A stretch of 64,000 nucleotides of DNA from contig JAFUIN010000028.1 in the NCBI GenBank assembly GCA_017468465.1, positions 1 to 64,000 on the forward strand, written 5' to 3'. The translations under genes were made by a program, and so were the position numbers. Positions 1-64,000 of this stretch are shown here, piece by piece. The notes under the pieces were generated by a model, which searched no databases, was not told the origin of the DNA, and was given only the letters and a program-made list of their open reading frames with translations. How positions within the stretch are numbered: position 1 is the first letter of the stretch; the number at the start of each line of letters is the position of its first letter. Source of the stretch: Clostridia bacterium. Its GTDB lineage: Bacteria; Bacillota; Clostridia; UMGS1840.

Positions 1-611
1 CTGTCATATTGCTTGATCAGGCTCTCAAAGTCCTTGTTCTCAATCACAGTCTCACGAAGTCTGAAAGCGGCTGCTTCCAGAAGCTCCAATGTGCTTGATA
101 GATTTACAGGCTGACCTCCGAAGCTTTTTCCGGCACTGCCGTAGCTGTACCTGATCATCTTATAGAAGGTTGCAGCCCTTTCCACATCGTATAGGTTCGC
201 TTTTTCTGATAAAATCTTTATAATTATTTCTGCATCTTTCTCGTCAAAAAGTTCCTCTGCTATTGCAATTTCTTCTTTCAAAAATGGATAGTTTGGTGCA
301 TCCATGTTTAAGAAGTCCTGCAGTATCCCAAATTCTTGCCTACTGTGCAGGTTGTAAAATTTCAAAGCTTTGATAAGTGCCATCGGTCTTTCTTTTATAC
401 ATCTGAACATATTGACAAGGTCAGAGTTAAAGTCGTTGTACACTTCAAACTTTTCCTTATGCTTTGCAAAGAGAATTGAAGCACCTCCGCCAAACACCTC
501 TATGTATCTTCTGTACAACAAAGGGAATGACTTTAAGATTATCTCTCGCATTGCTCTTTTACCGCCTACATACGGAATCGGACTGTTCTGATATTTTGCT
601 ATCTCAAACAC
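1..611 (-). CDS. Dam-type (D12 class) N6-adenine DNA methyltransferase, C-terminus off window
   Basis: Reverse-strand translation gives about 200 residues that open with NSPIPYVGGKRAMREII and EVFGGGASILFA. These are the SAM-binding start (PYxGGK, FxGxG) of D12-class DNA adenine methyltransferases. YNDFNSDLVNMF follows, then YSYGSAGKSFGG. The catalytic DPPY motif should lie beyond the window edge. No ATG is in frame after the upstream stop. The best start is GTG at 611-609, but a good Shine-Dalgarno (CGGAGG) sits 8 nt before an ATA at 602-600, so the true start is unclear. In mobile elements such enzymes usually protect the element from restriction. It lies downstream of a leader ORF and a hairpin and may be regulated separately from the large operon. 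Confidence 0.85.
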   Translation of the reverse strand, partial: MFEIAKYQNSPIPYVGGKRAMREIILKSFPLLYRRYIEVFGGGASILFAKHKEKFEVYNDFNSDLVNMFRCIKERPMALIKALKFYNLHSRQEFGILQDFLNMDAPNYPFLKEEIAIAEELFDEKDAEIIIKILSEKANLYDVERAATFYKMIRYSYGSAGKSFGGQPVNLSSTLELLEAAAFRLRETVIENKDFESLIKQYD

Positions 612-631
612 CTCCGATTTGGCATAAATTT

Positions 632-669
632 AGGCGGTTGTTTTCCTCATTGGGGATTCACAACCGCCT
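632..669 (-). promoter_or_regulatory. Hairpin upstream of the methyltransferase
   Basis: Perfect 10-bp inverted repeat (AGGCGGTTGT / ACAACCGCCT) with an 18-nt loop, located 16 nt after the leader ORF stop and just before the methyltransferase ribosome site. There is no T-tract, so it is not a simple terminator. Its arm shares GAGGCGGT with the terminator at 763-820. An attenuation-like role is inference. Confidence 0.5.
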
Positions 670-683
670 CTTCACTACGATAT

Positions 684-731
684 TTATGCACAGGGTGCAT
701 CGCGCACCAGGTTGCCACATTTCTTTTTCAT
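684..731 (-). CDS. 15-residue leader peptide candidate
   Basis: Tiny ORF MKKKCGNLVRDAPCA with a strong AAGGAG Shine-Dalgarno about 8 nt before its ATG, placed between the operon terminator and the hairpin preceding the methyltransferase. It has two cysteines and a basic N-terminus. The strong ribosome site and the order leader, hairpin, enzyme suggest a translated leader or a micropeptide. It matches no family I recognise. Confidence 0.4.
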   Translation of the reverse strand: MKKKCGNLVRDAPCA

Positions 732-762
732 AGCAATCTGCTCCTTTCTGCCTTATTTCAGG

Positions 763-820
763 CACAAAAAAAGAGGCGGTCAATTCGTGTGTTTAAGTTC
801 ACACAAACTGACCGCCTCAA
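763..820 (-). terminator. Rho-independent terminator of the accessory operon
   Basis: 10-bp stem GAGGCGGTCA / TGACCGCCTC with an inner GTGTG/CACAC stem, followed on the minus strand by seven T. It lies just after the stop of the ArdA-like gene (834) and closes the operon. Confidence 0.85.
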
Positions 821-833
821 TTTTGTTTTATTG

Positions 834-1964
834 TTAAGCCCATTCTATATCAAAATATGCTTCAAATCCATCATTGCCTTTTGTTTTCAAAACGAGTCCT
901 TCGTCTACGAAGACATGCTCATATCTCGACAAAATATCTTTAGCTAACTTTTTGGGATCTTCATTGGTTGGGAACACAGCACTTTTTATCGGTTCGAGTG
1001 ATTCAAGTAATGTTTCAGAACAGATGCCAGGATAGAACCTGTAAGATCCGTGTGTATAATATATCTCCAAAAATCGTCTGGCACTGTATTGTTCCCTTTT
1101 CTGTTTACTTAATATTTTGAGTTTACATCTCAGTGCATTATTGTCTTCAATCCCTGCCCAAATCTCAGCACAATAATTAATTTCCCTAATACTATCACCT
1201 ACCGTCCATGTTATAGGAAATTTTGACATATGTGTCCTTTCCACTCTTATAATAAATCTTTTATCTCTCATCCTATGTAATGCACGGGTTATGCTGTAAT
1301 CTGTCGTAGGGAGATTGATTGTGAGCTTTGGAATCTCATCACATTTCTTGTTATGTGCCTCAAAATCAATCAGTGTTATCCTTGCAACATCACGCATTCC
1401 ATCATCCTCAACATCAGAATCCATCGATATACCATTATAAAAATCTGCGTCATCACCATCACATAAGCCGGGGATCCGTATTGCATAATGATGTCTGTTT
1501 ACAAACTTTCCCTTCTTATTTTTTTGTGCGTCATGTAAGGCTTCAACCATAGACATCTTTTCGTATTCAGGGTAGTCCTCTTTTAGCAGTCTGTATGCCT
1601 CTTCATCGCCTGATACATAATGAAAATCGTAAAGGACAGAATCAAATGCCAGATTAAGAAAGTCCTTGTTTGTTGTCGGAATAACAGAATATATAAGATT
1701 TATAAACCTATCTTCAAAATTTCCTTTCTCAAGCTCGTAAAAGAAAGCAAAGTAGTTCAATTCATCTACCGTTAATTTTCTGGAAATTATCTCGCTGTTA
1801 AGTTCTCTACTTCCGGTATCCACTGAGACAATCTCATGAGCAAAATTATTCTCATCGTTTAGTCCGAATTCCATAAGAAACACATCTAAATCTCTCGCTT
1901 CTTTAGGCAACGATAAAATCTTCACCTTACCGTTTGATAAATTCTCAATTTCACAAATCATCAC
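834..1964 (-). CDS. ArdA-like antirestriction-type protein
   Basis: Product of 376 aa, last gene of the accessory operon. Two halves look alike: residues about 13-70 (ILSLPKEARDLDVFLMEFGL, then VDELNYFAFFYELE) and about 215-265 (LTINLPTTDYSITRALHRMR, then IREINYCAEIWAGI). This pattern of an L-P-x-x strand/helix followed by an LNxLA-like helix recalls ArdA DNA-mimic modules. The protein is acidic in its N-terminal half, as expected for a DNA mimic. A GAGGA ribosome site 7 nt before the ATG fixes the start. It ends in FDIEWA and lacks the Met-rich tail of its neighbours. Assignment rests on remembered family pattern only; it could be another ICE accessory family. Confidence 0.45.
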   Translation of the reverse strand: MMICEIENLSNGKVKILSLPKEARDLDVFLMEFGLNDENNFAHEIVSVDTGSRELNSEIISRKLTVDELNYFAFFYELEKGNFEDRFINLIYSVIPTTNKDFLNLAFDSVLYDFHYVSGDEEAYRLLKEDYPEYEKMSMVEALHDAQKNKKGKFVNRHHYAIRIPGLCDGDDADFYNGISMDSDVEDDGMRDVARITLIDFEAHNKKCDEIPKLTINLPTTDYSITRALHRMRDKRFIIRVERTHMSKFPITWTVGDSIREINYCAEIWAGIEDNNALRCKLKILSKQKREQYSARRFLEIYYTHGSYRFYPGICSETLLESLEPIKSAVFPTNEDPKKLAKDILSRYEHVFVDEGLVLKTKGNDGFEAYFDIEWA

Positions 1965-1982
1965 ATTTTCCTCATTTCTGTT

Positions 1983-2870
1983 TTATATTGAATTCATATT
2001 CATTCCCTGTGTTTGTTCTTCAATTCCCTTTGCATAATCGAGCATGCTTTGAACATCTTCAGGGACATCGTCAAAGCTCACATGTATATCTCCTGCAAAG
2101 GTTGGTGTGTACCAATAGTCATATGAGCCGATTCTATCACGCTCTGCCTTAACTGTCGGTGGCATTGTTTCTCCATCTTCACCATAAAAGCCAAGACTAA
2201 ATGCAAACTGTGTTCCCCAATGCTCACCCGATGATTCAATATCTACATACACTAGCCCCACACAGATTTCGCCTGTCTTATCTGACTTAATCACTGCAGG
2301 AAGTGAAACAAACTCATCTCCGACAGTATCGAGATCATCCACACAATCTGTCTTATGGGTGGAGCAAAAGACCTCATGCATTGTTTTTAAAAGCTCTTTT
2401 GCTTCGAGCTTGTCTTCTGTCTTGTACGAAGCTGCCACCTTTTTGAAATCAATTTTCTCTTCATTAAATCTCATACTCAGGTTGTTGAGATATACCGTAT
2501 CCCTTCCAATACCCACTGAACCGATCTGACTCAAATATTTGACATCTGCCTGTGATATTACTTCAGCATCACCGTATCTTTTGTTATAAAACTGTGCTTG
2601 CATTGGGGTTATTGAGGCATACTTATCACTTCCGGTATCTGTTGCAAGAAAGAATGTTCCGCAGATAATATCGTTGCCGATCGTTCTATTCGGAACAAGC
2701 TCTTTTTCTTTTCCCTCTGAATTGCATATAAGGAGTGTTTTTTCATCGAGCCTTACTTCTTCTGTTTCTCCCTCAACAATGCTCTTATATGCTTCAGGTA
2801 CATTCTTTATATTTTCTATATAAGGTTCCTTTAACGGCTCAAAGACCATCACCTTGATTCTGTTCTCCAT
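1983..2870 (-). CDS. DUF3846 domain protein with Met-rich tail
   Basis: Product of 295 aa. The N-terminal 100 residues (IKVMVFEPLKEPYIENIKN, LLICNSEGKEKELVPNR, DIICGTFFLA) match the DUF3846 pattern common in clostridial conjugative elements; its function is unknown. The C-terminal part (about 165-280) is acidic and unrecognised. The protein ends EEQTQGMNMNSI, a variant of the tail shared across this operon. Its start overlaps the DUF3789 gene by 32 bp in another frame, and its ribosome site lies inside that gene, which implies translational coupling. Confidence 0.7.
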   Translation of the reverse strand: MENRIKVMVFEPLKEPYIENIKNVPEAYKSIVEGETEEVRLDEKTLLICNSEGKEKELVPNRTIGNDIICGTFFLATDTGSDKYASITPMQAQFYNKRYGDAEVISQADVKYLSQIGSVGIGRDTVYLNNLSMRFNEEKIDFKKVAASYKTEDKLEAKELLKTMHEVFCSTHKTDCVDDLDTVGDEFVSLPAVIKSDKTGEICVGLVYVDIESSGEHWGTQFAFSLGFYGEDGETMPPTVKAERDRIGSYDYWYTPTFAGDIHVSFDDVPEDVQSMLDYAKGIEEQTQGMNMNSI

Positions 2871-2976
2871 TCAGATATTTCTCCTCCATTCTTGATTCTT
2901 GACCGCTTACAATGAAGCAGCACATCATAACTACACCGAAGATTGCTCCTCCGGCAAAACTTAATACATACAGCAT
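2839..2976 (-). CDS. DUF3789 small membrane protein
   Basis: 45-residue product: MLYVLSFAGGAIFGVVMMC, then CFIVSGQESRMEEKYLNG and a short polar end. One N-terminal transmembrane helix with glycines and the GxxxGVxxMC pattern matches DUF3789, a small one-helix family in ICE accessory regions. GAGGTG 8 nt before the ATG supports the start, 12 nt after the stop of the upstream gene. Role unknown; a membrane anchor or toxin-like micropeptide are both possible. Confidence 0.6.
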   Translation of the reverse strand: MLYVLSFAGGAIFGVVMMCCFIVSGQESRMEEKYLNGEQNQGDGL

Positions 2977-2988
2977 TTTTATTCACCT

Positions 2989-3330
2989 CTACATTTCCAT
3001 TTGTGGTTCTTCATCAATATCATTGTCTGTAAGAATTATGAAGTTTGATTCATCATACGGTTTTACGGTTGACCTTTCTATAAAATCAGGCCCTCGTTTT
3101 GTAAAGTATGCAACCTCATATTCGTTTGCATCTACTACTTCTCCATCACCGTACAGAAAACTTCTGACTTCGACATCTATTGACTCAATTTCAGGATTAT
3201 CTTCCAGAAAGTTCTGATATGCTGTCCAATTTTCTAACCCTGATTCATTTTCAGGAATTCCTCCGCAAAGAAAGGTCTCTGTTGAGCCATTCTCCGCCGA
3301 TAGAGTTATATGCGAAAACAAAACTGCCAT
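2989..3330 (-). CDS. Hypothetical accessory protein ending in QMEM
   Basis: 113 aa from the ATG at 3330 (MAVLFSHITLSAENGS). This start is chosen because GGGAGGT, embedded in the last codons of the upstream gene, lies 8 nt before it. The product is acidic, with no signal peptide or membrane segment, and ends DIDEEPQMEM, a short form of the shared tail. No family recognised. The gene follows the preceding stop by one nucleotide, so it is tightly coupled. Confidence 0.6.
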   Translation of the reverse strand: MAVLFSHITLSAENGSTETFLCGGIPENESGLENWTAYQNFLEDNPEIESIDVEVRSFLYGDGEVVDANEYEVAYFTKRGPDFIERSTVKPYDESNFIILTDNDIDEEPQMEM

Positions 3331-3331
3331 T

Positions 3332-3808
3332 CTACATACCTCCCATAGACATCGTTTCCTGATAATTGATTTCGTCTTCAATTTCTTTTACTGTGAGAGC
3401 ATCTACTACAACACTCTCAAATTTTTCTTCATTCTCGCATAATTCTCTAAATCTATGTCCGAAATCAATTAATAGGTCTAAATTATCAGAAGAACAATAA
3501 AATCCGCCTGCTTCACAATCAAAATTTATCTGTTCCAATCCCTCTTCCTTTGAAAAGTAATAACAAAAGACATTCTTCCATTCGTGACCATTTCCATGAG
3601 TATATAGTCCATCCTCTTTTACTGGCTCACCTATTTTTTCCGCATACTTGTTAAATGCATTACGGCCATAATTCTCATATTCGCCTTTTAGAAAATTCAA
3701 TGGTACTCCCAAATTATACTTGCCGTACCTTGCATCCTCATATACGGTAATGCCGAATGGTTTATGGCTTTCGTTAAATAGTTCGATTTTTTCTTTAATC
3801 TCACTCAC
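3332..3808 (-). CDS. Hypothetical accessory protein ending in MSMGGM
   Basis: 158 aa, GTG start, one nucleotide after the stop of the upstream gene. Residues about 15-100 hold an aromatic, Gly-rich segment (GITVYEDARYGKYNLG, HGNGHEWKNVFCYYF). The C-terminal part is acidic and helical, ending YQETMSMGGM. No family recognised. The last codons ATG GGA GGT ATG TAG also contain the next gene's ribosome site. The 16 nt across this junction are identical to those across the upstream junction. Confidence 0.6.
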   Translation of the reverse strand: MSEIKEKIELFNESHKPFGITVYEDARYGKYNLGVPLNFLKGEYENYGRNAFNKYAEKIGEPVKEDGLYTHGNGHEWKNVFCYYFSKEEGLEQINFDCEAGGFYCSSDNLDLLIDFGHRFRELCENEEKFESVVVDALTVKEIEDEINYQETMSMGGM

Positions 3809-3809
3809 T

Positions 3810-4499
3810 CTACATACCTCCCATCAGCATTCCGCCATCTTCTTCGATGTCCTGATCTTCTTCGGGAAGAGCTTCCGGCTCCTGCGATTTCCCAATTGCC
3901 TTCAGTGCAACATCTTCCATTCTCGCTTGCAGATGACTTTCAATTTCTGCCTTGGCTTCTGTTACTGTTTTATCCATCTGCTCATTAAACATGGAAAACA
4001 TATACGGATAATTTGAACCTAACTGCATTGTTACCTTGTTAAGAGTTGACAATATCTGTTCCTTATCCGCTTTTGTAAATGTTCTCTTATTCTGTATAAG
4101 CTCCTCAACGGCCTGGGTTGTTTCCTTGAGTTGTTTTGTAAGTTCCTGCATTTCTTCTCTGAACTCATTGCTGAACTGCTCTCGTTTGTCGACAAACGGA
4201 CAGGGTTCTATGTACTCTCCGTTTAGTCTTGTTAATGTTACAGGAACACCTGCACCCATGTTAAGAGAGGTTATTGCCTGTGCGAATTGAGATTGACTCA
4301 TTGCAATTTCAATGTATGGCAGGTTCTCTGCATAGTATCTGTCATAATTTAGGTCCCTATCCATAAACGCAGGGCTAATACGAAGATTGATTATATCGTG
4401 ATGTTTAATAGAGCTGCCGAATAATGCTTGTTTTCCACTGCACTGACTTCTGCCAATATACAGATTTGCAAAGCTTGGATGTTTAACCCTTTCTGACAT
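3810..4499 (-). CDS. Hypothetical phage/ICE-type protein ending in MLMGGM
   Basis: 229 aa. Residues about 60-110 (YIEIAMSQSQFAQAITSLN, GAGVPVTLTRLNG, PFVDKREQF) match a segment seen widely in phage and ICE hypothetical proteins (AQFAxxITSxNxGxGVPxT). It is followed by a long coiled-coil-like region (about 110-200). The end is very acidic (PEEDQDIEEDGGMLMGGM). AGGAGG about 8 nt before the ATG supports the start. Function unknown; the layout of a small N-terminal domain plus coiled coil suggests an oligomer or adaptor. Confidence 0.6.
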   Translation of the reverse strand: MSERVKHPSFANLYIGRSQCSGKQALFGSSIKHHDIINLRISPAFMDRDLNYDRYYAENLPYIEIAMSQSQFAQAITSLNMGAGVPVTLTRLNGEYIEPCPFVDKREQFSNEFREEMQELTKQLKETTQAVEELIQNKRTFTKADKEQILSTLNKVTMQLGSNYPYMFSMFNEQMDKTVTEAKAEIESHLQARMEDVALKAIGKSQEPEALPEEDQDIEEDGGMLMGGM

Positions 4500-4512
4500 T
4501 TCGATCCACCTC

Positions 4513-5187
4513 CTATTTGATTCTCAATGTCTGTCCTTTGTACGAAAACACATTTTGATTTCGCCTGTGTTTCATCGAATTATTTACATACGGTTCTTTT
4601 CTTTTGTTTTTCCTTTCCTTATATCCATTAACACCATACTGCTGAATAAATTTTGCATTGATAATTAAAAACAGGACCTTATCATCAAGGATTCCTTCTT
4701 CAAACAAATCCTCTTCGCAAAGTCCTGATTCCATCCCTGCTATCATCTTAACAGCATGATAAAGATTGTACTTTTCTACTCCTTCGCCATGTTCATAGAT
4801 ACTCGGTAAAACATAAAGCGGATTAGATACATAGTTTGCCAAGATAGTTTCAAACTGTCGGTGTGTACTTAACAAATAGATAATTGCCATAGATGTAAAA
4901 TCTTTTTCGTTTGTATTCTTTATCCATTTGCTGTACATTCTCCAAAACATATCTCTATGTTCCTCGTTGCAAAAGATAAACTCATCAAACAAAAATCTGT
5001 CTATTGTTCGTGTAACTCTTTTGCTGATTTCTCCGTAACCGTATTCTCGCATAAAATCTCTGAGCAACCCGATGTACTGAGCTTTGAATCGTTTCTCTTC
5101 TCTTTCACATCGTGCCATGTTCGGAGTCTGTTGCATCATACATTCATACATAAACAATTCTGTCCCGGACATAAATTTAGTCGCCAT
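4513..5187 (-). CDS. DUF6075-like accessory protein
   Basis: 224 aa. The core (about 68-165: FIFCNEEHRDMFWRMY, AIIYLLSTHRQFETIL, YHAVKMIAGME) follows the DUF6075 layout found in phages and conjugative elements of Firmicutes, where NEEH precedes a helical region and a late LFLIINAKFIQQYG. The C-terminus is basic (KERKNKRK, KHRRNQ), unlike the acidic tails of its neighbours. The start overlaps the upstream stop as TGATG. Function unknown. Confidence 0.5.
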   Translation of the reverse strand: MATKFMSGTELFMYECMMQQTPNMARCEREEKRFKAQYIGLLRDFMREYGYGEISKRVTRTIDRFLFDEFIFCNEEHRDMFWRMYSKWIKNTNEKDFTSMAIIYLLSTHRQFETILANYVSNPLYVLPSIYEHGEGVEKYNLYHAVKMIAGMESGLCEEDLFEEGILDDKVLFLIINAKFIQQYGVNGYKERKNKRKEPYVNNSMKHRRNQNVFSYKGQTLRIK

Positions 5188-5627
5188 CAGTTTTTCTCAG
5201 CTTGCTTATTCAAACCGGGCAAACGAGGGTTCATATCATACGCAAGCTGTGTAAGGATTCTATAACCCTTGATAGTCTCGATGAGATATAATTCAAGGGT
5301 ATCCATTGCACCTTCAAAGGTCTCAAGTAAGCCTTCTATATTGAGGGGATTAAGTATCAACGCTGCATTCCAAACCTTGAAATCATCGCTGTCAAATCCT
5401 GCGGAAAGCATTGTATCCTTTATGTCTTCTGTAAGTGAATCAAGGAACTTATCAACATCATTGATTGAATTCAAAAGACCAATCATTAAATCATCGCCAT
5501 TTTTAACAAGTGTTGAAATCTCCGTTTCTTCTACATCTGTAACAATGGATAATTCCTCTACATAAAATTTGAATTTACGAACTCTATCCTGCATTGTGTA
5601 CAGGATATCAATATTTCTAATCATCAT
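5187..5627 (-). CDS. Hypothetical helical protein
   Basis: 146 aa, or 145 if the second ATG at 5624 is used, which has better spacing from the AGGAGG site. Acidic and predicted all-helical; no motifs recognised. It starts a few bases after the NMSM-tailed gene and overlaps the next gene by one base. It has no Met-rich tail. Confidence 0.55.
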   Translation of the reverse strand: MMIRNIDILYTMQDRVRKFKFYVEELSIVTDVEETEISTLVKNGDDLMIGLLNSINDVDKFLDSLTEDIKDTMLSAGFDSDDFKVWNAALILNPLNIEGLLETFEGAMDTLELYLIETIKGYRILTQLAYDMNPRLPGLNKQAEKN

Positions 5628-5635
5628 TTTTCCTC

Positions 5636-6658
5636 CTACATACTCATATTTGGTCCTTCAGTGGTCTCGTAGTCGAACCATTCGTCACATTCTTCAGCAG
5701 ACCAATTTCCTGCTAAAGCCTGCGAAAAATCAGCAAGCCTTTGTTCATCAACACCACTGCACTCAATTTGTATTCCATAGTAACCGTTATAGATTTCAGT
5801 TACTTTTGCATTTAAGACATCAGACCACGCTTTCCTTCCTTCGCTTGTAAGCATTGAATCCGATAAGTCTTCCACTGTGGCAAGGTCAATTTCTGCCTCA
5901 TCATGTACCAAATGAACAGACGAAAGCTTCACACTCTGTATTAAATCTCCAAGTGTAAGATTTGAAAGAGTTTGACTTAATGGTACTTTTACGAAGGAGT
6001 TTCCTTCTGTTGCTACATCCGGCAGAAATGTACCCATCAGTTCCGGTGCCACAAAAAGTTTTTCACCGTCTTTACCTTCGAAGTACATGTTTTCTTCTGT
6101 CACTCTAAAGGTGTACATCTTTCCGTTGTTCTCGTACTTATCACCATTGATGTAATAGTTACGAGCTTCGGGTAATGTTTTCTTAGCAATTTCCTCAACA
6201 GGTTCATTCAATTTACCGTGTTCATCACGAAATCTTCGGCTGTTAAGGAACTGCGGTTCCTGAAACCTCTTATCATAACAGTAAATATAAAAGTCGTAAT
6301 TGCCGTCATCACATATAGCACGAATATCATATTCATATCCATCCGTCTCAACGAATACTCCGTATGAGGTGCTTTCTTTGGAATCAATTTTGGCATTGGG
6401 ATTTCCATAGACTACACTCCGCATATACATTCTGTCGGTCAGCATTCTTTCTCTTAAGAATTCCATTACTTTGTTAAGATCTTCCTTGAACACTTCGTTG
6501 TTAAGTTTACCTTTATTTTCAAACCAACTATGGTGAAAACTGTTTCCGCCTGAGCCGAAATCTCCTCGGATATATCCGATTAAACCTGTGGTTTCTCGCT
6601 CGACTTTGTTGGAATAAAAATTATCTTTGCGATTATGATAAAAGTTGAACTTGAGCAT
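5636..6658 (-). CDS. Hypothetical 340-aa accessory protein ending in NMSM
   Basis: The N-terminus (about 20-50) has ETTGLIGYIRGDFGSGGNSF followed by HHSWF, a pattern seen in ICE accessory proteins. The middle carries Y/D-rich strands (YDIRAICDDGNYDFYIYCYD). The C-terminal 130 residues (LGDLIQSVKLSSVHLVHDE, then AGNWSAEECDEWF) form a second domain. It ends ETTEGPNMSM. The stop codon is immediately followed by GAGGA, the next gene's ribosome site. I recognise no enzymatic motif. Its start overlaps the preceding gene by 26 bp. Confidence 0.6.
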   Translation of the reverse strand: MLKFNFYHNRKDNFYSNKVERETTGLIGYIRGDFGSGGNSFHHSWFENKGKLNNEVFKEDLNKVMEFLRERMLTDRMYMRSVVYGNPNAKIDSKESTSYGVFVETDGYEYDIRAICDDGNYDFYIYCYDKRFQEPQFLNSRRFRDEHGKLNEPVEEIAKKTLPEARNYYINGDKYENNGKMYTFRVTEENMYFEGKDGEKLFVAPELMGTFLPDVATEGNSFVKVPLSQTLSNLTLGDLIQSVKLSSVHLVHDEAEIDLATVEDLSDSMLTSEGRKAWSDVLNAKVTEIYNGYYGIQIECSGVDEQRLADFSQALAGNWSAEECDEWFDYETTEGPNMSM

Positions 6659-7079
6659 TCTCGTTTATCTCTCCTTCCGCAATTTTCTTATATGTATCGT
6701 CATCTCTTATTTCTCGATGAACGATATCAAGCATTATACTTACTACTGCATCTGACTTGAACTTGACTTCATTATTATCATACGGCTCTGCTCTCACAGC
6801 ATTTGAAAGCATATCTACATACTCTACAATTGCAATTCCATGTGTGTCATGCAATTCTTCCAAGTCGTTGATGCTGATGAGCTTTACCTCATCTCTGATT
6901 CTGTTTGCAGTATCAATGTTATCCTGAATTATCTTCCCCTTATCCTCAAATTCAGGTGAATAAAACAGGCTCTTTCTGAACTTCTCAATTGGCTCCTCGA
7001 ATGAGTCTGCCATGCAGATTATATGTTCAGCCAACAGCCCGATCCCTCTGCAAAACTCCCTTCCTTCGTTGCTTATCAT
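6633..7079 (-). CDS. Hypothetical helical protein
   Basis: 148 aa, mostly helical and acidic, without recognised motifs; ends NENAQVQLLS, so it lacks the Met-rich tail. TGGAGG 10 nt before the ATG supports the start. It overlaps the following gene by 26 bp. A 63-nt gap separates it from the preceding gene, the largest gap in the operon. Confidence 0.55.
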   Translation of the reverse strand: MISNEGREFCRGIGLLAEHIICMADSFEEPIEKFRKSLFYSPEFEDKGKIIQDNIDTANRIRDEVKLISINDLEELHDTHGIAIVEYVDMLSNAVRAEPYDNNEVKFKSDAVVSIMLDIVHREIRDDDTYKKIAEGEINENAQVQLLS

Positions 7080-7142
7080 AGCTCTTTAACCTCCATAAAG
7101 TTGAAATAAAAAAGGAGATACATTCTTGTTAGAACATATCGC

Positions 7143-7559
7143 CTACATACCCATGCTCATTCCCGGATCCTGTTCTTCCTGTCCGATCATAAGCTCATCG
7201 AATCTTTCCTTCATATACTCTGCCGGGGACATTTCTAATGCTCTGCCTGCGGCATTATATGACGGAAGTCCGTTTTCATTTTTAAATTCGGTCTGTTTCG
7301 GAATTCTGCGATTCTGGAGCATGAAATCATCAATTGCATCCATCACTTCTGCTCTGTCCCATGTTTTAAGACCGTCAGTGTGTTTTATATCCAGATCCTT
7401 ATTCTGCACTGCCTTCTGCTGCATTCGAAGACTTATGTCCTTACTTATAAGCTCTGAAACATATTTTTGCTTTGTCATTCCTTCCTGCTCGACAAACTCA
7501 TCAAGCTTGTCAAACAATTTACCGTCAATTTTTACGGCTAAGATTCTGCCTTCAGCCAT
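7143..7559 (-). CDS. Ribbon-helix-helix protein with HNH-associated repeat and MSMGM tail
   Basis: 138 aa from the ATG at 7559 (AGGAGG 7 nt upstream). Residues about 5-45 (RILAVKIDGKLFDKLDEFVE, then YVSELISKDI) resemble a ribbon-helix-helix DNA-binding fold. Residues about 70-120 (TWDRAEVMDAIDDFMLQNRR, IPKQTEF, GLPSYNAAGRALEM) resemble the homing-endonuclease-associated repeat, a DNA-recognition helical unit. The end EEQDPGMSMGM is the clearest case of the shared tail. A sequence-specific regulator of the element is the likeliest role, as inference. Confidence 0.55.
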   Translation of the reverse strand: MAEGRILAVKIDGKLFDKLDEFVEQEGMTKQKYVSELISKDISLRMQQKAVQNKDLDIKHTDGLKTWDRAEVMDAIDDFMLQNRRIPKQTEFKNENGLPSYNAAGRALEMSPAEYMKERFDELMIGQEEQDPGMSMGM

Positions 7560-7579
7560 TTCATTTCCTCCTTTCAAAT

Positions 7580-8554
7580 TTACATTCCTGACATTGACAT
7601 ACCTTGATCTACTTCCTGCTCTTCTCTGCGATCCATATAATCCTCGGCGAAAGCAATAAGATATGATACATTGTCAATACAGCTTTCTATATCAGATGAA
7701 ATCTGTTCTGCAATTTCTCCTGCATTGTACAATTCTGTTGTCACTATAGCCTTGATATCTCTTTCAGCAAGGTTACAACCTCTGTCAAGTAATTTTGAAA
7801 CATCATCCATCGAATATACCGAATCTGATTGCTGTATTTCTTGTGAAATCTGATATACACCTCTTGATATCTTTTGGTATGGTCCTCCTTCTACAATAAG
7901 AGAACTTATTGCAGGGTATATATATGCACTGCTTCGTTCTCCATTATACTCATTGTTCTCCATCATCTTTGAGAAGATATAATCTTTAATGTCATTCATT
8001 TTGTGTGGGTTGCCATCCGAAAGGCATTCTTCAAAATATTTTCTGATAGTCTGGTTACGCTCATTTTGATATTGTGAATCTGCCATCTGAAACAACTTAT
8101 CTGCATTTCCTCTAAGTGACTTCGCCACATCCAACGAATGCTTCTTGATTGCCCAATATGATGCTTCTTCATTTGTGTCCATATCCGTAAAGGGGGATTT
8201 TCGAGCGAAGAGTTCTTCAATCTTCTTTGCATATGCCTTAACTGATACCATTGCACTTCTGACGTCTATTTTCTCCAAGTCACTTTCTGATTCTATCCTC
8301 TTCGATGAAGGAGTATATGGAATACCACCTTTTTGATACATGCCGTATGCAACTTTGGCATAATCTTCATTTTTCATAAGTATTCTCATGGCTGCATTTA
8401 CATATGAATTGACTTGGAAAACAAATTCGCCGTTTTCCTTGAGTTTGCTATCTACATACTCGATTATTTCTTTTGTTGAATGTTTTTTCTCATCGGTCAG
8501 GACTTCTCTTATGTATCCTTGTATCCTGTCCGTCTTGCTCATGTATTCTTGCAT
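7580..8554 (-). CDS. Protein with two winged-helix-like repeats and MSMSGM tail
   Basis: 324 aa with an internal duplication. Residues about 6-75 (DRIQGYIREVLTDEKKHSTK ... VAYGMYQKGG) and about 165-235 (QTIRKYFEECLSDGNPHKMN ... ISRGVYQIS) share the same order: helix, turn, helix, then a G-x-Y wing. This suggests tandem winged-helix DNA-binding domains. The C-terminal 80 residues are helical and acidic, ending EEQEVDQGMSMSGM. GGAGG 10 nt before the ATG supports the start. A regulator or DNA-organising protein is plausible. Confidence 0.5.
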   Translation of the reverse strand: MQEYMSKTDRIQGYIREVLTDEKKHSTKEIIEYVDSKLKENGEFVFQVNSYVNAAMRILMKNEDYAKVAYGMYQKGGIPYTPSSKRIESESDLEKIDVRSAMVSVKAYAKKIEELFARKSPFTDMDTNEEASYWAIKKHSLDVAKSLRGNADKLFQMADSQYQNERNQTIRKYFEECLSDGNPHKMNDIKDYIFSKMMENNEYNGERSSAYIYPAISSLIVEGGPYQKISRGVYQISQEIQQSDSVYSMDDVSKLLDRGCNLAERDIKAIVTTELYNAGEIAEQISSDIESCIDNVSYLIAFAEDYMDRREEQEVDQGMSMSGM

Positions 8555-8569
8555 CTTTATTACACCTCC

Positions 8570-9235
8570 TCACATCGTTTGCTCGAATGTTTCTTCTTCA
8601 CCCTGATCAATAGCTTCTTTGAGCAACTTATCAAAGCCGTTAACGGTATTCTGGATTCGTGTTTGAATATCTTCCAGCATTTCTCTTTGTTTATCTGTCA
8701 CTTCATATTCATTGCCAAGAGTATCTTCGATGCACCGGTAAATCTCTACCAATTCGTTCTTGTTAAATAACAGATTTTTATTTACCAGACCAGAACGAGT
8801 TGCAAAATCTTCTCTTGCACCTTTATAGTCTGTAGTGTAATGTCCGTGATATAATGAATTGTTTTTATAATTCCATGTGGCGAACTCAAAGCTGCCATTG
8901 CTGTGTTCTATACCTGCGAGAACTACCTCATTGTATTCGGCAATTTTAATATATGGCATATCAAAATCTCTTGCCTTTAATTCTGTACCATTTTCCATTG
9001 CCCTGAGATACTCATCCACCTCACAAACAATTGGCTGTATTATTTCATGAAGCTCATCGACCACATCACGAAATCGATTATCCGATGCATAGAACATTCC
9101 ACCTTCTCTGTCTATCTTAAAAATCTCATTTTCACCTTCGTAGATATCAATGCAGGTATCTCTAAGTTTTGAATTCGTGATACCCTGTTCATTTAATTTA
9201 CGATGTACCTGTTGCAAAAACTTTTCAACATACAT
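8570..9235 (-). CDS. Hypothetical protein, first gene of the accessory operon
   Basis: 221 aa if translation begins at the ATG at 9235 (GAGGAG 9 nt upstream); an ATG at 9244 is in frame but touches the ribosome site. The middle (YNEVVLAGIEHSNGSFEFAT, then LYHGHYTTDYKGAREDFATR) looks like a small domain common in ICE accessory proteins. The rest is helical and acidic. It ends EEETFEQTM: an acidic end with one final Met, a weak form of the shared tail. Function unknown. Confidence 0.55.
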   Translation of the reverse strand: MYVEKFLQQVHRKLNEQGITNSKLRDTCIDIYEGENEIFKIDREGGMFYASDNRFRDVVDELHEIIQPIVCEVDEYLRAMENGTELKARDFDMPYIKIAEYNEVVLAGIEHSNGSFEFATWNYKNNSLYHGHYTTDYKGAREDFATRSGLVNKNLLFNKNELVEIYRCIEDTLGNEYEVTDKQREMLEDIQTRIQNTVNGFDKLLKEAIDQGEEETFEQTM

Positions 9236-9264
9236 TTCTTTCATCTCCTCTCTAATTTTTTATA

Positions 9265-9304
9265 TAAAAAAAGACGATAATCTCTTTTTCGAAATTATCG
9301 TCTT
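9265..9304 (-). terminator. Rho-independent terminator
   Basis: 11-bp stem AAGACGATAAT / ATTATCGTCTT followed on the minus strand by seven T. It lies 7 nt after the stop of the gene remnant at 9312 and just before the first operon gene, so it probably served the lost upstream gene. It could also act as an attenuator for the operon. Confidence 0.8.
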
Positions 9305-9311
9305 GATTTCA

Positions 9312-9503
9312 CTATTTATTATATTGTTTTATCTCTTCAAAATCGGGTAAAAGCTTCGATTTTTTGTTCCTCTTGGTCAGGATACCCTTTGCATCCCCTA
9401 TATATATCTTTTTTTAATTTTCCGGAATCGTTTCAAAACCGCTTAAACACTGTGCAAACTCGCTTGCATCTAAATTATATGCCTTGTAATTATTCACATC
9501 AAG
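9312..9503 (-). pseudogene. Gene remnant with in-frame stop at the element boundary
   Basis: One reading frame runs from 9503 to a TAG at 9312 and is interrupted by TAA at 9416-9414. The first part reads VNNYKAYNLDASEFAQCLSG then FETIPEN. The second reads IYIGDAKGILTKRNKKSKLL then PDFEEIKQYNK. Both pieces look like real protein, but neither has a plausible start, and the frame is closed upstream by a stop at 9506-9504. The family is not recognised. It appears to be the truncated 3' end of a gene lost at the junction. Confidence 0.5.
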
Positions 9504-9538
9504 TTAGGACAAAAACAATCAATCAACGGTGCCACTCT

Positions 9539-10375
9539 CTACTCATAAAAAGACATATCGTGGAGAGTCACGGCGTGGGGTCGGTTGCTGTGCGCCCAGG
9601 AGGAAGCGGCATATTTAGTGTCAATAAAATAGAGGGCTTTTCCCACAACATTCGCACCATTCAAGACACATTTTGCTGCAATCACCGTTTCTTTGGAGGG
9701 GGTGACATTGATTTTATCGGTATGTGCCGGCGGGAACTGGACACCGTATCTAGTATCAAAAATCACTTCTTTGATACTGTTTGGAAACTGATGGGATGCT
9801 ACGCGGTTCAAAACCGTTCCGGCAACCCCAAGCCGAACGGTAAAATGCTGATATCCGCTTTCTATCTGTGTAATCTTAGAAAGATATAAAATATCGTCAT
9901 AGGTATAAGAAAAATCTTTACAGTCAGCCGGAACTTCCACATTGGGTGCTGTGATTTTCACAGTCAAATAAAAATCGTCCCATTCCACCTCATACTCCAA
10001 CACTTCGGATACTGCACGAATGGGAATAAAGGTCAAATTCTGGTAAAGTACCGAAGAATAGCCGGTTTCTTCACCGTCAATCACACAGTTGTCCGTTTGT
10101 GTATAAAACACAAAGGAATGTCCGTCTTTGGCCATGGTAGCAGCTTTTTTGGCATCATCCCACGATATATTTCCTCCGATCGCATCGGAAAACGCCCGCA
10201 GCGGAATATAGGTGGTGGAATCAATCATAATCGGTTTTTTGGTGCACTTGATAAAGTCTCCGTTTATTGCAATGTCCACCGGAACAGGATATCCGCCGAA
10301 CGTGTCTGCCGCCCATGCTGTGACCGATAGAAAAACAGCCATACCAAGCAATGTAACCATTATCTTTTTCAGCAT
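9539..10375 (-). CDS. Secreted cell-wall hydrolase: copper-amine-oxidase-type stalk domain plus SleB-like domain
   Basis: 278 aa from the ATG at 10375 (AAGGAG 6 nt upstream). A signal peptide (MLKKIMVTLLGMAVFLSVTA) is followed by a stalk domain of the copper amine oxidase N-terminal type (about 30-145: FIKCTKKPIMIDSTTYIPLR and a second repeat LTFIPIRAVSEVLEYEVEWD). The C-terminal half (about 160-275) matches SleB-type hydrolases: a candidate catalytic Glu in QIESGYQ, then VAGTVLNRVASHQFPNSIKE. These act on spore cortex or cell-wall peptidoglycan. The stalk domain probably anchors it to the wall. It is the first core gene beside the accessory element. Confidence 0.8.
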   Translation of the reverse strand: MLKKIMVTLLGMAVFLSVTAWAADTFGGYPVPVDIAINGDFIKCTKKPIMIDSTTYIPLRAFSDAIGGNISWDDAKKAATMAKDGHSFVFYTQTDNCVIDGEETGYSSVLYQNLTFIPIRAVSEVLEYEVEWDDFYLTVKITAPNVEVPADCKDFSYTYDDILYLSKITQIESGYQHFTVRLGVAGTVLNRVASHQFPNSIKEVIFDTRYGVQFPPAHTDKINVTPSKETVIAAKCVLNGANVVGKALYFIDTKYAASSWAHSNRPHAVTLHDMSFYE

Positions 10376-10467
10376 ATTCGACTCCTTTTTCATCAATTTT
10401 ATTTTCAAAGGATACTGCATTGGTTATAGTTTATCACATTTTGACGAAAAAAGCAAGCGGAATCCAA

Positions 10468-11943
10468 TTACAACTTAAAATCACGGTAGTCGATGATGCC
10501 CACTGCATACAAAATACCAAAATAAAGGCAAACGGCAAAAAGGATACTGCCAATCATGGAAAAAGGCAGCAAAATTTTGCCGGAAAGCATAGAAAGCCAA
10601 ATGACCACTGCAGGAATGAAAATCCAGCGGATTGGCATAAAAGAGCAATCCGTATGCTTCATCAATTTCAGGATACTGAGGGTTCCGTTTAGGATTTCAC
10701 CAATAAAAATCACCATCAGGTATCCTTTGATGTGAAAAACAGGCAGCAAAACCCACAAAAGAGAAATGCTTACCAAAGAATCAATAATGTTAATTCGAAC
10801 CACTGCTACCTGACAGTTGATTCCCTTGAGCACCGCATCCACAATGTCATCCAGATACATAATGACCGTAAGGGGCGCTAACAATTTTAAGTAAAAAGCA
10901 ATTTCCTGATTCTGATAAATCATACTGCACAGCTCTTTGGCATACAGAAATAAAATCCCACCTGTTGCAACGGCAAAAATTAAAGTGACCTTAAACATTC
11001 TGGAGAGAATTTGTTTCAAGGAATTTCGCTGTTTCAGTGTATATTTTTCGGTGATTTCCGGAACAATGAGTGAGGAAAATGCAGACAGTATCACCTGGGG
11101 AAACATCAGCACCGGAAACACCATTGCATTGATGATTCCGTACTGCTCCACAGCATTTGACACACCGGATTTTTTCAAGCGTACAGGAACGCTTAACTGC
11201 TTGATGCCCGAAAGTGCAGAGCGAAGATAGGAGCTTAGTGCAATGGGTAGTGCAAAGCCAAACAACCGTCTCCATTGCCCTTTTACATTGGTAAAAGCAA
11301 GACTTTTTCGCTTATCAAATTGATAAAGAATCCACAAATAACAGCAAGAAAAAACTTCTCCTAATGTCCCGCCAAGAATTAGCGAGCAGGTAACCTGTGT
11401 GAGATTTTCAGGCTTCCAAAAGGTTAAAAGCACTACGGTAACGCCCATTTTCAAAAGTTGCTCCGAAATTTGTCCCAAAGATGTTTTATACACCTTTCTT
11501 CGTGCCATAAAATATCCCGATAATGCAGACGACACCGACACAAAAGGCAACTCTGTCGCCAATATCAGAAAGGGGGTTTTTTCAATTTCGCCCGAAAAGC
11601 AAACATTTACCAAAAGCGGTGCAAAGAAAATCAACAGTGCCGCTCCGATTCCGCTGAAAAAAAGACAGTAAGCAATCCCCTTTTTCAGCAGCGGGCGGAT
11701 GTTTTCTTCCCGCTTTAATGCAATTTCTTCGGAAATCAGCTTCGTCATGGTTAAGCTGATTCCTGAAGTGGAAACCGTAAGTGCAAAAAAATAAATTGAC
11801 AGAATCAAATGAAAGGTCCCCATCGCTTCGGCTCCCACCGCTTTTGAAAGATACACCGAAAAAGAAAGTCCTAAACTTCGAAGCAATAAGGAGGTCGCAG
11901 TAAGGATGGCTGCATTCATCACAAATTTCTTTGTTTTTTTCAT
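10468..11943 (-). CDS. spoVB: SpoVB/MurJ-like flippase (MATE-like polysaccharide transporter)
   Basis: 491 aa integral membrane protein with about 14 hydrophobic helices. The N-terminal TATSLLLRSLGLSFSVYLSK and GAEAMGTFHLILSIY match the SpoVB family of lipid-linked oligosaccharide flippases, used for spore cortex precursor export. Length fits (B. subtilis SpoVB is about 518 aa). GGGAG 7-8 nt before the ATG at 11943 fixes the start. It lies downstream of sigG on the same strand and may be expressed late in sporulation. Other MATE-like flippases cannot be excluded. Confidence 0.8.
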   Translation of the reverse strand: MKKTKKFVMNAAILTATSLLLRSLGLSFSVYLSKAVGAEAMGTFHLILSIYFFALTVSTSGISLTMTKLISEEIALKREENIRPLLKKGIAYCLFFSGIGAALLIFFAPLLVNVCFSGEIEKTPFLILATELPFVSVSSALSGYFMARRKVYKTSLGQISEQLLKMGVTVVLLTFWKPENLTQVTCSLILGGTLGEVFSCCYLWILYQFDKRKSLAFTNVKGQWRRLFGFALPIALSSYLRSALSGIKQLSVPVRLKKSGVSNAVEQYGIINAMVFPVLMFPQVILSAFSSLIVPEITEKYTLKQRNSLKQILSRMFKVTLIFAVATGGILFLYAKELCSMIYQNQEIAFYLKLLAPLTVIMYLDDIVDAVLKGINCQVAVVRINIIDSLVSISLLWVLLPVFHIKGYLMVIFIGEILNGTLSILKLMKHTDCSFMPIRWIFIPAVVIWLSMLSGKILLPFSMIGSILFAVCLYFGILYAVGIIDYRDFKL

Positions 11944-12057
11944 CAAAAACACTCCCTCTCTTTTCTTAATTTATATGAAAAGAGGGGGGCAGCTTATGAA
12001 AAAAGAGGAGACAAAACTGACATGTTTTGTCTCCCCTTTTTTAGAAAATGAATTTTA

Positions 12058-12828
12058 TCAGGTAATATATTTTCGCATGGATATCAGCGCATTTTTTTCC
12101 AATCTGGAAACCTGTGCCTGAGAAATGTGAATTTCTTCGGCAATTTCGGTTTGCGTTTTATCCTGGAAAAACCGCATAGATAAAATCTTTCTCTCCTTTT
12201 CAGAAAGCTTCCCGATTGCCTGAGACACGCAAATGCCTCCCACCCATTTTTCTTCCTTATCTTCTTTGTCGGAAAGCTGGTCCATCACCAGAATCACGTC
12301 TCCCCCATCGTTGTAAATGGGCTCATATAAGGATACCGGATCACAAATTGCTTCCAGTGCTGTCACAACTTCTTTTGGCGTTACTTCGATTTCTTTTGCA
12401 ATTTCATACGGTGTGGGTTCACGCCCCAAGGAAACGGTCAACCGTTCTTTTGCTGTAAGTGCCCGGTATGCCACATCTTTTAAGGAACGACTGACTTTGA
12501 TAGCTCCCGAGTCCCGTAAATAGCGTTTGATTTCTCCTAAAATCATGGGAACTGCATAGGTTGAGAATTTTACCTGATGAGAAAGGTCAAAATTGTCGAT
12601 TGCTTTAATCAGCCCTACACAACCGATTTGAAACAAATCGTCCAGATTTTCACCCCGATTGGAAAATTTTTTGATAACGCTCAACACTAACCGTAAATTC
12701 CCATTGATAAACTCTTCTCTTGCCTCCATATCTCCTTCTTTTATTTTTTGAAACAGCTTCATTTTTTTATCATGATTCAAGTTCGGCAAATTCTGGGTAT
12801 TTACACCGCAAATAACCACTTTGTTCAT
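12058..12828 (-). CDS. sigG: RNA polymerase sporulation sigma factor SigG
   Basis: 256 aa. The N-terminus NKVVICGVNTQNLPNL is the SigG-specific leader (compare NKVEICGVDTSKLP in B. subtilis). Region 2 holds GDMEAREEFINGNLRLVLSV, DDLFQIGCVGLIKAIDNFDL and the -10 recognition segment KFSTYAVPMILGEIKRYLRD. Region 4 has the helix-turn-helix QTEIAEEIHISQAQVSRLEK. It directs late forespore gene expression. A sigma-G-like promoter lies upstream (12874-12903), consistent with autoregulation. The upstream spoIIGA-sigE genes seen in many clostridia are not here. Confidence 0.95.
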   Translation of the reverse strand: MNKVVICGVNTQNLPNLNHDKKMKLFQKIKEGDMEAREEFINGNLRLVLSVIKKFSNRGENLDDLFQIGCVGLIKAIDNFDLSHQVKFSTYAVPMILGEIKRYLRDSGAIKVSRSLKDVAYRALTAKERLTVSLGREPTPYEIAKEIEVTPKEVVTALEAICDPVSLYEPIYNDGGDVILVMDQLSDKEDKEEKWVGGICVSQAIGKLSEKERKILSMRFFQDKTQTEIAEEIHISQAQVSRLEKNALISMRKYIT

Positions 12829-12873
12829 AAATTGCCTCCATAATTCTTTTCCCGTGTGTCAAAGGTTTGTCCA

Positions 12874-12903
12874 TAGTATTTCCGAATTTTTCTTGGACTA
12901 TTA
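12874..12903 (-). promoter_or_regulatory. Candidate sigma-F/G promoter of sigG
   Basis: Minus-strand TAATA, an 18-nt spacer, then AATACTA. This matches 10 of 12 positions of the sigma-G consensus (GMATR N18 CATNMTA) and lies about 45 nt before the sigG start. Autoregulation is known for sigG in Bacillus; the promoter itself is inferred. Confidence 0.4.
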
Positions 12904-12910
12904 CAAAGGC

Positions 12911-12946
12911 AAAAAAATATCCCAAAGGTTTTTACCTTCGGGATAT
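12911..12946 (-). terminator. Rho-independent terminator after mscS
   Basis: Stem ATATCCC-AAGG / CCTT-GGGATAT with a short A-rich loop, followed by a run of T on the minus strand. It lies 12 nt after the mscS stop and separates it from sigG. Confidence 0.85.
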
Positions 12947-12958
12947 TGTATGAAAAAA

Positions 12959-13780
12959 TTATTTGTCTAAATGTACGTCTAACTGCGGATAAGGAATAGA
13001 AATTCCACGTTTATCAAATGCAACCTTGATACTTTCCAACAAGTCAAAACGAACATCCCAGTAATCTTCACTTTTGCACCAGCAGCGGAATGTAAAAACC
13101 AACGCGCTGTCGCCATGCTCTGCAAGGCGTGCCATAGGTTCCGACGGTGTTTTCAGAACCTTGGAGTGTGCATCTGCAATGCCCAAAAGAATATCCTTCA
13201 CCGTATCGACATCGGTATCGTATGAGGTGGTAACAGAAAGGTCCACTCTTCTGGTTGTCTGATGGGTAACATTTACCAAAGTATTATTGGATGCCACTGC
13301 ATTGGGAATCACAATTTTCTGATTATCCACGGTTGTCAGATGGGTATAATACAAACCAATTTCGGTAACACTTCCTTCGACGCCGTCTACCGAAATGTAA
13401 TTTCCGATCACAAAGGGCTTAAAAATCAAAATAATAAGCCCACCTGCAATGTTGGATAAGCTGCCCTGCAAAGACAAACCAATAGCAACAGCCATGGAGC
13501 CTAAAATGGTAATAAACGATGTCATGGGAATACCAAGAATGCCTGCCACCGTAATAATGACAATGGCTTTCACTGCAATGGATAAAAAGCTGTTCAAAAA
13601 CGAGCTGACGCTGGGGTCCATTTTGGACAGAGCTTTACTTTTTGACAGCAACTTCACCAAAAGCTTTGCCAGCTTAAACCCTACTGCAAGCACAATCACA
13701 GCAATAACAAGCTTTCCTGCAATACGAATGGCATAGGGTGTGATTGTCTGAAAGAACATTTCAACTGTTTCTTTTGTCAT
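12959..13780 (-). CDS. mscS: Small-conductance mechanosensitive channel (MscS family)
   Basis: 273 aa from the ATG at 13780 (GGAGG 6 nt upstream). Three N-terminal membrane helices end in the pore helix (GSMAVAIGLSLQGSLSNIAG). The beta domain follows (PFVIGNYISVDGVEGSVTEI, then VIPNAVASNNTLVN), and the C-terminal alpha/beta domain ends YPQLDVHLDK. Length and order match E. coli MscS (286 aa). It acts in the plasma membrane as an osmotic safety valve. Transcribed alone from its own promoter and terminator. Confidence 0.92.
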   Translation of the reverse strand: MTKETVEMFFQTITPYAIRIAGKLVIAVIVLAVGFKLAKLLVKLLSKSKALSKMDPSVSSFLNSFLSIAVKAIVIITVAGILGIPMTSFITILGSMAVAIGLSLQGSLSNIAGGLIILIFKPFVIGNYISVDGVEGSVTEIGLYYTHLTTVDNQKIVIPNAVASNNTLVNVTHQTTRRVDLSVTTSYDTDVDTVKDILLGIADAHSKVLKTPSEPMARLAEHGDSALVFTFRCWCKSEDYWDVRFDLLESIKVAFDKRGISIPYPQLDVHLDK

Positions 13781-13824
13781 AATTATCCTCCTTTTCATCC
13801 TGTAAAATTGATACAGTTTTCTAC

Positions 13825-13853
13825 AGTATAACAAAATATTTACCAAATGTAAA
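13825..13853 (-). promoter_or_regulatory. Sigma-A-type promoter of mscS
   Basis: TTTACA, 17-nt spacer, TATACT on the minus strand, 45 nt before the mscS start codon. Confidence 0.65.
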
Positions 13854-13960
13854 CATTTTTTCAAAAAAATTTTTCATGAGAAAAAGTAACAAAATATATC
13901 AGATTATAGTAACAAGATGTATCATTTTTTTTTGATTTTCGTACATTTTTGAAGTTTTTT

Positions 13961-13989
13961 TTGATTATTGATATAAAATATGTTATAAT
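13961..13989 (+). promoter_or_regulatory. Sigma-A-type promoter of the AraC pair
   Basis: TTGATT, 17-nt spacer, perfect TATAAT, 22 nt before the first AraC gene. The surrounding DNA is strongly AT-rich. Confidence 0.7.
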
Positions 13990-14011
13990 CATTGAGAGGG
14001 AAGGTGATTAA

Positions 14012-14866
14012 ATGAACTCAGCAACACCGGATAACTATCAAGAATATCATTTCTCCGTCGGAGATACAGATTTTACCTTTTTTTCTGAGCAAAACTCCCT
14101 TGCACAACAACAAAACGCAGGCACAACAATGCACTCTCATAAATTCTATGAGCTGTTTCATGTATTGTGCGGAAAAATCACAATTCATACAGACACGGGC
14201 AAAATTGAATTGCGTGAAGGCGACACCGCTGTGATATCGCCAAATTTTATGCACACCACAAAATTTACACCCGGGTCTTTGCGCATTTGTATGACTTTTT
14301 CCATGAAAAAAAACAAAAGACATACACATTCCAATTACTACGATGCCTTTGAAAAAATATTCAGCAAAAAATATATCCATACCAGCTCTGTTTCTAAATA
14401 TCCGTTTAAGCGCATCGAATATTATTTTCAATGCAATCACAACGAAAAGGAAGAACTGATTGTATCCTGCCTCCACGAAATTATGGTTCTCATAAAAATT
14501 ACACAAGGAACCGAAAATCCGATGTCGGCAATGTATTCGGATACAAACAGCTTGCGCACCTACATTATTGATGACTATTTTTTTGAAAACTTTCAAAACG
14601 GCTCTCTGATAAAACTGGCAGAGCTGTTGCACTTAAGCGCACAGCAAACCCAAAGAATCATTAAAAAAATGTATAACCAATCCTTTAGCGAGCGCATCAC
14701 ACTAATGAAGATGAACTATGCAAAAAGCTTGCTTTTGAGCGGCAATTTCCCCATTGCGCAAATTGCCTCCCATTGCGGATATAACAGCACCAACGGTTTT
14801 TTTGTGGCATTCAAAAAATTTTACGGACAAACTCCAAACGAATTCCGAAACAGTCATAAACAGTAA
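14012..14866 (+). CDS. AraC-family transcriptional regulator (paralog 1)
   Basis: 284 aa. The N-terminal cupin-like sensor domain (about 10-95) carries MHSHKFYELFHVLCG and LREGDTAVISPNFMHTT. A linker (about 95-185) follows, then the AraC double helix-turn-helix at about 190-280 (LIKLAELLHLSAQQTQRIIK, FPIAQIASHCGYNSTNGFFV, FKKFYGQTPNEFR). The architecture is that of ligand-responsive regulators of sugar or metabolite uptake. The next gene is a close paralog; no transporter or enzyme lies alongside, so the target is unknown. Confidence 0.9.
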   Translation: MNSATPDNYQEYHFSVGDTDFTFFSEQNSLAQQQNAGTTMHSHKFYELFHVLCGKITIHTDTGKIELREGDTAVISPNFMHTTKFTPGSLRICMTFSMKKNKRHTHSNYYDAFEKIFSKKYIHTSSVSKYPFKRIEYYFQCNHNEKEELIVSCLHEIMVLIKITQGTENPMSAMYSDTNSLRTYIIDDYFFENFQNGSLIKLAELLHLSAQQTQRIIKKMYNQSFSERITLMKMNYAKSLLLSGNFPIAQIASHCGYNSTNGFFVAFKKFYGQTPNEFRNSHKQ

Positions 14867-14934
14867 TTTTTTGGGTGTGGTACATCTGCAGCCTTGCTTT
14901 GAAAAATTTTTTCTTCAAACGGAAAGGTGATATT

Positions 14935-15798
14935 ATGCGAATTTATATGTTTAAGAATTATCAGGAATATCGTATCACAATCGGAAATGCGGACTTTACA
15001 TTTTTTTCAGATATCGACACACTTTCCGAGCAGCAAAATGCCGACAGCACAGTGCACTCTCATAAATTTTACGAAATTTTTTATGTATTGCGCGGATACA
15101 ATACAATTATTACAGAAAACCGGGAATTTCTCTTGCAGGAAGGTGATGCCGCCATCGTCTCGCCCGAAGTGACACATACCACAAAGCATCATCCGGACTC
15201 TTTGAGAATCAGCATGGTGTTTACTGTTGAAAAAAATCCGAAAGTAACCAATTCCGATTATTACGATGTTTTTTGCAGCATCTTAAACAGCGATGTTGTC
15301 CAATTAAACGCATTTGTCGGCTCCCATGCGTTTCGTCGTTTCGCAAGATATTTTCAATGTGATTACTCGGAAAAAGATGAACTGATTACCTCTTGTTTAC
15401 ACGAAATCATTTCGCTAATCAAGGTTTCCAAAGCTGACATTCAGGAGTCAACCCCAAAAGAAATCATTACCGACACAAACAACTACAGAAACTATATTAT
15501 TGATGACTATTTTGTAAACAAATTCCGTGAGGGTTCTTTGATCAATCTGGCTGAAATGCTGCAGTTAAGCCCACAACAAACCCAAAGAATTATTAAAAAA
15601 ATGTATAACCAATCTTTCAGCGAGCGCATCACGGTTATGAAGATGAGCTATGCAAAAAGTCTTTTATTAAACAGCACTGATTCAGTGGCAGAAATCGCTG
15701 AAAAATGCGGATATAACGGAACCAATGGTTTTTTTGTAGCATTCAAAAAATATTATGGAAAAACTCCAAATGAACTCCGGAAATCAACCAACGAATAA
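14935..15798 (+). CDS. AraC-family transcriptional regulator (paralog 2)
   Basis: 287 aa from the ATG at 14935 (GGAAAGGTGATATT precedes it; longer in-frame starts lack a ribosome site). The same domains as its neighbour are collinear along the whole length: cupin (VHSHKFYEIFYVLRG) and C-terminal HTH (LINLAEMLQLSPQQTQRIIK, SVAEIAEKCGYNGTNGFFVA). The HTH region is nearly identical to paralog 1 while the sensor domains differ more. This implies a tandem duplication with similar DNA targets and diverging ligands. Confidence 0.9.
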   Translation: MRIYMFKNYQEYRITIGNADFTFFSDIDTLSEQQNADSTVHSHKFYEIFYVLRGYNTIITENREFLLQEGDAAIVSPEVTHTTKHHPDSLRISMVFTVEKNPKVTNSDYYDVFCSILNSDVVQLNAFVGSHAFRRFARYFQCDYSEKDELITSCLHEIISLIKVSKADIQESTPKEIITDTNNYRNYIIDDYFVNKFREGSLINLAEMLQLSPQQTQRIIKKMYNQSFSERITVMKMSYAKSLLLNSTDSVAEIAEKCGYNGTNGFFVAFKKYYGKTPNELRKSTNE

Positions 15799-15816
15799 AA
15801 AATTTATACTGGTACT

Positions 15817-15853
15817 AAAATAGCCAATGCGAAATGCGCATTGGCTATTTTTT
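15817..15853. terminator. Bidirectional terminator between araC pair and spoIVA
   Basis: Stem AGCCAATGC / GCATTGGCT extended by AAAATA/TATTTT, with T-runs on the plus strand and a shorter run on the minus strand, between two convergent genes. Confidence 0.8.
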
Positions 15854-15859
15854 ACTTCC

Positions 15860-17329
15860 TTATAAAATAATACAAATGAGTCCGCCACTGCCCTCGTTGA
15901 TAATTTTGGTGAGGGTTTCTTTGAGCTTGCCTCGGGCATCCTCCGGCATACGGGATAATTTTGTCTGCAGGCCCTCGTTAATGAGTTCATGCAGAGATTT
16001 TCCGAAAATATTGGTTTCCCAGATTTTCTTGGGGTCTTCCTCATAGTCGGAAAGTAAATATTTAACCAAATCCTCCGATTGTTTTTCGGTTCCCACAATG
16101 GGGCTGACCTCTGTCTGAATATCTGCCCGTATCATATGGATTGACGGTGCAGATGCTTTTAAGCAAACGCCGTATTTACTTCCCTGACGAATGATTTCCG
16201 GCTCTTCCAGCGTTAATTCTTCGATATCGGGATAAACAATGCCATAGCCTTTTTCCTTGACCTCATTCAAAGCATATTCCAAACGGTCAAATTTCGTTTT
16301 CGCTGTTGAAAGCTCCCGAAGCACTGACATTAAGGTGTCATCCGAGTCAATTTTGATGCCGGTAGTATCAGAAATGGCTTCATAAAAGCAAGCTTCCGGT
16401 ACACGGAATGTCACTGTTACACTTCCCTCGCCGGGCAGAATGGAAGAAATACAAATATCTTCAAACAACTCTCCTTTGTCCAAAGTTTTGCACCGATTGG
16501 TAACATCACGGACAGATGTTACGTTTTCCATTAAGCTATGCACTGTTTTCAGAATCGTTTTCTTGATAGGATGCTCTGTATCCAGGGAACGAATCCACTT
16601 TGGAAATGAAAAGCCAACTTCCGCAATAGGAAATTCATATAACACGGTTTTCAGCAAGGTAAGGATTTCCTCTTCTGTAATCTGCGCACAATCGGCACAA
16701 ACCACGGGAACTCCGTATTCTGCAGCCAGACTGTCACATAGCTCCCGTGCAGACTCGCTTTTGGGAAGTCGGGAATTGACCACCACCACAAAGGGCTTTT
16801 GAATTTCTTTCAGCTCACGAACCACTCTTTGTTCTGCTTCCACATAACTTTGACGATCAATTTCGGTAACTGTCCCGTCGGTGGTAATTACAAGACCGAT
16901 GGTGGAATGTTCGCAAATGACCTTTTTTGTGCCGATTTCTGCTGCTTCTACAAACGGAATCTCTTCCTCCGACCAAGGTGTTTGCACCATTCGCTGATTG
17001 CCGTCTTCCTCGTAGCCCAGCGAATCGGGAATCACATAGCCCACGCAATCTATCATTTTCACCTTTGCACTGCCGTTGTCACAAAAATCAATGTGTGCCG
17101 CTTCGTTGGGAATGAATTTCGGTTCGGTAGTCATAATGGTTTTTCCTTGCGCCGACTGGGGAAGCTCGTCGTTTAAGCGTTCCTTGTCGTAGCTGTTTTT
17201 CATATTGGGAAGAACCATCAAATCCATAAATCGCTTAATAAAGGTCGATTTGCCGGTTCTGACCGGTCCCACAACCCCGATGTAGATGTCGCCACCGGTA
17301 CGTTTCGCAATGTCTTTTAATACGTTCAT
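15860..17329 (-). CDS. spoIVA: Stage IV sporulation protein A, spore coat morphogenetic ATPase
   Basis: 489 aa, matching the usual length (492 in B. subtilis). It is a TRAFAC-like ATPase with Walker A GVVGPVRTGKST (about 18-29), a DCVGYVIPDS switch region and a conserved C-terminal end (LICIIL) used for anchoring to SpoVM at the forespore membrane. In family knowledge it polymerises with ATP hydrolysis to form the coat basement layer. The ribosome site TCGGAGG precedes the ATG and partly lies within a perfect 13-bp inverted repeat (17340-17389). Confidence 0.97.
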   Translation of the reverse strand: MNVLKDIAKRTGGDIYIGVVGPVRTGKSTFIKRFMDLMVLPNMKNSYDKERLNDELPQSAQGKTIMTTEPKFIPNEAAHIDFCDNGSAKVKMIDCVGYVIPDSLGYEEDGNQRMVQTPWSEEEIPFVEAAEIGTKKVICEHSTIGLVITTDGTVTEIDRQSYVEAEQRVVRELKEIQKPFVVVVNSRLPKSESARELCDSLAAEYGVPVVCADCAQITEEEILTLLKTVLYEFPIAEVGFSFPKWIRSLDTEHPIKKTILKTVHSLMENVTSVRDVTNRCKTLDKGELFEDICISSILPGEGSVTVTFRVPEACFYEAISDTTGIKIDSDDTLMSVLRELSTAKTKFDRLEYALNEVKEKGYGIVYPDIEELTLEEPEIIRQGSKYGVCLKASAPSIHMIRADIQTEVSPIVGTEKQSEDLVKYLLSDYEEDPKKIWETNIFGKSLHELINEGLQTKLSRMPEDARGKLKETLTKIINEGSGGLICIIL

Positions 17330-17339
17330 TTAGAATTCC

Positions 17340-17389
17340 TCCGATTTTTCATTTTTTCGTTAGTAATATGTATATGATGAAAAATCGGA
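17340..17389 (-). promoter_or_regulatory. 13-bp perfect inverted repeat upstream of spoIVA
   Basis: TCCGATTTTTCAT at 17340-17352 and ATGAAAAATCGGA at 17377-17389, with a 24-nt AT-rich loop. The arm near the gene overlaps the first bases of the ribosome site. A weak sigma-E-like -10 (CATATACA) falls in the loop. It may be an operator or an RNA hairpin affecting translation; the choice is inference. Confidence 0.45.
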
Positions 17390-17406
17390 TTTATGTTTTT
17401 TGGAAA

Positions 17407-17441
17407 CAAAAAAAGAGCAATGTGCATCACACACTGCTCTT
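17407..17441 (-). terminator. Rho-independent terminator after lysC
   Basis: 11-bp stem AGAGCAGTGTG / CACATTGCTCT with one G-U pair, followed by seven T on the minus strand. It lies just past the aspartate kinase stop and ends the ACT-hom-lysC unit. Confidence 0.85.
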
Positions 17442-17453
17442 GCCCGCTTGGGA

Positions 17454-18662
17454 TTAGTCTTTGAAAAACTTATTATGGATTGCCTGCACTGCTTTTTCTG
17501 CATTTGCTTCATCAATTAAAACAGAAACTTTGATTTCAGAAGTAGAAATCATACGGATATTGATGTTGGCATCGTACAGCGCTTCAAACATTTTTGCTGC
17601 AACACCGGGATTGGAAAGCATACCGGAACCAACAATGGATACTTTGGAAATTTTTTCATCGTGGGTAATTTTGGTTGCTCCTAAGTTATCCATATTTTCA
17701 GTTAAAATTTTAATTGCTTCTTCCATCTGGCTTCTGGATACGGTAAAGGAAATGTCCTTGGTATCGTCTCTGCCGATAGACTGCAAAATAACGTCTACAT
17801 TGATGTTTTTCTTTGCTAATAATGCAAAAATTCTATATGCTTTTCCGGGGGTGTCATCTACACCGATTACTGCGATTCTGGCAACATCGTTATCTCTTGC
17901 TACCCCTCTGATTAATAATTTTTCCACACTGCCTGCCTCCTTAACTTTGGTTCCAGCAACCTTCTGGAAGCTGGATTTTACTTCTAAATCTACATGATAT
18001 TTCTTTGCCATTTCCACGGAACGATTATGCAATACATTTGCACCCAAGGATGCCAGCTCCAGCATTTCGTCGTAGGAAATATCCTTTAATTTTTTTGCAT
18101 CGGGAACAATTCTCGGGTCACAGGTGTAAACGCCGTCAACGTCGGTATAAATTTCGCACACATCAGCACGAAGTGCTGCAGCCAACGCTACTGCTGTGGT
18201 ATCAGAACCGCCTCTTCCCAAAGTGGTAATGTCATTGACTGCATTCACGCCCTGAAATCCAGCCACAATAACGATTCTGCCTTTATCCAGCTCGTTAGTC
18301 AGACGCGTGGTTTCCACCTTTTCAATGCGTGCCGCACCATATACCATATTGGTTTTTACGGGAGTCTGCCAGCCGGTTAATGAAACAACCGGATATTTGT
18401 TTTTTTCCAGCGCCATTGCTAACAGCGCAATGGTAATCTGCTCGCCTGTAGAAAGCAGAACATCCATTTCTCTTTTTGACGGCTTTGCATTGATTTCTGC
18501 CGCTTTTTCAATTAAATCATCGGTGGTATCCCCCTGAGCAGAAACTACGACTACCACAGAATTTCCTGCATCGTAGGCTTCTTGCACACGGCTTGCCACG
18601 TTATAGATTTTTTCGGCATTTGCAACTGAGCTTCCGCCGAATTTCTGTACGATAATACCCAC
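17454..18662 (-). CDS. lysC: Aspartate kinase
   Basis: 402 aa. The N-terminal kinase motif VQKFGGSSVANAEKI is followed by TLGRGGSDTTAVALAAAL and the two C-terminal ACT domains (about 265-400: VDDTPGKAYRIFALLAKKNI, then IVGSGMLSNPGVAAKMFEAL). It makes aspartyl phosphate for lysine, threonine and methionine synthesis. It lies directly downstream of hom. The monofunctional class with two ACT domains is usually feedback-inhibited by lysine and/or threonine. Confidence 0.95.
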   Translation of the reverse strand: MGIIVQKFGGSSVANAEKIYNVASRVQEAYDAGNSVVVVVSAQGDTTDDLIEKAAEINAKPSKREMDVLLSTGEQITIALLAMALEKNKYPVVSLTGWQTPVKTNMVYGAARIEKVETTRLTNELDKGRIVIVAGFQGVNAVNDITTLGRGGSDTTAVALAAALRADVCEIYTDVDGVYTCDPRIVPDAKKLKDISYDEMLELASLGANVLHNRSVEMAKKYHVDLEVKSSFQKVAGTKVKEAGSVEKLLIRGVARDNDVARIAVIGVDDTPGKAYRIFALLAKKNINVDVILQSIGRDDTKDISFTVSRSQMEEAIKILTENMDNLGATKITHDEKISKVSIVGSGMLSNPGVAAKMFEALYDANINIRMISTSEIKVSVLIDEANAEKAVQAIHNKFFKD

Positions 18663-18688
18663 TTTTATTCCCTCCGTTTATTGGTATC

Positions 18689-19879
18689 TCATTCACAAAG
18701 TTTTATATATTTCTTCGCATAGCTGCTGATATTGGACAACTCATGTTCGGTGATAACATCTGTTACCAGTCCACATTCGCCGGCTTTTATGACAACACGT
18801 TCACAAACCGGAAGTTTTTCCTCCACCGCTTCAGCTTGATCGGTAATAATCAAATAGCGGCCGGAATTGTATTGGCTGTCTGCAACAAAATCATCCTCTG
18901 CTTCGGTCCAGAAATATTCACGGTTACGGTCATTTCGCAAGCAGTCAATAATATCTGCAACCACTGCACTGGCAGTAGGCAGCTTTCCTGCTCCGGGACC
19001 GTAAAACACCACTTCGCCAATGGCATTTCCGTTGACCATAATGCCGTTGAACACATCATCAATAGATGCAAGCGGAGTGCCTTTTGCAATGATTCTCGGC
19101 TCAACAGACACATACACCTTATTCTCTTTCATTTCTGCTTGACCAATGAGCTTAATCACAGCATTCATTTTTTCTGCATAGGCTACGTCAGCTTCGGTAA
19201 TGTCTGTAATGCCAACTGTTTTAACCTTGTTGCATTCCACTTCTTTCCCAAATACCAAGGAAGCAAGAATGGCGATTTTCCGGCAGGCATCGATTCCGTC
19301 AACATCAGCAGAAGGATTGCGCTCTGCATAACCTTTTTCCTGCGCTTCTTTCAAAGCAGTTTCAAAATCGGACCCATCACGGAACATTTTGGTTAATATA
19401 TAATTGGTGGTACCGTTTAAGATGCCGGTAATTCGATTGATTTCGTTTGCTGCAAGGCAACTGTATAAAGGACGGATAATCGGAATGCCGCCTCCTACAC
19501 TTGCTTCAAATAAGTAGTTCACATTTTTCTCTTTCGCAATTTTCAAAAGCTCGGTTCCCTTGGTGGCAACCAGCTCTTTGTTGGAGGTAACCACGTGTTT
19601 ACCTGCCAGCAAAAGCTTCTTCGTATAATCATATGCGAAGGTTGCTCCGCCCATTACCTCTGCAACCACAGAAATCTCCGGGTCATTCAAAAGAATATCA
19701 AAATCTCTGATAATCTGAGAAGCTTCCGGGTCGTTGGGATTCACTTCTTTGATATCCAATACATATTTCACTCTTACACTGTCGCCCAGCTTTTCACAAA
19801 GAGATTTTGCATTGGTTCGGATTACTTCGCACACACCACTGCCCACTACGCCGTAACCCATTACTGCTACATTTAACAT
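18689..19879 (-). CDS. hom: Homoserine dehydrogenase
   Basis: 396 aa from the ATG at 19879 (GGAGGG 8 nt upstream). The NAD(P)-binding fold VAVMGYGVVGSGV is at the N-terminus. VVTSNKELVATKG and the signature LNGTTNYILTKM with NPSADVDGIDACRKIAILA follow. The enzyme converts aspartate semialdehyde to homoserine. The C-terminal part after about 320 (YLIITDQAEAVEEKLPVCER) is short compared with the full ACT domain of B. subtilis Hom (433 aa), so the regulatory domain is reduced or divergent. Sits between an ACT-domain protein and aspartate kinase. Confidence 0.93.
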   Translation of the reverse strand: MLNVAVMGYGVVGSGVCEVIRTNAKSLCEKLGDSVRVKYVLDIKEVNPNDPEASQIIRDFDILLNDPEISVVAEVMGGATFAYDYTKKLLLAGKHVVTSNKELVATKGTELLKIAKEKNVNYLFEASVGGGIPIIRPLYSCLAANEINRITGILNGTTNYILTKMFRDGSDFETALKEAQEKGYAERNPSADVDGIDACRKIAILASLVFGKEVECNKVKTVGITDITEADVAYAEKMNAVIKLIGQAEMKENKVYVSVEPRIIAKGTPLASIDDVFNGIMVNGNAIGEVVFYGPGAGKLPTASAVVADIIDCLRNDRNREYFWTEAEDDFVADSQYNSGRYLIITDQAEAVEEKLPVCERVVIKAGECGLVTDVITEHELSNISSYAKKYIKLCE

Positions 19880-19916
19880 AAAAAATTGCCCTCCCGGCCT
19901 ACGCTGCCTCTTTCTT

Positions 19917-20360
19917 CTATTGATTGATGATAACTGTAAGATGGTGAACATCTTCCAATAAGTTTAACTTCTTTTCCAGATGCTCCACTGACTTGTCCAT
20001 TCTGCCAGTATCAATGGAAATGGAAATATTGGTTTTTCCATTCATCGGAATGTTCTGATTGATGGTAAGCACGTTTGCTCCGCAGCTTGCAATAATTTTC
20101 AAAATTTGAGACAAAATCCCCGCAACGTCGGAAAGCTCCATAAAAAAAGTAACCATGCGGGCTGCCTTTAGGGAGTTATATGCAAATACCATATCTTTAT
20201 ATTTATAAAATGCACTGCGAGAAATGCCCTCTCTTTTTACTGCTTCCGAAACATTCATATCCGGATTGGCTTCCAGCCGTTTTTTAACGGAAAGGGTTTT
20301 CAAAAGCACTGCGGGTACTGCCAGTCTGTCTACCACAAAATATTCGTGATTTTCTTTCAT
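19917..20360 (-). CDS. ACT domain-containing protein (UPF0735/PheB-like)
   Basis: 147 aa from the ATG at 20360 (GAGGTG upstream). The N-terminal HTH-like part (about 8-60: YFVVDRLAVPAVLLKTL, VKREGISRSAFYKYKDMVFA) is followed by an ACT domain (about 70-145: VTFFMELSDVAGILSQILKI, GANVLTINQNIPMNGKTNIS). This is the UPF0735 layout. In Firmicutes the family often precedes hom, thrB or pheA and is thought to sense amino acids. First gene of the ACT-hom-lysC unit. Confidence 0.88.
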   Translation of the reverse strand: MKENHEYFVVDRLAVPAVLLKTLSVKKRLEANPDMNVSEAVKREGISRSAFYKYKDMVFAYNSLKAARMVTFFMELSDVAGILSQILKIIASCGANVLTINQNIPMNGKTNISISIDTGRMDKSVEHLEKKLNLLEDVHHLTVIINQ

Positions 20361-20395
20361 TGTCCACACCTCAAAAACATTTGTACACAAAGTTG

Positions 20396-20424
20396 AGTAT
20401 ACCACGTCACGGTTTTTTAGACAA
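20396..20424 (-). promoter_or_regulatory. Sigma-A-type promoter of the ACT-hom-lysC operon
   Basis: TTGTCT, 17-nt spacer, TATACT on the minus strand, 36 nt before the ATG of the ACT-domain gene. Confidence 0.65.
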
Positions 20425-20516
20425 ACTGAAATAAAACAGGTTATTTTAATTTATATTGTTTTTTCTTTTGTTTTCTTCGTTTTTCTAATGTTTTGTCAAT
20501 TTTCCTGAAAAAACAC

Positions 20517-20756
20517 CTACAGCTCAAAATTTTTCGCTGAAAAACGGCTGAAATCAGGCTTTTTCTGACGGTGAACGTCTTTTTTCAAAATATCAAACCG
20601 AAATTTTCGGCAGGTATGAGAGCAATCATACAAATTCTTTCGTTTTTTACAAATCACCTGTTCACCGCTTGCCAAAATATTGGCATGCTCACAAAATCCA
20701 CAGGTATTTTCTTGCTTATCATCCCACAAGGGTGCTGTTTTTCGTTTTCCAAACAT
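20517..20756 (-). CDS. Small cysteine-rich protein
   Basis: 79 aa. Cysteines are spaced CGFCEH, then C (VICKKRK), C (YDCSHTC); this five-Cys/His pattern suggests a small zinc-binding fold. The C-terminus is basic and polar. It follows rsmB with no gap (20756 vs 20758) and so is in the same operon. I do not recognise a named family; similar short proteins are common in Clostridia. Confidence 0.6.
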   Translation of the reverse strand: MFGKRKTAPLWDDKQENTCGFCEHANILASGEQVICKKRKNLYDCSHTCRKFRFDILKKDVHRQKKPDFSRFSAKNFEL

Positions 20757-20757
20757 G

Positions 20758-22011
20758 CTATTTTTTTCCCTTTCTTAACTTTGCAACAAAAAATCCGATG
20801 GTGGTTCCATCCGGCACAATCTGTGCCATTCCCTTTTCGCCATAGACTTTTCCACCATAATTAACAGAAAACGGCTCCAATAAAAACTCGGGATTTTCTT
20901 GCAAAAACTGTGCAATCTGCTGTTCATTTTCTTCTTGATTGATGGTACAGGTGGAATATACCAATATGCCGTCCTCTTTCAGATGATTTTTCATACATCT
21001 TAAAATATCAGCCTGCACCTGACATAATTCTTTCCATAAAAACTCGCGCCATTTAATGTCAGGCTTGCTGCCAATCACTCCTAATCCAGAACAGGGAACG
21101 TCTGCTAAAATGCGGTCAAATGGCTGCTCAAAGTTGGCTTTGGTGGCATCCAAACTAAAAACTGTTCCAATGGTAACACCACACCGTTCCAAATTCTTTT
21201 TCACCAATTCTGCGCGGTGAGGATGCAGCTCACAGGCAATCAATTCGCCTTGATTTTGCATTTTTTCACCAATATATGCCGTCTTTCCACCGGGAGCTGA
21301 ACAGCAATCCAGCACACGCTCTCCCGGCTTGGGATCTAAAATCTGCACTGCCAGCTGAGAGGAAGCACTTTGCACAGAAAAATCGCCATTTTCAATCAGC
21401 TTCAGTGGGCTTCCTTTTTCTCCGGGAAAAATTACATCGCCATCTGTCTGCGGCTCCTCTAAGTTTTGAGCAGCATCTGAAACATCTTTGAACCGAAGGT
21501 GATTGTAACGAAGGGAAACCGGCGGTTTCTGATTGAGATTTCTTAAAATTGTCTCTGCCTGATCTCCATATTGGCTGAATATTTTTTCGTAAAGTTCATC
21601 CGGAAAAGATTCCCGTACTGCAACCGGCATAGTCTCTTCCGTTTTTTCCACGCCTTTTCGTAAGATAGCGTTAATAAAGCCTTTTGATTTGTAAGCAAAT
21701 TTTTCTGCTAACTTTCCGCTTTCATTCAAAATTGCAAAAGCGGGAATTTTTTCCATAAAATAAATCTGATAAAAGGCAATTCGCAAAATATTTTTTACAG
21801 GGATGCTTATTTTTTTCAATTTCACATTGGAATATCGACTGATTTTTTCATCTAAAAAACGACGGTATCGCACTACGCCATACACCACTTCCGTAACAAA
21901 ACCGGCGCCTTCCGCTAATCCGGCCAATCCCTGCTTTAATGCCAGATTCAAATAGGTTTGTTTTGTCTCATATTCATTTAAGATGAGAAGTGCTTTTTTT
22001 CTGCGTTCCAT
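20758..22011 (-). CDS. rsmB: 16S rRNA (cytosine-967-C5)-methyltransferase RsmB
   Basis: 417 aa. The N-terminal NusB-like RNA-binding domain (about 1-125: LNLALKQGLAGLAEGAGFVT, PVKNILRIAFYQIYF) precedes the SAM methyltransferase domain. The latter has DCCSAPGGKT (235-244), DVPCSGLG (304-311) and the catalytic Cys in VYSTCTINQEENE (about 355). It methylates 16S rRNA in assembling 30S subunits. Position downstream of def-fmt matches the B. subtilis order. Confidence 0.95.
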   Translation of the reverse strand: MERRKKALLILNEYETKQTYLNLALKQGLAGLAEGAGFVTEVVYGVVRYRRFLDEKISRYSNVKLKKISIPVKNILRIAFYQIYFMEKIPAFAILNESGKLAEKFAYKSKGFINAILRKGVEKTEETMPVAVRESFPDELYEKIFSQYGDQAETILRNLNQKPPVSLRYNHLRFKDVSDAAQNLEEPQTDGDVIFPGEKGSPLKLIENGDFSVQSASSQLAVQILDPKPGERVLDCCSAPGGKTAYIGEKMQNQGELIACELHPHRAELVKKNLERCGVTIGTVFSLDATKANFEQPFDRILADVPCSGLGVIGSKPDIKWREFLWKELCQVQADILRCMKNHLKEDGILVYSTCTINQEENEQQIAQFLQENPEFLLEPFSVNYGGKVYGEKGMAQIVPDGTTIGFFVAKLRKGKK

Positions 22012-22030
22012 AGTGCATTTTCCATTCTGT

Positions 22031-22711
22031 TTAGTCTCTGCTGCGATTGGTTAACACCAAAAGCCGCACCAGGTTCATAATTGCGGTTGCTGCCGCTGCA
22101 ACATAAGTCATCGCTGCTGCTGACAATACTTTCTTAACACCGCGGATTTCCTGCTTTTCCAGCAGTTCGGTATCATCCAACACTTTCACAGCACGACGGG
22201 ATGCGTTGAATTCTACAGGAAGTGTTACCAGTTGAAATAGCACCACTGCAGAAAACAAAATGATGCCGGCATTGATCAGCCACTCACTGGAAAACAAAAT
22301 CCCAATCAAAGCCAGCGGAAATGCAGCATAAGAACCGATATTTGCCGCCGGAATCACAGCGTTTCGGATTTTAATGGGCAAGTACTGCTCGCTGTGCTGG
22401 ACAGCATGACCTGCCTCGTGGGCAGCAACGCCAACAGCTCCGATAGAATTTTTAGAATGGACACTGTCTGACAGCCGAATCACATTGGCCTTCGGGTCAT
22501 AATGGTCGGTAAGATTTCCGGCAATATGCTCAATTTTAATATGATGAAGCCCGTGGTCATCCAGAATTTTTCTGGCTGCATCATAGCCGGTGAGTCCTTT
22601 ATGACATAAAATTTTACTGTATCGGTGAAAGGTGGAGGAAACCTTTGCCTGTGCCCACATAGCAAGCAACAAGGCAGGTAACACAAAAATGATATACGTC
22701 ATATCAATCAT
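22031..22711 (-). CDS. Membrane zinc metallopeptidase (YugP family)
   Basis: 226 aa. The HEAGHA motif (VGVAAHEAGHAVQHSEQ, about 92-108) is the zinc site of the neutral zinc metallopeptidase family PF04298. One N-terminal membrane helix (IIFVLPALLLAMWAQ) and three further helices (about 115-170 and C-terminal) place it in the membrane. Substrate unknown. Its place between fmt and rsmB is a recurrent clostridial arrangement. Confidence 0.9.
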   Translation of the reverse strand: MIDMTYIIFVLPALLLAMWAQAKVSSTFHRYSKILCHKGLTGYDAARKILDDHGLHHIKIEHIAGNLTDHYDPKANVIRLSDSVHSKNSIGAVGVAAHEAGHAVQHSEQYLPIKIRNAVIPAANIGSYAAFPLALIGILFSSEWLINAGIILFSAVVLFQLVTLPVEFNASRRAVKVLDDTELLEKQEIRGVKKVLSAAAMTYVAAAATAIMNLVRLLVLTNRSRD

Positions 22712-22734
22712 CTGGGAAAGACACTCCTTTTATC

Positions 22735-23649
22735 CTATTTCAAAAAACTGTCCTTGTTTCCGTTATAAAAATCGGAAACGCTCATCTTCTTTTTATTTGG
22801 CGGCTGAATTTCTAAAATATTCACCACACCGCCTTTTGCGGAAATGAGCAACTGATTCTTGGAAAACGAAATTACGCTTCCGTAAGGCTTGCAATCTTCT
22901 TTGGAATAAAGCTCTGCCTTGTGAATTTTATACACTTTTTCATTGTGTAAAAAGCCCGTTCCCGGGAAGGGATAAAATCCGCGAATTTTATTGATAATAT
23001 CTTCTGCATCCTGGGAAAAATCAATCAGGGTTTCTTCTTTTTTGATGGGAGGTGCATAAGTGGATTCTTCATCCTTTTGAGGTTCTGGAATCAATGTATC
23101 CAATTTGGGAATGGTGTCAACCAAAAGATCTCCCCCCGCAACCATCAGTTTATCGTGGAGACTTCCACCGGTTTCCTCATCGGTGATGGAAACCGTGCAT
23201 TTGGTCAGCATATCGCCGGTGTCAAGCCCTTCGTTCATCTGCATAATGGTAACACCGCTTTCCTTCTCTCCCATAGCCACAGCATACTGAATGGGTGCAG
23301 AACCACGATATTTGGGAAGAAGTGATGCGTGCACATTGATGCAACCGTATTTGGGATAGGAAAGCACATAGGAAGGCAGAATTCTGCCATAGGCAACCAC
23401 CACAATCAAATCCGGATGCTCCTGCTCCAGAATTTCACGAAAATTTTCTTCTTTTAAGTTCACCGGCTGATAGACCGGCAAATCGTTTGCCAAAGCCACT
23501 TCCTTAACGGGAGAAAATTTAATTTTCTGACCTCTGTCCTTTCTGGCATCGGAACGGGTTACCACGGCACAAACCTCGAACCCCTCCAAAAGAAGTTTCT
23601 CCAGACAATGAGAAGCAAAATCGGGTGTCCCCATAAACATAATACGCAT
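22735..23649 (-). CDS. fmt: Methionyl-tRNA formyltransferase
   Basis: 304 aa from the ATG at 23649 (AGGAGAG upstream). Motifs MRIMFMGTPDFASHCLEKL (folate-binding N-terminus), VVAYGRILP, NVHASLLPKYRGSAPIQYA and GVTIMQMNEGLDTGDML are all present. The C-terminal OB-like domain (about 205-304) completes it. It formylates initiator Met-tRNA. It is paired with def, whose product later removes the formyl group. Confidence 0.96.
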   Translation of the reverse strand: MRIMFMGTPDFASHCLEKLLLEGFEVCAVVTRSDARKDRGQKIKFSPVKEVALANDLPVYQPVNLKEENFREILEQEHPDLIVVVAYGRILPSYVLSYPKYGCINVHASLLPKYRGSAPIQYAVAMGEKESGVTIMQMNEGLDTGDMLTKCTVSITDEETGGSLHDKLMVAGGDLLVDTIPKLDTLIPEPQKDEESTYAPPIKKEETLIDFSQDAEDIINKIRGFYPFPGTGFLHNEKVYKIHKAELYSKEDCKPYGSVISFSKNQLLISAKGGVVNILEIQPPNKKKMSVSDFYNGNKDSFLK

Positions 23650-23665
23650 ACTGTTCTCTCCTGTT

Positions 23666-24136
23666 TTAGTCATCTTCACGGAAAACTTCATATTCGCAAG
23701 TGTCGCGAATGGTTTTTCCCTCTAAATGGTCCGATTCATGACAGCAGGCTCTCGCCATCAGCTCTTCCCCTTCAAAAATAAATTCTTCTCCGTAACGGTT
23801 CAAGGCTTTAACCTTTACTTTCATGGGACGAATGACAAAGCCTTCAAAGCCTTTGATGCTTAAGCAACCTTCGCTCCCCTCCTGAGTGCCGGAGGTTTCG
23901 ATGATTTCAGGGTTGATGAATTCAATAAATTCTTCCGGCTCTTCCATGGTGTTAATGACGAAAATTCTCCGTAAAACACCTACCTGAGGTGCTGCCAATC
24001 CAACGCCCTCTGCATCTTTTAAGGTGTCAATCATATCATCCAATAAGGTAATGATTTTTGCATCAATTTTATCAACCGGTCTGCATTTTTTGTGCATTAC
24101 TTCGTCAGTATCCGGTACAATGTTTCTCAGTGCCAT
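23666..24136 (-). CDS. def: Peptide deformylase
   Basis: 156 aa. The three catalytic motifs are visible: GVGLAAPQVG (about 44-53), EGCLS (about 89-93) and HESDH (about 133-137). In motif III the usual HExDH is intact. It removes the N-formyl group from nascent proteins using a bound metal. It is separated from priA by the 179-bp repeat array, unlike the tight spacing in B. subtilis. Confidence 0.96.
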   Translation of the reverse strand: MALRNIVPDTDEVMHKKCRPVDKIDAKIITLLDDMIDTLKDAEGVGLAAPQVGVLRRIFVINTMEEPEEFIEFINPEIIETSGTQEGSEGCLSIKGFEGFVIRPMKVKVKALNRYGEEFIFEGEELMARACCHESDHLEGKTIRDTCEYEVFREDD

Positions 24137-24174
24137 AAAGTATCCATCCTTTCGTTTGTAGTTTATTCAATCAA

Positions 24175-24570
24175 GGTTCACCGATTCGGGACAATTTTCT
24201 CATCAGAACGCGGAAAAACTGTTCAGAATTGGGAAACCGAATCAAAGCTCTACTTTGGCAGTGCCCGACGGCGTAGTACTGCGTACGGCTTATGCAACCA
24301 TACAACTCACTCTCTGCCATTTTTTCTGCCTTTCGATGCTGCATGCAATGCGAGGTTCACCGATTCGGGACAATTTTCTCATCAGAACGCGGAAAAACTG
24401 TTCAGAATTGGGAAACCAAATCAAAGCTCTGCTTTGACAGTGCCCGACGGCGTAGTACTGCGTACGGCTTATGCAACCATACAACTCACTCTCTGCCAAT
24501 TTTTCTGCCTTTCGATGCTGCATGCAATGCGAGGTTCACCGATTCGGGACGTTTTTCCGCGTTCTGCTAT
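24175..24570. repeat. 179-bp tandem repeat array (two copies plus partial third)
   Basis: The unit starts GGTTCACCGATTCGGGAC at 24175, again at 24354, and partially at 24533; both intervals are 179 bp and the two full copies differ at only a few positions. The partial third copy runs straight into GTTTTTCCGCGTTCTG, the reverse complement of CAGAACGCGGAAAAAC found near the start of each full copy. The array thus ends in an inverted segment abutting the priA stop. It contains no convincing gene: ORFs in it are uninterrupted only because the unit lacks stops in some frames. It may be a dispersed intergenic element. Confidence 0.85.
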
Positions 24571-27041
24571 AGGAAGTTCACGGGATTTACGTCTACCACT
24601 ACGGTGATATCATTTGCCTTATTCGCCAGTATCAAGGTTTTTACGGCCTCGGAAAAGGAGGTCTGCACCTTGGTGGCGGAAGTACATTTGATTAAAATAT
24701 GATATCGGTACTGGTTGCGGATTTTGGAAATGCCGCAAGGAACAGGACCGTACATTGCAATATATTGCTCTCGTTCTTTGTAAAAATCCACCTTTTCGGT
24801 CATAATTTTTTTAATGCCGTCTGCCATAGAGAAAATTTTCTTTTCATCGGTTCCGGTAAAAATCACATTGATAATTTCGGAAAAGGGCGGATATTTCACT
24901 TGTTTGCGAAACACAATTTCATTTTGATAAAAGTTTTCATAATCCTGGGTTTTGGCAGCTAAAATGGCATAATGCTCCGGATGATAGGTTTGCACCACCG
25001 CATAGCCCGGAATTTCGCCCCTGCCGGCTCTGCCGCACACCTGTGTAATCAAGGAAAAAGTTTTTTCTGCCCCATTGTAGCCTCCCACGAAAAGGGAGCT
25101 GTCGGCAGAAATAACCCCCACTAAAGAAACTTCCTTAAAATCCAGCCCTTTTGCAATCATCTGGGTACCCAGAAGAATGGAACAGCCCGGCTTTGCAAAC
25201 TGTTTTAAGAGCCGTTCGTGAGACATTTTTGTCGTAGTGGTATCATTATCCATCCGGATGACTTGCGTATCGGAAAACATCCGATAAATTTCTTCTTCCA
25301 GCTTTTGCGTTCCGCTGCCAAAATAGCGCACAGAGGTGCTTTTACATTCGGGACAGACGGTTTCTGCCGCTTGGGTGGCACCGCAATAATGGCATTTCAA
25401 CTGGCCCTCTATGCTGTGATAAGTCATGGCTACATCGCATTTTTTGCATTTTACTACATAGCCGCAGTCACGACAGCTGACAAAGGTGGAATAGCCACGG
25501 CGATTGAGCAAAATAATGGCTTTTTCCCCTTTTTCTTTCACTTCCAGAAGTCGTTTTTTTAAACTTTCGGACAACACAGAATGATTTCCGTTTTTGAGTT
25601 CTTCCCGCATATCCACAATTTCCACTTGAGGAAGCTGTCGATTCTGATATCTGCCGGAAAGGGTCAACAAGGTCGCTTCTCCCATTTCGGCACGGTAATA
25701 GTCCTCCACCGAAGGAGTTGCCGATGCCAAAAGAAGAGTTCCGTTACGCTGTTTCATTAAAAAACGAGCAACATCCTTTGCATGATAGCGAGGTGAATGC
25801 TCTGATTTATAGGTGGTTTCATGCTCTTCGTCAACAATAATCAAATCCAGGTTGGAGAAAGGCGCAAACACGGCACTTCTGGCACCAACCGCCACACTGA
25901 CCTGACCGTTTTTGATTTTGTTCCATTGGTCTTTCCGCTCAGAAATGGAAAGTGCAGAGTGAAGCACTGCAACCTTTTCACCAAAACGACGGAAAAACCG
26001 TTCCCGGATTTGGGGCGTCAATGCAATTTCGGGAACCAGCACAATGGCTTGCTTTCCCTCGGCAATCACCTGCTCCACCAAAGCAAGATACACTTCGGTT
26101 TTTCCGGAACCGGTGACTCCTTTTAACAAAAATTCCCGAAATGTTCCTTCTTTTCTGGCAGAAAGCACCTGCGCTACCACCTGGCTTTGACTTTCATTCA
26201 AGTTGACTACCTTTTGTGTGGCTGTTTTTTCTGCTGAAAAAGGGTCCTGCTCCACAATTTCCTCTGTAATTTCAATGACACCTTTTTTTTGCAGTGCCGT
26301 AATGGAACCCCGACTTGCACCGGAAAATGCAACCAAGTCCACCACCGGCATTCTGCCGTTTTCCAAAAGCATTTCCAACACCCGTCTTTGCGCGTGTGCT
26401 TTTTTCAAGTAAATATCAATATATTCATACAAGGCGTGCTCATCCAGCAAAAGCTCTGCAATCTGGATACTCTTTTGCTGATGTGCCTGTCTGCTTTCTT
26501 CAAAAATTTCCAGTTTTCCAATGGATTGAAGCTGTGTTAACACCTTTTTGATGCCCTTATTGGAAAAAGCCTCTTCCAATTCCGAAACCAGAACCGGTGT
26601 CCGCTTGGAAACCAAATAATCCAGAATTTTCCGACGAATTCCCGTTTCATCGGAAACATTCTCCAAAGAATCGTCCAGAAGCTTGACACATTCCGTAAAT
26701 TTTAAGTTGGAGCCGGGCGGCAGCATCAAGGATACCGAATCGTAAAGGGTAGCATAGTACCGTCGGCTGATATAGTGTGCCAATTCCATCCCTTTTTCAT
26801 CAATCACAGGTTCATAATCCACAAGTTCACAAATAGACTTCAAAGGTATCGCACCCTCATCAAAAAACACTTGGGTAACGATACCTTCTCGCTTCTTATT
26901 TGCTCTGCCGAAGGGAACTACCACTCTCACCCCCGGCACTACCAAATGGGTAATATTTTGAGGAATGAGATAGGAAAATTCCTTATCTACAGAAAAATTC
27001 AGATTAGAAACTGCGACCTTTGCGCACACAATCCGATTCAT
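24567..27041 (-). CDS. priA: Primosomal protein N' (PriA), replication restart helicase
   Basis: 824 aa from the ATG at 27041, which lies 2 nt after the rpoZ stop. The N-terminal DNA-binding domain (VAVSNLNFSVDKEFSYLIP) precedes helicase Walker A GVTGSGKTEVYL and DEEH (Walker B, VDEEHETTYKSEHSPRYHA). Zinc-binding cysteines follow (CRDCGYVVKCKKCD, CHYCGATQ, CPECKS), then helicase motif VCGRAGRGEIPG. It reloads the replisome at collapsed forks. Its ribosome site is weak, so translation is probably coupled to rpoZ. The coaBC gene that commonly precedes priA is absent. Confidence 0.96.
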   Translation of the reverse strand: MNRIVCAKVAVSNLNFSVDKEFSYLIPQNITHLVVPGVRVVVPFGRANKKREGIVTQVFFDEGAIPLKSICELVDYEPVIDEKGMELAHYISRRYYATLYDSVSLMLPPGSNLKFTECVKLLDDSLENVSDETGIRRKILDYLVSKRTPVLVSELEEAFSNKGIKKVLTQLQSIGKLEIFEESRQAHQQKSIQIAELLLDEHALYEYIDIYLKKAHAQRRVLEMLLENGRMPVVDLVAFSGASRGSITALQKKGVIEITEEIVEQDPFSAEKTATQKVVNLNESQSQVVAQVLSARKEGTFREFLLKGVTGSGKTEVYLALVEQVIAEGKQAIVLVPEIALTPQIRERFFRRFGEKVAVLHSALSISERKDQWNKIKNGQVSVAVGARSAVFAPFSNLDLIIVDEEHETTYKSEHSPRYHAKDVARFLMKQRNGTLLLASATPSVEDYYRAEMGEATLLTLSGRYQNRQLPQVEIVDMREELKNGNHSVLSESLKKRLLEVKEKGEKAIILLNRRGYSTFVSCRDCGYVVKCKKCDVAMTYHSIEGQLKCHYCGATQAAETVCPECKSTSVRYFGSGTQKLEEEIYRMFSDTQVIRMDNDTTTTKMSHERLLKQFAKPGCSILLGTQMIAKGLDFKEVSLVGVISADSSLFVGGYNGAEKTFSLITQVCGRAGRGEIPGYAVVQTYHPEHYAILAAKTQDYENFYQNEIVFRKQVKYPPFSEIINVIFTGTDEKKIFSMADGIKKIMTEKVDFYKEREQYIAMYGPVPCGISKIRNQYRYHILIKCTSATKVQTSFSEAVKTLILANKANDITVVVDVNPVNFL

Positions 27042-27043
27042 AA

Positions 27044-27229
27044 TTATTGGCAATCAATTAAGATATTGCCGTCAGCAATTTCCTGAACAGCCATCGAAAC
27101 AGGCTTTTTGGAAGAGCTGCGGATATCTTCTTCTTCGCTTAAATCTCTTGCTCTTTTTGCCACTGCAATTACCAGTGCATAACGGCTGCCTGCTTTTTCC
27201 ACTAAATTTCCAATTGCGGGTTGTAACAT
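27044..27229 (-). CDS. rpoZ: RNA polymerase omega subunit
   Basis: 61 aa from the ATG at 27229 (AAGGAG 10 nt upstream; the ATG at 27238 is too close to it). Characteristic segment GSRYALVIAVAKRARDLSEE with N-terminal MLQPAIGNLVEKA; the end KPVSMAVQEIADGNILI matches clostridial omega. It stabilises beta-prime in RNA polymerase. Located between gmk and priA in the conserved order. Confidence 0.93.
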   Translation of the reverse strand: MLQPAIGNLVEKAGSRYALVIAVAKRARDLSEEEDIRSSSKKPVSMAVQEIADGNILIDCQ

Positions 27230-27260
27230 AATACACATTCTCCTTTTTTATCTTAAATGG

Positions 27261-27848
27261 TTACTCAAATTTCTGTTTCAATTTTTCGGCACGGAGGATA
27301 GTTAATAAATCCTCACTTGCCTGCTCTATCTGATCATTCACCACGATATAGTCATATTCATTCATGCGGGAAAGCTCTCCCTCGGCTGTTTTTAAGCGAG
27401 AAAGAATTTGCTCCTCGGTTTCGGTACCTCTGCCACGAAGCCTGTTTTCCAGCTCTTCCCGACTGGGCGGTGCCACAAAGGTGAGAACAGCACCGGGGAA
27501 ATTCTTTTTAATCTGCATGGCACCCTGGACTTCGATTTCCAAAATGACATCCACCCCTTTGGATAGCGCTTCTTCCACCGGCTTTCGGGGTGTGCCGTAA
27601 TAGTTTCCCACATATTCTGCCCATTCCAAAACTTCATTATGTTCAATCATGGACTGAAATTCTTCTTTGGTTTTGAAATAGTATGTAACCCCCTCTTTGT
27701 CAATGGGGCGGGGATTTCTTGTGGTGGCGGAAATAGAAAGATGAATGTTTCCTTTCGCTTTTTCACAAGCCAATTTTACGATGGTGCCTTTTCCAACTCC
27801 TGCGGGGCCGGAAACCACCATCAGCGTTCCTTTTTTTGTCATACTCAT
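27261..27848 (-). CDS. gmk: Guanylate kinase
   Basis: 195 aa. The P-loop VVSGPAGVGKGTIV (about 12-25) is followed by the GMP-binding segment SATTRNPRPIDKEGVTYYF and LEWAEYVGNYYGTPR. The lid region holds RLRGRGTETEEQILSRL. It converts GMP to GDP. It lies between remA and rpoZ, as in Bacillus and Clostridium. Confidence 0.97.
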   Translation of the reverse strand: MSMTKKGTLMVVSGPAGVGKGTIVKLACEKAKGNIHLSISATTRNPRPIDKEGVTYYFKTKEEFQSMIEHNEVLEWAEYVGNYYGTPRKPVEEALSKGVDVILEIEVQGAMQIKKNFPGAVLTFVAPPSREELENRLRGRGTETEEQILSRLKTAEGELSRMNEYDYIVVNDQIEQASEDLLTILRAEKLKQKFE

Positions 27849-27856
27849 TCCCTCTT

Positions 27857-28090
27857 TTATCCTTCTGCACGACCGGTAATGGTATCAGTCTGAAGCCCGG
27901 ACAGGATGATGTGTCCGCTGTCGGTTACCACAACCGTCCTGGTTTTTCTGCCGTAGGTTGCATCAATCAGAATCCCGCGGTCCTTCGCATCTTGAATCAT
28001 ACGCTTTACCGGTGCAGAATCGGGACTGATGATGGCAATAATTCGTTCCATACTAACGGCATTGCCGAAGCCAATGTTCAAAAGTTTCAT
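27857..28090 (-). CDS. remA: RemA-like extracellular matrix regulatory protein (DUF370)
   Basis: 77 aa: [38 protein letters not shown], then [20 protein letters not shown]. These are the DUF370 hallmarks. In B. subtilis RemA is a DNA-binding activator of biofilm genes that forms ring-like oligomers; here the target is unknown. It sits between yicC and gmk with 8-10 nt gaps. Confidence 0.92.
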
Positions 28091-28100
28091 AAAAAACCTC

Positions 28101-28979
28101 TTATTCTACGTTCTGTACCTGTTCTCTGATTGCTTCAATTTCTGTTTTGGCATCAATGCCGATTTTAGAAATTTCAATCGAATTGCATTTGGAACAGGTA
28201 GTGTTAATTTCCCGGTTCATTTCCTGGATAATAAAATCCAGCTTTTTGCCAACGGGTTTATCCTGATATACCAGATTCATAAACTCTTCAAAATGGCTTC
28301 TTAATCTGGTGGTTTCCTCAAAAGTGGCAACCTTATCGGAGAAGATGGCAACCTCGGTCATCAAGCGTGTTTCATCATAGGTGGCACCGTTTAAGTACTC
28401 TTCCATTTTGTCCCGCAGCTTCTTTTCATATTCTTTTACAGACTGCGGCAGCAGCACTTCGATTTTTTCCACCATATCTTTCAATTTTTCAATACGGCTG
28501 ACCATATCATCGGCAAGGCGCTTGCCCTCGGTCTTTCTCATTGCCAGAAAATCGGACAATGCTTTTTCCAAAACGGGTTCTAACACAGAGAAAATTTCTT
28601 CTTCCTCGTGCTCTTTGAATTCCACTTCAAAAATATCAGGAAAACGAGACATTTTGGTTGCGGTGACATCAAAGGGCATGTCATATTCGTCAGACAATTC
28701 CTGCAGAACTCTTAAATAGTTTTCTGCAACGCTTCTGTTTAAGGTGACAACCTTGTCCCCCTCTTCCACATTGTTCATATGGATGTATACATCAAGCTTT
28801 CCGCGGTTCACACGCTCGGAAAGATATTTACGCACCAATTCTTCTAAAAAGTTAAACCCTCTCGGTACTCTGATATTGGCATCAAAATAACGGTGGTTTA
28901 CCGATTTGATTTCTACGGAAACTTCATAACCTTTGACGGTTTCTTTCTGCCTTCCATAGCCAGTCATACTCATAGACAT
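28101..28979 (-). CDS. yicC: YicC/YloC-family endoribonuclease
   Basis: 292 aa. The N-terminus [20 protein letters not shown] and [17 protein letters not shown] and the C-terminal end ([20 protein letters not shown]) are signature regions of the YicC family. The family is implicated in RNA turnover by endonucleolytic cleavage. It is first in the run to rsmB and has its own promoter. Confidence 0.95.
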
Positions 28980-29005
28980 AGTTTTTCACCTTACCTTTTC
29001 ATAAT

Positions 29006-29034
29006 ATGATAACATATATTTATATAAATGTCAA
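29006..29034 (-). promoter_or_regulatory. Sigma-A-type promoter of the yicC operon
   Basis: TTGACA, 17-nt spacer, TATCAT on the minus strand, 27 nt before the yicC start. The remaining DNA of the divergent yicC-pta intergenic stretch (28980-29304) is AT-rich and holds only this and the pta promoter. Confidence 0.75.
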
Positions 29035-29155
29035 AAGGTTTTTGTAATTTTTTTGCATTTTCTTTGTTTTTTGATGATTTTCACGTTATTTTATGAAAAT
29101 TTGATAAGCTGACACCAAAAAAAAGAAATGTTTTTTATTTTTTATCAAAAATCAC

Positions 29156-29184
29156 TTGAATTTTCTGACAATTTGCTATATAAT
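29156..29184 (+). promoter_or_regulatory. Sigma-A-type promoter of pta-ackA
   Basis: TTGAAT, 17-nt spacer, perfect TATAAT. It lies about 120 nt before the pta start, leaving a long leader with no obvious riboswitch. Confidence 0.7.
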
Positions 29185-29304
29185 ATTAAAGTTAAATGTT
29201 GTACCGTTTTTTTGTTTGGCCCAAACAAAATTCCCGGTCACGTTTTTTGACAGCCTGACACGCTTAAAATTTAGTAATTATAATAAAACTGGAGGTCTTT
29301 CATC

Positions 29305-30303
29305 ATGGCATTTATTGACAGAATCAAAGAAAGAGCAAGATTGGACAAGAAAAAAATTGTTCTGCCCGAATCTATGGACAGAAGAACCTGGGAAGCAGCT
29401 GCACAGGTTCTGGCGGAAGATATCGCTGATATCGTTATCATCGGTACTCCTGAAGAAGTGGAAGCAAACAGCAAGGGCTTGGATGTTTCCAAAGCGACTA
29501 TCATTAATCCCTTCACCTATGAAAAAACCGAAGAATACATCAATTTATTTGTTGAATTAAGAAAATCCAAAGGGTTAACTTACGAAGAAGCAAAGAAAAC
29601 CGCTTTGGGCGACTATATGTACTATGCTTGCTTAATGGTAAAAGCAGGTGACGCTGACGGGGTGGTTTCCGGCGCTTGCCATTCTACCGCAAACACCTTA
29701 CGCCCCAGCTTACAGATTATCAAAACCAAACCGGGTGTAAAATTGGTTTCTGCATTCTTCTTAATGGTTGTTCCCAACTGTGAATACGGTGCTGACGGCA
29801 CCTTCATTTTTGCAGACAGCGGTCTGGAACAGAATCCCGACCCGGAAAAGCTGGCAGCCATTGCAGCCTGCAGTGCAGACTCTTTTGAACTGCTGTGCGA
29901 AAAAGAAGCAATCGTTGCAATGCTGTCTCACTCCACCAAAGGCAGCGCAAAACACGCTGACGTAGACAAAGTTGTGGAAGCAACCAGAATTTGTAAAGAA
30001 TTGAACCCCGGCTTAAAAGTAGACGGTGAGTTGCAGCTGGATGCGGCAATCGTGCCCGAAGTTGGTTCCTCAAAAGCGCCCGACAGCCCGGTTGCCGGAA
30101 AAGCAAATGTGCTTTGTTTCCCCGATCTGGATGCCGGAAACATTGGCTACAAATTGGTTCAGAGACTTGCAAAAGCAGAAGCTTACGGCCCTGTTACCCA
30201 GGGAATTGCAGCTCCCATTAACGACCTGTCACGCGGATGCAGTGCAGAAGATATCGTTGGCGTAGTTGCGATCACTTGCGTACAGGCTCAAGCGAAGAAA
30301 TAA
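29305..30303 (+). CDS. pta: Phosphate acetyltransferase
   Basis: 332 aa, the short monodomain form. Segments KKKIVLPESMDRRTWEAA, DGVVSGACHSTANTLRPSLQ and DLDAGNIGYKLVQRLAKAEA are typical of Pta. It transfers acetyl from CoA to phosphate. It forms an operon with ackA (33-nt gap), the acetate fermentation pathway that yields ATP. Confidence 0.97.
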   Translation: MAFIDRIKERARLDKKKIVLPESMDRRTWEAAAQVLAEDIADIVIIGTPEEVEANSKGLDVSKATIINPFTYEKTEEYINLFVELRKSKGLTYEEAKKTALGDYMYYACLMVKAGDADGVVSGACHSTANTLRPSLQIIKTKPGVKLVSAFFLMVVPNCEYGADGTFIFADSGLEQNPDPEKLAAIAACSADSFELLCEKEAIVAMLSHSTKGSAKHADVDKVVEATRICKELNPGLKVDGELQLDAAIVPEVGSSKAPDSPVAGKANVLCFPDLDAGNIGYKLVQRLAKAEAYGPVTQGIAAPINDLSRGCSAEDIVGVVAITCVQAQAKK

Positions 30304-30336
30304 TATTTTCAAAACAGGAAGAAAGGAAGAAACAAT

Positions 30337-31518
30337 ATGAAAATTTTAGTTATCAATGCAGGTAGTTCTTCTTTGAAATACCAGCTGATCAATATGGAAG
30401 ACCAGTCTGTTATGGCAAAAGGTCTTTGCGAAAGAATCGGAATTGACGGAAGATTAACCCATTCCAAAGATGGCGAAAAATTCCAGAAGGATTTAACCTT
30501 AAACGACCACGGCGATGCAATCAAAGCTGTGCTGGATTCTTTGACTGACAAAGAAATGGGTGTTATTTCCTCTATGGATGAAATCAACGCAGTTGGTCAC
30601 CGTGTGGTTCACGGTGGCGAAGCCTTCTCCGGCTCTGCACTGATTACCGAATCTGTAATGAATGCCTTAAACGAATGTATCGAGCTGGCTCCCCTGCACA
30701 ATCCTCCCAACATTACCGGAATTGAAGCTTGTGCAAAAATTATGCCGAATGTGCCTCAGGTTGGTGTATTTGATACTGCATTCCACCAGAGCATGCCGAA
30801 AAAAGCATATCTGTATGCAATTCCTTACAAATTCTATGAAAACTACAAAATCAGAAGATACGGCTTCCACGGCACCAGCCACAAATATGTCAGCATGAAA
30901 GCTGCAGAATACATGGGCAAGCCCATTGAAGAGTTGAAAATCGTAACCTGCCATTTAGGAAACGGTTCTTCCATTACTGCAGTTGACGGCGGAAAATCTG
31001 TTGATACCTCTATGGGCTTCACTCCTTTAGCAGGAATTATGATGGGTACCCGTTCCGGTGACATTGACCCGGCGATTGTAGAATTCATTGCCAACAAAGA
31101 AAATCTGTCTGTGAAAGAAGTATTGAACATCTTAAACAAAGAATCCGGTGCGCTGGGCTTGTCCTGCATTTCTTCCGACTTCAGAGATTTGAGCGCAGCA
31201 GCAGATAAAGGCGACGAAAAAGCTGCAACTGCCCTGGATATGTTTGCATACGGCGTACAGAAATACATCGGCACCTATGCAGCTGCAATGGGTGGCATTG
31301 ATGCTTTGGTATTCACTGCCGGTATTGGTGAAAATGATGCTGAATTAAGAGAAAAAGTAGCATCCAAGTTAGGCTTTATGGGCATTGCAATCAACAACGA
31401 CAAAAACCGTGTTCGCGGCACTGTTGACATCACTGCAGACGGTGCAAAAGTAAAAACTCTGGTCATTCCCACAAATGAGGAATTGATGATTGCGCTGGAA
31501 ACCGAAAAATTAGTATAA
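30337..31518 (+). CDS. ackA: Acetate kinase
   Basis: 393 aa. The ASKHA-fold signatures are clear: N-terminal [48 protein letters not shown], and [10 protein letters not shown]. It makes ATP and acetate from acetyl phosphate. A GAAAGGAAG ribosome site precedes the ATG. It shares the pta promoter. Confidence 0.98.
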
Positions 31519-31546
31519 AAAATCCCGATTTTTTCGGAATTTTTTC
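31516..31546 (+). terminator. Weak terminator after ackA
   Basis: Imperfect AT-rich hairpin (AAAAATCCCGA / TCGGAATTTTT) with a following T-run immediately after the ackA stop and 11 nt before the next promoter. Confidence 0.4.
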
Positions 31547-31556
31547 AAAAAAATAC

Positions 31557-31585
31557 TTGACAAATTACCAAAGATTATGTATTAT
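31557..31585 (+). promoter_or_regulatory. Sigma-A-type promoter of yceD-rpmF
   Basis: Perfect TTGACA, 17-nt spacer, TATTAT. It lies about 95 nt before the yceD start. Confidence 0.75.
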
Positions 31586-31679
31586 ATTATATGATTGTCC
31601 GAAATTATGGTAATTTGTCTTGCCTTTCGGGCAGAAAAAAGTGTCACAAACCGCAAAGGAATCAGGGGAGGTCTTATCT

Positions 31680-32195
31680 ATGACAGAACAAACAGAATTG
31701 ATGATTGACCTGTCCGGCATTGTGAAGTCCGAAGGAATGGAGTTAGCCATTTCCAAAGAGTATCCGAAAGAAGCTTTTTTGGAATTTGACAAAACCCTTT
31801 CCTTAGAAACACCAGTTACGTTAACCGGAACCATCACAAACCATGCGGGCAATTTATTCTTAGACGGCACACTTTCGTTTACCGCCAAGTTGAATTGCGA
31901 CCGTTGCCTGGAGCCCTTTTCCAAGCAGTTTACCATTCCTATGGAAGACACGATTGCCCGGGAAGATTCCGGCTTGGAAGCTGATGAATTTATTCCCTAT
32001 CAACATAACAGTGTGCTATTGACCGAAGCAATCTACAAATGTATTTTTGCCGTTACCTTGGACCAACAGCTCTGTAAGAGCGATTGCAAAGGTCTTTGCA
32101 GCGTTTGCGGATGTAACCGCAACGAAACCGACTGTAACTGCGACGACACGGAGATTGATCCCAGATTACTGAAATTAAAGGAATTGTTCCAGTAA
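31680..32195 (+). CDS. yceD: YceD family (DUF177) protein
   Basis: 171 aa from the ATG at 31680 (GGGGAGG 8 nt upstream). The family signature LNCDRCLEPFSKQFTIPMED lies at about 72-91, and a second Cys-rich end (CKSDCKGLCSVCGCNRNETD) at about 133-152. DUF177 proteins are linked to 23S rRNA accumulation and almost always precede rpmF, as here. Cysteine pairs suggest metal binding. Confidence 0.93.
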   Translation: MTEQTELMIDLSGIVKSEGMELAISKEYPKEAFLEFDKTLSLETPVTLTGTITNHAGNLFLDGTLSFTAKLNCDRCLEPFSKQFTIPMEDTIAREDSGLEADEFIPYQHNSVLLTEAIYKCIFAVTLDQQLCKSDCKGLCSVCGCNRNETDCNCDDTEIDPRLLKLKELFQ

Positions 32196-32269
32196 TCCTC
32201 AGTTACATCAACCAACATTTTGTAAAAATATTCAAAAATAGAGTCAAAAACTCGCAGGAGGTGTGAAAC

Positions 32270-32446
32270 ATGGCTGTACCAAAGAGAAAAGTCTCCCATG
32301 CTAGAAAAAACAAAAGAAGAGCTAACTGGAAATTAAGCGCTCCGGGTCTTGTTAAATGTCCCAACTGTCAGGAACTGACACTGCCGCACAGAGTATGTAA
32401 ATCTTGCGGTTTCTACAAAGGTGTAGAAGTAATCAAAATGGATTAA
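32270..32446 (+). CDS. rpmF: 50S ribosomal protein bL32
   Basis: 58 aa: [20 protein letters not shown], then [26 protein letters not shown]. The two CxxC pairs form the zinc ribbon of the C+ form of L32. GGAGG 8 nt before the ATG. Gap to yceD is 74 nt. Confidence 0.97.
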
Positions 32447-32462
32447 TCCATGCCTTATAAGA

Positions 32463-32493
32463 AGCGGGGAGCAGTATGCACCCCGCTTTTTTT
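32463..32493 (+). terminator. Rho-independent terminator after rpmF
   Basis: 7-bp GC-rich stem AGCGGGG / CCCCGCT followed by seven T, 17 nt after the rpmF stop. Confidence 0.9.
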
Positions 32494-32597
32494 AGAAAGC
32501 TGGCAGCATTCCTGCTCTGATGACGTTTTTTTTTCAAAAAAAACATTGTCGGAATGTGAATGCTTTCATGCTCAAAAAACAGTTTGAGGATTTTTTT

Positions 32598-33875
32598 ATG
32601 TATTATGTAGATGGCGTAAAAGAAAATAGTTTGGCACAATCTGCAGGGCTTCTCCCCGGAGATATTATTACCCATATCAACGGTGAAGAAGTAACCGACG
32701 GGTTAATGTATGGCTTTTTGATGTGTAATGAAACGCTGACGATTACCTATATCCGCAACCAAAAAACAGCTAATGTTACCATAAAAAATCAATTTGAAGA
32801 TATTGGCGTCATCAACGACCGACCGTTTATCGAAAATCCGAAAAGCTGTCGGAACAAGTGCATCTTCTGTTTTATTGACCAGCTCCCCAAAGGAATGAGA
32901 AAGCCTCTTTATTTTAAGGATGATGATTCCCGTCTTTCTTTTTTGACAGGAAATTATGTCACCTTAACCAATATGAAAGAGGAGGAAATTGAAAATATTG
33001 TCAGAATGCGCCTTTCCCCTGTCAACATTTCGGTGCATACCACCAACGATGAACTGCGCATCAAAATGCTTCACAATAAAAATGCAGGCGGAATCCTGAA
33101 AAGAATCTGCTATCTTTTAGAAAACGGCATTACGGTGAATGCACAAATTGTGCTCTGTAAGGGTTGGAATGATAAAGAAGAACTGACCAAATCACTGACC
33201 GATTTATACGAAGCAGGGGTAAACAGCGTGTCTGTCGTCCCCATTGGGTTAACAAAATTTCGCGACAATCTGACACAGATCGAACCCTTTACCAAAGAAG
33301 ATTGTATTGAAATTGTCAAGCAAATTCACAAAATATCAAATCGTGCTTATCGGGAAATTGGAACTCGTTTTGTATATCCGGCAGATGAGTTTTTTGTAAA
33401 AGGCGAAATCCCGCTCCCCCCTGCCGCATATTATGATGATTTTCCGCAAATTGAAAACGGTGTAGGGCTGTTGTCTTCCTTTGTGAAAGAGTTTAATCTT
33501 TCCTTTGCCAACAGAAAACCCCATCCTGTGCTTCATAAGATCGTTGCAACTTCGGTTGCGGCGTATCCCACGTTATCCCGATTGGTAGAACGCTTTAACG
33601 AAAAATTTCAAACAAAAATTGAAATCATCCCGATTAAAAATGATTTTTTGGGGGATAAAATCACGGTAGCAGGACTGATGACTGCAGCTGATATTATCGA
33701 TCAGTTAAAACACAAAAAAATTGACTATCTGATGCTCCCCTCTTCTATTTTGCGTTCGGAGGGTGACCTTACTTTAGACGATAAAACCATTTCCGATATT
33801 GAAACAGCGCTTCATTGCGAAGTAATTCTGAATGAAAACGACGGCAAAAGCTTTTTAGATGCACTTTGCCTGTAA
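32598..33875 (+). CDS. DUF512 radical-SAM-like Fe-S protein
   Basis: 425 aa from the ATG at 32598 (GAGGA 7 nt upstream). An N-terminal PDZ-like domain (about 1-60: GVKENSLAQSAGLLPGDIIT) is followed by a radical SAM-type core with CRNKCIFCFIDQLPKGMRK (about 85-103) and the C-terminal DUF512 region (about 200-420). The family lies next to der in most Clostridia and its reaction is unknown. It does so here, 27 nt before der. Confidence 0.9.
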   Translation: MYYVDGVKENSLAQSAGLLPGDIITHINGEEVTDGLMYGFLMCNETLTITYIRNQKTANVTIKNQFEDIGVINDRPFIENPKSCRNKCIFCFIDQLPKGMRKPLYFKDDDSRLSFLTGNYVTLTNMKEEEIENIVRMRLSPVNISVHTTNDELRIKMLHNKNAGGILKRICYLLENGITVNAQIVLCKGWNDKEELTKSLTDLYEAGVNSVSVVPIGLTKFRDNLTQIEPFTKEDCIEIVKQIHKISNRAYREIGTRFVYPADEFFVKGEIPLPPAAYYDDFPQIENGVGLLSSFVKEFNLSFANRKPHPVLHKIVATSVAAYPTLSRLVERFNEKFQTKIEIIPIKNDFLGDKITVAGLMTAADIIDQLKHKKIDYLMLPSSILRSEGDLTLDDKTISDIETALHCEVILNENDGKSFLDALCL

Positions 33876-33902
33876 CACCCCAAAAGAAAAGAGGTACTGA
33901 TT

Positions 33903-35234
33903 ATGGCAAAACCGATTGTTGCAATTGTGGGACGCCCCAATGTGGGAAAATCCCAGTTATTTAACCGCATCACCGGAAAAAGAATCTCCATTGTTGAAGA
34001 TACTCCCGGCGTTACCCGTGACCGTATTATCAGCGATGCAGATTGGCTGAACCACAATTTTTTGTTAATTGATACCGGTGGGATTGAACCGGACTCTCCG
34101 GATGAAATCACCGCTATGATGAAACGTCAGGCAGAAGCAGCCATTGAAACTGCCGATGTTGTCATCTTTTTAACCGATGTCAGAGCAGGAGTAACCGCTA
34201 CCGACCATGAGGTTGCCGCAATGCTGATGCGTTCCAAAAAGCCCATCATTTTAGCCTGCAACAAGTGTGACACCCCCGGTGAGCCTCCTATGGAATTTTA
34301 CGAATTCTACAATTTAGGATTAGGCGACCCGGTTGCCATTTCTGCCATTCAGGGAATGGGTATTGGTGACCTGTTGGATTTGGTTGTAGAAAACTTCCCG
34401 CATGCAAGTGAGCTGGAAGAAGACGAAGATGTCTTAAAAATCGCTGTAATCGGAAAGCCCAATGCCGGAAAATCTTCACTTATTAACCGTCTGCTTGGAG
34501 AAGAACGTCTGATTGTAAGCAACATTCCCGGCACAACCCGTGATGCCATTGATACTTATGTGGAAAAAGACGGTCAAAAATATCTGTTCATTGATACAGC
34601 AGGCATCCGCCGAAAAAGCAAAGTCAACGAAAAAGTAGAAAAATATTCCGTTCTTCGTTCCTACGCTGCCATTGAACGTGCGGATATTTGTCTCATTATG
34701 TTAGACGGTACCGAAGGCGTAACCGAACAGGACACCAAAATTGCCGGCTACGCCCATAATGAAGGAAAAGCATCTATCTTTGTGGTAAACAAGTGGGATA
34801 TTATTGACAAAGACGATAAAACCATGGACCGCATGAAGCTGGAAATCAAAGAAGGCTTTTCTTATATGATGTATGCACCGGCTTTGTTCATTTCGGCAAA
34901 AACGGGACAACGAATTGATACCATTTTCCCGATGCTCAGAGCAGTGAACGAAAACAGAAACCGCCGTGTTACCACCGGTATGTTAAACGATTTGATTGCC
35001 GATGCAACTGCAAGAGTGCAACCGCCCACAGACAAAGGCAGACGACTGAAAATTTTATATGCTGTACAATCTGCAACCAATCCCCCCCAGTTTGTTATTT
35101 TTGTAAATGATGTGCGCCTGATGCACTTCTCCTACGAAAGATATTTAGAAAACCAGCTCCGGAACTCCTTTGACTTTACCGGAACTCCCATTAAATTCTA
35201 TATTCGGGAACGAAACGAAAAGAAAAAACTGTAA
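33903..35234 (+). CDS. der: Ribosome-associated GTPase Der (EngA)
   Basis: 443 aa with two tandem GTPase domains: P-loop 1 GRPNVGKSQLFNRI (about 10-23) and P-loop 2 GKPNAGKSSLINRL (about 184-197). Each has its DTPG/DTAG switch (LLIDTGGIEP, FIDTAGIRR) and NKxD motif (ACNKCDTP, VVNKWDII). A C-terminal KH-like domain completes it. It is needed for 50S assembly. Confidence 0.97.
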   Translation: MAKPIVAIVGRPNVGKSQLFNRITGKRISIVEDTPGVTRDRIISDADWLNHNFLLIDTGGIEPDSPDEITAMMKRQAEAAIETADVVIFLTDVRAGVTATDHEVAAMLMRSKKPIILACNKCDTPGEPPMEFYEFYNLGLGDPVAISAIQGMGIGDLLDLVVENFPHASELEEDEDVLKIAVIGKPNAGKSSLINRLLGEERLIVSNIPGTTRDAIDTYVEKDGQKYLFIDTAGIRRKSKVNEKVEKYSVLRSYAAIERADICLIMLDGTEGVTEQDTKIAGYAHNEGKASIFVVNKWDIIDKDDKTMDRMKLEIKEGFSYMMYAPALFISAKTGQRIDTIFPMLRAVNENRNRRVTTGMLNDLIADATARVQPPTDKGRRLKILYAVQSATNPPQFVIFVNDVRLMHFSYERYLENQLRNSFDFTGTPIKFYIRERNEKKKL

Positions 35235-35267
35235 TCAACCTATTTCAAAATCATTCGGGAGGATAAC

Positions 35268-35870
35268 ATGTTTGATTTAAGATTTCTTTTGTTTGCCCTG
35301 TTAGGCTATCTTCTGGGCAGCTTAAATTTTTCTATTATCATTGGAAAACTGTTTTACAAAATTGATGTAAGAGAACACGGCAGCAAAAACGCCGGCACCA
35401 CCAACACCTTGCGTGTGTTGGGGAAAGGTCCCGCCATTTTTGTGCTTTTGTTTGACACATTTAAGGCTGTCATTGCCTACTGGATTGTGTTTGGCATCAC
35501 CAAAAACGCTCCCCTTTCCTATGTAGCGGCAACTGCAGCAGTTGTGGGTCACAATTTCCCCGTATTTTTCGGCTTCAAAGGCGGAAAAGGTGTTGCAACC
35601 TCCCTGGGTGCTTGCTTTTGCTTAAATCCTCTTTTAGGGCTGTTTGTGCTCATTATCGGGGTTGGTACCATTGCCATTACACGCTATGTTTCAGTTGGCT
35701 CTTTGACCGGAAGCACCTCCAGCATTTTCTTGTTTTTGTTCTTTGACCCCAATCCCTTAAAACTGTTTTTATTGGTGGTGTTAACAGTATCCATGTATAT
35801 CCGTCACCACGAAAACTTAAAACGACTGATGAATCATACCGAGAATAAAATTTCATTTTCCAAAAAATAA
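35268..35870 (+). CDS. plsY: Glycerol-3-phosphate acyltransferase PlsY
   Basis: 200 aa, five to six membrane helices. Characteristic motifs: GYLLGSLNFSIIIGKLF, the SKNAGTTNTLRVLGK loop and GHNFPVFFGFKGGKGVATSL. It uses acyl-phosphate to make lysophosphatidate, the first step in phospholipid synthesis. Order der-plsY is conserved in Firmicutes, though gpsA, which often follows, is absent. Confidence 0.96.
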   Translation: MFDLRFLLFALLGYLLGSLNFSIIIGKLFYKIDVREHGSKNAGTTNTLRVLGKGPAIFVLLFDTFKAVIAYWIVFGITKNAPLSYVAATAAVVGHNFPVFFGFKGGKGVATSLGACFCLNPLLGLFVLIIGVGTIAITRYVSVGSLTGSTSSIFLFLFFDPNPLKLFLLVVLTVSMYIRHHENLKRLMNHTENKISFSKK

Positions 35871-35890
35871 ACAGAAAACAGGAATAGCTT

Positions 35891-36652
35891 ATGGACTTTA
35901 TCACCGTAAAAGGTCTCATCGTAAAAGAAACCGATTTCAATGAAGCAGATAAAATGCTCACCATTATGACCGATTCTATGGGGCTTATCAATGCAAAAGC
36001 CTCCGGCATCAAAAGCTTAAAAAGAAAAGAGCTGTCAGGTGCAAAGCCCTTTTTATACTCCGAATTCACTCTGGCTCAAAAGGGTGACTATTATAACCTT
36101 CGGGAAGCAACCATCATCCATCCGTTTTTAGACATCAAAAACGACCTGACTGATTTGGCTCTTGGATTTTATATTTTAGATGTTTTGGGAAATATTGCCA
36201 TGGAACAGCAGCCAAACGAAACGTTGCTTCGGCTGACCTTGAACACACTCTTTGCGCTGAATAAAAAATCTGCTCCATCACAGCTGATAAAGGCGGCATA
36301 CGAACTGAAAATTGCAGATATTGAGGGCTTCACCCCCCATACCTTTGAATGTATGGAATGCGGTGCAGAACCCGAAGAAGAACCCTATTGTTACTTTGAC
36401 GTATTAAACGGATGTATTCTGTGTAAAGCCTGTTCTCCCGGCGAAGAACGAAACATTTTGAAAATTTCGCCCGCAACGCTGAATGCCATGAACTATATTT
36501 TAGATTCTGACATCAAAAGCTTCTTGTCTTTTCGGTTAGATGAAGCTATTTTAAGCGAGTTTTCCAATGCTTGCGAGCGATACTTTCTGACCCAAAGTGA
36601 CTTCCGCCCGAAAACACTCGATTATTACAAAAAAGTTATGCTCCACGATTAA
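35891..36652 (+). CDS. recO: DNA repair protein RecO
   Basis: 253 aa. The N-terminal OB-fold (about 1-80: FITVKGLIVKETDFNEADKM, GLINAKASGIKSLKRKELSG) is followed by a helical domain. The zinc site is CMECGAEPEEEPYCY then GCILCKACSPG (about 155-185). It loads RecA with RecR and RecF in gap repair. Its end overlaps the convergent gene at 36636 by 17 bp. Confidence 0.95.
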   Translation: MDFITVKGLIVKETDFNEADKMLTIMTDSMGLINAKASGIKSLKRKELSGAKPFLYSEFTLAQKGDYYNLREATIIHPFLDIKNDLTDLALGFYILDVLGNIAMEQQPNETLLRLTLNTLFALNKKSAPSQLIKAAYELKIADIEGFTPHTFECMECGAEPEEEPYCYFDVLNGCILCKACSPGEERNILKISPATLNAMNYILDSDIKSFLSFRLDEAILSEFSNACERYFLTQSDFRPKTLDYYKKVMLHD

Positions 36653-36995
36653 GCAACATCCGTCGGAGAGAAACCTCTGTTTTCTGGCTGAAATCCACCG
36701 ATATGTGCGACAGCTTAGACAGCACATGGGACACAACAGAAGAATGTGCATATAAAATCTGGTTGGCAGTTTTGTCAATCAGATTTTTTTGTTGTTCCTC
36801 GGTTAACTGTTCATAAATTTTTTGATATCCCTTATCAATATGTAACCCCTGACCAGTAGGCTTCAGTATTTGCTGTATGATGAAATTCAGTTTATCTTTT
36901 CCGCTTTCCGAGGCAATATCAGCTTTGTTTGTTATTTTTGGAAAAGCATTCAGCCTACCCGGCTTTTGCCTCTTTCCTCGTCTTGTGATAACCAT
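36636..36995 (-). CDS. Hypothetical protein convergent with recO
   Basis: 119 aa from the ATG at 36995 (AAGGAG 9 nt upstream). The N-terminus is basic (MVITRRGKRQKPGRLNAFPK) and the rest helical (LNFIIQQILK, IYEQLTEEQQKNLIDKTANQ). No motif or family recognised. Its upstream region, shared divergently with spoVAC, suggests possible co-regulation during sporulation, which is inference. Confidence 0.55.
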   Translation of the reverse strand: MVITRRGKRQKPGRLNAFPKITNKADIASESGKDKLNFIIQQILKPTGQGLHIDKGYQKIYEQLTEEQQKNLIDKTANQILYAHSSVVSHVLSKLSHISVDFSQKTEVSLRRMLLNRGA

Positions 36996-37057
36996 AAAAA
37001 CATCTCCTTTTTTTGCGATCAATTCCATTTTATGGAAGTTTTTCAAAAAAGTGTATA

Positions 37058-37087
37058 TCATAAAATGATTTTTTTCCTAACAAACTA
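37058..37087 (+). promoter_or_regulatory. Candidate sigma-G promoter of the spoVA operon
   Basis: TCATA, 18-nt spacer, CAAACTA: 10 of 12 positions fit the sigma-G consensus (GMATR N18 CATNMTA). It lies 34 nt before the spoVAC start. The spoVA operon is sigma-G dependent in B. subtilis. Confidence 0.5.
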
Positions 37088-37121
37088 ATAAAAAACTGCA
37101 AAAGAAAAGGCGGTGTTCTTC

Positions 37122-37574
37122 GTGAAAAATTTTTCCGAAAAGAACTATCAAAAGCTGGTTTCTCAACACGAAAAAAGTCCATGGCTAAAAAACATTTTTT
37201 GGGCGTTTACTGTGGGTGGATTGATTTGTGTATTGGGCGAATTCATTCTGACCTATGCAAAAAATATGGGACTTCCCAAAGAGGATGCCGGTTGTGTCAC
37301 CTCAATGACGTTAATCTTTTTCAGTGGTCTGTTTACAGGTCTTGGCATCTTTGACAAGCTTGCAAAACACGCCGGTGCCGGAACCATTGTTCCAATTACC
37401 GGCTTTGCCAATGCGGTGGTATCTCCCGCAATGGAATTCAAAAGCGAAGGGTTTATTTTAGGAGTGGGCGCAAAAATGTTTGTTGTTGCCGGACCGGTAA
37501 TCGTATATGGTGTTTCCTCTTCCATCATATGCGGGTTAATCTATTACCTTGTGAAAGGTGGGATGCCTCTATGA
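37122..37574 (+). CDS. spoVAC: Stage V sporulation protein AC
   Basis: 150 aa from the GTG at 37122 (spaced 8 nt from AAGGCGG; a GTG at 37113 is the alternative). Membrane protein with four hydrophobic segments and the motif GAGTIVPITGFANAVVSPAM. SpoVAC forms part of the spore inner-membrane channel for dipicolinic acid. Its stop overlaps the spoVAD start (ATGA). Confidence 0.95.
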   Translation: MKNFSEKNYQKLVSQHEKSPWLKNIFWAFTVGGLICVLGEFILTYAKNMGLPKEDAGCVTSMTLIFFSGLFTGLGIFDKLAKHAGAGTIVPITGFANAVVSPAMEFKSEGFILGVGAKMFVVAGPVIVYGVSSSIICGLIYYLVKGGMPL

Positions 37575-38578
37575 ACAAACGAATTGGCGAGCGAACTTTA
37601 TATTTTCCATCCAGACCGTCCGTCCACGGTTTTTATTCGGTGGTGGGAGAAAAAGAAAGCCAGGGGCCTTTGAAAGACTGGTTTGACTTGTCCATCGGAG
37701 AAGGTCATTTTGGAGAAGATTCCTGGGAAAAAGCGGAAAGCAAACTGATGGAAACAGCTGCTTTGGGTGCCATAAACCGGGCAGGACTTACCCCTGAACA
37801 AATACAATGCTTTTTGGGCGGAGATTTACTCAACCAATGTATTTCTGCAAACTACGCTTCCCGTAGCCTTCAAATTCCCTTTCTCGGCTTATACGGAGCC
37901 TGTTCCACCATGGCAGAAAGTCTGATAGCAGGCTCTGTGTTTGTAGACGGCAGCTTTGGTGACTATGCTCTTTGTGCCACCTCCAGCCACTTTTGTTCTG
38001 CAGAACGTCAATTTCGATTTCCCCTGGAATACGGCGGCCAACGCCCGCCTACTGCACAGTGGACCGTCACCGGCTCGGGTGCCTGTGTATTATCTTCCCA
38101 AGGGAATGGTCCATCCATCACCCATGCAACCATCGGAAAAGTAGTGGATGCCGGCATTACCGACTTAAATAATATGGGAGCGGCAATGGCACCTGCAGCG
38201 TGTGATACCTTAATTACTTTTTTCAAGGATACCAAAACTGCTCCAAAAGATTATGATATGATATTCACCGGTGACCTGGGTGAAATTGGGAAAAAGCTGC
38301 TTCATCAGCTGTTACAAGACCAGAATTTTGGAGCAGTGGACAATTTAGAAGACTGCGGATGTCTTATATTTGACAACGAAACGCAGGATACCCACGCCGG
38401 CGGTTCCGGTTGCGGATGCAGTGCGTCGGTACTAAATTCCTATATCCTTAAAAAAATGCAAAAAAAAGAGCTTAAAAAAATTTTATTTATGGCAACCGGA
38501 GCACTGATGTCTCCCACCATTTCTATGCAGGGAGAAAGCATCCCCGGCATTGCACACCTGATTCAACTGGAAAACTAA
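37571..38578 (+). CDS. spoVAD: Stage V sporulation protein AD
   Basis: 335 aa from the ATG at 37571 (AAAGGTGG upstream). Thiolase-like fold: LGGDLLNQCISANYASRSLQ, LYGACSTMAESLIAGSVFVD and CATSSHFCSAERQFRFPLEY. It binds dipicolinic acid at the spore inner membrane. The Cys of the GACSTMA nucleophile elbow is retained, as in the family. Middle gene of spoVAC-AD-AE. Confidence 0.96.
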   Translation: MNKRIGERTLYFPSRPSVHGFYSVVGEKESQGPLKDWFDLSIGEGHFGEDSWEKAESKLMETAALGAINRAGLTPEQIQCFLGGDLLNQCISANYASRSLQIPFLGLYGACSTMAESLIAGSVFVDGSFGDYALCATSSHFCSAERQFRFPLEYGGQRPPTAQWTVTGSGACVLSSQGNGPSITHATIGKVVDAGITDLNNMGAAMAPAACDTLITFFKDTKTAPKDYDMIFTGDLGEIGKKLLHQLLQDQNFGAVDNLEDCGCLIFDNETQDTHAGGSGCGCSASVLNSYILKKMQKKELKKILFMATGALMSPTISMQGESIPGIAHLIQLEN

Positions 38579-38592
38579 AGGAGACTTTCATT

Positions 38593-38949
38593 ATGATGCA
38601 CTATCTCAACGCATTTATATTTGGCGGATTTTTATGTGCCATCGCCCAACTGCTGATAGACTTTACAAAAATGACACCGGCAAGGATTTTAGTGTTATAT
38701 GTAACGGCGGGTGTGGTGCTGACGTTTTTGGGATTATACAATCCTCTGGTAGAGCGTTTTGGTGCCGGTGCCACAGTGCCCCTGACCGGTTTTGGAAATG
38801 CTCTGGCAAACGGAGTCATCAAGGGAATCGGCGAAAAAGGGCTGTTAGGTGTAATTTCAGGCGGATTGACTGCTTGTGCTGCCGGTATCAGCGCTGCCAT
38901 ATTTTTTGGTTATCTTTTTGCCCTCATCTTTTCCTCCAAAGAAAAATAA
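38593..38949 (+). CDS. spoVAE: Stage V sporulation protein AE
   Basis: 118 aa membrane protein with three to four helices, homologous to SpoVAC: FGAGATVPLTGFGNALANGV corresponds to the SpoVAC segment GAGTIVPITGFANAV. It completes the clostridial minimal spoVAC-AD-AE set needed for DPA uptake. AAAGGAG precedes the ATG, 14 nt after spoVAD. Confidence 0.95.
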   Translation: MMHYLNAFIFGGFLCAIAQLLIDFTKMTPARILVLYVTAGVVLTFLGLYNPLVERFGAGATVPLTGFGNALANGVIKGIGEKGLLGVISGGLTACAAGISAAIFFGYLFALIFSSKEK

Positions 38950-38953
38950 GCAT

Positions 38954-38994
38954 AAAAAAAACAGGTGATTATATACCAATCACCTGTTTTTTTT
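38954..38994. terminator. Bidirectional terminator between spoVAE and trxA
   Basis: 10-bp stem ACAGGTGATT / AATCACCTGT flanked by A-run and T-run, so functional on both strands between convergent genes. Confidence 0.9.
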
Positions 38995-39003
38995 AGAGCA
39001 ATG

Positions 39004-39303
39004 TTATAATCCTAAAAGTTCCACCAACTCTTCTTTGGAGTGATATCCAATGACAGAATCACGAAGCTCACCGTTTTCAAATACCATCATAGTGGGAATG
39101 GTTGCTACACGGTATTCCCGAGCTAAGTCAATTTCGGTATCAATATTGACTTTTACAATTTTAATTTTGTCACCATATTCTTGCTCCAGCTCTTCCAACA
39201 CGGGTGCAACCATTTTGCAGGGACCGCACCAATCGGCATAAAAGTCTACTAATACGGGAAGGGTTTGGTTCAGCACGTCTTCCTTAAAATTTTTAACTTC
39301 CAT
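39004..39303 (-). CDS. trxA: Thioredoxin
   Basis: 99 aa with the active site DFYADWCGPCKMVAPVLEEL (WCGPC at about 23-27) and the cis-Pro loop VATIPTMMVFENG. It is a small cytosolic dithiol reductant. It is transcribed apart from lysA, ending at the shared terminator. Confidence 0.96.
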   Translation of the reverse strand: MEVKNFKEDVLNQTLPVLVDFYADWCGPCKMVAPVLEELEQEYGDKIKIVKVNIDTEIDLAREYRVATIPTMMVFENGELRDSVIGYHSKEELVELLGL

Positions 39304-39351
39304 CTTGATAACCTTCTTTCTCTATTTTAGTATTTGTTATTTGCTAACAAA

Positions 39352-40653
39352 CTATAAATCATTTTTAATTAAATCTTCATAGGTTTCGCGTTTTACTACC
39401 AGCTTATCTGCACCGTTAGAAACCATCACAACAGCCGGTCTTGGAATGCGGTTATAGTTTGATGCCATAGAATAGTTATAGGCACCGGTTGCCAACACAC
39501 ATAAGGTGTCGCCCACTGCTACTTCGGGAAGCTTTGCCCGTTCGATTAAAACATCTCCGGATTCACAGCATTTTCCGGCAACGGTATACGTATATTCTGC
39601 ATTTTGATCTGCTTTATTTGCCAAAACTGCAGTATATTCTGCACCATACATAATATAGCGGGGGTTATCTGCCATACCGCCGTCTACCGAAACATAGGTT
39701 CTGATGCCCGGAATTTCTTTCACACATCCAACCTCGTACACGGTAAGTCCTGCCGGTGCCACAATAGAGCGACCGGGTTCCATTAAAATTCTGGGGACAG
39801 CTACGCTCAGCTTTTGTGCTTGTTCCTTAACCTCCAAAGATACAGCTTCGATATATTTGTCGCAAGGAATCGGGTCGTCCGATTCTACATAGCGAATGCC
39901 GAAACCACCGCCCAAATCCAATTCTTCGGTTTCCAAATTGAATTGTTCTTTGATTTCCTTGATAAAATTCATCATTACCTTTGCAGTTTCCCGAAAAGGT
40001 TCTACATCAAAAATCTGAGAACCAATATGACAATGAAGTCCCTTATAGCAAAGATTTTTCTTGTCTTTCACCAACCCAACAGCCGAAAGTGCTTCCCCTG
40101 TTTCCAATGCAAAGCCAAATTTAGAATCAATCTGACCGGTCATAATGAAATCATGGGTATGTGCATCAATGCCCGGTTTTACACGGAAAATCACGTTCTG
40201 GATTTTACCCATGCTTTCCGCAATGGCATCAATTTGTGTCAACTCATATTGATGATCCACCACAATGGTTCCAACATCGTGACCGATCGCAAAGGTTAAT
40301 TCCTCTTTTGTTTTGTTGTTGCCATGGAAACAGATTTTTTCCGCAGGAAACCCTGCAGAAAGTGCAGTATAAAGCTCACCGCCGGATACCACATCCAGGC
40401 CTAAGCCTTCTTCTGCCACAATTTTACACATATACTTGGTGCAAAATGCTTTGGATGCAAACTGACAAAGTCCGTTACCGTTGTAGTGGGTATTCAGTGC
40501 GTCGCGGTATGTCCGCAGATTTTGTCTGATCAAATCTTCGTCCATCACATAAAGAGGAGTTCCGTATTTTTCTTTCAAGGTCATCACATCCACACCGCCT
40601 ATGGTGAGGTGTCCTCTTTCATTCACTGCTAAGTTTTCGGAAATAAACGCCAT
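39352..40653 (-). CDS. lysA: Diaminopimelate decarboxylase
   Basis: 433 aa from the ATG at 40653. PLP Lys in CQFASKAFCTKYM (about 55-67), then EEGLGLDVVSGGELYTALSA and HCHIGSQIFD. The PLP phosphate site ELDLGGGFGIRY, and C-terminal CCESGDVLIERAKLP complete the alanine-racemase-like fold. It makes lysine from meso-DAP, the last step of the path opened by lysC at 17454. Confidence 0.96.
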   Translation of the reverse strand: MAFISENLAVNERGHLTIGGVDVMTLKEKYGTPLYVMDEDLIRQNLRTYRDALNTHYNGNGLCQFASKAFCTKYMCKIVAEEGLGLDVVSGGELYTALSAGFPAEKICFHGNNKTKEELTFAIGHDVGTIVVDHQYELTQIDAIAESMGKIQNVIFRVKPGIDAHTHDFIMTGQIDSKFGFALETGEALSAVGLVKDKKNLCYKGLHCHIGSQIFDVEPFRETAKVMMNFIKEIKEQFNLETEELDLGGGFGIRYVESDDPIPCDKYIEAVSLEVKEQAQKLSVAVPRILMEPGRSIVAPAGLTVYEVGCVKEIPGIRTYVSVDGGMADNPRYIMYGAEYTAVLANKADQNAEYTYTVAGKCCESGDVLIERAKLPEVAVGDTLCVLATGAYNYSMASNYNRIPRPAVVMVSNGADKLVVKRETYEDLIKNDL

Positions 40654-40686
40654 GTTCGTTCTCTCTTTCACATCATTCTTTGGAAA

Positions 40687-40714
40687 TTGGGCGGAAGGTG
40701 ATCCTTCCGCCCAA
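40687..40714 (-). terminator. Hairpin between VOR gamma gene and lysA
   Basis: Perfect 12-bp stem TTGGGCGGAAGG / CCTTCCGCCCAA with a 4-nt loop, 8 nt after the gamma-subunit stop. There is no strong T-run, so it may stabilise or partially terminate the transcript. Confidence 0.6.
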
Positions 40715-40722
40715 AAGTCATC

Positions 40723-41253
40723 TTATAAATTTGCACCGGCTTCGATTGCTTTTTTGTTCAAATCATAAAGTTCCGGTTTTTTTGCAGGTACAAGCCCTTT
40801 TAATGCTTCAAAAATAACATCCATTTCAAACACTTTGGATTCTTTCAGAACTTTGCCAATTAAAAACATATTTGCCAGTTTTCCCATTCCCATTTCAGTT
40901 GCCAGCTTGGTTGCTTCCACACCGATGTAAGTAATGTCGGTACGGGTCGGATTGGGGCTCACCAGAGAGCTGTCATAATACAAGGTTCCTCCGGGAGCTA
41001 CGCTCTGTTCAAACTTCACAAAGGAAGGACTGTTCATAGCAATGACTTCGGTTGCTTCGGTTACCAGAGGAGAACCGATTGCATCGTCGGAGATAATAAC
41101 GTTACAGCTTGCTGTACCCCCACGCATTTCCGGACCGTAGGACGGAAGCCAGGATACCTGATAATTATTTTTCATGCCGGTGTATGCCAGAAGTTTGCCG
41201 ATAAACAAAATCCCCTGACCGCCAAAGCCTGAAATGATAAATTCTTTCTGCAT
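40723..41253 (-). CDS. vorC: 2-oxoacid:ferredoxin oxidoreductase, gamma subunit
   Basis: 176 aa from the ATG at 41253 (AAGGAG 10 nt upstream). FIISGFGGQGILFIGKLLAY and LPSYGPEMRGGTASCNVIIS are diagnostic of the gamma domain of pyruvate/2-ketoisovalerate/2-oxoglutarate oxidoreductases. It is the last gene of the four-gene unit D-B-A-C. Substrate range cannot be fixed from sequence. Confidence 0.9.
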   Translation of the reverse strand: MQKEFIISGFGGQGILFIGKLLAYTGMKNNYQVSWLPSYGPEMRGGTASCNVIISDDAIGSPLVTEATEVIAMNSPSFVKFEQSVAPGGTLYYDSSLVSPNPTRTDITYIGVEATKLATEMGMGKLANMFLIGKVLKESKVFEMDVIFEALKGLVPAKKPELYDLNKKAIEAGANL

Positions 41254-41257
41254 AGTC

Positions 41258-42007
41258 TTATTCTCCTTTCGCACCTTTATCTTTATATACGCCCAGAGGA
41301 TACTGAGGCATCATATTTTCTTCCATCCATTTCATGGATTCTTGCGGAGAAAGACCCCAGTTAGTGGGACAAGTTGAAAGCACTTCTACAAAAGTGAAGC
41401 CTTTTTTCTCGGTTTGATAGGTAAATGCTTTTTTAATGGCAGCTTTTGCTTCTCTGATATTTTTTACATTATTGACAGCAACTCTCTGTGCCAAAGCAGT
41501 ACCTTCCAGCTGGGACACCAGCTCACAACCGTTAATAGGCCAACCCTGTGTTTCAATCTTTCTGCCGTAAGGAGTGGTCTGGGTTACCTGACCAACCAAA
41601 GAGGTAGGTGCCATCTGACCGCCGGTCATACCATAGATACAGTTGTTAATGAACACAACGGTGATGTTTTCGCCTCTGGTTGCTGCATGAATGGTTTCTG
41701 CAGTACCGATTGCAAGCAAGTCACCGTCACCCTGATAGGTAAACACCACCTTGTCAGGATTTGCACGTTTCACACCGGTTGCAACAGCCGGTGCTCTGCC
41801 GTGTGCCGCCTGCACCATATCACATTCAAAATAATTGTAGGAGAATACGGAGCATCCAACCGATGCAACCCCTACAGTTTCTCCTTCTAATTTCAATTCA
41901 TCCAACACTTCTGCTACCAGACGATGCACAATGCCGTGGGTACAACCCGGGCAATAGTGAAAGCCCACATCAGAAAGTGCATGAGGTTTTTCAAATACAA
42001 TACTCAT
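41258..42007 (-). CDS. vorA: 2-oxoacid:ferredoxin oxidoreductase, beta (TPP) subunit
   Basis: 249 aa. The TPP-binding motif is GDGDLLAIGTAETIHAATRG followed by NITVVFINNCIYGMTGGQ. The N-terminal FHYCPGCTHGIVHRLVAEVL supplies cysteines for a [4Fe-4S] cluster. It carries out oxidative decarboxylation of a 2-oxoacid to acyl-CoA with ferredoxin. Confidence 0.92.
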   Translation of the reverse strand: MSIVFEKPHALSDVGFHYCPGCTHGIVHRLVAEVLDELKLEGETVGVASVGCSVFSYNYFECDMVQAAHGRAPAVATGVKRANPDKVVFTYQGDGDLLAIGTAETIHAATRGENITVVFINNCIYGMTGGQMAPTSLVGQVTQTTPYGRKIETQGWPINGCELVSQLEGTALAQRVAVNNVKNIREAKAAIKKAFTYQTEKKGFTFVEVLSTCPTNWGLSPQESMKWMEENMMPQYPLGVYKDKGAKGE

Positions 42008-42025
42008 CTTTACTCATCCTCCCTC

Positions 42026-43087
42026 TTATAATTTCTTGGACATTTCTACGATTTTGTCCAGAATTTCCTGGGGCACCGGAACAACGCCGCCGGTTCTGCC
42101 GTAGAATTCTACAGGGCATTTTCCATTTACAGCCAGCTTTACATCTTCCACCATCTGACCGGTGCTCATTTCCACGCTTAAGAAACTCTTTGCAGTTGCT
42201 GCTGCTTTCTGAATTTCTTTTTCCGGGAAAGGCCACAAGGTAATGGGGCGGATTAAACCTGCTTTGATGCCCATTGCACGTGCTTTTTTCACAGCGTTCA
42301 TTGCCACTCTGGCAATGGTGCCGTATGCAACCAGCACGATGTCGGCATCGTCACAGAAAAAGCTTTCAGCACGGGTTTCTTTTTCGGTAATCAGGTCATA
42401 ACGCTTCTGACGTTCCCACACCAGATTTTCCAATTCATCAGGATTGATGTATAAAGAATTTACAATATTTTTCTTACGTTTCATACCGGTGGTGCTACAC
42501 GCCCAGGATTTGTCAAAAGTGACAGAATCATCATGTTCGGGGAAAGAAACCGGCTCCATCATCTGACCCAGCATACCGTCACCCATAATCATAACAGGCA
42601 CGCGGTATTCATCTGCAATATCAAATGCTTTATAGGTTAAATCCACACATTCCTGGATGGTAGAGGGGGCCAAAACCACCAAATGATAATCACCGTGTCC
42701 GCCGCCTTTGGTTGCCTGGAAATAGTCAGACTGTGCAGGTTGAATGCCACCAAGACCGGGGCCGCCACGAACAATATTGATGATAACACAGGGAAGGTCT
42801 GCACCTGCTATGTAGGAAAGGCCTTCCTGCTTCAGGCTGATTCCGGGGCTGGAAGAAGAAGTCATCGCTCTGGCACCGGTGGATGCTGCACCGTATACCA
42901 TGTTGATTGCTGCAACTTCACTTTCTGCCTGTAAATACAGCCCGTCTACCTGAGGCATTCTTTTAGACATATAAGCAGAAACCTCTGTCTGAGGAGTAAT
43001 GGGATAACCGAAAAACAGTTTACAGCCGCTGCGGATTGCAGCTTCAGCAATGGCTTCGTTTCCCTTCATTAAAACTTTTTCACTCAT
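42026..43087 (-). CDS. vorB: 3-methyl-2-oxobutanoate dehydrogenase-type subunit VorB (alpha)
   Basis: 353 aa. AIRSGCKLFFGYPITPQTEV (about 18-37), LQAESEVAAINMVYGAASTG and SSSPGISLKQEGLSYIAGAD identify the alpha subunit of the VorB type. It links fermentation of branched amino-acid skeletons to reduced ferredoxin. A 2-oxoglutarate (Kor) or related substrate remains possible. Confidence 0.9.
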   Translation of the reverse strand: MSEKVLMKGNEAIAEAAIRSGCKLFFGYPITPQTEVSAYMSKRMPQVDGLYLQAESEVAAINMVYGAASTGARAMTSSSSPGISLKQEGLSYIAGADLPCVIINIVRGGPGLGGIQPAQSDYFQATKGGGHGDYHLVVLAPSTIQECVDLTYKAFDIADEYRVPVMIMGDGMLGQMMEPVSFPEHDDSVTFDKSWACSTTGMKRKKNIVNSLYINPDELENLVWERQKRYDLITEKETRAESFFCDDADIVLVAYGTIARVAMNAVKKARAMGIKAGLIRPITLWPFPEKEIQKAAATAKSFLSVEMSTGQMVEDVKLAVNGKCPVEFYGRTGGVVPVPQEILDKIVEMSKKL

Positions 43088-43109
43088 CGTAATCTAATTC
43101 CTTTCCTTC

Positions 43110-43316
43110 TTATTTTTCTACAGTAATTACCACATCAGGACACATGGTTGCGCAAAATGCACAGCCGATGCACTGGTCCTGCTCGGTTACTTCTACCGGA
43201 TTAAAGCCTTTTACATTCAGGCGGTCGGTAGCTTTTTTAATAATCTTTTTGGGACACACATCCACACACAGATAACAGCCTTTACAAGCGTTTTCATTAA
43301 AAGTTACTTTTGCCAT
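43110..43316 (-). CDS. vorD: 2x[4Fe-4S] ferredoxin subunit
   Basis: 68 aa with two clusters: CKGCYLCVDVCPKK (about 11-24) and CIGCAFCATMCPDV (about 49-62). First gene of the oxidoreductase unit, delta subunit that passes electrons to ferredoxin. AAAGGAAAAG site 9 nt before the ATG. Confidence 0.92.
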   Translation of the reverse strand: MAKVTFNENACKGCYLCVDVCPKKIIKKATDRLNVKGFNPVEVTEQDQCIGCAFCATMCPDVVITVEK

Positions 43317-43392
43317 AGCTCATTCTTTTCCTTTCTGTTCCCATTTCTTTTTTAATGGGCTTGATCTAATATCGAAAAATTTTTACAAAATA

Positions 43393-44058
43393 TTATAATT
43401 CCCAGGGCTTTTTATGAAACAAGTGAACTGCAGTTGCCTTATGTTTGACGGAATCCGGCAACTCCTCCATCAGTTTGTTCCACACAAAGGTATACCGATT
43501 GGGAAGATTGGTAACTTTTGCTACCTCGTTGACAATTTCTTCGCCTTCCAAAATGTCTGAAACAGTTGTTTCTTCTCCCAAATTTGTTGCATTTACCAAG
43601 CCGGTAAATCGCATACGGGAAGCACGTTCGATATCGTCTTTATATATTATAATACTTTCCACGTCACGAGTCAAGGGTCTTTTTGTATTAACCACCATAA
43701 AAAAATCGTAATCCTCTTGTGAAAACTCCACAAAAAACCGACTTAACACAACTGCGCCATCATCGTCTCCGGCGGCATCAAAGACCACATAAGTGTCTTT
43801 TTGGCTGAAGGCTGCCATCACCTGTGCCGGAACAGAAGGGGTTTCGATATTGGTATTGGCATAGGTTGGTGAAATCACCTGTATGCCCAGCGCATCCAAC
43901 TCCTCCTGTGCATCTTTGGTACGATAATAGGGATTGATTAAATCAATATCCACAATCATCACTTTTTCGTGCTGTTCTCTGAGTTTTTTTGCATATGCCA
44001 CAGCAGCAGTTGTTTTTCCGCTGCCGTAATGCCCTGCAAATATGGTCATTCGTTTCAT
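43393..44058 (-). CDS. P-loop ATPase (MinD/CobQ-like)
   Basis: 221 aa. Walker A is FAGHYGSGKTTAAVA (about 7-21), followed by MIVDIDLINPYYRT and FDAAGDDDGAVVLSRF. This is a deviant-like P-loop with GxxGSGKT and a DxD switch. Similar ATPases sit beside ferredoxin oxidoreductase genes in Clostridia, perhaps for cluster delivery; that role is inference. Confidence 0.75.
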   Translation of the reverse strand: MKRMTIFAGHYGSGKTTAAVAYAKKLREQHEKVMIVDIDLINPYYRTKDAQEELDALGIQVISPTYANTNIETPSVPAQVMAAFSQKDTYVVFDAAGDDDGAVVLSRFFVEFSQEDYDFFMVVNTKRPLTRDVESIIIYKDDIERASRMRFTGLVNATNLGEETTVSDILEGEEIVNEVAKVTNLPNRYTFVWNKLMEELPDSVKHKATAVHLFHKKPWEL

Positions 44059-44079
44059 AATAATATTCCTCGCTGATTT

Positions 44080-44466
44080 TTAACTGATTTTTTTTGCTTT
44101 TGGTATTTTTAACTTCCGCATAGATAATACCACTGCCAAAAAGGCAAGCACTCCCAGAATCACCGCACCCAATGAGGACACAGTTTCCGTGAAAAATTCG
44201 TGTAACAAAAGATATCCTGCCACAATGACAAAAAGCGGAACAAAAAACACCAAAAAGGACAAGAAGAAATAGCGGTTGGTAGATGTTTCTAACAAAACCT
44301 TATCTCCTACCTTCACCATTTCGGGACACATCGCAACAATTTGTGATGCACTTCCCCCGCAGCTTCCGCAACTGTGACAATTTCCACCACAGGCAGAGGC
44401 TCTTTCAATTTGTACTAAAATTTTACGGTCATCCAAAAGCTGCAAAACGCTTCCTGTAACCTCCAT
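44080..44466 (-). CDS. rseC: SoxR-reducing-system RseC family protein
   Basis: 128 aa. The N-terminal soluble part has a Cys cluster (ACGGNCHSCGSCGGSA, about 24-39), then two membrane helices (about 67-85 and 95-115) and a basic C-terminus. This is the RseC/MucC layout. In other bacteria RseC acts with Rnf-type electron transfer or envelope stress; here it follows recN and precedes the VOR gene set. Confidence 0.85.
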   Translation of the reverse strand: MEVTGSVLQLLDDRKILVQIERASACGGNCHSCGSCGGSASQIVAMCPEMVKVGDKVLLETSTNRYFFLSFLVFFVPLFVIVAGYLLLHEFFTETVSSLGAVILGVLAFLAVVLSMRKLKIPKAKKIS

Positions 44467-44467
44467 A

Positions 44468-46129
44468 TTAACACTCCTGCTTTAATTGTTTTGCCAAATC
44501 CAAAATTTCTCTGGCGTTTTGATAGGTCAACTCTGTTACCGAAACGCCGCCAATCATACGGGCAAGCTCGTTTGCTCTTTCGCTCTCCGAAATGGCAGAA
44601 ACCGTGGTAACAGTCTCTTCTTTGGTTTCTTCCTTAGAAACTAAAATATGATTGTCTGCCATTGCTGCAATCTGTGGCAGATGGGTCACACAAAGCACTT
44701 GAGCACCCTTTGAAATGTGATACATTTTTTCTCCGGTTTTCTGGGCTGCTCTGCCGCTTAACCCCGTATCAATTTCGTCAAATACAAAAGCACACGCCGG
44801 GTCAATCCCTCGAAGAACGGATTTTAAGGCTAAATTCACGCGAGAAATTTCACCGCCGGAAGCAATTTTACAAAGAGGTGCAGCCTCTATTCCCAGATTG
44901 GCAGAAAACAGAAATTCCACCTGTTCACATCCGTAGGAACGAAAGTCCTCTGTTTGATTTAGCCGAACCAAAAAAGAAGCATTGGGCATCATCAATTCTT
45001 GTAGTTCGTTTTTTATTGCAGCGCCCAATTCTTTTGCCGCCCTTCTTCGACGGTTGGAAAGCTCCTCTGCAAGAACCGTTAGTTCTTTTTGGATTGCAGC
45101 CTTCTTTTTTGCAAGCTCCTCCACAAAAGATTCTCTGTTTTCAATAGAATAGAGCTCGTCTTTTGCCTGTTCTAAATAAGTGAGTACCCCTTGGAATGTA
45201 CCGCCATATTTTTGTTTCAGGCGATAAATTTCTCCCAAACGGTCTTCTACCTCATCAATATTTCGATATGGAGATTCAGTTTCTTGCCCCTGCCCGCGAA
45301 CAGTTTCCGAAATTTCGTAAATTTCATGCTTCATATTTTCCAGACGGTCTGCAAGTTCTTCCATTCCATCCATTTGAGATACTGCCTGCAATGCAACCGA
45401 AACATAATAATAAGCACTTTCTTGGTTTTCATACAATGCATAGGTTGCACTTTTTATATTCTTTTCATTTTTTTCTTTGTTTTTGAATGCCGCCTTTACC
45501 TCCCGTAAGGTGTCCTCCTCATCGGGCAAAAGATGAGCATTTTCGATATCGGAAATTACAAATTTCAAATAATCCACACGGCTGTTATCCTGCTCGGATT
45601 TTACCTCCAGCTCTGAAAGTTCCGACAAAATTGCCTGATATTCCCGGTAACATGCCTGATATTTCAAAAACGCAGCTTCATTTTCTGCATAGGAATCCAA
45701 AAAACGATAGTGCAATTCTTTTTCAAATAAAATCTGATTATCGTGCTGGGAATGGATGCTGATTAAATAGGGTGCCAGCTCCCGAAGCATTGCGGTGTTG
45801 GAAAGGCTTCCGTTAATTTTCACCACATTTCTGCCATCCCGAAAAATTTCACGGGACAAAATTAAAGAATTGTCTATCAAACAGGAAGAAAGTTTTTCTG
45901 GAACAGACTCTTCTTCCGGAAAATAAAACGCCGCTTCCACCAGGGCAGATTTTTCACCGTCTCGAATCATATCCTTGGAAGCTCTCGCTCCCAAAATCAT
46001 CTGCAGTGCATCCATCAGAATGGATTTTCCGGCGCCGGTTTCTCCGGTCAACACGGTGAGTCCCTTTTCAAAAGAAACTTCTATCTCACGGATAACCGCT
46101 AAATTTTTAATCAATAACGTGGTGAGCAT
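44468..46129 (-). CDS. recN: DNA repair protein RecN
   Basis: 553 aa from the ATG at 46129 (MLTTLLIKNLAVIREIEVSF); a longer frame exists but is non-family sequence. Walker A LTGETGAGKSILMDALQMIL (about 29-48), a long coiled-coil middle (about 155-400) and ABC signature CKIASGGEISRVNLALKSVL with Walker B AFVFDEIDTGLSG. It is an SMC-like protein acting early at double-strand breaks. Order argR-recN is conserved. Confidence 0.95.
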   Translation of the reverse strand: MLTTLLIKNLAVIREIEVSFEKGLTVLTGETGAGKSILMDALQMILGARASKDMIRDGEKSALVEAAFYFPEEESVPEKLSSCLIDNSLILSREIFRDGRNVVKINGSLSNTAMLRELAPYLISIHSQHDNQILFEKELHYRFLDSYAENEAAFLKYQACYREYQAILSELSELEVKSEQDNSRVDYLKFVISDIENAHLLPDEEDTLREVKAAFKNKEKNEKNIKSATYALYENQESAYYYVSVALQAVSQMDGMEELADRLENMKHEIYEISETVRGQGQETESPYRNIDEVEDRLGEIYRLKQKYGGTFQGVLTYLEQAKDELYSIENRESFVEELAKKKAAIQKELTVLAEELSNRRRRAAKELGAAIKNELQELMMPNASFLVRLNQTEDFRSYGCEQVEFLFSANLGIEAAPLCKIASGGEISRVNLALKSVLRGIDPACAFVFDEIDTGLSGRAAQKTGEKMYHISKGAQVLCVTHLPQIAAMADNHILVSKEETKEETVTTVSAISESERANELARMIGGVSVTELTYQNAREILDLAKQLKQEC

Positions 46130-46175
46130 AGCCGTGTTCCGCTCTGCCAAAAAAGGCATTCCTTTCCCAAAAATT

Positions 46176-46625
46176 TTACAAATGCGTTTGCAAATAATCT
46201 GCCACTGCCTGACTTTCTTCCGCACTGCGACACACCACCATGATGGTGTCGTCACCGGCAATGGTGCCCAAAATATCAGCCCTTCCCAAATGGTCAACCG
46301 AGGCTGCAATGCCCTGTGCCATTCCCGCTGCTGTATGAATTACAATAATATTCAAAGATACCGCAACAGAATGAATCAAGCTCTTAAAAAAGCCAAGATT
46401 GGCGCCCGTTGCTCCTACGGTAAAATCCACCTTGGGCATACAGTAACAAATTTCTCCGTTTTCATCGGTGGTTTTAATAATTTTCAGCTCTTTGATATCC
46501 CGGGAAACTGTTGCCTGCGTCACCGGATAACCCAATCGGGACAATTTTTCTGTCAGTTCTTCCTGGGTTCTGATTTTTTCATTGTGAATCAGTGCAATTA
46601 AATCATCCTGGCGTCTTTTCTTCAT
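46176..46625 (-). CDS. argR: Arginine repressor
   Basis: 149 aa. The N-terminal winged helix (about 5-70: RQDDLIALIHNEKIRTQEEL, LSRLGYPVTQATVSRDIKEL) is followed by the C-terminal hexamerisation and arginine-binding domain (GTIAGDDTIMVVCRSAEESQ). It is next to recN, as in most Firmicutes, and may also regulate arginine catabolism. Confidence 0.95.
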   Translation of the reverse strand: MKKRRQDDLIALIHNEKIRTQEELTEKLSRLGYPVTQATVSRDIKELKIIKTTDENGEICYCMPKVDFTVGATGANLGFFKSLIHSVAVSLNIIVIHTAAGMAQGIAASVDHLGRADILGTIAGDDTIMVVCRSAEESQAVADYLQTHL

Positions 46626-46640
46626 AAGAACTCCCCTATC

Positions 46641-47471
46641 TTACAGTTTTTCTTTCAAAACTGAATAAAAATTTCGGTTTCCAATGCGAATCAGCTTTGT
46701 TTTTTTGTCGGCAATGCGGATTTTTATTTCCATTCCCGGCGAAATAACCACCGATTCGTTTCCATCGTGGGATAAATAAGACACATTTTCTGTGTCGGTT
46801 CTCTGACGGATGCTGATGGTACGGTTTTTACAAATAATCATAGGGCGAATGTTCAGGGTGTACGGGCAAATAGGGGTTACCGCAAACACTTCTGCCGACG
46901 GGTCTACCACTGCCCCTCCTGCAGAAAGGGAGTATGCCGTAGAACCGGTGGGAGTTGCCACAATCAACCCATCTGCACGAACAGGGGTACAAAGCTCGTC
47001 ATCAACATAAAGGTCCATTTCCAGCATTTTGGAAAAATTACCTCTGGAAAGAGCAATTTCGTTCAAGGCATAAAAACAGTATTTTTCGCCGCTGTCATCA
47101 GCCACCGAGGCAGTAATCATCATGCGCTCGTCCAACGTATACTCTCCCGTAAAAATACGGGCAACCAATTCCAGATCACTCTGCTCCAAATCGGTCAAAT
47201 AACCAACTCTTCCAAGGTTAATGCCGAGAATCGGAATGTCATATCTGGAAGCCTCCTGTGCCACCCGAAGCAGTGTGCCGTCTCCGCCAAGCACAATCAC
47301 CAGCTCAATCGTTTGATAAAAGGTGTCCACAGGGAGATATTCTCCCGCTTCGCCCCCCTGCTGACCGCACGGAAAATAAACCTTCGCATCATGTTTTTGC
47401 AAAAGCTCAATCAGTTGTTTCATTACTTTGGGATTTCGACTGGGGGTTCTTGATACAACTCCAATTTTCAT
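46641..47471 (-). CDS. nadK: NAD kinase
   Basis: 276 aa. GGDGT motif in LVIVLGGDGTLLRVAQEASR (about 54-73), the NE motif in CFYALNEIALSRGNFSKMLE and DGLIVATPTGSTAYSLSAGG. It phosphorylates NAD to NADP. It lies between argR and tlyA in the classical order. Confidence 0.96.
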   Translation of the reverse strand: MKIGVVSRTPSRNPKVMKQLIELLQKHDAKVYFPCGQQGGEAGEYLPVDTFYQTIELVIVLGGDGTLLRVAQEASRYDIPILGINLGRVGYLTDLEQSDLELVARIFTGEYTLDERMMITASVADDSGEKYCFYALNEIALSRGNFSKMLEMDLYVDDELCTPVRADGLIVATPTGSTAYSLSAGGAVVDPSAEVFAVTPICPYTLNIRPMIICKNRTISIRQRTDTENVSYLSHDGNESVVISPGMEIKIRIADKKTKLIRIGNRNFYSVLKEKL

Positions 47472-47481
47472 AATACACCTT

Positions 47482-48279
47482 TTAATCCAATGTGGTATGA
47501 GACTGTTCTGTAATTTCCTTCGCTTTTTTAAGATAATCCATAGAAGGTTCCCGGCGTTTTGTCATATACAAAAGATACTCAATATTACCTTCCGGCCCCT
47601 TAATGGGTGAAAAATCCAAATCCAGAAGAGAGAGTCCTTTTGCCATCATCTGTTCACAAACTCGTACAATGACATCGTAATGTACTTTTTTGTCTTTTAC
47701 AACACCTTTTTTTCCAACAAATTCACGACCTGCTTCAAACTGAGGCTTAATTAAAACCATCAACTCGGCAGAGTCAGACAACAAGTCCACTGCTGTGGAA
47801 AGAGCCGTATTTAATGAAATAAAAGCTACATCGGCAGATAAAAAATCTGCCTTCTCGGGAATTTCTTTTTCGGTTAAATAGCGGGCGTTGGTGCGCTCTA
47901 ACACAACGACCCGTTCATCACTTCTGAGCTTCCAGTCCAACTGACCGTAACCCACATCCACGGCATACACTTTTTTTGCGCCGTTTTGCAGCATACAATC
48001 GGTAAAGCCACCGGTAGAAGCTCCGATATCTACACAAATTTTATCTGTTAAGTCAATGCCAAACACCTTTACACCCTTGTCCAGCTTATAGCCACCGCGG
48101 GACACAAACGGAAGCTCCTCTTTTACGGTAATGGTCTGGTCATCATCGACAGTTTCACCGGCTTTATACGCCTTTTGTCCGTCAACATACACCTGCCCTG
48201 CCATAATGAGTGCCTTTGCTTTTTCCCGTGAGGGTGCAAGATTTCGTTCGGTTAATGCTACATCTAATCGTAATTTCAA
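47482..48279 (-). CDS. tlyA: TlyA-family rRNA methyltransferase
   Basis: 265 aa. The N-terminal S4 RNA-binding domain (RLDVALTERNLAPSREKAKA) precedes the FtsJ-like domain with VCVDIGASTGGFTDCMLQNG (about 85-104). The start codon is TTG, overlapping the dxs stop as TTGA, so translation is coupled. Members are 2'-O methyltransferases of 16S and/or 23S rRNA or haemolysin-like proteins. Confidence 0.9.
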   Translation of the reverse strand: MKLRLDVALTERNLAPSREKAKALIMAGQVYVDGQKAYKAGETVDDDQTITVKEELPFVSRGGYKLDKGVKVFGIDLTDKICVDIGASTGGFTDCMLQNGAKKVYAVDVGYGQLDWKLRSDERVVVLERTNARYLTEKEIPEKADFLSADVAFISLNTALSTAVDLLSDSAELMVLIKPQFEAGREFVGKKGVVKDKKVHYDVIVRVCEQMMAKGLSLLDLDFSPIKGPEGNIEYLLYMTKRREPSMDYLKKAKEITEQSHTTLD

Positions 48280-50132
48280 CGGAAAAATTCCTCCATAATT
48301 TTTTGTGCCACGCTTTCCCCATCCATTCCAAGTAGTTCAAACAGCTCAGCAATCTTCCCTTGTGGAACATAACAATCGGGAACAGAAACGGAATAGAGCG
48401 GAACATCGGTGTAACCGCACAGCGCAGAATGCACACTTCCGTAGCGGGTAGCGTTTTCCATCACTACCCCTCTCTTATTTTTCTTCAGGGATGAGAATAT
48501 CGTATCCATATCCAAGGGTTTTAAGTACCGCAAGTTCACCAGTTCTGCAGACACACCCCATTCTTTCAGACGCTGTACCGCCTTTAATCCCTCGGCAACC
48601 ATAGAACCTTCGCAAAGAATAGAAACATCTTTTCCCTCTACGAGAACCTGGGCTTTGCCTTTTTCAAAGGGCTGTTCCAACCGGCAAATCTCTTCACTTT
48701 CTGCGCCTTTTGGATAACGGATTGCACAGGGACCGTTTCTTTCTTCCACTGCTTCCCGAAGCATTTCTTTCAAATCCTGATAGGTTGCAGGCGAATATAC
48801 TGTCATGTTGGGCATGGAGGTCAGATAGGAAATGTCAAAAATGCCCTGATGCGTCTCACCGTCTTCTCCCACAATTCCGGCACGGTCCACTGCGAATACA
48901 CAATGGAGATTCATACCGCAGATGTCGGTAATCAACTGGTCATAAGCACGCTGCAGAAACGAAGAATACACCGCAAATACCGGCACTGTTCCTGCAATGG
49001 AAAGCCCGGCACAAAGACCGGCAGCATGCCCCTCTGCAATGGCAACATCATAATAACGATCGGGGAATTTTTGCCGAAAAACATTCAACCCGGTCCCGTC
49101 CGGCATTGCTGCGGTAATAGCAACCACACGTTTGTTGGTTTCTGCCATCTCTGTAATGGCGTTACCGAAGGCTTTGGAAAAGTTCATCCCCGAGGGCGCT
49201 GAACGACCTGTTTTTACGTCGAATGCTTTCACTCCGTGAAACAAATCCGGGCGTTCCATTGCCGGAGCATACCCTTTTCCTTTTTTGGTAATGACGTGAA
49301 TCACAATGGGTTTTCCCACATCTTTTAACTGGTTAAATACTTTGCAAAGCCCCTTTAGGTTATGCCCGTCGAATGGTCCGGCATAATAAAAACCAAGCTC
49401 TTCAAAAATATTATCGCCGATAATCATATTGCGAAACGCTGCCTTAAAAGCAGAGATTCCTTTATATAACCCCTTTCCAATCCAAGGAATTTTAGAAAAG
49501 AAGGTAGAAACAGTGCCTTTGGTTCTTAAATAAATGGGGCTGGTTCGCATTTTTGCCAAATGTCTTGCAATGCTGCCCACATTCTCGGAAATGCTCATTT
49601 CATTGTCGTTTAATACAACAATGATGTTGTTTTTGGCTCTGCCGGCATCGTTCATGGCTTCGATTGCCATGCCACCGGTTAATGCACCGTCACCAAGTAC
49701 AGCAACCACATGGGAAGGATTACCCTGCTGCTCCATTCCGCGTTTTAAGCCCAATGCTACTGAAATGGAGTTTGAGCTGTGTCCGGAATGGAACACATCG
49801 AACTCACTTTCGCTGGTTTTTGGAAAGCCGGACAAGCCGTTTAATTTCCGCAAATTAACAAACTCATTTTTTCTACCGGTGAGAATCTTATGCACATAGC
49901 TTTGGTGCCCAACATCAAACACCAGCTTGTCCTCCGGGAAAGAAAAAGCAGAATGAAGTGCAACCGTCAGCTCTACCGCCCCCAAATTAGATGCCAGATG
50001 GCCACCGGTTTCTGAAACACTTTCCACTAAAAATTCGCGGATTTCGGAGCATAGCACTTCCAGCTCTGTCATAGACAGGGCTTTGAAATCTTCATAGGTT
50101 TCGAGCGTTTCGAGTAACTTTTGAGAGTTCAC
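48276..50132 (-). CDS. dxs: 1-deoxy-D-xylulose-5-phosphate synthase
   Basis: 618 aa. SNLGAVELTVALHSAFSFPE, the TPP motif VAVLGDGALTGGMAIEAMND, and the Pyr domain (GLNVFRQKFPDRYYDVAIAE) are present. It starts the MEP isoprenoid pathway; ispA lies upstream in the same orientation. The pair is separated here by oapA and the OLE RNA. Confidence 0.97.
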   Translation of the reverse strand: MNSQKLLETLETYEDFKALSMTELEVLCSEIREFLVESVSETGGHLASNLGAVELTVALHSAFSFPEDKLVFDVGHQSYVHKILTGRKNEFVNLRKLNGLSGFPKTSESEFDVFHSGHSSNSISVALGLKRGMEQQGNPSHVVAVLGDGALTGGMAIEAMNDAGRAKNNIIVVLNDNEMSISENVGSIARHLAKMRTSPIYLRTKGTVSTFFSKIPWIGKGLYKGISAFKAAFRNMIIGDNIFEELGFYYAGPFDGHNLKGLCKVFNQLKDVGKPIVIHVITKKGKGYAPAMERPDLFHGVKAFDVKTGRSAPSGMNFSKAFGNAITEMAETNKRVVAITAAMPDGTGLNVFRQKFPDRYYDVAIAEGHAAGLCAGLSIAGTVPVFAVYSSFLQRAYDQLITDICGMNLHCVFAVDRAGIVGEDGETHQGIFDISYLTSMPNMTVYSPATYQDLKEMLREAVEERNGPCAIRYPKGAESEEICRLEQPFEKGKAQVLVEGKDVSILCEGSMVAEGLKAVQRLKEWGVSAELVNLRYLKPLDMDTIFSSLKKNKRGVVMENATRYGSVHSALCGYTDVPLYSVSVPDCYVPQGKIAELFELLGMDGESVAQKIMEEFFR

Positions 50133-50171
50133 AGTGTTTTCTCCGTTTCCTGTTATCTTATTTTGAAAAAT

Positions 50172-50792
50172 TTAATATTTTCTGCGAAAAATCTGCTTAA
50201 TGTTTTTTAGAAAATAAGCAATTTTTCCGACCAGATATACAATTTTTGCCGCGTTTTTCATGGCATATTTTTTTCCAGCTGCTTTGCCTCCTACTGTCAG
50301 CGCCGCAATCAGTGCTGAAAGCAAGCTCAAAAGCAGAAATTGCCCCAACTGAGCATTACCTTTTTCCAACAACTCCTGAAGCATCGCCACCAGGTATACC
50401 CCGATGGTAGCACCGGTAGCACCGCTGATAATGCCGGAAATATCCCCGATAACATCATTAAAAATACTGGTGGCTTTCTCGGCATTTTGCAGTAACGCCA
50501 ATGCTTCCTTGGCACCACTGATTTTTCGTGCCGCCATTGCATTGATGGTTTTTTCATCGGCTGTTGCAATGGCAATCCCCGCCATGTCGGCAATAATCCC
50601 TACCAGAATAATAAAGATCAGGACCAAAAGCGCCGGGAAAAAGTTCAAATTTTTGGATAATATATCTGCAAACATCCCCATAAAGAATGCAATGAAAAAG
50701 GTGATAACAGTAATTTTCACCGCCCAATTCATCGGCTTCTTTTTTGATTTTGATTTCGGGATATCTTCTTTTTCTGATTTATTTGATTCCAT
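50172..50792 (-). CDS. oapA: OLE-associated protein A (OapA)-like membrane protein
   Basis: 206 aa (about 22 kDa). After a Lys/Ser-rich start it has about four membrane segments (WAVKITVITFFIAFFMGMFA, FFPALLVLIFIILVGIIADM, the ISGIISGATGATIGVYLVAM region and FLLLSLLSALIAALTVGG). A DxxxD motif (NDVIGDISG) lies between. Size, topology, DxxxD and place next to a large structured RNA between ispA and dxs match OapA, the membrane partner of OLE RNA in Bacillus halodurans. Some annotations call such proteins CorB-like. The basic C-terminus (KKYAMKNAAK, IFRRKY) could contact RNA. Confidence 0.7.
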   Translation of the reverse strand: MESNKSEKEDIPKSKSKKKPMNWAVKITVITFFIAFFMGMFADILSKNLNFFPALLVLIFIILVGIIADMAGIAIATADEKTINAMAARKISGAKEALALLQNAEKATSIFNDVIGDISGIISGATGATIGVYLVAMLQELLEKGNAQLGQFLLLSLLSALIAALTVGGKAAGKKYAMKNAAKIVYLVGKIAYFLKNIKQIFRRKY

Positions 50793-50878
50793 AATTTTCT
50801 CCTGATGTAATCAAGACGGTTTGTCACAACCGCCGAGCCTGCAATATCATTTTTTTGATATCAAAGTGATTTTCCAAA

Positions 50879-51037
50879 ATTGTAAAATGTGATTGGACGT
50901 TTGTTTATCGTGGAATAAATTTTCTTGCAAGAGTGGGCGAAAAGCGCAGTGAATACTTGGTGTATTCACGAGCAGTTTCACACACTATGGCTGAAAATTT
51001 ATCCACGAGAAAGGAATGGACAATTACATTTTACAAT
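50879..51037. repeat. 159-bp near-palindromic element between OLE RNA and oapA
   Basis: The two ends are inverted copies: ATTGTAAAATGT at 50879-50890 and ACATTTTACAAT at 51026-51037. Pairing continues through CGTGGA(A)TAAATTTTC and TGAATAC/GTATTCA near the centre, giving an imperfect stem of about 75 bp. There is no ORF. It may be a MITE-type insertion or a dedicated RNA domain. Confidence 0.8.
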
Positions 51038-51630
51038 TTATAGTTAACCTGTGGCAGAACCGGAGTAAATTCTGCGGCTTAGGTCGAGTTGGATTTCCCG
51101 AAACACTACTCCTTGTCGCCAATGGAGCGATTTCTCTTGAAAGTGTTTCCAGTAAAGTTGCCTGTTTACTGCACTCGATCGCCACTGAGTCCGCACTGCA
51201 ATCCTCCGGTGCTGTTCTGTCTAGTGGTTTTCCCATACAACATTTGTACTATTTAATCCTGTTTTGCAAACAGAGTTTCAACCGGCGATAACATGTATCG
51301 GAGGGCCCTTCCGATAACATGTCTGATCCGAATCTCCCCTCATGTTCACTCAAGGCAAGCTACTCTGCACACAGCAATCAAACTGAATATCATACCGCAA
51401 TTGCAGGTTTAATCCTGAACCGTAGAAGGCAGCTTGTACCGATTAAGGTACAGAAATTGCCGACCACGAGGACAGGTCTCCACGGAAATAGGGTTTCGGC
51501 CACTATGCCATTAACGGCTGCCCCATAACCTTAACTCCCAGCATCCACCCCGGACTGGGCGTCCGAAGCAAACACAAGGAACTTCATCGATATGCTCTTT
51601 AGCGGATTTTTAGGCCCGCCTTCAATAATA
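51038..51630 (-). ncRNA. ole: OLE RNA (ornate large extremophilic RNA), approximate ends
   Basis: A gene-free stretch of about 600 nt in the minus direction lies upstream of oapA and downstream of ispA and the PAP2-like gene. That is the genomic site where OLE RNA is found in Bacillus and Clostridia, and the length fits (about 610 nt). Several stems are visible: TGTACC/GGTACA (51435-51452), ACATGT-ATCGGA/TCCGATAACATGT (51291-51322) and CTGTTT/AAACAG (51259-51273). No long ORF is likely. The 5' end is set near the GGCGGGCC at about 51620 and the 3' end at the palindromic element; both are estimates. Confidence 0.7.
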
Positions 51631-51670
51631 CATAGTTGACTAGAATACAGTGCCACAGTTTATTGAATCA

Positions 51671-52117
51671 TTATATGCTAAATAAAATACCAAGCAGAAT
51701 TCCGAGAATCGCACCGGCAAACACCTCCGGTTTGGTGTGCCCGATAAGCTCTTTTAGCTCCTGGTCTATATGAAATTCCTGTTTTTCAAACTTTTTGATA
51801 ATGCGATTGAGAATTTTGGCTTGCTCTCCCGCTGCTTTTCTGACACCGGCAGCATCATACATTACAATGATGGCAAGCACAAAGGTGACGGCAAACAAAG
51901 CAGAAGAAAAACCGGTCTGCACTCCTACACAAGTTGCAAGGGTGCAAACAGATGAGGAGTGAGAGCTGGGCATCCCACCGGAACCGATGCAACGGGTCCA
52001 ATCCCATTCTTTGTGCTCCAGGTAATGAAAAGGAATTTTCAAAAGCTGTGCCAATAAACAGGAAACCAGCGTTGCCCCCAATATTGTGTTGGAAAAAATT
52101 TCTCCGAATGGATGCAA
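51671..52117 (-). CDS. Divergent PAP2 family protein (DUF212)
   Basis: 148 aa from a TTG start (AGGAGG 8 nt upstream). GSGGMPSSHSSSVCTLATCV (about 46-65) carries the PAP2-like SxxxH motif; YDAAGVRKAAGEQAKILNRI is the second family block. Four membrane helices. Likely a lipid phosphatase or related enzyme; the exact substrate is unknown. Placed between ispA and the OLE RNA, a known neighbour. Confidence 0.92.
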   Translation of the reverse strand: MHPFGEIFSNTILGATLVSCLLAQLLKIPFHYLEHKEWDWTRCIGSGGMPSSHSSSVCTLATCVGVQTGFSSALFAVTFVLAIIVMYDAAGVRKAAGEQAKILNRIIKKFEKQEFHIDQELKELIGHTKPEVFAGAILGILLGILFSI

Positions 52118-52135
52118 ACTATCATCCTCCTATTC

Positions 52136-53023
52136 TCAATAATTCCGCTCTGCCATGTAAACGGTCAACTTCCTCAAAAAGTCGGCAGAACCGTTCTTTC
52201 CGATTGTCTGTTCCAAGCTGTCTAACATTTCTAACGCTTCGTTTTTATAAGTATCAATCAGCTGTTCGCATTGTGTTATGCCATATTGAGAAACAAACGT
52301 TATTTTCTGATTTTTTTCATCGCTAAATACAGGTTTGCCCAGCGTTTTTTCATCTGCCGTAACATCCAAAACATCGTCTTTTATCTGAAAAATCAGACCG
52401 ATTTTGTCTGCAAATTGTTCCAAAAGCCTAACCGTATCAGAATCTGCACCGCCTAATATGCCGCCGGATACCAGCGCCGCTTTCAAAAGGGCTCCGGTTT
52501 TCCCTCGATACATTTTGCAAAGGCTCTCAAAATCGGAAACGCTTTGCTCCATATCGGACATCTGACCGGCACACATTCCTTTTGCACCGGATGCCTCCCC
52601 AATGCACGCCATTGCCGAAAGTGCACGCTCCAAGGGAAATTCTTTTGCATACTTGAGCATAGTTTCAAAGCTCAGATTCAGCAACGCATCTCCTGCCAGA
52701 ATGGCGCCAAACTCGGAAAACTGTTTGTGGCAAGTGGGTTTCCCCCGTCGCAAATCGTCATTATCCATCGACGGCAAATCATCGTGAACCAACGAATAGG
52801 AATGAATCATTTCCAAAGCCGCAGCATACGGCACGGCTTTTTCTATGTTGCTGTCAAACAGCTCATACACGCTGAGAAGCAGCACCGGACGGAGTCTCTT
52901 GCCACCGTTTAACACGGCATACTGCATAATTTCACGTAAGCTGTCGCTTGTAGAGCAGTTTTTTAATTCATTGAGTAAAAACGTTTCGGTAAGACCTGCT
53001 TTTTTCTTGAGGTTCTCTTTCAT
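52136..53023 (-). CDS. ispA: Polyprenyl synthetase (farnesyl/geranylgeranyl diphosphate synthase)
   Basis: 295 aa. The first aspartate-rich motif is LVHDDLPSMDNDDLRRG (about 79-95), the second IGLIFQIKDDVLDVTADEKT (about 211-230). GGKRLRPVLLLSVYELF is typical. It elongates allylic diphosphates with IPP. It belongs to the xseA-xseB-ispA-dxs cluster. Confidence 0.95.
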   Translation of the reverse strand: MKENLKKKAGLTETFLLNELKNCSTSDSLREIMQYAVLNGGKRLRPVLLLSVYELFDSNIEKAVPYAAALEMIHSYSLVHDDLPSMDNDDLRRGKPTCHKQFSEFGAILAGDALLNLSFETMLKYAKEFPLERALSAMACIGEASGAKGMCAGQMSDMEQSVSDFESLCKMYRGKTGALLKAALVSGGILGGADSDTVRLLEQFADKIGLIFQIKDDVLDVTADEKTLGKPVFSDEKNQKITFVSQYGITQCEQLIDTYKNEALEMLDSLEQTIGKNGSADFLRKLTVYMAERNY

Positions 53024-53035
53024 ACAAAACTCCCG

Positions 53036-53266
53036 TTACTCCTGTGCTTCAAAATCCACAGCAGTAACTTCTCCGTTTTTTTCGGTAATCAATTTAATTT
53101 TTGCCTCTGCTTCGTCTAAAATTTTCTGTAACCGAGCAGAAAGCTTTGTGCCTTCCGTAAACAGCTCCATAGAATTTTCCAAAGCAACCGATCCTTTTTC
53201 CAAACTTAATACAATTTCTTCCAAACGCTTCATACCTTCTTCAAAGGTAAGTTTCTTTTCTTCCAT
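53036..53266 (-). CDS. xseB: Exodeoxyribonuclease VII small subunit
   Basis: 76 aa: LTFEEGMKRLEEIVLSLEKG, ALENSMELFTEGTKLSARLQ. The helical hairpin of XseB is intact. Lies 3 nt after xseA and 12 nt before ispA. It partners with XseA. Confidence 0.94.
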   Translation of the reverse strand: MEEKKLTFEEGMKRLEEIVLSLEKGSVALENSMELFTEGTKLSARLQKILDEAEAKIKLITEKNGEVTAVDFEAQE

Positions 53267-53269
53267 AAT

Positions 53270-54481
53270 TTATTCCTCTCCGGTTTTTTCTTTCGGTTTG
53301 ACATCTACTACATTACAATGTACCTTTCCGTCAGTCAAGGTAACACAAAGCGGGTCTCCTGCCTGAAAGGCTTTTACTGAAGATACCGGATTTCCGCTTT
53401 TATCCTCTGTAACCGAATAGCCACGCTCCAGTATTTTCAGCGGACTAAGTGCGTCCAGCTTGGACACATTTTTGACAAACCGTTCTCGCAAGGTGTGAAT
53501 TTCTTTCCGATAAATATTTTCCAACTGCATCGTGTAGGAATCAATCTGCATCCGTTTCACATCATAAACCGCTAACGGATTCCTGAGTACCTCCCGTTCT
53601 AAAAGACGCTTTAATTCTTTTTGAGACGATTCTAATTTGCCAAGCAGAGCAGAATATAACCTGCCATCTACAATTTTCAAAAACTTTTGCAGCTCACTTC
53701 CGGACGGTACCGAAATTTCTGCCGCAGCCGACGGAGTGGGAACCCGTCTGTCTGCCACAAAATCTGCAATGGTAAAATCGGTTTCGTGCCCTACTGCCGA
53801 GATAACAGGCGTTTTCATAGCAAATATCTGACGTGCCACAGCTTCCTCGTTAAATGCCCACAAATCCTCAATGGAACCGCCACCTCTGCCGGTGATTACC
53901 GTGTCCACCTTGCCGTCAAAAAAACGTAGCCCCTTGACGATGGATTCCGCCGCACCTTCGCCCTGCACCAAGGCAGGATATAAATACACTCTGGTATACG
54001 GAAACCGCCGTTTTAAGATGTTTAAGATATCACGGATTGCAGCACCGGTGGGGGAAGTAACAATCCCGATGGTTTCCGGATATTTGGGAATCGGCTTTTT
54101 ATATTCCGGAGAGAACAGCCCCTCCTGCTCCAGTTGAGCCTTTAACTGTTCATATGCCACATACAGTGCACCCACACCGTCGGGCATCATATCTTCAATG
54201 TAAATCTGATACTGGCCGTCCCGTTCATAAACAGAAACCTTTCCGCTCACAACCACCTGCATGCCGTTTTCCGGACGGAACTTCAGCTTTTGCGCGCTGT
54301 AGCGAAACATTACGGCACGGATCACTCCACCGTCATCTTTTAAGGACAAATACATATGTCCTGACGAATGATGTTTGAAGTTGGAAATTTCCCCCTTCAC
54401 AGTGACATTGGAAAGCAGCCTGTCATTTTCAATGAGGCTCTTAATATACAAATTCAGTTCGGTAATGGTAAAAACATCCAT
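53270..54481 (-). CDS. xseA: Exodeoxyribonuclease VII large subunit
   Basis: 403 aa. N-terminal OB-fold (TITELNLYIKSLIENDRLLS, VTVKGEISNFKHHSSGHMYL), the catalytic region YPETIGIVTSPTGAAIRDIL and TVITGRGGGSIEDLWAFNEE, and a helical C-terminal domain. It degrades single-stranded DNA to oligonucleotides. Confidence 0.96.
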   Translation of the reverse strand: MDVFTITELNLYIKSLIENDRLLSNVTVKGEISNFKHHSSGHMYLSLKDDGGVIRAVMFRYSAQKLKFRPENGMQVVVSGKVSVYERDGQYQIYIEDMMPDGVGALYVAYEQLKAQLEQEGLFSPEYKKPIPKYPETIGIVTSPTGAAIRDILNILKRRFPYTRVYLYPALVQGEGAAESIVKGLRFFDGKVDTVITGRGGGSIEDLWAFNEEAVARQIFAMKTPVISAVGHETDFTIADFVADRRVPTPSAAAEISVPSGSELQKFLKIVDGRLYSALLGKLESSQKELKRLLEREVLRNPLAVYDVKRMQIDSYTMQLENIYRKEIHTLRERFVKNVSKLDALSPLKILERGYSVTEDKSGNPVSSVKAFQAGDPLCVTLTDGKVHCNVVDVKPKEKTGEE

Positions 54482-54490
54482 AATTAACCC

Positions 54491-54886
54491 TTACTTCCCT
54501 CTGGAAACGGCACCTAACACACCGTTTACAAAGGCTTTTGATTTTTCATCCTCATAGGTTGCAGCAATTTCCATTGCTTCGGAGATTGCAACACCGTCGG
54601 GGATGTCATCGTCAAACAAAATTTCGCTGACAGCCAGTCTTAACACTGCAAGGGACACCTTGGAAATTCTGTCAAAGGTGTAGCCTTTTATATTTTCTTT
54701 TATGGCATTATCAACTGCTTCAATATTAGAAAAAACCAGCTCCGTTTTTTCGGTAAGGGCAGCGGCATCTTTCCCGGTGATTTGATTATCTAAAAGATAA
54801 TACGAAAGTCCCCCTTCCGGCAAAGCACCTTCTGTTCCCGAAAAGACCAGCTTAAATGCGTGTTCTCGTAACTCTCTTCTTTTCAT
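54491..54886 (-). CDS. nusB: Transcription antitermination factor NusB
   Basis: 131 aa. RELREHAFKLVFSGTEG and IRISKVSLAVLRLAVSEIL-like DRISKVSLAVLRLAVSEILF, then DGVAISEAMEIAATYEDEKS and KAFVNGVLGAV are the family hallmarks. It binds boxA RNA with S10 for rRNA antitermination. Second gene after asp23. Confidence 0.95.
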   Translation of the reverse strand: MKRRELREHAFKLVFSGTEGALPEGGLSYYLLDNQITGKDAAALTEKTELVFSNIEAVDNAIKENIKGYTFDRISKVSLAVLRLAVSEILFDDDIPDGVAISEAMEIAATYEDEKSKAFVNGVLGAVSRGK

Positions 54887-54900
54887 TTTTTACAATTCCT

Positions 54901-55260
54901 TTATTCGTTTGCTTCGGAAAAATCAACTCCTGCAACCACAACATTTACTGTTTTGATGCGGAATCCCAGCATATTTTCCAGTGTACTTTTCACTTTCAGC
55001 TGCACTTCTCTTGCAACCTCGTTAATGTTGTAGCCGTTTTTCACCACGATGTTCATAAGAACGGTCATTTCATCGTTTTTCACTGAAACGCTGATTCCGC
55101 GTGACAGCATTTTTTTGGAGTAAACGGTGCTGTCGGGATCTTCTGCCAAAGAAGCAACTCCTTCAATTTCGTTGACAGCCATTCCTGAAATAACAGAAAT
55201 TACCTCGTTGCTTACTTTGATTTCCCCTTTTTTATCATTGGATAAGATGTTTTCCTGCAT
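54901..55260 (-). CDS. Asp23/Gls24 family envelope stress protein
   Basis: 119 aa. GEIKVSNEVISVISGMAVNE, EIEGVASLA and LMNIVVKNGYNINEVAREVQ match the Asp23 (DUF322) family. In Firmicutes it is a cell-envelope-associated protein, commonly first in the nusB-xseA-xseB cluster. It has its own promoter 79 nt upstream. Confidence 0.92.
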   Translation of the reverse strand: MQENILSNDKKGEIKVSNEVISVISGMAVNEIEGVASLAEDPDSTVYSKKMLSRGISVSVKNDEMTVLMNIVVKNGYNINEVAREVQLKVKSTLENMLGFRIKTVNVVVAGVDFSEANE

Positions 55261-55338
55261 AATAAAACCATCCTTTCTATCATGTTTGATTTTTAACTGT
55301 TCATAATTTTAGATACACCAAGGCATCCTATTTTATAT

Positions 55339-55367
55339 ATTATAGCATACTACTTATTATAATTCAA
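55339..55367 (-). promoter_or_regulatory. Sigma-A-type promoter of the asp23-nusB-xseAB-ispA operon
   Basis: TTGAAT, 17-nt spacer, perfect TATAAT on the minus strand. It lies about 79 nt before asp23. The rest of the 286-nt intergenic stretch to the ABC transporter is very AT-rich; no convincing promoter for the plus-strand ABC operon was found (a TTGACA at 55458 has no -10 at the right spacing). Confidence 0.75.
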
Positions 55368-55546
55368 ATACTTTTTGAATATTTCTTGAATTTTTTTTGA
55401 TTTTTATTAAAAAAATGACACTTTTTATTCAAAAAGTCTTCCCAGGATAAAATTTTTTTGACAAACGGTTATAAATAATGAAAAACTGTGAAACATAAAT
55501 ACAGAAAACCATTGAATACTTTTTAGAAAAAGAGGCAGTGAATACT

Positions 55547-57052
55547 ATGCAGACTCCTATCTTAAAAATGCAACATATTACAAAGGAATTCACCGGTGTA
55601 AAAGCATTAAAAGATGCAAATCTGGACTTATATGCCGGCGAAGTTCATGCCTTGGTGGGCGAAAACGGAGCCGGAAAATCCACCCTGATGAAAATTCTCA
55701 CAGGGATTCACCAAAAAAATGGCGGCACCATAGAATTTATGGGAAAACCGCTTCATCTAAAAAGCCCGAAGGAAGCACAGGATATGGGGATTATCATTGT
55801 GCATCAGGAGCTGAATATGATGAATCACTTAAGTGTTGCAGAAAACATATTTATCGGACGGGAAGAAAAAAAACTCGGATTCTGGCTGGATGACAAATCC
55901 ATCAACCAAAAAACAGCAGAGCTGTTTCAAAAGCTTGGAATTTCTATTAGCCCAACTGAAACCATCGGTAATCTGACAGTGGGAAAACAGCAAATGGTGG
56001 AAATTGCAAAAGCTATTTCTTACCACGCCAAAATCATCATTTTCGACGAACCCACCGCTGCATTGACTGAAACAGAAATCAATGAGCTGTTTTGTATGAT
56101 TGCCGATCTTAAGAAAAAAGGCGTGGGAATGATTTATATTTCTCACAGAATGGACGAAATTGAGCGGATTACAGACCGTGTAACCGTAATGCGAGACGGA
56201 GAATACATCGGTACGGTAAATACCAAAGATACCACAAAAGACGAAATCATCAATATGATGGTGGGTCGTGTCATTTACGAAGACCCAAAAACACAGAGCA
56301 CCGTTTCCGATGATGCCGAAACTGTATTGCAGGTTAACAACCTCACGATGTATCCGCACGTTAAAAACGCCAGCTTTTCTCTGAAAAAAGGTGAAATTTT
56401 AGGGTTTGCAGGGTTAATGGGTGCAGGCAGAACCGAGCTTGCAAGGGCAATATTCGGTGCTGACAAGCCGGACAGTGGAACCGTGTTTATTCACGGCAAA
56501 CGAGCAGAAATTTCTTCTCCCATGGATGCTGTGGCAAACGGAATCGGATATCTGTCGGAGGACCGGAAACGGTATGGTGTAGCGGTAGATTTAAGCGTAT
56601 CGGAAAACTCTGTAATGCCTAGCTTGAAAAAGTTTTCTTCTCTTGGCTTTGTAAATTCAGCCGCCATTCACAAGGTTTCTTCGGAATACTGCGAAAAGCT
56701 GAAAACAAAAACTCCTTCTGTGCATCAGCTGGTACGAAATTTATCAGGCGGAAACCAACAAAAAGTTGTCATCGCAAAATGGTTGATTCAAAACTCTGAA
56801 ATTCTGATTTTTGATGAACCCACCCGTGGCATCGACGTAGGTGCCAAAAGCGAAATTTATACCTTGATGAATGAATTGGCACAAATGGGAAAATCTATTA
56901 TTATGATATCCTCCGAGCTTACCGAGGTGCTTCGGATGAGCGATCGCATCATCGTGATGTGCGAAGGGAGAATCACCGGAGAATTAGACATTAAAGATGC
57001 CAACCAGGAAGAAATTATGAAGCTGGCAACCAAACGTGAATCTGCAGGATAA
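55547..57052 (+). CDS. Sugar-type ABC transporter ATP-binding protein (RbsA/MglA-like)
   Basis: 501 aa with two fused ATPase domains. The first has Walker A LVGENGAGKSTLMKILTGIH, signature GNLTVGKQQMVEIAKAISYH and Walker B KIIIFDEPTAALTE. The second has a degenerate P-loop GLMGAGRTELARAI and signature LSGGNQQKVVIAKWLI. This asymmetric layout is typical of RbsA/MglA/XylG. A GTG at 55538 is an alternative start. First gene of an ATPase-permease-binding protein unit. Confidence 0.93.
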   Translation: MQTPILKMQHITKEFTGVKALKDANLDLYAGEVHALVGENGAGKSTLMKILTGIHQKNGGTIEFMGKPLHLKSPKEAQDMGIIIVHQELNMMNHLSVAENIFIGREEKKLGFWLDDKSINQKTAELFQKLGISISPTETIGNLTVGKQQMVEIAKAISYHAKIIIFDEPTAALTETEINELFCMIADLKKKGVGMIYISHRMDEIERITDRVTVMRDGEYIGTVNTKDTTKDEIINMMVGRVIYEDPKTQSTVSDDAETVLQVNNLTMYPHVKNASFSLKKGEILGFAGLMGAGRTELARAIFGADKPDSGTVFIHGKRAEISSPMDAVANGIGYLSEDRKRYGVAVDLSVSENSVMPSLKKFSSLGFVNSAAIHKVSSEYCEKLKTKTPSVHQLVRNLSGGNQQKVVIAKWLIQNSEILIFDEPTRGIDVGAKSEIYTLMNELAQMGKSIIMISSELTEVLRMSDRIIVMCEGRITGELDIKDANQEEIMKLATKRESAG

Positions 57053-57110
57053 GGTGAAACTTTCTCTATCGTAACAGGTTAACACACCACAATAAGAAAG
57101 GAGTTCTTTT

Positions 57111-58097
57111 ATGAACGACATCATCGAAAATATCAAAACAAAAGGAATGCAAAAATTTATTGCACTGGGCGCTCTTATCGTGTTATATATTGCATTTTCT
57201 GTTTTCGGAACCAACTTTTTCACCGTGGATACCTTAGTGAGCATCTTTGATGCTTCTTACTACATTGGCTTTCTTGCAATCGGAGTTACGTTTGTGATTA
57301 TCACCGGTGGAATCGACTTGTCTATCGGTACGGTTATGATGTGCTCTGCCATTGTGGGCGGAACTTTATATAACAATGCAGGATTGCCGCTATGGCTGTG
57401 TCTGATTATTATTATATTGGTAGGCGGCATTTTCGGATTGGGGAACGGCATCATGGTTTCCCGATTGAAGCTTCCTCCTTTTATTGCCACACTGGGTACC
57501 ATGATGGTAGCTTCTGGGGTTGGTTCCATCGTATCCAACGTGCAGTCCACCACCTTTCCCATGCGAAGTGCGGCAGACGGCTGGTATAAGGACATTTTCC
57601 GCACGGCTGACAACTTCCCTACCGGGATTTTTGTGTTGATTGCATTTACAGTTGTTGCAGTAATTCTCTTAAATAAAACCGTAATCGGCAGATACACCTT
57701 TGCCATCGGAAGCAACAAGGAAGCAACCCGTCTGTCAGGGGTGAATGTGCAGAAATGGGAAACCGTTGTATACGTGTTGTCCGGTCTGTTTGCCGGCCTT
57801 GCCGGCATTGCTTATGCTGCCACCTACACCACCATTCTTCCCGGTGCCGGACAAGGCTTTGAATTACAGGCGATTGCCGGAGTTGTGGTAGGCGGAACCT
57901 CCCTTTCAGGCGGTGTGGGTTCCATTATTGGTACCTTTATTGGTGTGTTTATTATGAGTGTGCTGAAAATCGGACTTCCTTATGTGGATTTACAGCCTCA
58001 CTACCAGACCCTCATTACCGGCATTGTGGTAATCGGTGCGGTGCTTTTGGATATCTATCGCAGCAAAAAAGAAAAAAGTGTGAAACAAAAATCATAA
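57111..58097 (+). CDS. Sugar-type ABC transporter permease (RbsC-like)
   Basis: 328 aa, about eight to ten membrane helices. GVTFVIITGGIDLSIGTVMM is the classic motif of ribose/xylose/galactose permeases, with GTMMVASGVGSIVSN and GGTSLSGGVGSIIGTFIGVF. AAGGAG precedes the ATG. It pairs as a homodimer with the fused ATPase. Confidence 0.94.
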   Translation: MNDIIENIKTKGMQKFIALGALIVLYIAFSVFGTNFFTVDTLVSIFDASYYIGFLAIGVTFVIITGGIDLSIGTVMMCSAIVGGTLYNNAGLPLWLCLIIIILVGGIFGLGNGIMVSRLKLPPFIATLGTMMVASGVGSIVSNVQSTTFPMRSAADGWYKDIFRTADNFPTGIFVLIAFTVVAVILLNKTVIGRYTFAIGSNKEATRLSGVNVQKWETVVYVLSGLFAGLAGIAYAATYTTILPGAGQGFELQAIAGVVVGGTSLSGGVGSIIGTFIGVFIMSVLKIGLPYVDLQPHYQTLITGIVVIGAVLLDIYRSKKEKSVKQKS

Positions 58098-58114
58098 GAA
58101 AGGAATCTTTTTAT

Positions 58115-59164
58115 ATGCGTAAAACAAAACTGATTGCTTCCCTTCTTGCACTCTGGACAGTCATTGCTGTCCTTACAGGATGCGGCGGCACAACCACCTC
58201 TCAAAAAAGCGTTGAAGTCATTGCAAAAGGCTTCCAGCATGACTTCTGGAAGGCAGTCAAAAAAGGAGCCGACCAGGCAGGAAAAGACCTGGGGGTAAAA
58301 ATTAACTTTGTCGGCCCCGAAGGCGAAGGTGCCATTGCCGCCCAAGTGGAAATGATTAACAATGCCATTAACAAAAAGCCCGATGCCATTTGTATTGCCG
58401 CACTAGACACCACCGCTTCTTTAGATGCTGTAAACAAGGCAAAAGCAAACAACATCCCGGTGATTGGATTCGACTCCGGTGTTCCCGGTGCTCCCGAAGG
58501 CACTATTTATGCCAATGCCTCCACCGACAACTACAAAGCCGGTGAGCTTGCCGCTCAAAAAATGTTTGAAGCGATTCAGGGCAAGTTATCTTCCGGAAAA
58601 CCCAGAATTGGCGTGGTATCTCAAGAAGCAAACTCCCAGTCCATCAGCATGAGAACCCAGGGATTTTTGGATAAAATGGAAAATCTCATTAAATCTACCG
58701 GAAAAACGGTTTCCATTATCGGTCACACCAAATTTGCCAATGGCGTTTCCGGCGGTGACGTTACCATTGATATTGCAATTCCCCCGGAAATTAACGACAC
58801 GCAGGGACAAACCTCTGCGCAAACGCTGCTCAACAAAAATGACCTGATTGCAATTTACGGCTCCAATGAATTTGCAGCAAAAGCCATTATCAATGCCGAT
58901 GCCGCCATTTCCGGCGGAAGAATTGGAAACGATAAGGTGGTCGCTGTAGGCTTTGACTCCGGTGCATTACAGATTGATGCCATAAGAAACCGCAAATTTT
59001 TAGGCTCTGTCACACAAGACCCCATTTCCATTGGCTACCGTGCCGTTGAATTGGCGGTAAAGGCAATGAATGGTGAAGCCTCTGACGATATTGACACCGG
59101 TTCCCAATGGTATACTGCTGACAACATTGACTCTGACACAATTAAACCGCTTCTCTATCAATAA
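58115..59164 (+). CDS. Sugar-type ABC transporter substrate-binding lipoprotein (RbsB-like)
   Basis: 349 aa. A lipoprotein signal ends at LTGCGG (about 20-25). Then a periplasmic-binding-protein type 1 fold: SVEVIAKGFQHDFWKAVKKG, PVIGFDSGVPGAPEGTIYAN and a C-terminal VVAVGFDSGALQIDAIRNRK. Lipid-anchored at the outer face. The ligand is not predictable from the motifs; a pentose or hexose is typical of the family. Confidence 0.92.
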   Translation: MRKTKLIASLLALWTVIAVLTGCGGTTTSQKSVEVIAKGFQHDFWKAVKKGADQAGKDLGVKINFVGPEGEGAIAAQVEMINNAINKKPDAICIAALDTTASLDAVNKAKANNIPVIGFDSGVPGAPEGTIYANASTDNYKAGELAAQKMFEAIQGKLSSGKPRIGVVSQEANSQSISMRTQGFLDKMENLIKSTGKTVSIIGHTKFANGVSGGDVTIDIAIPPEINDTQGQTSAQTLLNKNDLIAIYGSNEFAAKAIINADAAISGGRIGNDKVVAVGFDSGALQIDAIRNRKFLGSVTQDPISIGYRAVELAVKAMNGEASDDIDTGSQWYTADNIDSDTIKPLLYQ

Positions 59165-59203
59165 AAAAAGGTGCTGTGACCGTTTAGTCACAGCACCTTT
59201 TCA
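59164..59203. terminator. Bidirectional terminator after the ABC operon
   Basis: 11-bp stem GGTGCTGTGAC / GTCACAGCACC flanked by A-run and T-run. It serves both the plus-strand ABC operon and the convergent 157-aa gene, whose stop codon lies inside the stem. Confidence 0.9.
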
Positions 59204-59661
59204 AAATATCCGCTATTTGTAAAAACGCTGAAATCATGATAGGTTTGAGAGGTTCTTCCAGGCAACATTTTTGCTTGCTCCATGGCCTGTAAAATCACAG
59301 AAATACAAATGTATCTGCGGGAAGGACCGCGGCACTTTTTTCCAAAGCCAATACAGAGAGCTTCTCGCCAGTCATAGCCTAAAGCGGTTGCCTTCTGCAG
59401 CTCCTCCACAATGATTTTTTCCTGCAAGGGAGAAAGCTCCCATTTATAGCGAAAAATATCAATATCGCCCCTTCTGTATCCAAAGGGATGAATATTTGCC
59501 GGACGGGATAAATCGGTACCAAAGGTCAGCCAGTTATCTACTACATATTCACTGTGAAGATATTCCGATTGCAAAAAAATCTTCACAATCTTTCCCCAAA
59601 AAGAGCTGGACTTTTTTACTAAAATCACGTCGCGATACGGAAGAAGCTGCATAAAACTCAT
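59188..59661 (-). CDS. Putative YiiX-like permuted papain-type hydrolase
   Basis: 157 aa. RDVILVKKSSSFWGKIVKIF, SEYLHSEYVVD and RRYICISVILQAME suggest the circularly permuted NlpC/P60-like fold, with His in the LHSEY part and Cys in RYICI as candidate catalytic pair. It lies after the tail-fibre-like genes, so it may be a phage-derived wall hydrolase. Weak family evidence; substrate unknown. Confidence 0.4.
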   Translation of the reverse strand: MSFMQLLPYRDVILVKKSSSFWGKIVKIFLQSEYLHSEYVVDNWLTFGTDLSRPANIHPFGYRRGDIDIFRYKWELSPLQEKIIVEELQKATALGYDWREALCIGFGKKCRGPSRRYICISVILQAMEQAKMLPGRTSQTYHDFSVFTNSGYFEKVL

Positions 59662-59698
59662 CTGCCTTTCTATGAAATTTTATGCTAAAATTTCTAAA

Positions 59699-59917
59699 TT
59701 ATGCTCCTGTTGCTGCCTGCTTCTTACACGCTTCACAATACTCAAAATACAGTTGAAACTCATCCGGCTTGGTATCTCTTTGACGTTGAATTGCCAATTC
59801 TTCATCTAAAGAGTATTTTTGGCGAATCAAAGAAACCACCCTTTCTTCATAAGAAAAAGCGACCTCCATGCACTCTTCCTCTTTTACAACATAGCATCCG
59901 TCTTTCAAAATCATCAT
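59699..59917 (-). CDS. Small phage tail-region protein
   Basis: 72 aa. SYEERVVSLIRQKYSLDEEL, then AIQRQRDTKPDEFQLYFEYC and EACKKQA are the pattern of small proteins found directly after tail-fibre genes in Firmicutes prophages. GGAGGTG precedes it and overlaps the upstream stop, so it is coupled to the 419-aa gene. Confidence 0.7.
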   Translation of the reverse strand: MMILKDGCYVVKEEECMEVAFSYEERVVSLIRQKYSLDEELAIQRQRDTKPDEFQLYFEYCEACKKQAATGA

Positions 59918-59918
59918 C

Positions 59919-61178
59919 TTACTTCACCTCCGAAATGCGAATTACCGAACCGTTACGGATGACTCCATAGTTCAGCTTTGCCGCAACCTGAATGTTGATT
60001 TCTGTGATTTTTGTATCTGCCTTTAAGATGTCGCCGTAACCCAACACGCTATGTGTAGAAATACTGTAATTAGTGCTATTCTGCTTGATATAACGCAGAG
60101 TAACAATTCTTTTGGCACAGTAATGGCTGTTATCTGTACGCTCCAATACACATTCATCGAAAAAGCGATTTGTTTTATAGTTTCCAACCCCCAGTGCCGC
60201 ATAAGGAATGATTTGCTTTGTAGAAGCATTTTGGAATGCGCTACTGTTGCTCGAATGATAGCTTGACACTGCATTATCTGTTGAAAATGAAGAAATAAAG
60301 TAAGCATTCCCTGAACGCTGTATAAATTCTCCGAAGGTGACAATTTTCAAATTCCCCTTTTCACCGCCTAATTGCCAATTCTCCGGCGTATAGGATACCT
60401 CGAATACTCCTGCATCTCTCATTTTTACAGCCGGTGTGAGAGAGGTGAATTCCACCGGATAATTTTCTATCAGCGTATCGAAGCCGGTGTCCAGGCTTTT
60501 CAACGAAAAAACAGTAGAATATACAGTGGCATCATCCGTATAGAAGTCTTTTAGCATAAACTGTCCGTCGGGCAAGTCATTACCGGCTGCATCCTTCAGC
60601 GTAACATAAAAGAAATCCTTTGTATGAAACCCGGCGTCCAGCGCACCTGTAAACGTCGGCTGATTATTCCAGACCGGTGTGTCAACCGTTACCTCGTGAA
60701 GAAGGGTTTCCCCTGTTTTTTGCATCAGTGTTTCTGAAACTTCTTTCCGGAATGCTTGAAATTCTTCCGCATTCTGACACTGTGACAGCAACTCCGCGAT
60801 TTCTTCTTTAGTATGGGCATCCGTAATTCCGTAACCGGATAAGGTGGTAGCTCTGCCCGCTTTTTCCTCCATTGCCTGCTCCAATTCTTTTCGAAGGTCT
60901 GCAAGCAGCTCTTCAGAGGCAGTATGTGCTAATTTTTCACGGATACCCGGTGCAAGTTTTTGCTCCGATACAGCACCGTCCTGCAAATTTTTTTCGCTGA
61001 TCCCTCCTTGTTGTGTGCCGCCTAAAATTTCAGCCAAGGGATCGAACATTGCATGTATGTTATCAATATCCTCCGCAATGGCATTGGGACCGTACAATCC
61101 GGTTGCCACTTTAGATTCGTCCGCAATAAAGCGTCTCACCGGGAGATGCTTTTCTTTGGAAAAAGAATCTGTTTTCAT
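59919..61178 (-). CDS. Phage tail-fibre-like protein
   Basis: 419 aa. The segment GRATTLSGYGITDAHTKEEI (about 108-127) is the tail-fibre repeat motif (TTLxGYGITDAxT) of phage receptor-binding proteins. The N-terminal part is acidic and helical. The C-terminal 250 residues are beta-rich and polar (PVWNNQPTFTGALDAGFHTK, DGQFMLKDFY), as in receptor-binding heads. No capsid, portal or lysis genes lie nearby, so it is a remnant or a domesticated cassette. Confidence 0.75.
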   Translation of the reverse strand: MKTDSFSKEKHLPVRRFIADESKVATGLYGPNAIAEDIDNIHAMFDPLAEILGGTQQGGISEKNLQDGAVSEQKLAPGIREKLAHTASEELLADLRKELEQAMEEKAGRATTLSGYGITDAHTKEEIAELLSQCQNAEEFQAFRKEVSETLMQKTGETLLHEVTVDTPVWNNQPTFTGALDAGFHTKDFFYVTLKDAAGNDLPDGQFMLKDFYTDDATVYSTVFSLKSLDTGFDTLIENYPVEFTSLTPAVKMRDAGVFEVSYTPENWQLGGEKGNLKIVTFGEFIQRSGNAYFISSFSTDNAVSSYHSSNSSAFQNASTKQIIPYAALGVGNYKTNRFFDECVLERTDNSHYCAKRIVTLRYIKQNSTNYSISTHSVLGYGDILKADTKITEINIQVAAKLNYGVIRNGSVIRISEVK

Positions 61179-61295
61179 AGGACTCTCCTTTTTCCCTTTT
61201 TTAACAAATCGTTACTCCTATATTGTATCAAACCACTCCCCAAAATCAAGAAAACAGCCGGATTTTGCAAAAAATCCGACTGTTTTTTGAGCAGT

Positions 61296-61736
61296 TCAGG
61301 CACCGCCTTGCTGCCACTTAAATAAAATGACGCCGCCTATCATCAATATCAGGCCTGCATATTTGTTCCATGTAAACGGAACCTGTTCACTGCCAAACCA
61401 CCCAAAAGCATCAATAATTGCCGCAACCAACAGCTGGGATATCAAAATAATGGAGATCGCCTGTGTGGGACTTAAATCCTTGATGGAAAGCATTACCGTA
61501 ACGGTGATGACAATTCCCAAAACTCCACCCAGCCAATATAATTTGGGGGTGTTTGTAAGCTCTCGCAGGTTCCCCTTTCCAAACATAAACATTGCCAGAA
61601 GTCCCAAAAGAAATGCCGTTCCCTGAACTATGGTATTGGCTTCAAACAGCCCCACTTTTTGAGAAAGACGTGTGTTCCATACCCCTTGCACACTCATGCT
61701 GGCTCCCGCCAACACACTCATCAGAATTCCTATCAT
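61296..61736 (-). CDS. DMT-superfamily transporter (DUF606/YdcZ)
   Basis: 146 aa from the ATG at 61736 (GAGGTG 7 nt upstream). Five hydrophobic helices. GVWNTRLSQKVGLFEANTIV and MLSIKDLSPTQAISIILISQ are typical of the DUF606 (YdcZ) half-size transporters, which work as dimers. Substrate unknown. It is followed on this strand by nothing until the tail-fibre cassette. Confidence 0.88.
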   Translation of the reverse strand: MIGILMSVLAGASMSVQGVWNTRLSQKVGLFEANTIVQGTAFLLGLLAMFMFGKGNLRELTNTPKLYWLGGVLGIVITVTVMLSIKDLSPTQAISIILISQLLVAAIIDAFGWFGSEQVPFTWNKYAGLILMIGGVILFKWQQGGA

Positions 61737-61783
61737 ATCGTTCACCTCACGGAAAGTATTGCCAAATACATTGAAGAATATGC

Positions 61784-61820
61784 AAAAAAAGAATCTGCCG
61801 TTTCCCGACAGATTCTTTTT
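61784..61820 (-). terminator. Rho-independent terminator after pflA
   Basis: 9-bp stem AAGAATCTG / CAGATTCTT with an 8-9-nt loop, followed by a T-run on the minus strand, directly after the pflA stop. Confidence 0.88.
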
Positions 61821-61821
61821 T

Positions 61822-62526
61822 CTACTCAACTTGAAAAATTTTCTTTGCCAATGCCATTTCTTCCTCGGTAGGAACAGGAACATCATACAATTTGTAGGTG
61901 TAACCCAACTGTTCCCACTTGTATTCACCAAGCTTGTGAAAGGGCAACAATTCAATTTTTTCAATACAGCTATATGGTTTCAGATAAGCTGCTAATTTTT
62001 CCATCCGTTCCTGCACCAACGTATACCCCGGAACCAACACATGTCGAATCCAGACGGGCTTCCCGATTTCTTCGCAAAAATCCAGCGTGGCAAGATTATT
62101 GTGAATGGAATGTCCTGTCAACTCCGGATACAAGGCTTCATCCAGCGTTTTGATGTCCAATAAAAGCATATCCGCTTCTGCAATGATTGCACGGGAAATC
62201 TCCAATGGAATCGAACCTGCAGTGTCAATGGCAGTGTGCAAGCCCTGTTTTTTACATTTGCGAATTAACGACAGCAAAAATGCAGGCTGCATTAACGGCT
62301 CTCCGCCCGAAAATGTAACGCCTCCGCGCTTGATAAAGTTTTTATACTCCAAAATATCAGCAAGCACTTCGGTATCGCTCTTTTTTTTGCCTTCTTCCAA
62401 TTTCCATGAATCCGGATTGTGGCAAAACAGACACTTCAGCGGACAACCCTGAAAAAACACCACATAGCGCAGCCCCGGGCCGTCAACAGCTCCAAAGGTT
62501 TCTACTGAATGAATATATCCTTCCAT
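61822..62526 (-). CDS. pflA: Pyruvate formate-lyase activating enzyme
   Basis: 234 aa. The radical SAM motif CPLKCLFCHNPD (about 29-40) is present with upstream VDGPGLRYVVFFQG. GGVTFSGGEPLMQPAFLLSL (about 72-91) is the second family hallmark. It installs the glycyl radical in PflB. Follows pflB by 31 nt as an operon. Confidence 0.96.
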   Translation of the reverse strand: MEGYIHSVETFGAVDGPGLRYVVFFQGCPLKCLFCHNPDSWKLEEGKKKSDTEVLADILEYKNFIKRGGVTFSGGEPLMQPAFLLSLIRKCKKQGLHTAIDTAGSIPLEISRAIIAEADMLLLDIKTLDEALYPELTGHSIHNNLATLDFCEEIGKPVWIRHVLVPGYTLVQERMEKLAAYLKPYSCIEKIELLPFHKLGEYKWEQLGYTYKLYDVPVPTEEEMALAKKIFQVE

Positions 62527-62557
62527 TTACTTTTCCCTTTCGAACAACTAACCCCTA

Positions 62558-64000
62558 TTAGAAGCGGGTGTGGAATGTTCTGTTAATAACGTCTAACTGC
62601 TGTTCTCTTGTCAGCTTGATAAAGTTAACGGCATAGCCGGAAACACGAATGGTAAGCTGCGGATATTTTTCCGGATGGTCCATCGCATCCATAAGCACAT
62701 CCTTATTGATGACGTTTACATTGATGTGATGACCGGTATCTCCAAAATAACCGTCTAACAGCGAAACCAGATTTTCCACTTTTTCGTCCTCTGTTTTACC
62801 CAGTGCAGACGGAATAATAGAGAAGGTGTAGGAAATACCGTCTTCTGAATATTCATAGGGCAGTTTTGCAACTGATTTCATGGAAGCAATGCAGCCCTTG
62901 GAATCTCTGCCGTGCATGGGGTTTGCACCGGGTGCAAAGGGTTCACCGGCTTTTCTGCCGTCAGGAGTAGAACCAGTCTTTTTACCATATACAACGTTGG
63001 AGGTAATCGTCAAAATAGACATGGTAGGCTTGGAGTTACGGTAAGTGGTATGTCCGGAAAGCTTTTTCATGAAGTTTTCTACAACAGAAACTGCAATTTC
63101 ATCTGCTTTGGGATCATTGTTACCATATTTGGGATAATCGCCTTCGATTTCAAAATCAACAGCAATGCCTTCTTCATTTCGGATGGGTTTTACTTTTGCA
63201 TATTTAATTGCTGACAAGCTGTCTGCCACAACAGAAAGACCTGCCATACCGCAAGCAGAAGTTCTGATGATTTGTTCATCATGAAGCGCCATTTCCAATT
63301 TTTCGTAGCAATATTTATCGTGCATATAGTGAATAATATTCAAAGTGTTGATATAAAGCTCTGCCAACCAATCGCAGATTCCGTCAAATTTCTGAAGAAC
63401 TTCCTCGTAATCCAGATATTCACCGGTAAGAGCACCCACCTTGGGACCAACCTGCTCGAAATATTTTTCATCTTTCCCGTCGTTGATTGCATAAAGCAAC
63501 GCTTTCGCCAGGTTTGCTCTTGCACCGAAAAACTGCATCTGTTTTCCGATTTTCATAGCAGATACACAGCAAGCGATGCCGTAATCATCACCAAACAACG
63601 CTCTCATCAAATCATCATTTTCATACTGAATGGAAGAGGTGCGGATCGAAACTTTTGCACAGTAATTTTTGAATGCCTCGGGGAGATGTTCACTCCAGAG
63701 AACAGTCATGTTCGGCTCAGGTGCAGGACCTAAGTTGGTCAGTGTATGCAAAAATCTGTAAGACATTTTGGTAACCAAACTCTTGCCGTCAGACGCCATG
63801 CCGCCGATTGCTTCGGTAATCCATGTGGGGTCTCCGGAGAACAGCTCATCGTATGCAGGTGTTCTTAAGAACCGCACAATTCTGAGCTTCATAATGAAGT
63901 GGTCAACAAATTCCTGAATTTGTTCTTCGGTGAAGGTGCCTTCTTCCAAGTCTTTTTGTGCATAACAATCTAAGAACGTGGAAACTCTGCCCAAGGACAT
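62558..64000 (-). CDS. pflB: Formate acetyltransferase (pyruvate formate-lyase), N-terminus off window
   Basis: The last 480 codons are present; the start lies beyond position 64000. The active-site pair is in [20 protein letters not shown]. The C-terminal glycyl-radical motif [12 protein letters not shown] is complete (G in about the 29th residue from the end). It cleaves pyruvate to acetyl-CoA and formate, feeding Pta-AckA. It runs into pflA. Confidence 0.96.

Follow-up and report, generated by a model that had tools for sequence, protein, structure and literature searches.

A full-length OLE RNA beside oapA, followed by a conserved hairpin, in a genus of Clostridia from the ruminant gut

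The window, a 64,000-nucleotide stretch of DNA from a MAG-type clostridial assembly (1.51 Mb, ~96% complete), carries an operon-like run of genes in the order yqhY-nusB-xseA-xseB-ispA-divPAP2-[OLE]-oapA-dxs-tlyA-nadK-argR-recN. The gap between divPAP2 (51671-52117) and oapA (50172-50792) measures 878 nt and holds only chance ORFs of at most 91 aa; the other gene neighbours between 46 and 55 kb overlap or lie tens of bases apart. About 640 of the 878 nt are taken up by OLE RNA, which abuts the divPAP2 stop codon, and most of the remainder by a separate hairpin (50877-51039). The features of the locus are as follows.

52136..53023, minus strand: ispA (farnesyl diphosphate synthase), NCBIfam NF045485 above cut-off
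51671..52117, minus strand: divergent PAP2 family gene (DUF212) upstream of OLE, Pfam PF02681 E 2.9e-50
51035..51672, minus strand: OLE RNA (RF01071), full length, by cmscan over model positions 1-616
51651..51658, minus strand: 5' strand of the P1-like end helix, CUGUGGCA, perfect complement of 51049-51056
51649..51649, minus strand: U of a long-range pair with the A at 51218 (21 A-T, 5 T-A and 0 mismatches in 26 sequences)
51049..51056, minus strand: 3' strand of the P1-like end helix, UGCCACAG, pairing with 51651..51658
50877..51039, minus strand: conserved hairpin of ~163 nt directly 3' of OLE, recognised by covariation, conservation, its single copy and a core found in 35 of 196 genomes of the class
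50172..50792, minus strand: oapA, assigned as the 206-aa OLE-associated membrane protein A from identity to OLE-neighbouring proteins, invariant D69 and D113xxxD117, and predicted fold
50442..50456, minus strand: DxxxD codons (DVIGD, residues 113-117), from an alignment of 20 proteins and sequence analysis
48276..50132, minus strand: dxs, downstream of oapA, NCBIfam TIGR00204 above cut-off

A preliminary description of this DNA had read the structured, gene-free gap as OLE RNA lying between ispA and dxs. The gap and the region were correctly picked out, although the divergent PAP2 gene separates ispA from OLE, so that the two are not direct neighbours, and the RNA itself, while present, starts 42 nt beyond the end then proposed and reaches the divPAP2 stop codon. 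The same gene order, again with divPAP2 between ispA and OLE, is found in Sporanaerobium hydrogeniformans. A promoter scan gave no good sigma-70-type promoter upstream of OLE. Elsewhere in the window, a tandem repeat (24174-24557; unit 179 bp, 2.1 copies, 97% matches) occupies the gap between def-like and priA-like genes.

Within the 64 kb, RF01071 is the sole Rfam match above gathering. The minus-strand search with the OLE covariance model, named beforehand as the test, gave an end-to-end match across all 616 model positions (428.7 bits, E 1.5e-122, against a gathering score of 50) in which 638 nt of the gap match the family; the outcomes named as speaking against OLE, no match to the model or a pseudogene of another element, did not occur. 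The class had thus been correctly recognised from sequence alone, and the remark that ORF-based annotation would miss the RNA is fair, although a routine Rfam scan detects it at once. About 25% of OLE nucleotides are near-invariant, a mark of the class. When the window copy is aligned with 25 other OLE RNAs, it matches their 127 invariant columns at all but one (126 kept); identities are 85-91% inside the genus and 57-66% outside it. A decayed OLE or pseudogene is ruled out by the full-length match together with these columns. The absence of a short hairpin around model positions 424-435 was dropped as a special feature, this stretch being variable or missing in many OLEs.

The ends of the RNA are complementary (CUGUGGCA/UGCCACAG), as are the 5' and 3' ends in most relatives, and a long-range pair absent from Rfam's structure line for OLE joins the 5' GCAGUAUUCUAGUC segment to the 3' CUAGACUG segment; 21 of the aligned RNAs have A-U there, and the five of this genus have U-A. 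On the aligned sequences, this exchange of U-A for A-U is a compensatory change, and it shows, alongside the complementary ends and the retained invariant columns, that the structure of OLE is still under selection in the genus. The k-turn sequences around P5, where OapC binds, AUCGAUGAAG and GGGAGUUAAGG, are conserved at the sequence level; the P12.2/P13 region, the OapB site, is present in the covariance-model alignment with a GGCAAC loop; and the stems assigned to P7 and P8 carry insertions, not deletions.

The adjoining ORF, whose start lies 242 nt downstream of the OLE end, encodes a 206-aa protein with four hydrophobic segments. The preliminary description of a 22-kDa membrane protein with a DxxxD motif was exactly right (22,226 Da, or 22.2 kDa; DVIGD at residues 113-117), and D69, D113 and D117 are invariant in an alignment of 20 proteins. 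Identity is 71-83% within the genus; to the proteins encoded next to OLE in Clostridia further away it is 34-44%. An AlphaFold model of moderate confidence (pLDDT 75.7, pTM 0.63) has CNNM proteins as its top six Foldseek matches in the PDB (7m1t, 7m1u, 7cff, 7cfg), the best being the MtCorB CNNM structures 7m1t/7m1u and CorC 7cff (best E 4.5e-3, probability 1.0), and no Foldseek match reaches E 0.001; the sequence match to PF01595 is weak and below the cut-off. A CNNM match has also been published for the OapA of Halalkalibacterium halodurans (PMC11332333). By its position, DxxxD motif, four hydrophobic segments and CNNM-like predicted fold, the 50172-50792 ORF is identified as OapA, as had been proposed, with sequence, predicted fold and position all in agreement.

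The remaining partners are encoded elsewhere in the host genome. OapB is a 93-aa KOW protein between map and infA (G000:C32:34942-35223) that matches the OapB crystal structure 7k9b with E 2.2e-9, while a YbxF/OapC candidate, an 82-aa L7Ae-type protein between rpoC and rpsL, scores 49 bits to Pfam L7Ae and E 8e-5 to YbxF structures and falls below the NCBIfam equivalog cut-offs. bS21 is present too. No MpfA-type transporter was detected in the genus, in line with published observations on many OLE hosts. Among 41 related genomes sampled, 19 have OLE, all five of the genus included; the 14 control genomes have none. A long CNNM (MpfA-type) protein is encoded in 6 of the 19 genomes with OLE and in 19 of the 22 lacking it (Fisher p 0.0005), which agrees with the published OLE-MpfA anticorrelation. 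The genomes of the genus derive from hindgut samples of ruminants (water deer, water buffalo), and the genus relatives, ruminant-gut Clostridia MAGs, are seemingly uncultured; 'extremophile' is no fitting label here.

We consider it almost certain that 51035-51672 is a full-length OLE RNA and that the region, with oapA, encodes a complete OLE ribonucleoprotein module. A different reading would make the RNA a reduced OLE like variant 1 of TANB77 or variant 2 of RF39, both gut clades, acting without OapB and OapC. The host shares with those clades a gut habitat and a small, host-associated genome, and the OLE scores of the genus (423-429 bits) are the lowest among the 19 OLE genomes of the first sample. 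However, in variants 1 and 2 the P7-P9 or P13 regions are gone, and for the most part so are OapB and OapC (PMC11332333), whereas the window RNA covers the whole model, keeps the P7-P9 regions, has insertions where deletions would be expected of a reduced form and retains the OapB-binding P13 region that is missing in L033, L034, L036 and L038. Because these regions are kept and both OapB and the OapC candidate are present, the RNA is of the full-length type; the reduced-variant reading is largely refuted and we regard it as very improbable. Still less credible is that oapA encodes an ordinary small CNNM transporter unrelated to OLE. The CNNM-like predicted fold would suit such a protein, as would the occurrence in one genome (G013) of an OapA-like protein without detectable OLE, but DxxxD is a published mark of OapA that is absent from CNNM domains (PMC11332333), and a search of the genome collection with oapA only returned 12 loci, with OLE beside the match in all 12. 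The MpfA/CorB/CorC (CNNM-CBS) magnesium transporters resemble OapA in its predicted transmembrane fold and differ from it in that OapA has no CBS or CorC_HlyC domain and carries DxxxD.

The G013 genome (0.9 Mb, 100% complete) encodes a full OapA-like protein with DxxxD (L044 4371-4970, plus strand), whose gene has proS on one side and, on the other, an L20-leader-like match that precedes infC/rpmI/rplT; neither OLE nor MpfA was detected in it. According to the literature, OapA without OLE perhaps never occurs; G013 is a possible case, the alternative being a very divergent OLE.

The window RNA is therefore best described as an ordinary, well-preserved and typical full-length representative of a known class. 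With the OLE/OapA systems of H. halodurans and Clostridium acetobutylicum, it shares the full-length structure, the conserved nucleotides, an oapA directly downstream, an isoprenoid/DNA-repair operon and a genome with OapB, an OapC candidate and bS21. It differs from them in its host, a ruminant-gut genus and no extremophile, in having divPAP2 between ispA and OLE, in the U-A that replaces A-U in the long-range pair, and in a 242-nt spacer with a conserved hairpin. By extension from work on H. halodurans, the RNA would be transcribed together with its neighbours, fold and dimerise (dimer: PMC12286853), OapA dimers at its palindromic sites would bring it to the membrane, and together with OapB, OapC (at a k-turn of OLE: PMC9723947) and bS21 they would form a stress-responsive particle; OLE has been linked to stress response and Mg2+ tolerance (PMC12265935), and its partners and biology are treated in PMC12265935, PMC11332333, PMC9723947 and PMC12286853. 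OapA, with its CNNM-like four helices, probably acts on divalent metal ions (Mg2+), controlled by OLE RNA; we give this putative metal-transport mechanism an even chance of being correct. In sequence and predicted structure, the window contains nothing that contradicts the published particle model.

Within the 242-nt spacer, positions 50877-51039 form one long imperfect hairpin that begins a few nucleotides past the OLE end helix, with 46-nt arms that are 78% complementary and an imperfect stem of ~60 bp. Homologous hairpins occupy the same place in the other four members of the genus, as one (G002), two (G001, G003) or three (G004) tandem copies (window 50877-51039, minus strand; L029 4447-4933; L030 4156-4571; L031 1090-1406; L018 2140-2300), and in G004 a single 5' arm stands opposite three 3' arms, each 76-78% complementary to it. 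OLE-oapA spacers in the genus measure 242-840 nt, against 10-128 nt in most other relatives, the latter range referring to loci with OLE and oapA on the locus plus strand. In G003, the hairpin repeats are separated from oapA by an additional hydrophobic ORF of ~116 aa (L030 4629-4978, plus strand) that matches nothing in Pfam or NCBIfam.

The consensus hairpin of the five species contains 62 pairs, 19 of which show compensatory double changes, compared with 9.4 +/- 1.8 in shuffles and at most 4 in slid registers, a count that arm-to-arm conversion in DNA palindromes can mimic and may have inflated. The first hairpin copies are 74-83% identical to that of the window and their cores 80-90%, whereas dxs, tlyA, oapA and divPAP2 reach only 29-53% identity at their fourfold-degenerate sites; the spacer outside the hairpin is largely unalignable across the genus. 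Conservation beyond the fourfold sites, together with covariation, argues that the hairpin is probably under selection. Rfam matched the spacer to no known RNA family, giving chance miRNA matches only. The hairpin is not followed by a U-run, and a minus-strand scan found no terminator at it. This conserved second hairpin right behind OLE is, in this genus, the new element of the locus; we found no prior description of it.

Its origin can be approached through a covariance model built on the 78-nt core, which has one real copy in the host genome and matches in 35 of 196 genomes of class Clostridia, reaching more than 20 copies per genome, often at contig ends. In G007 (L089-L098) and G036 (L099-L104), the matches belong to elements of ~300 nt that are bounded by imperfect terminal repeats (TAGCC...GGCTA) and terminate in TA, which we take to be the signature of MITEs mobilised by transposases of the IS630/Tc1-mariner type; dispersed palindromic elements sharing the core also occur at L063 and L067, and while terminal repeats vary between genomes, the internal core is shared. 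A search of open-licence papers turned up no account of such MITEs in Clostridia. In the genus, the element has two fixed positions, one behind OLE and a second, in G002-G004, behind a tpiA-like gene (L105-L108; the tpiA reading rests on the gene's C-terminal residues), and this second copy was not detected in the window's own genome. A match at G004:C50 to the element's central palindrome was set aside as chance, the core being absent. The window hairpin resembles TA-flanked bacterial MITEs in being a palindrome of ~160 nt whose core matches the dispersed G007/G036 copies, and differs from them in its fixed place across the genus and its conservation; terminal inverted repeats with a TA target duplication were not seen in it, and multiple copies were not found in the host genome, so that a genome-wide mobile repeat of the host was rejected. 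It is most likely a domesticated mobile-element remnant.

What the hairpin does is a matter for more tentative suggestions. The genus transcript would carry an extra long hairpin just after OLE, whose most likely use would be to fix where OLE ends or to keep its expression apart from that of oapA, a role that we put forward as possible, at somewhat less than even chance. We would go no further for the fuller proposal that a mobile palindromic element has been domesticated as a 3' extension of OLE, in some species with as many as three alternative 3' arms opposite one 5' arm, and that it controls 3' end formation or the OLE:OapA ratio. In a more specific form, equally tentative, the hairpin would be a processing or termination signal (e.g. 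an RNase III-type site) that defines the OLE 3' end and uncouples an abundant RNA from oapA; its position and stem just past the end helix, the long spacers of the genus and the 3' processing of H. halodurans OLE (PMC11332333) favour this, yet the missing U-run and terminator, and the fact that other OLE hosts manage without such a hairpin, weigh against it. That it is instead a functionless relic of a transposed MITE, as homology of the core to dispersed, often identical copies in Clostridia and the terminal repeats and TA ends of the G007 and G036 elements might suggest, seems unlikely, given that it has been kept in place in five species at an identity well above that of fourfold sites and with an excess of covarying pairs, subject to the caveat on conversion.

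OLE RNA is rare and belongs to the largest structured RNAs of bacteria that have no known biochemical function. Its full-length occurrence, alongside its partner genes, in a gut bacterium of 1.5 Mb where MpfA was not detected adds to the published pattern of mutual replacement between OLE/OapA and MpfA. Beyond the known class, the locus and its relatives add the hairpin behind OLE and a possible OapA without OLE in G013, and the conserved hairpin offers a tangible starting point for asking what may determine the OLE 3' end or the balance between the RNA and OapA.

Follow-up and report, generated by a model that had tools for sequence, protein, structure and literature searches.

A palindrome between OLE RNA and oapA is very likely a copy of a dispersed MITE/BOX-like repeat family of Clostridia

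The OLE-oapA locus and its palindrome

The DNA analyzed here, referred to below as the window, is a 64,000-nt stretch from a Clostridia bacterium (contig JAFUIN010000028.1, assembly GCA_017468465.1), whose minus strand carries, in this order, OLE RNA, a palindrome, oapA, and dxs. The features of the locus are listed below.

51035..51672, minus strand: OLE RNA (RF01071), model positions 1-616 complete, 428.7 bits, E 1.5e-122
50877..51039, minus strand: palindromic element, one full-length unit, identified by repeat search and folding, at the same place in 5/5 genomes of the genus
51026..51039, minus strand: outer inverted-repeat end beside OLE (AAATTGTAAAATGT on the minus strand), with AATTGTAAAAT invariant in 5/5 species
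50877..50890, minus strand: outer inverted-repeat end on the oapA side, with ATTTTACAA invariant in 5/5 species
50911..51002, minus strand: conserved core of the family, about 92 nt (model R1), 85.2 bits, E 2.1e-13
50951..50972, minus strand: core motif CTCGTGAATACACCAAGTATTC, central hairpin with a covarying 8-bp stem
50793..50876, minus strand: linker to oapA, poorly conserved between species (genome G000 versus the other four of the genus, 0.44-0.51 identity over 25-86 aligned bases)
50172..50792, minus strand: oapA, 206 aa, with a homologue after OLE in 29/29 OLE loci

The only Rfam match in the window was OLE, and none was found at the palindrome, either at the gathering score or with E up to 1. 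The 206-aa ORF (50172-50792) had no match in Pfam or NCBIfam and was named oapA because of its position, as a homologous ORF comes after OLE in all 29 OLE loci, the window's own included. A preliminary description of this DNA had placed an imperfect palindrome of 159 bp with 12-bp perfect ends between OLE and oapA; the palindrome is real and slightly longer (163 bp, 50877-51039), and its perfect outer stretch reaches 14 bp (AAATTGTAAAATGT / ACATTTTACAATTT). Its arms, delimited by a repeat search at 50877-50922 and 50994-51039, are 78% complementary. It abuts the 3' end of OLE, overlapping the last 5 nt of the OLE match. When folded as RNA, the plus strand reached -73.9 kcal/mol (z -11.6) and the minus strand, which is the sense strand of OLE and oapA, -59 kcal/mol (z -10.3), with 0 of 200 shuffles as good in either case. 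A terminator scan of the window predicted no terminator inside the palindrome, the sense strand included. Between 49900 and 52300, sigma-70-like promoter matches numbered 11 versus 4.3 expected, and one of them, on the plus strand (antisense to OLE), is situated shortly before the palindrome (50821-50850).

A dispersed family with a conserved core and exchangeable ends

The core of the palindrome, represented by a 92-position model, was found in 61 of 391 Clostridia genomes in a class scan that scored the best 11 candidates per genome, so that copy numbers are floors, and in 3 of 398 genomes of a phylum sample, all three belonging to the window's class. Twelve genomes outside the window's genus, which were reached through core-bearing loci, held 3 to 39 core copies each. 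The exact core motif was present in 88 stretches among 84,980 genomes, compared with about 0.5 expected from simple arithmetic, with many of these stretches concentrated in a handful of genomes from uncultured Oscillospiraceae and Ruminococcus. Of these, 83 copies at 80 loci were examined; copies obtained with the exact pattern are biased towards that core. Seven exact matches to an 18-base core pattern in viral contigs were dismissed as unrelated sequences without the rest of the core. The preliminary description had proposed a search for other copies, and relatives do have them, as the class scan indicates, but the window's own genome has a single one: neither a DNA search nor the core model revealed a second copy there, and the central motif occurs exactly once. 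A known RNA family was rejected as the identity of the element, with no Rfam match at the element in the window or in 16 element-bearing loci; elsewhere in one of the latter (L185) there was a sub-threshold match to RT-17 (28.5 bits versus 40.4 needed). No published description of the family was found by words or core strings, in a search that covered mainly papers outside subscription journals.

Pairing within the core was assessed in 44 model-found copies, some of which are among the 37 copies, mostly core-pattern finds, from which the model had been built. The proposed pairs hold in 85.9% of cells, and 14 of the 22 pairs show both-side changes (96 cells), whereas sliding the partner gave no more than 9 such pairs and 26 cells. 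The central 8-bp stem is paired in 95.4% of cells, with 6 of its 8 pairs covarying, and a short internal loop (CTC / CTSCG in sense) is nearly invariant while the neighbouring stem varies; on the other strand, where the loop reads CGSAG / CGAG, two G-A pairs are possible. The core hairpin is flanked by an A tract and a T tract (171 of 176 A-T cells), the T tract being separated from the 8-bp stem by the conserved internal loop. These tracts would suit a bidirectional hairpin similar to an intrinsic terminator, like the pneumococcal SPRITE, that sets read-through from OLE to oapA, and the element does sit in sense after a gene at both of its sites in the window's genus, i.e. behind OLE and behind tpiA (see below). 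We nevertheless doubt this explanation, because the internal loop that parts the T tract from the stem is itself conserved and the window palindrome contains no terminator-like match.

The two strands of the element are not equivalent. The strand antisense to OLE folds better in 5/5 copies at the OLE site and in 2/2 complete copies at the tpiA site, and of 66 copies outside the genus, 57 likewise fold better as the opposite strand, by a median of 12 kcal/mol. On the modelled strand of the core, A-C mismatches (42) outnumber G-U pairs (16), and on the OLE-sense strand at the OLE site there are 6 G-U pairs versus 8 A-C mismatches. As G-U is not commoner than A-C on the latter strand, the pairing gives no hint of selection in the OLE-oapA transcript. 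Should selection act on a single strand as a folded molecule, the better folding and the excess of A-C over G-U suggest that this is the strand antisense to OLE in the window.

Outside the genus, the core is surrounded by elements whose two ends match each other and which measure 159-298 bp in the 31 copies whose ends were recognised. The two well sampled end-types, GGCAAyACCGCACAAAG and GGTTCGGGTGTCAAAAGTC, are wholly unlike. Exact 4-bp border repeats accompany 7 of the 15 copies with the first end-type (shuffled mean 1.23, maximum 5 in 500) and exact 6-bp border repeats 5 of the 13 copies with the second (shuffled mean 0.74, maximum 4 in 500), while a third end-type showed target duplications in 0 of 3 copies. 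Borders were set at the GG...CC ends, and the test covered 31 of the 83 copies, namely those whose ends matched patterns written after the copies had been viewed, the rest being uncounted. In one genome (G391), ends of the first (4-bp) type number 180 versus 18 cores, and several short forms without the core hairpin share such ends (L218-L224), so the ends seem sufficient for spread. This 2.6-Mb genome has about 180 ends of the GGCAAnnCCGCACAAAG type. Several pairs of that type at L218-L225 and L228, mostly in genome G398, are short palindromes of about 50-120 bp that lack the core hairpin and constitute a large nested MITE population.

A search for the two known end-types and for the end of the window copy around 7 DDE_Tnp_1 (PF01609) and 12 Y1_Tnp (PF01797) loci found none. 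Reading of the translations revealed no transposase in a 3.3-kb stretch between two opposite ends (L217), whose ORFs appeared by eye to be response-regulator-like and membrane-protein-like. In genome G399, one core copy (L238 1271-1356, C130; 42 bits) has a Y1 (IS200-like) transposase gene, matched in two pieces, at a distance of about 150 bp; the element of this core has yet another end, and with 39 copies in that genome the vicinity of the transposase was taken as coincidence rather than partnership.

Around 40 intergenic copies, the neighbouring genes were oriented ++ in 16, -- in 13, +- in 6, and -+ in 5 cases (background 74, 66, 45, and 47), which gives no clear orientation bias; 18 more copies lay inside crudely called ORFs, three loci of the genus were excluded, and copies not flanked by an ORF on each side were dropped. 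In G005, a genome of the window's order, the element seems longer (about 250 bp, L209-L212) and has additional hairpins in its right arm, and in some of these copies the central stem is altered on both sides.

Dispersed copies, target duplications, and ends that seem sufficient for spread are MITE behaviour, and we conclude with high confidence that the window palindrome is a copy of a dispersed, palindromic, non-coding MITE/BOX-like family of Clostridia, about 160-300 bp in length. The MITE insertion put forward in the preliminary description accordingly stands for the family, with its dispersed copies, inverted-repeat ends, and target duplications, but finds no local counterpart, with one copy in the genome and no target duplication at this site.

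Conservation and copy-number turnover at the OLE site

OLE was found in 29 of 60 genomes searched, the window's own included. In all five genomes of the window's genus (G000-G004) the palindrome stands directly after OLE, whereas a search of the 24 OLE loci from other genera with the core model gave no match with E under 0.1 (17.3 bits and E 0.57 for the best one), and at most of these loci an ORF homologous to oapA begins within a few dozen bases of OLE. This distribution, together with the covariation presented below, supports the other option of the preliminary description, i.e. an addition specific to the lineage, and the two options are not exclusive. The description had also reasoned that a single-copy palindrome conserved with OLE in all relatives would belong to the RNA, and no such conservation was seen outside the genus; a conserved OLE domain was therefore rejected (missing from 24/24 loci).

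The number of units at the OLE site is one in G000 and G002, two in G001 and G003, and three in G004, with a tandem spacing of 155 bp in G001, 201 bp in G003, and 159 and 159 bp in G004. The repeated unit comprises the core and the right arm together in all three species with tandem arrays. The single G002 unit agrees with the second unit of G001 at 109 of 112 bases in its right half but is more similar in its left half to the first unit (71/88) than to the second (61/88), as expected from the loss of one unit by recombination. Related strains without the element and a target duplication at the site, both proposed as checks of the insertion, were not encountered: the five genomes of the genus offered no clean empty site, and inspection of the borders by eye in the five species detected no recognisable direct repeat. 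The insertion at the OLE site is old. In G003 (L029/L044, C19), the tandem array and oapA are separated by an additional ORF of about 126 aa that, judged by eye, resembles a membrane protein.

A narrower version of the RNA-domain idea is that the palindrome forms a lineage-specific 3' domain of OLE RNA and is part of the OLE particle. It would agree with the position of the palindrome, which in the window starts no more than 5 nt from the 3' end of OLE, with its presence and kept pairing in 5/5 genomes of the genus, and with the 3'-end processing of OLE in H. halodurans (PMC11332333). We regard it as improbable, since the palindrome is absent from all 24 OLE loci outside the genus, its unit number varies between 1 and 3, the same core occurs at unrelated sites in many genomes, and the sense strand is the weaker folder.

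Both sequence and pairing of the element at OLE are kept well beyond neutral divergence. Between species of the genus, the first unit is 0.69-0.86 identical, compared with 0.30-0.49 at the four-fold sites of oapA (63-77 sites per pair); the corresponding range for OLE is 0.85-0.92. For the linker that follows the array, identity is 0.44-0.51 in comparisons of G000 with the other species and 0.48-0.72 in the remaining pairs, except for G001-G002 (0.93). Across the five species, 94.0% of pair cells are kept in the OLE-site unit and 19 of 60 pairs show both-side changes (shuffled mean 9.2; slid at most 4), the structure having been derived from the same five sequences that were used to score its pairs. 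A lack of covariation, which the preliminary description had named as an argument against its reading, was thus not observed. As identity far above that of four-fold sites together with kept pairing is not expected of copies left to drift, these sequence comparisons indicate that the element at OLE is probably under constraint.

The second site in the genus lies behind tpiA, a gene named from its translated end, where the same core within wholly different arms is found in three species (L205, L206, and L207, i.e. G002 C14, G003 C6, and G004 C63). Its copies in G002 and G003 are 0.94 identical, versus 0.64 at the four-fold sites of tpiA, and two matches at contig ends in G004 look like one copy. 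In G000 (L251) the core behind tpiA is missing, and a small ATCTGATG...CATCAGA palindrome that resembles the right end of the element remains, which makes a loss as likely as an absence; in G001, whose genome is 77% complete, the tpiA region was not found.

The mobility of the family, the missing tpiA-site copy in G000, and compensatory changes with few G-U steps (6 G-U among 299 cells) would all be compatible with a neutral relic, that is, a single insertion without function, in which template switching keeps the arms paired and slippage changes the number of tandem units. Some of the compensatory changes could have arisen when template switching corrected the DNA palindrome. Such self-correction, however, preserves pairing and not the sequence shared between species, and the unit is far more similar than the four-fold sites of oapA or the linker, which is near 0.5 against G000. 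We therefore consider a functionless relic rather unlikely, and the copy at OLE looks retained by selection.

Proposed role and relation to known systems

On balance, we favour the explanation that the palindrome is an old mobile one, which the genus now keeps as a barrier that folds between OLE and oapA. The element is built around a hairpin core, conserved and covarying, that is set within inverted-repeat ends of an exchangeable kind. It would have reached the OLE-oapA junction in the ancestor of the genus; it has been kept there since, and its core and right arm were duplicated in tandem in some species to give one to three units. The palindrome at the oapA side of OLE is probably co-transcribed with OLE, and we infer that it may now serve as a folded intercistronic barrier separating the two. 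Such a barrier would most likely attenuate or cut the transcript, which would generate the 3' end of OLE and lower the amount of oapA made; the cleavage or attenuation would become stronger with tandem units. In H. halodurans, OLE RNA undergoes processing of its 3' end (PMC11332333), and RNase III can cleave MITE hairpins located in transcripts (PMC10969869), which would make cleavage or attenuation between OLE and oapA the simplest role. We propose this mechanism tentatively, as it is weakened by the poorer folding of the sense strand (5/5), the lack of a G-U excess, and the lack of a terminator in the palindrome; a function of the opposite strand, or one exerted as DNA, is also conceivable. 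The poorer folding of the sense strand and the lack of a predicted terminator bear equally on the suggestion of the preliminary description that a strong hairpin in the shared transcript could affect oapA expression.

A bolder version, to which we give little credence at present, would make the domesticated mobile repeat a working, tandemly adjustable OLE-oapA part responsible for forming the OLE 3' end and for setting the OLE:OapA ratio, possibly also via a structured transcript of the opposite strand. More broadly, the strand-specific covarying core inside several unrelated transposon ends would be a selfish module of Clostridia, made of structured RNA or single-strand DNA. Whatever its role, a palindromic repeat family that is abundant in gut Clostridia and apparently undescribed gains a described and searchable identity, and a mobile hairpin between OLE RNA and its partner gene oapA represents a natural experiment: as the number of hairpins varies between species, an effect on OLE processing or oapA dosage is testable.

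The element resembles several repeats known from other bacteria. Like the BOX elements of Streptococcus (PMC3049150), it is a short composite repeat with fixed ends and a central module in variable tandem number, and in S. suis different end types (boxA/C, boxE/F) likewise surround the same boxB (PMC3049150). Unlike in BOX, the core and the right arm repeat together here and the host class is another one, the likeness being one of architecture. With MITEs such as the Correia elements (CREE) of Neisseria it shares its non-coding nature, inverted-repeat ends, dispersal, and target duplications (PMC10969869, PMC2649163), but it differs from them in that (i) a single conserved core is combined with several end types that are unrelated and differ in duplication length, (ii) no partner transposase was found, and (iii) the window's genome has a single copy. 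The pneumococcal SPRITE, a repeat similar to a rho-independent terminator, is also dispersed and has a terminator-like hairpin (PMC3049150), whereas the palindrome described here is much longer and has A/T tracts on both sides of its core. In relation to OLE RNA (RF01071), the palindrome is directly adjacent and on the same strand, but lies outside the Rfam model and is absent from the OLE loci of other genera; it is ordinary in kind and unusual in place.
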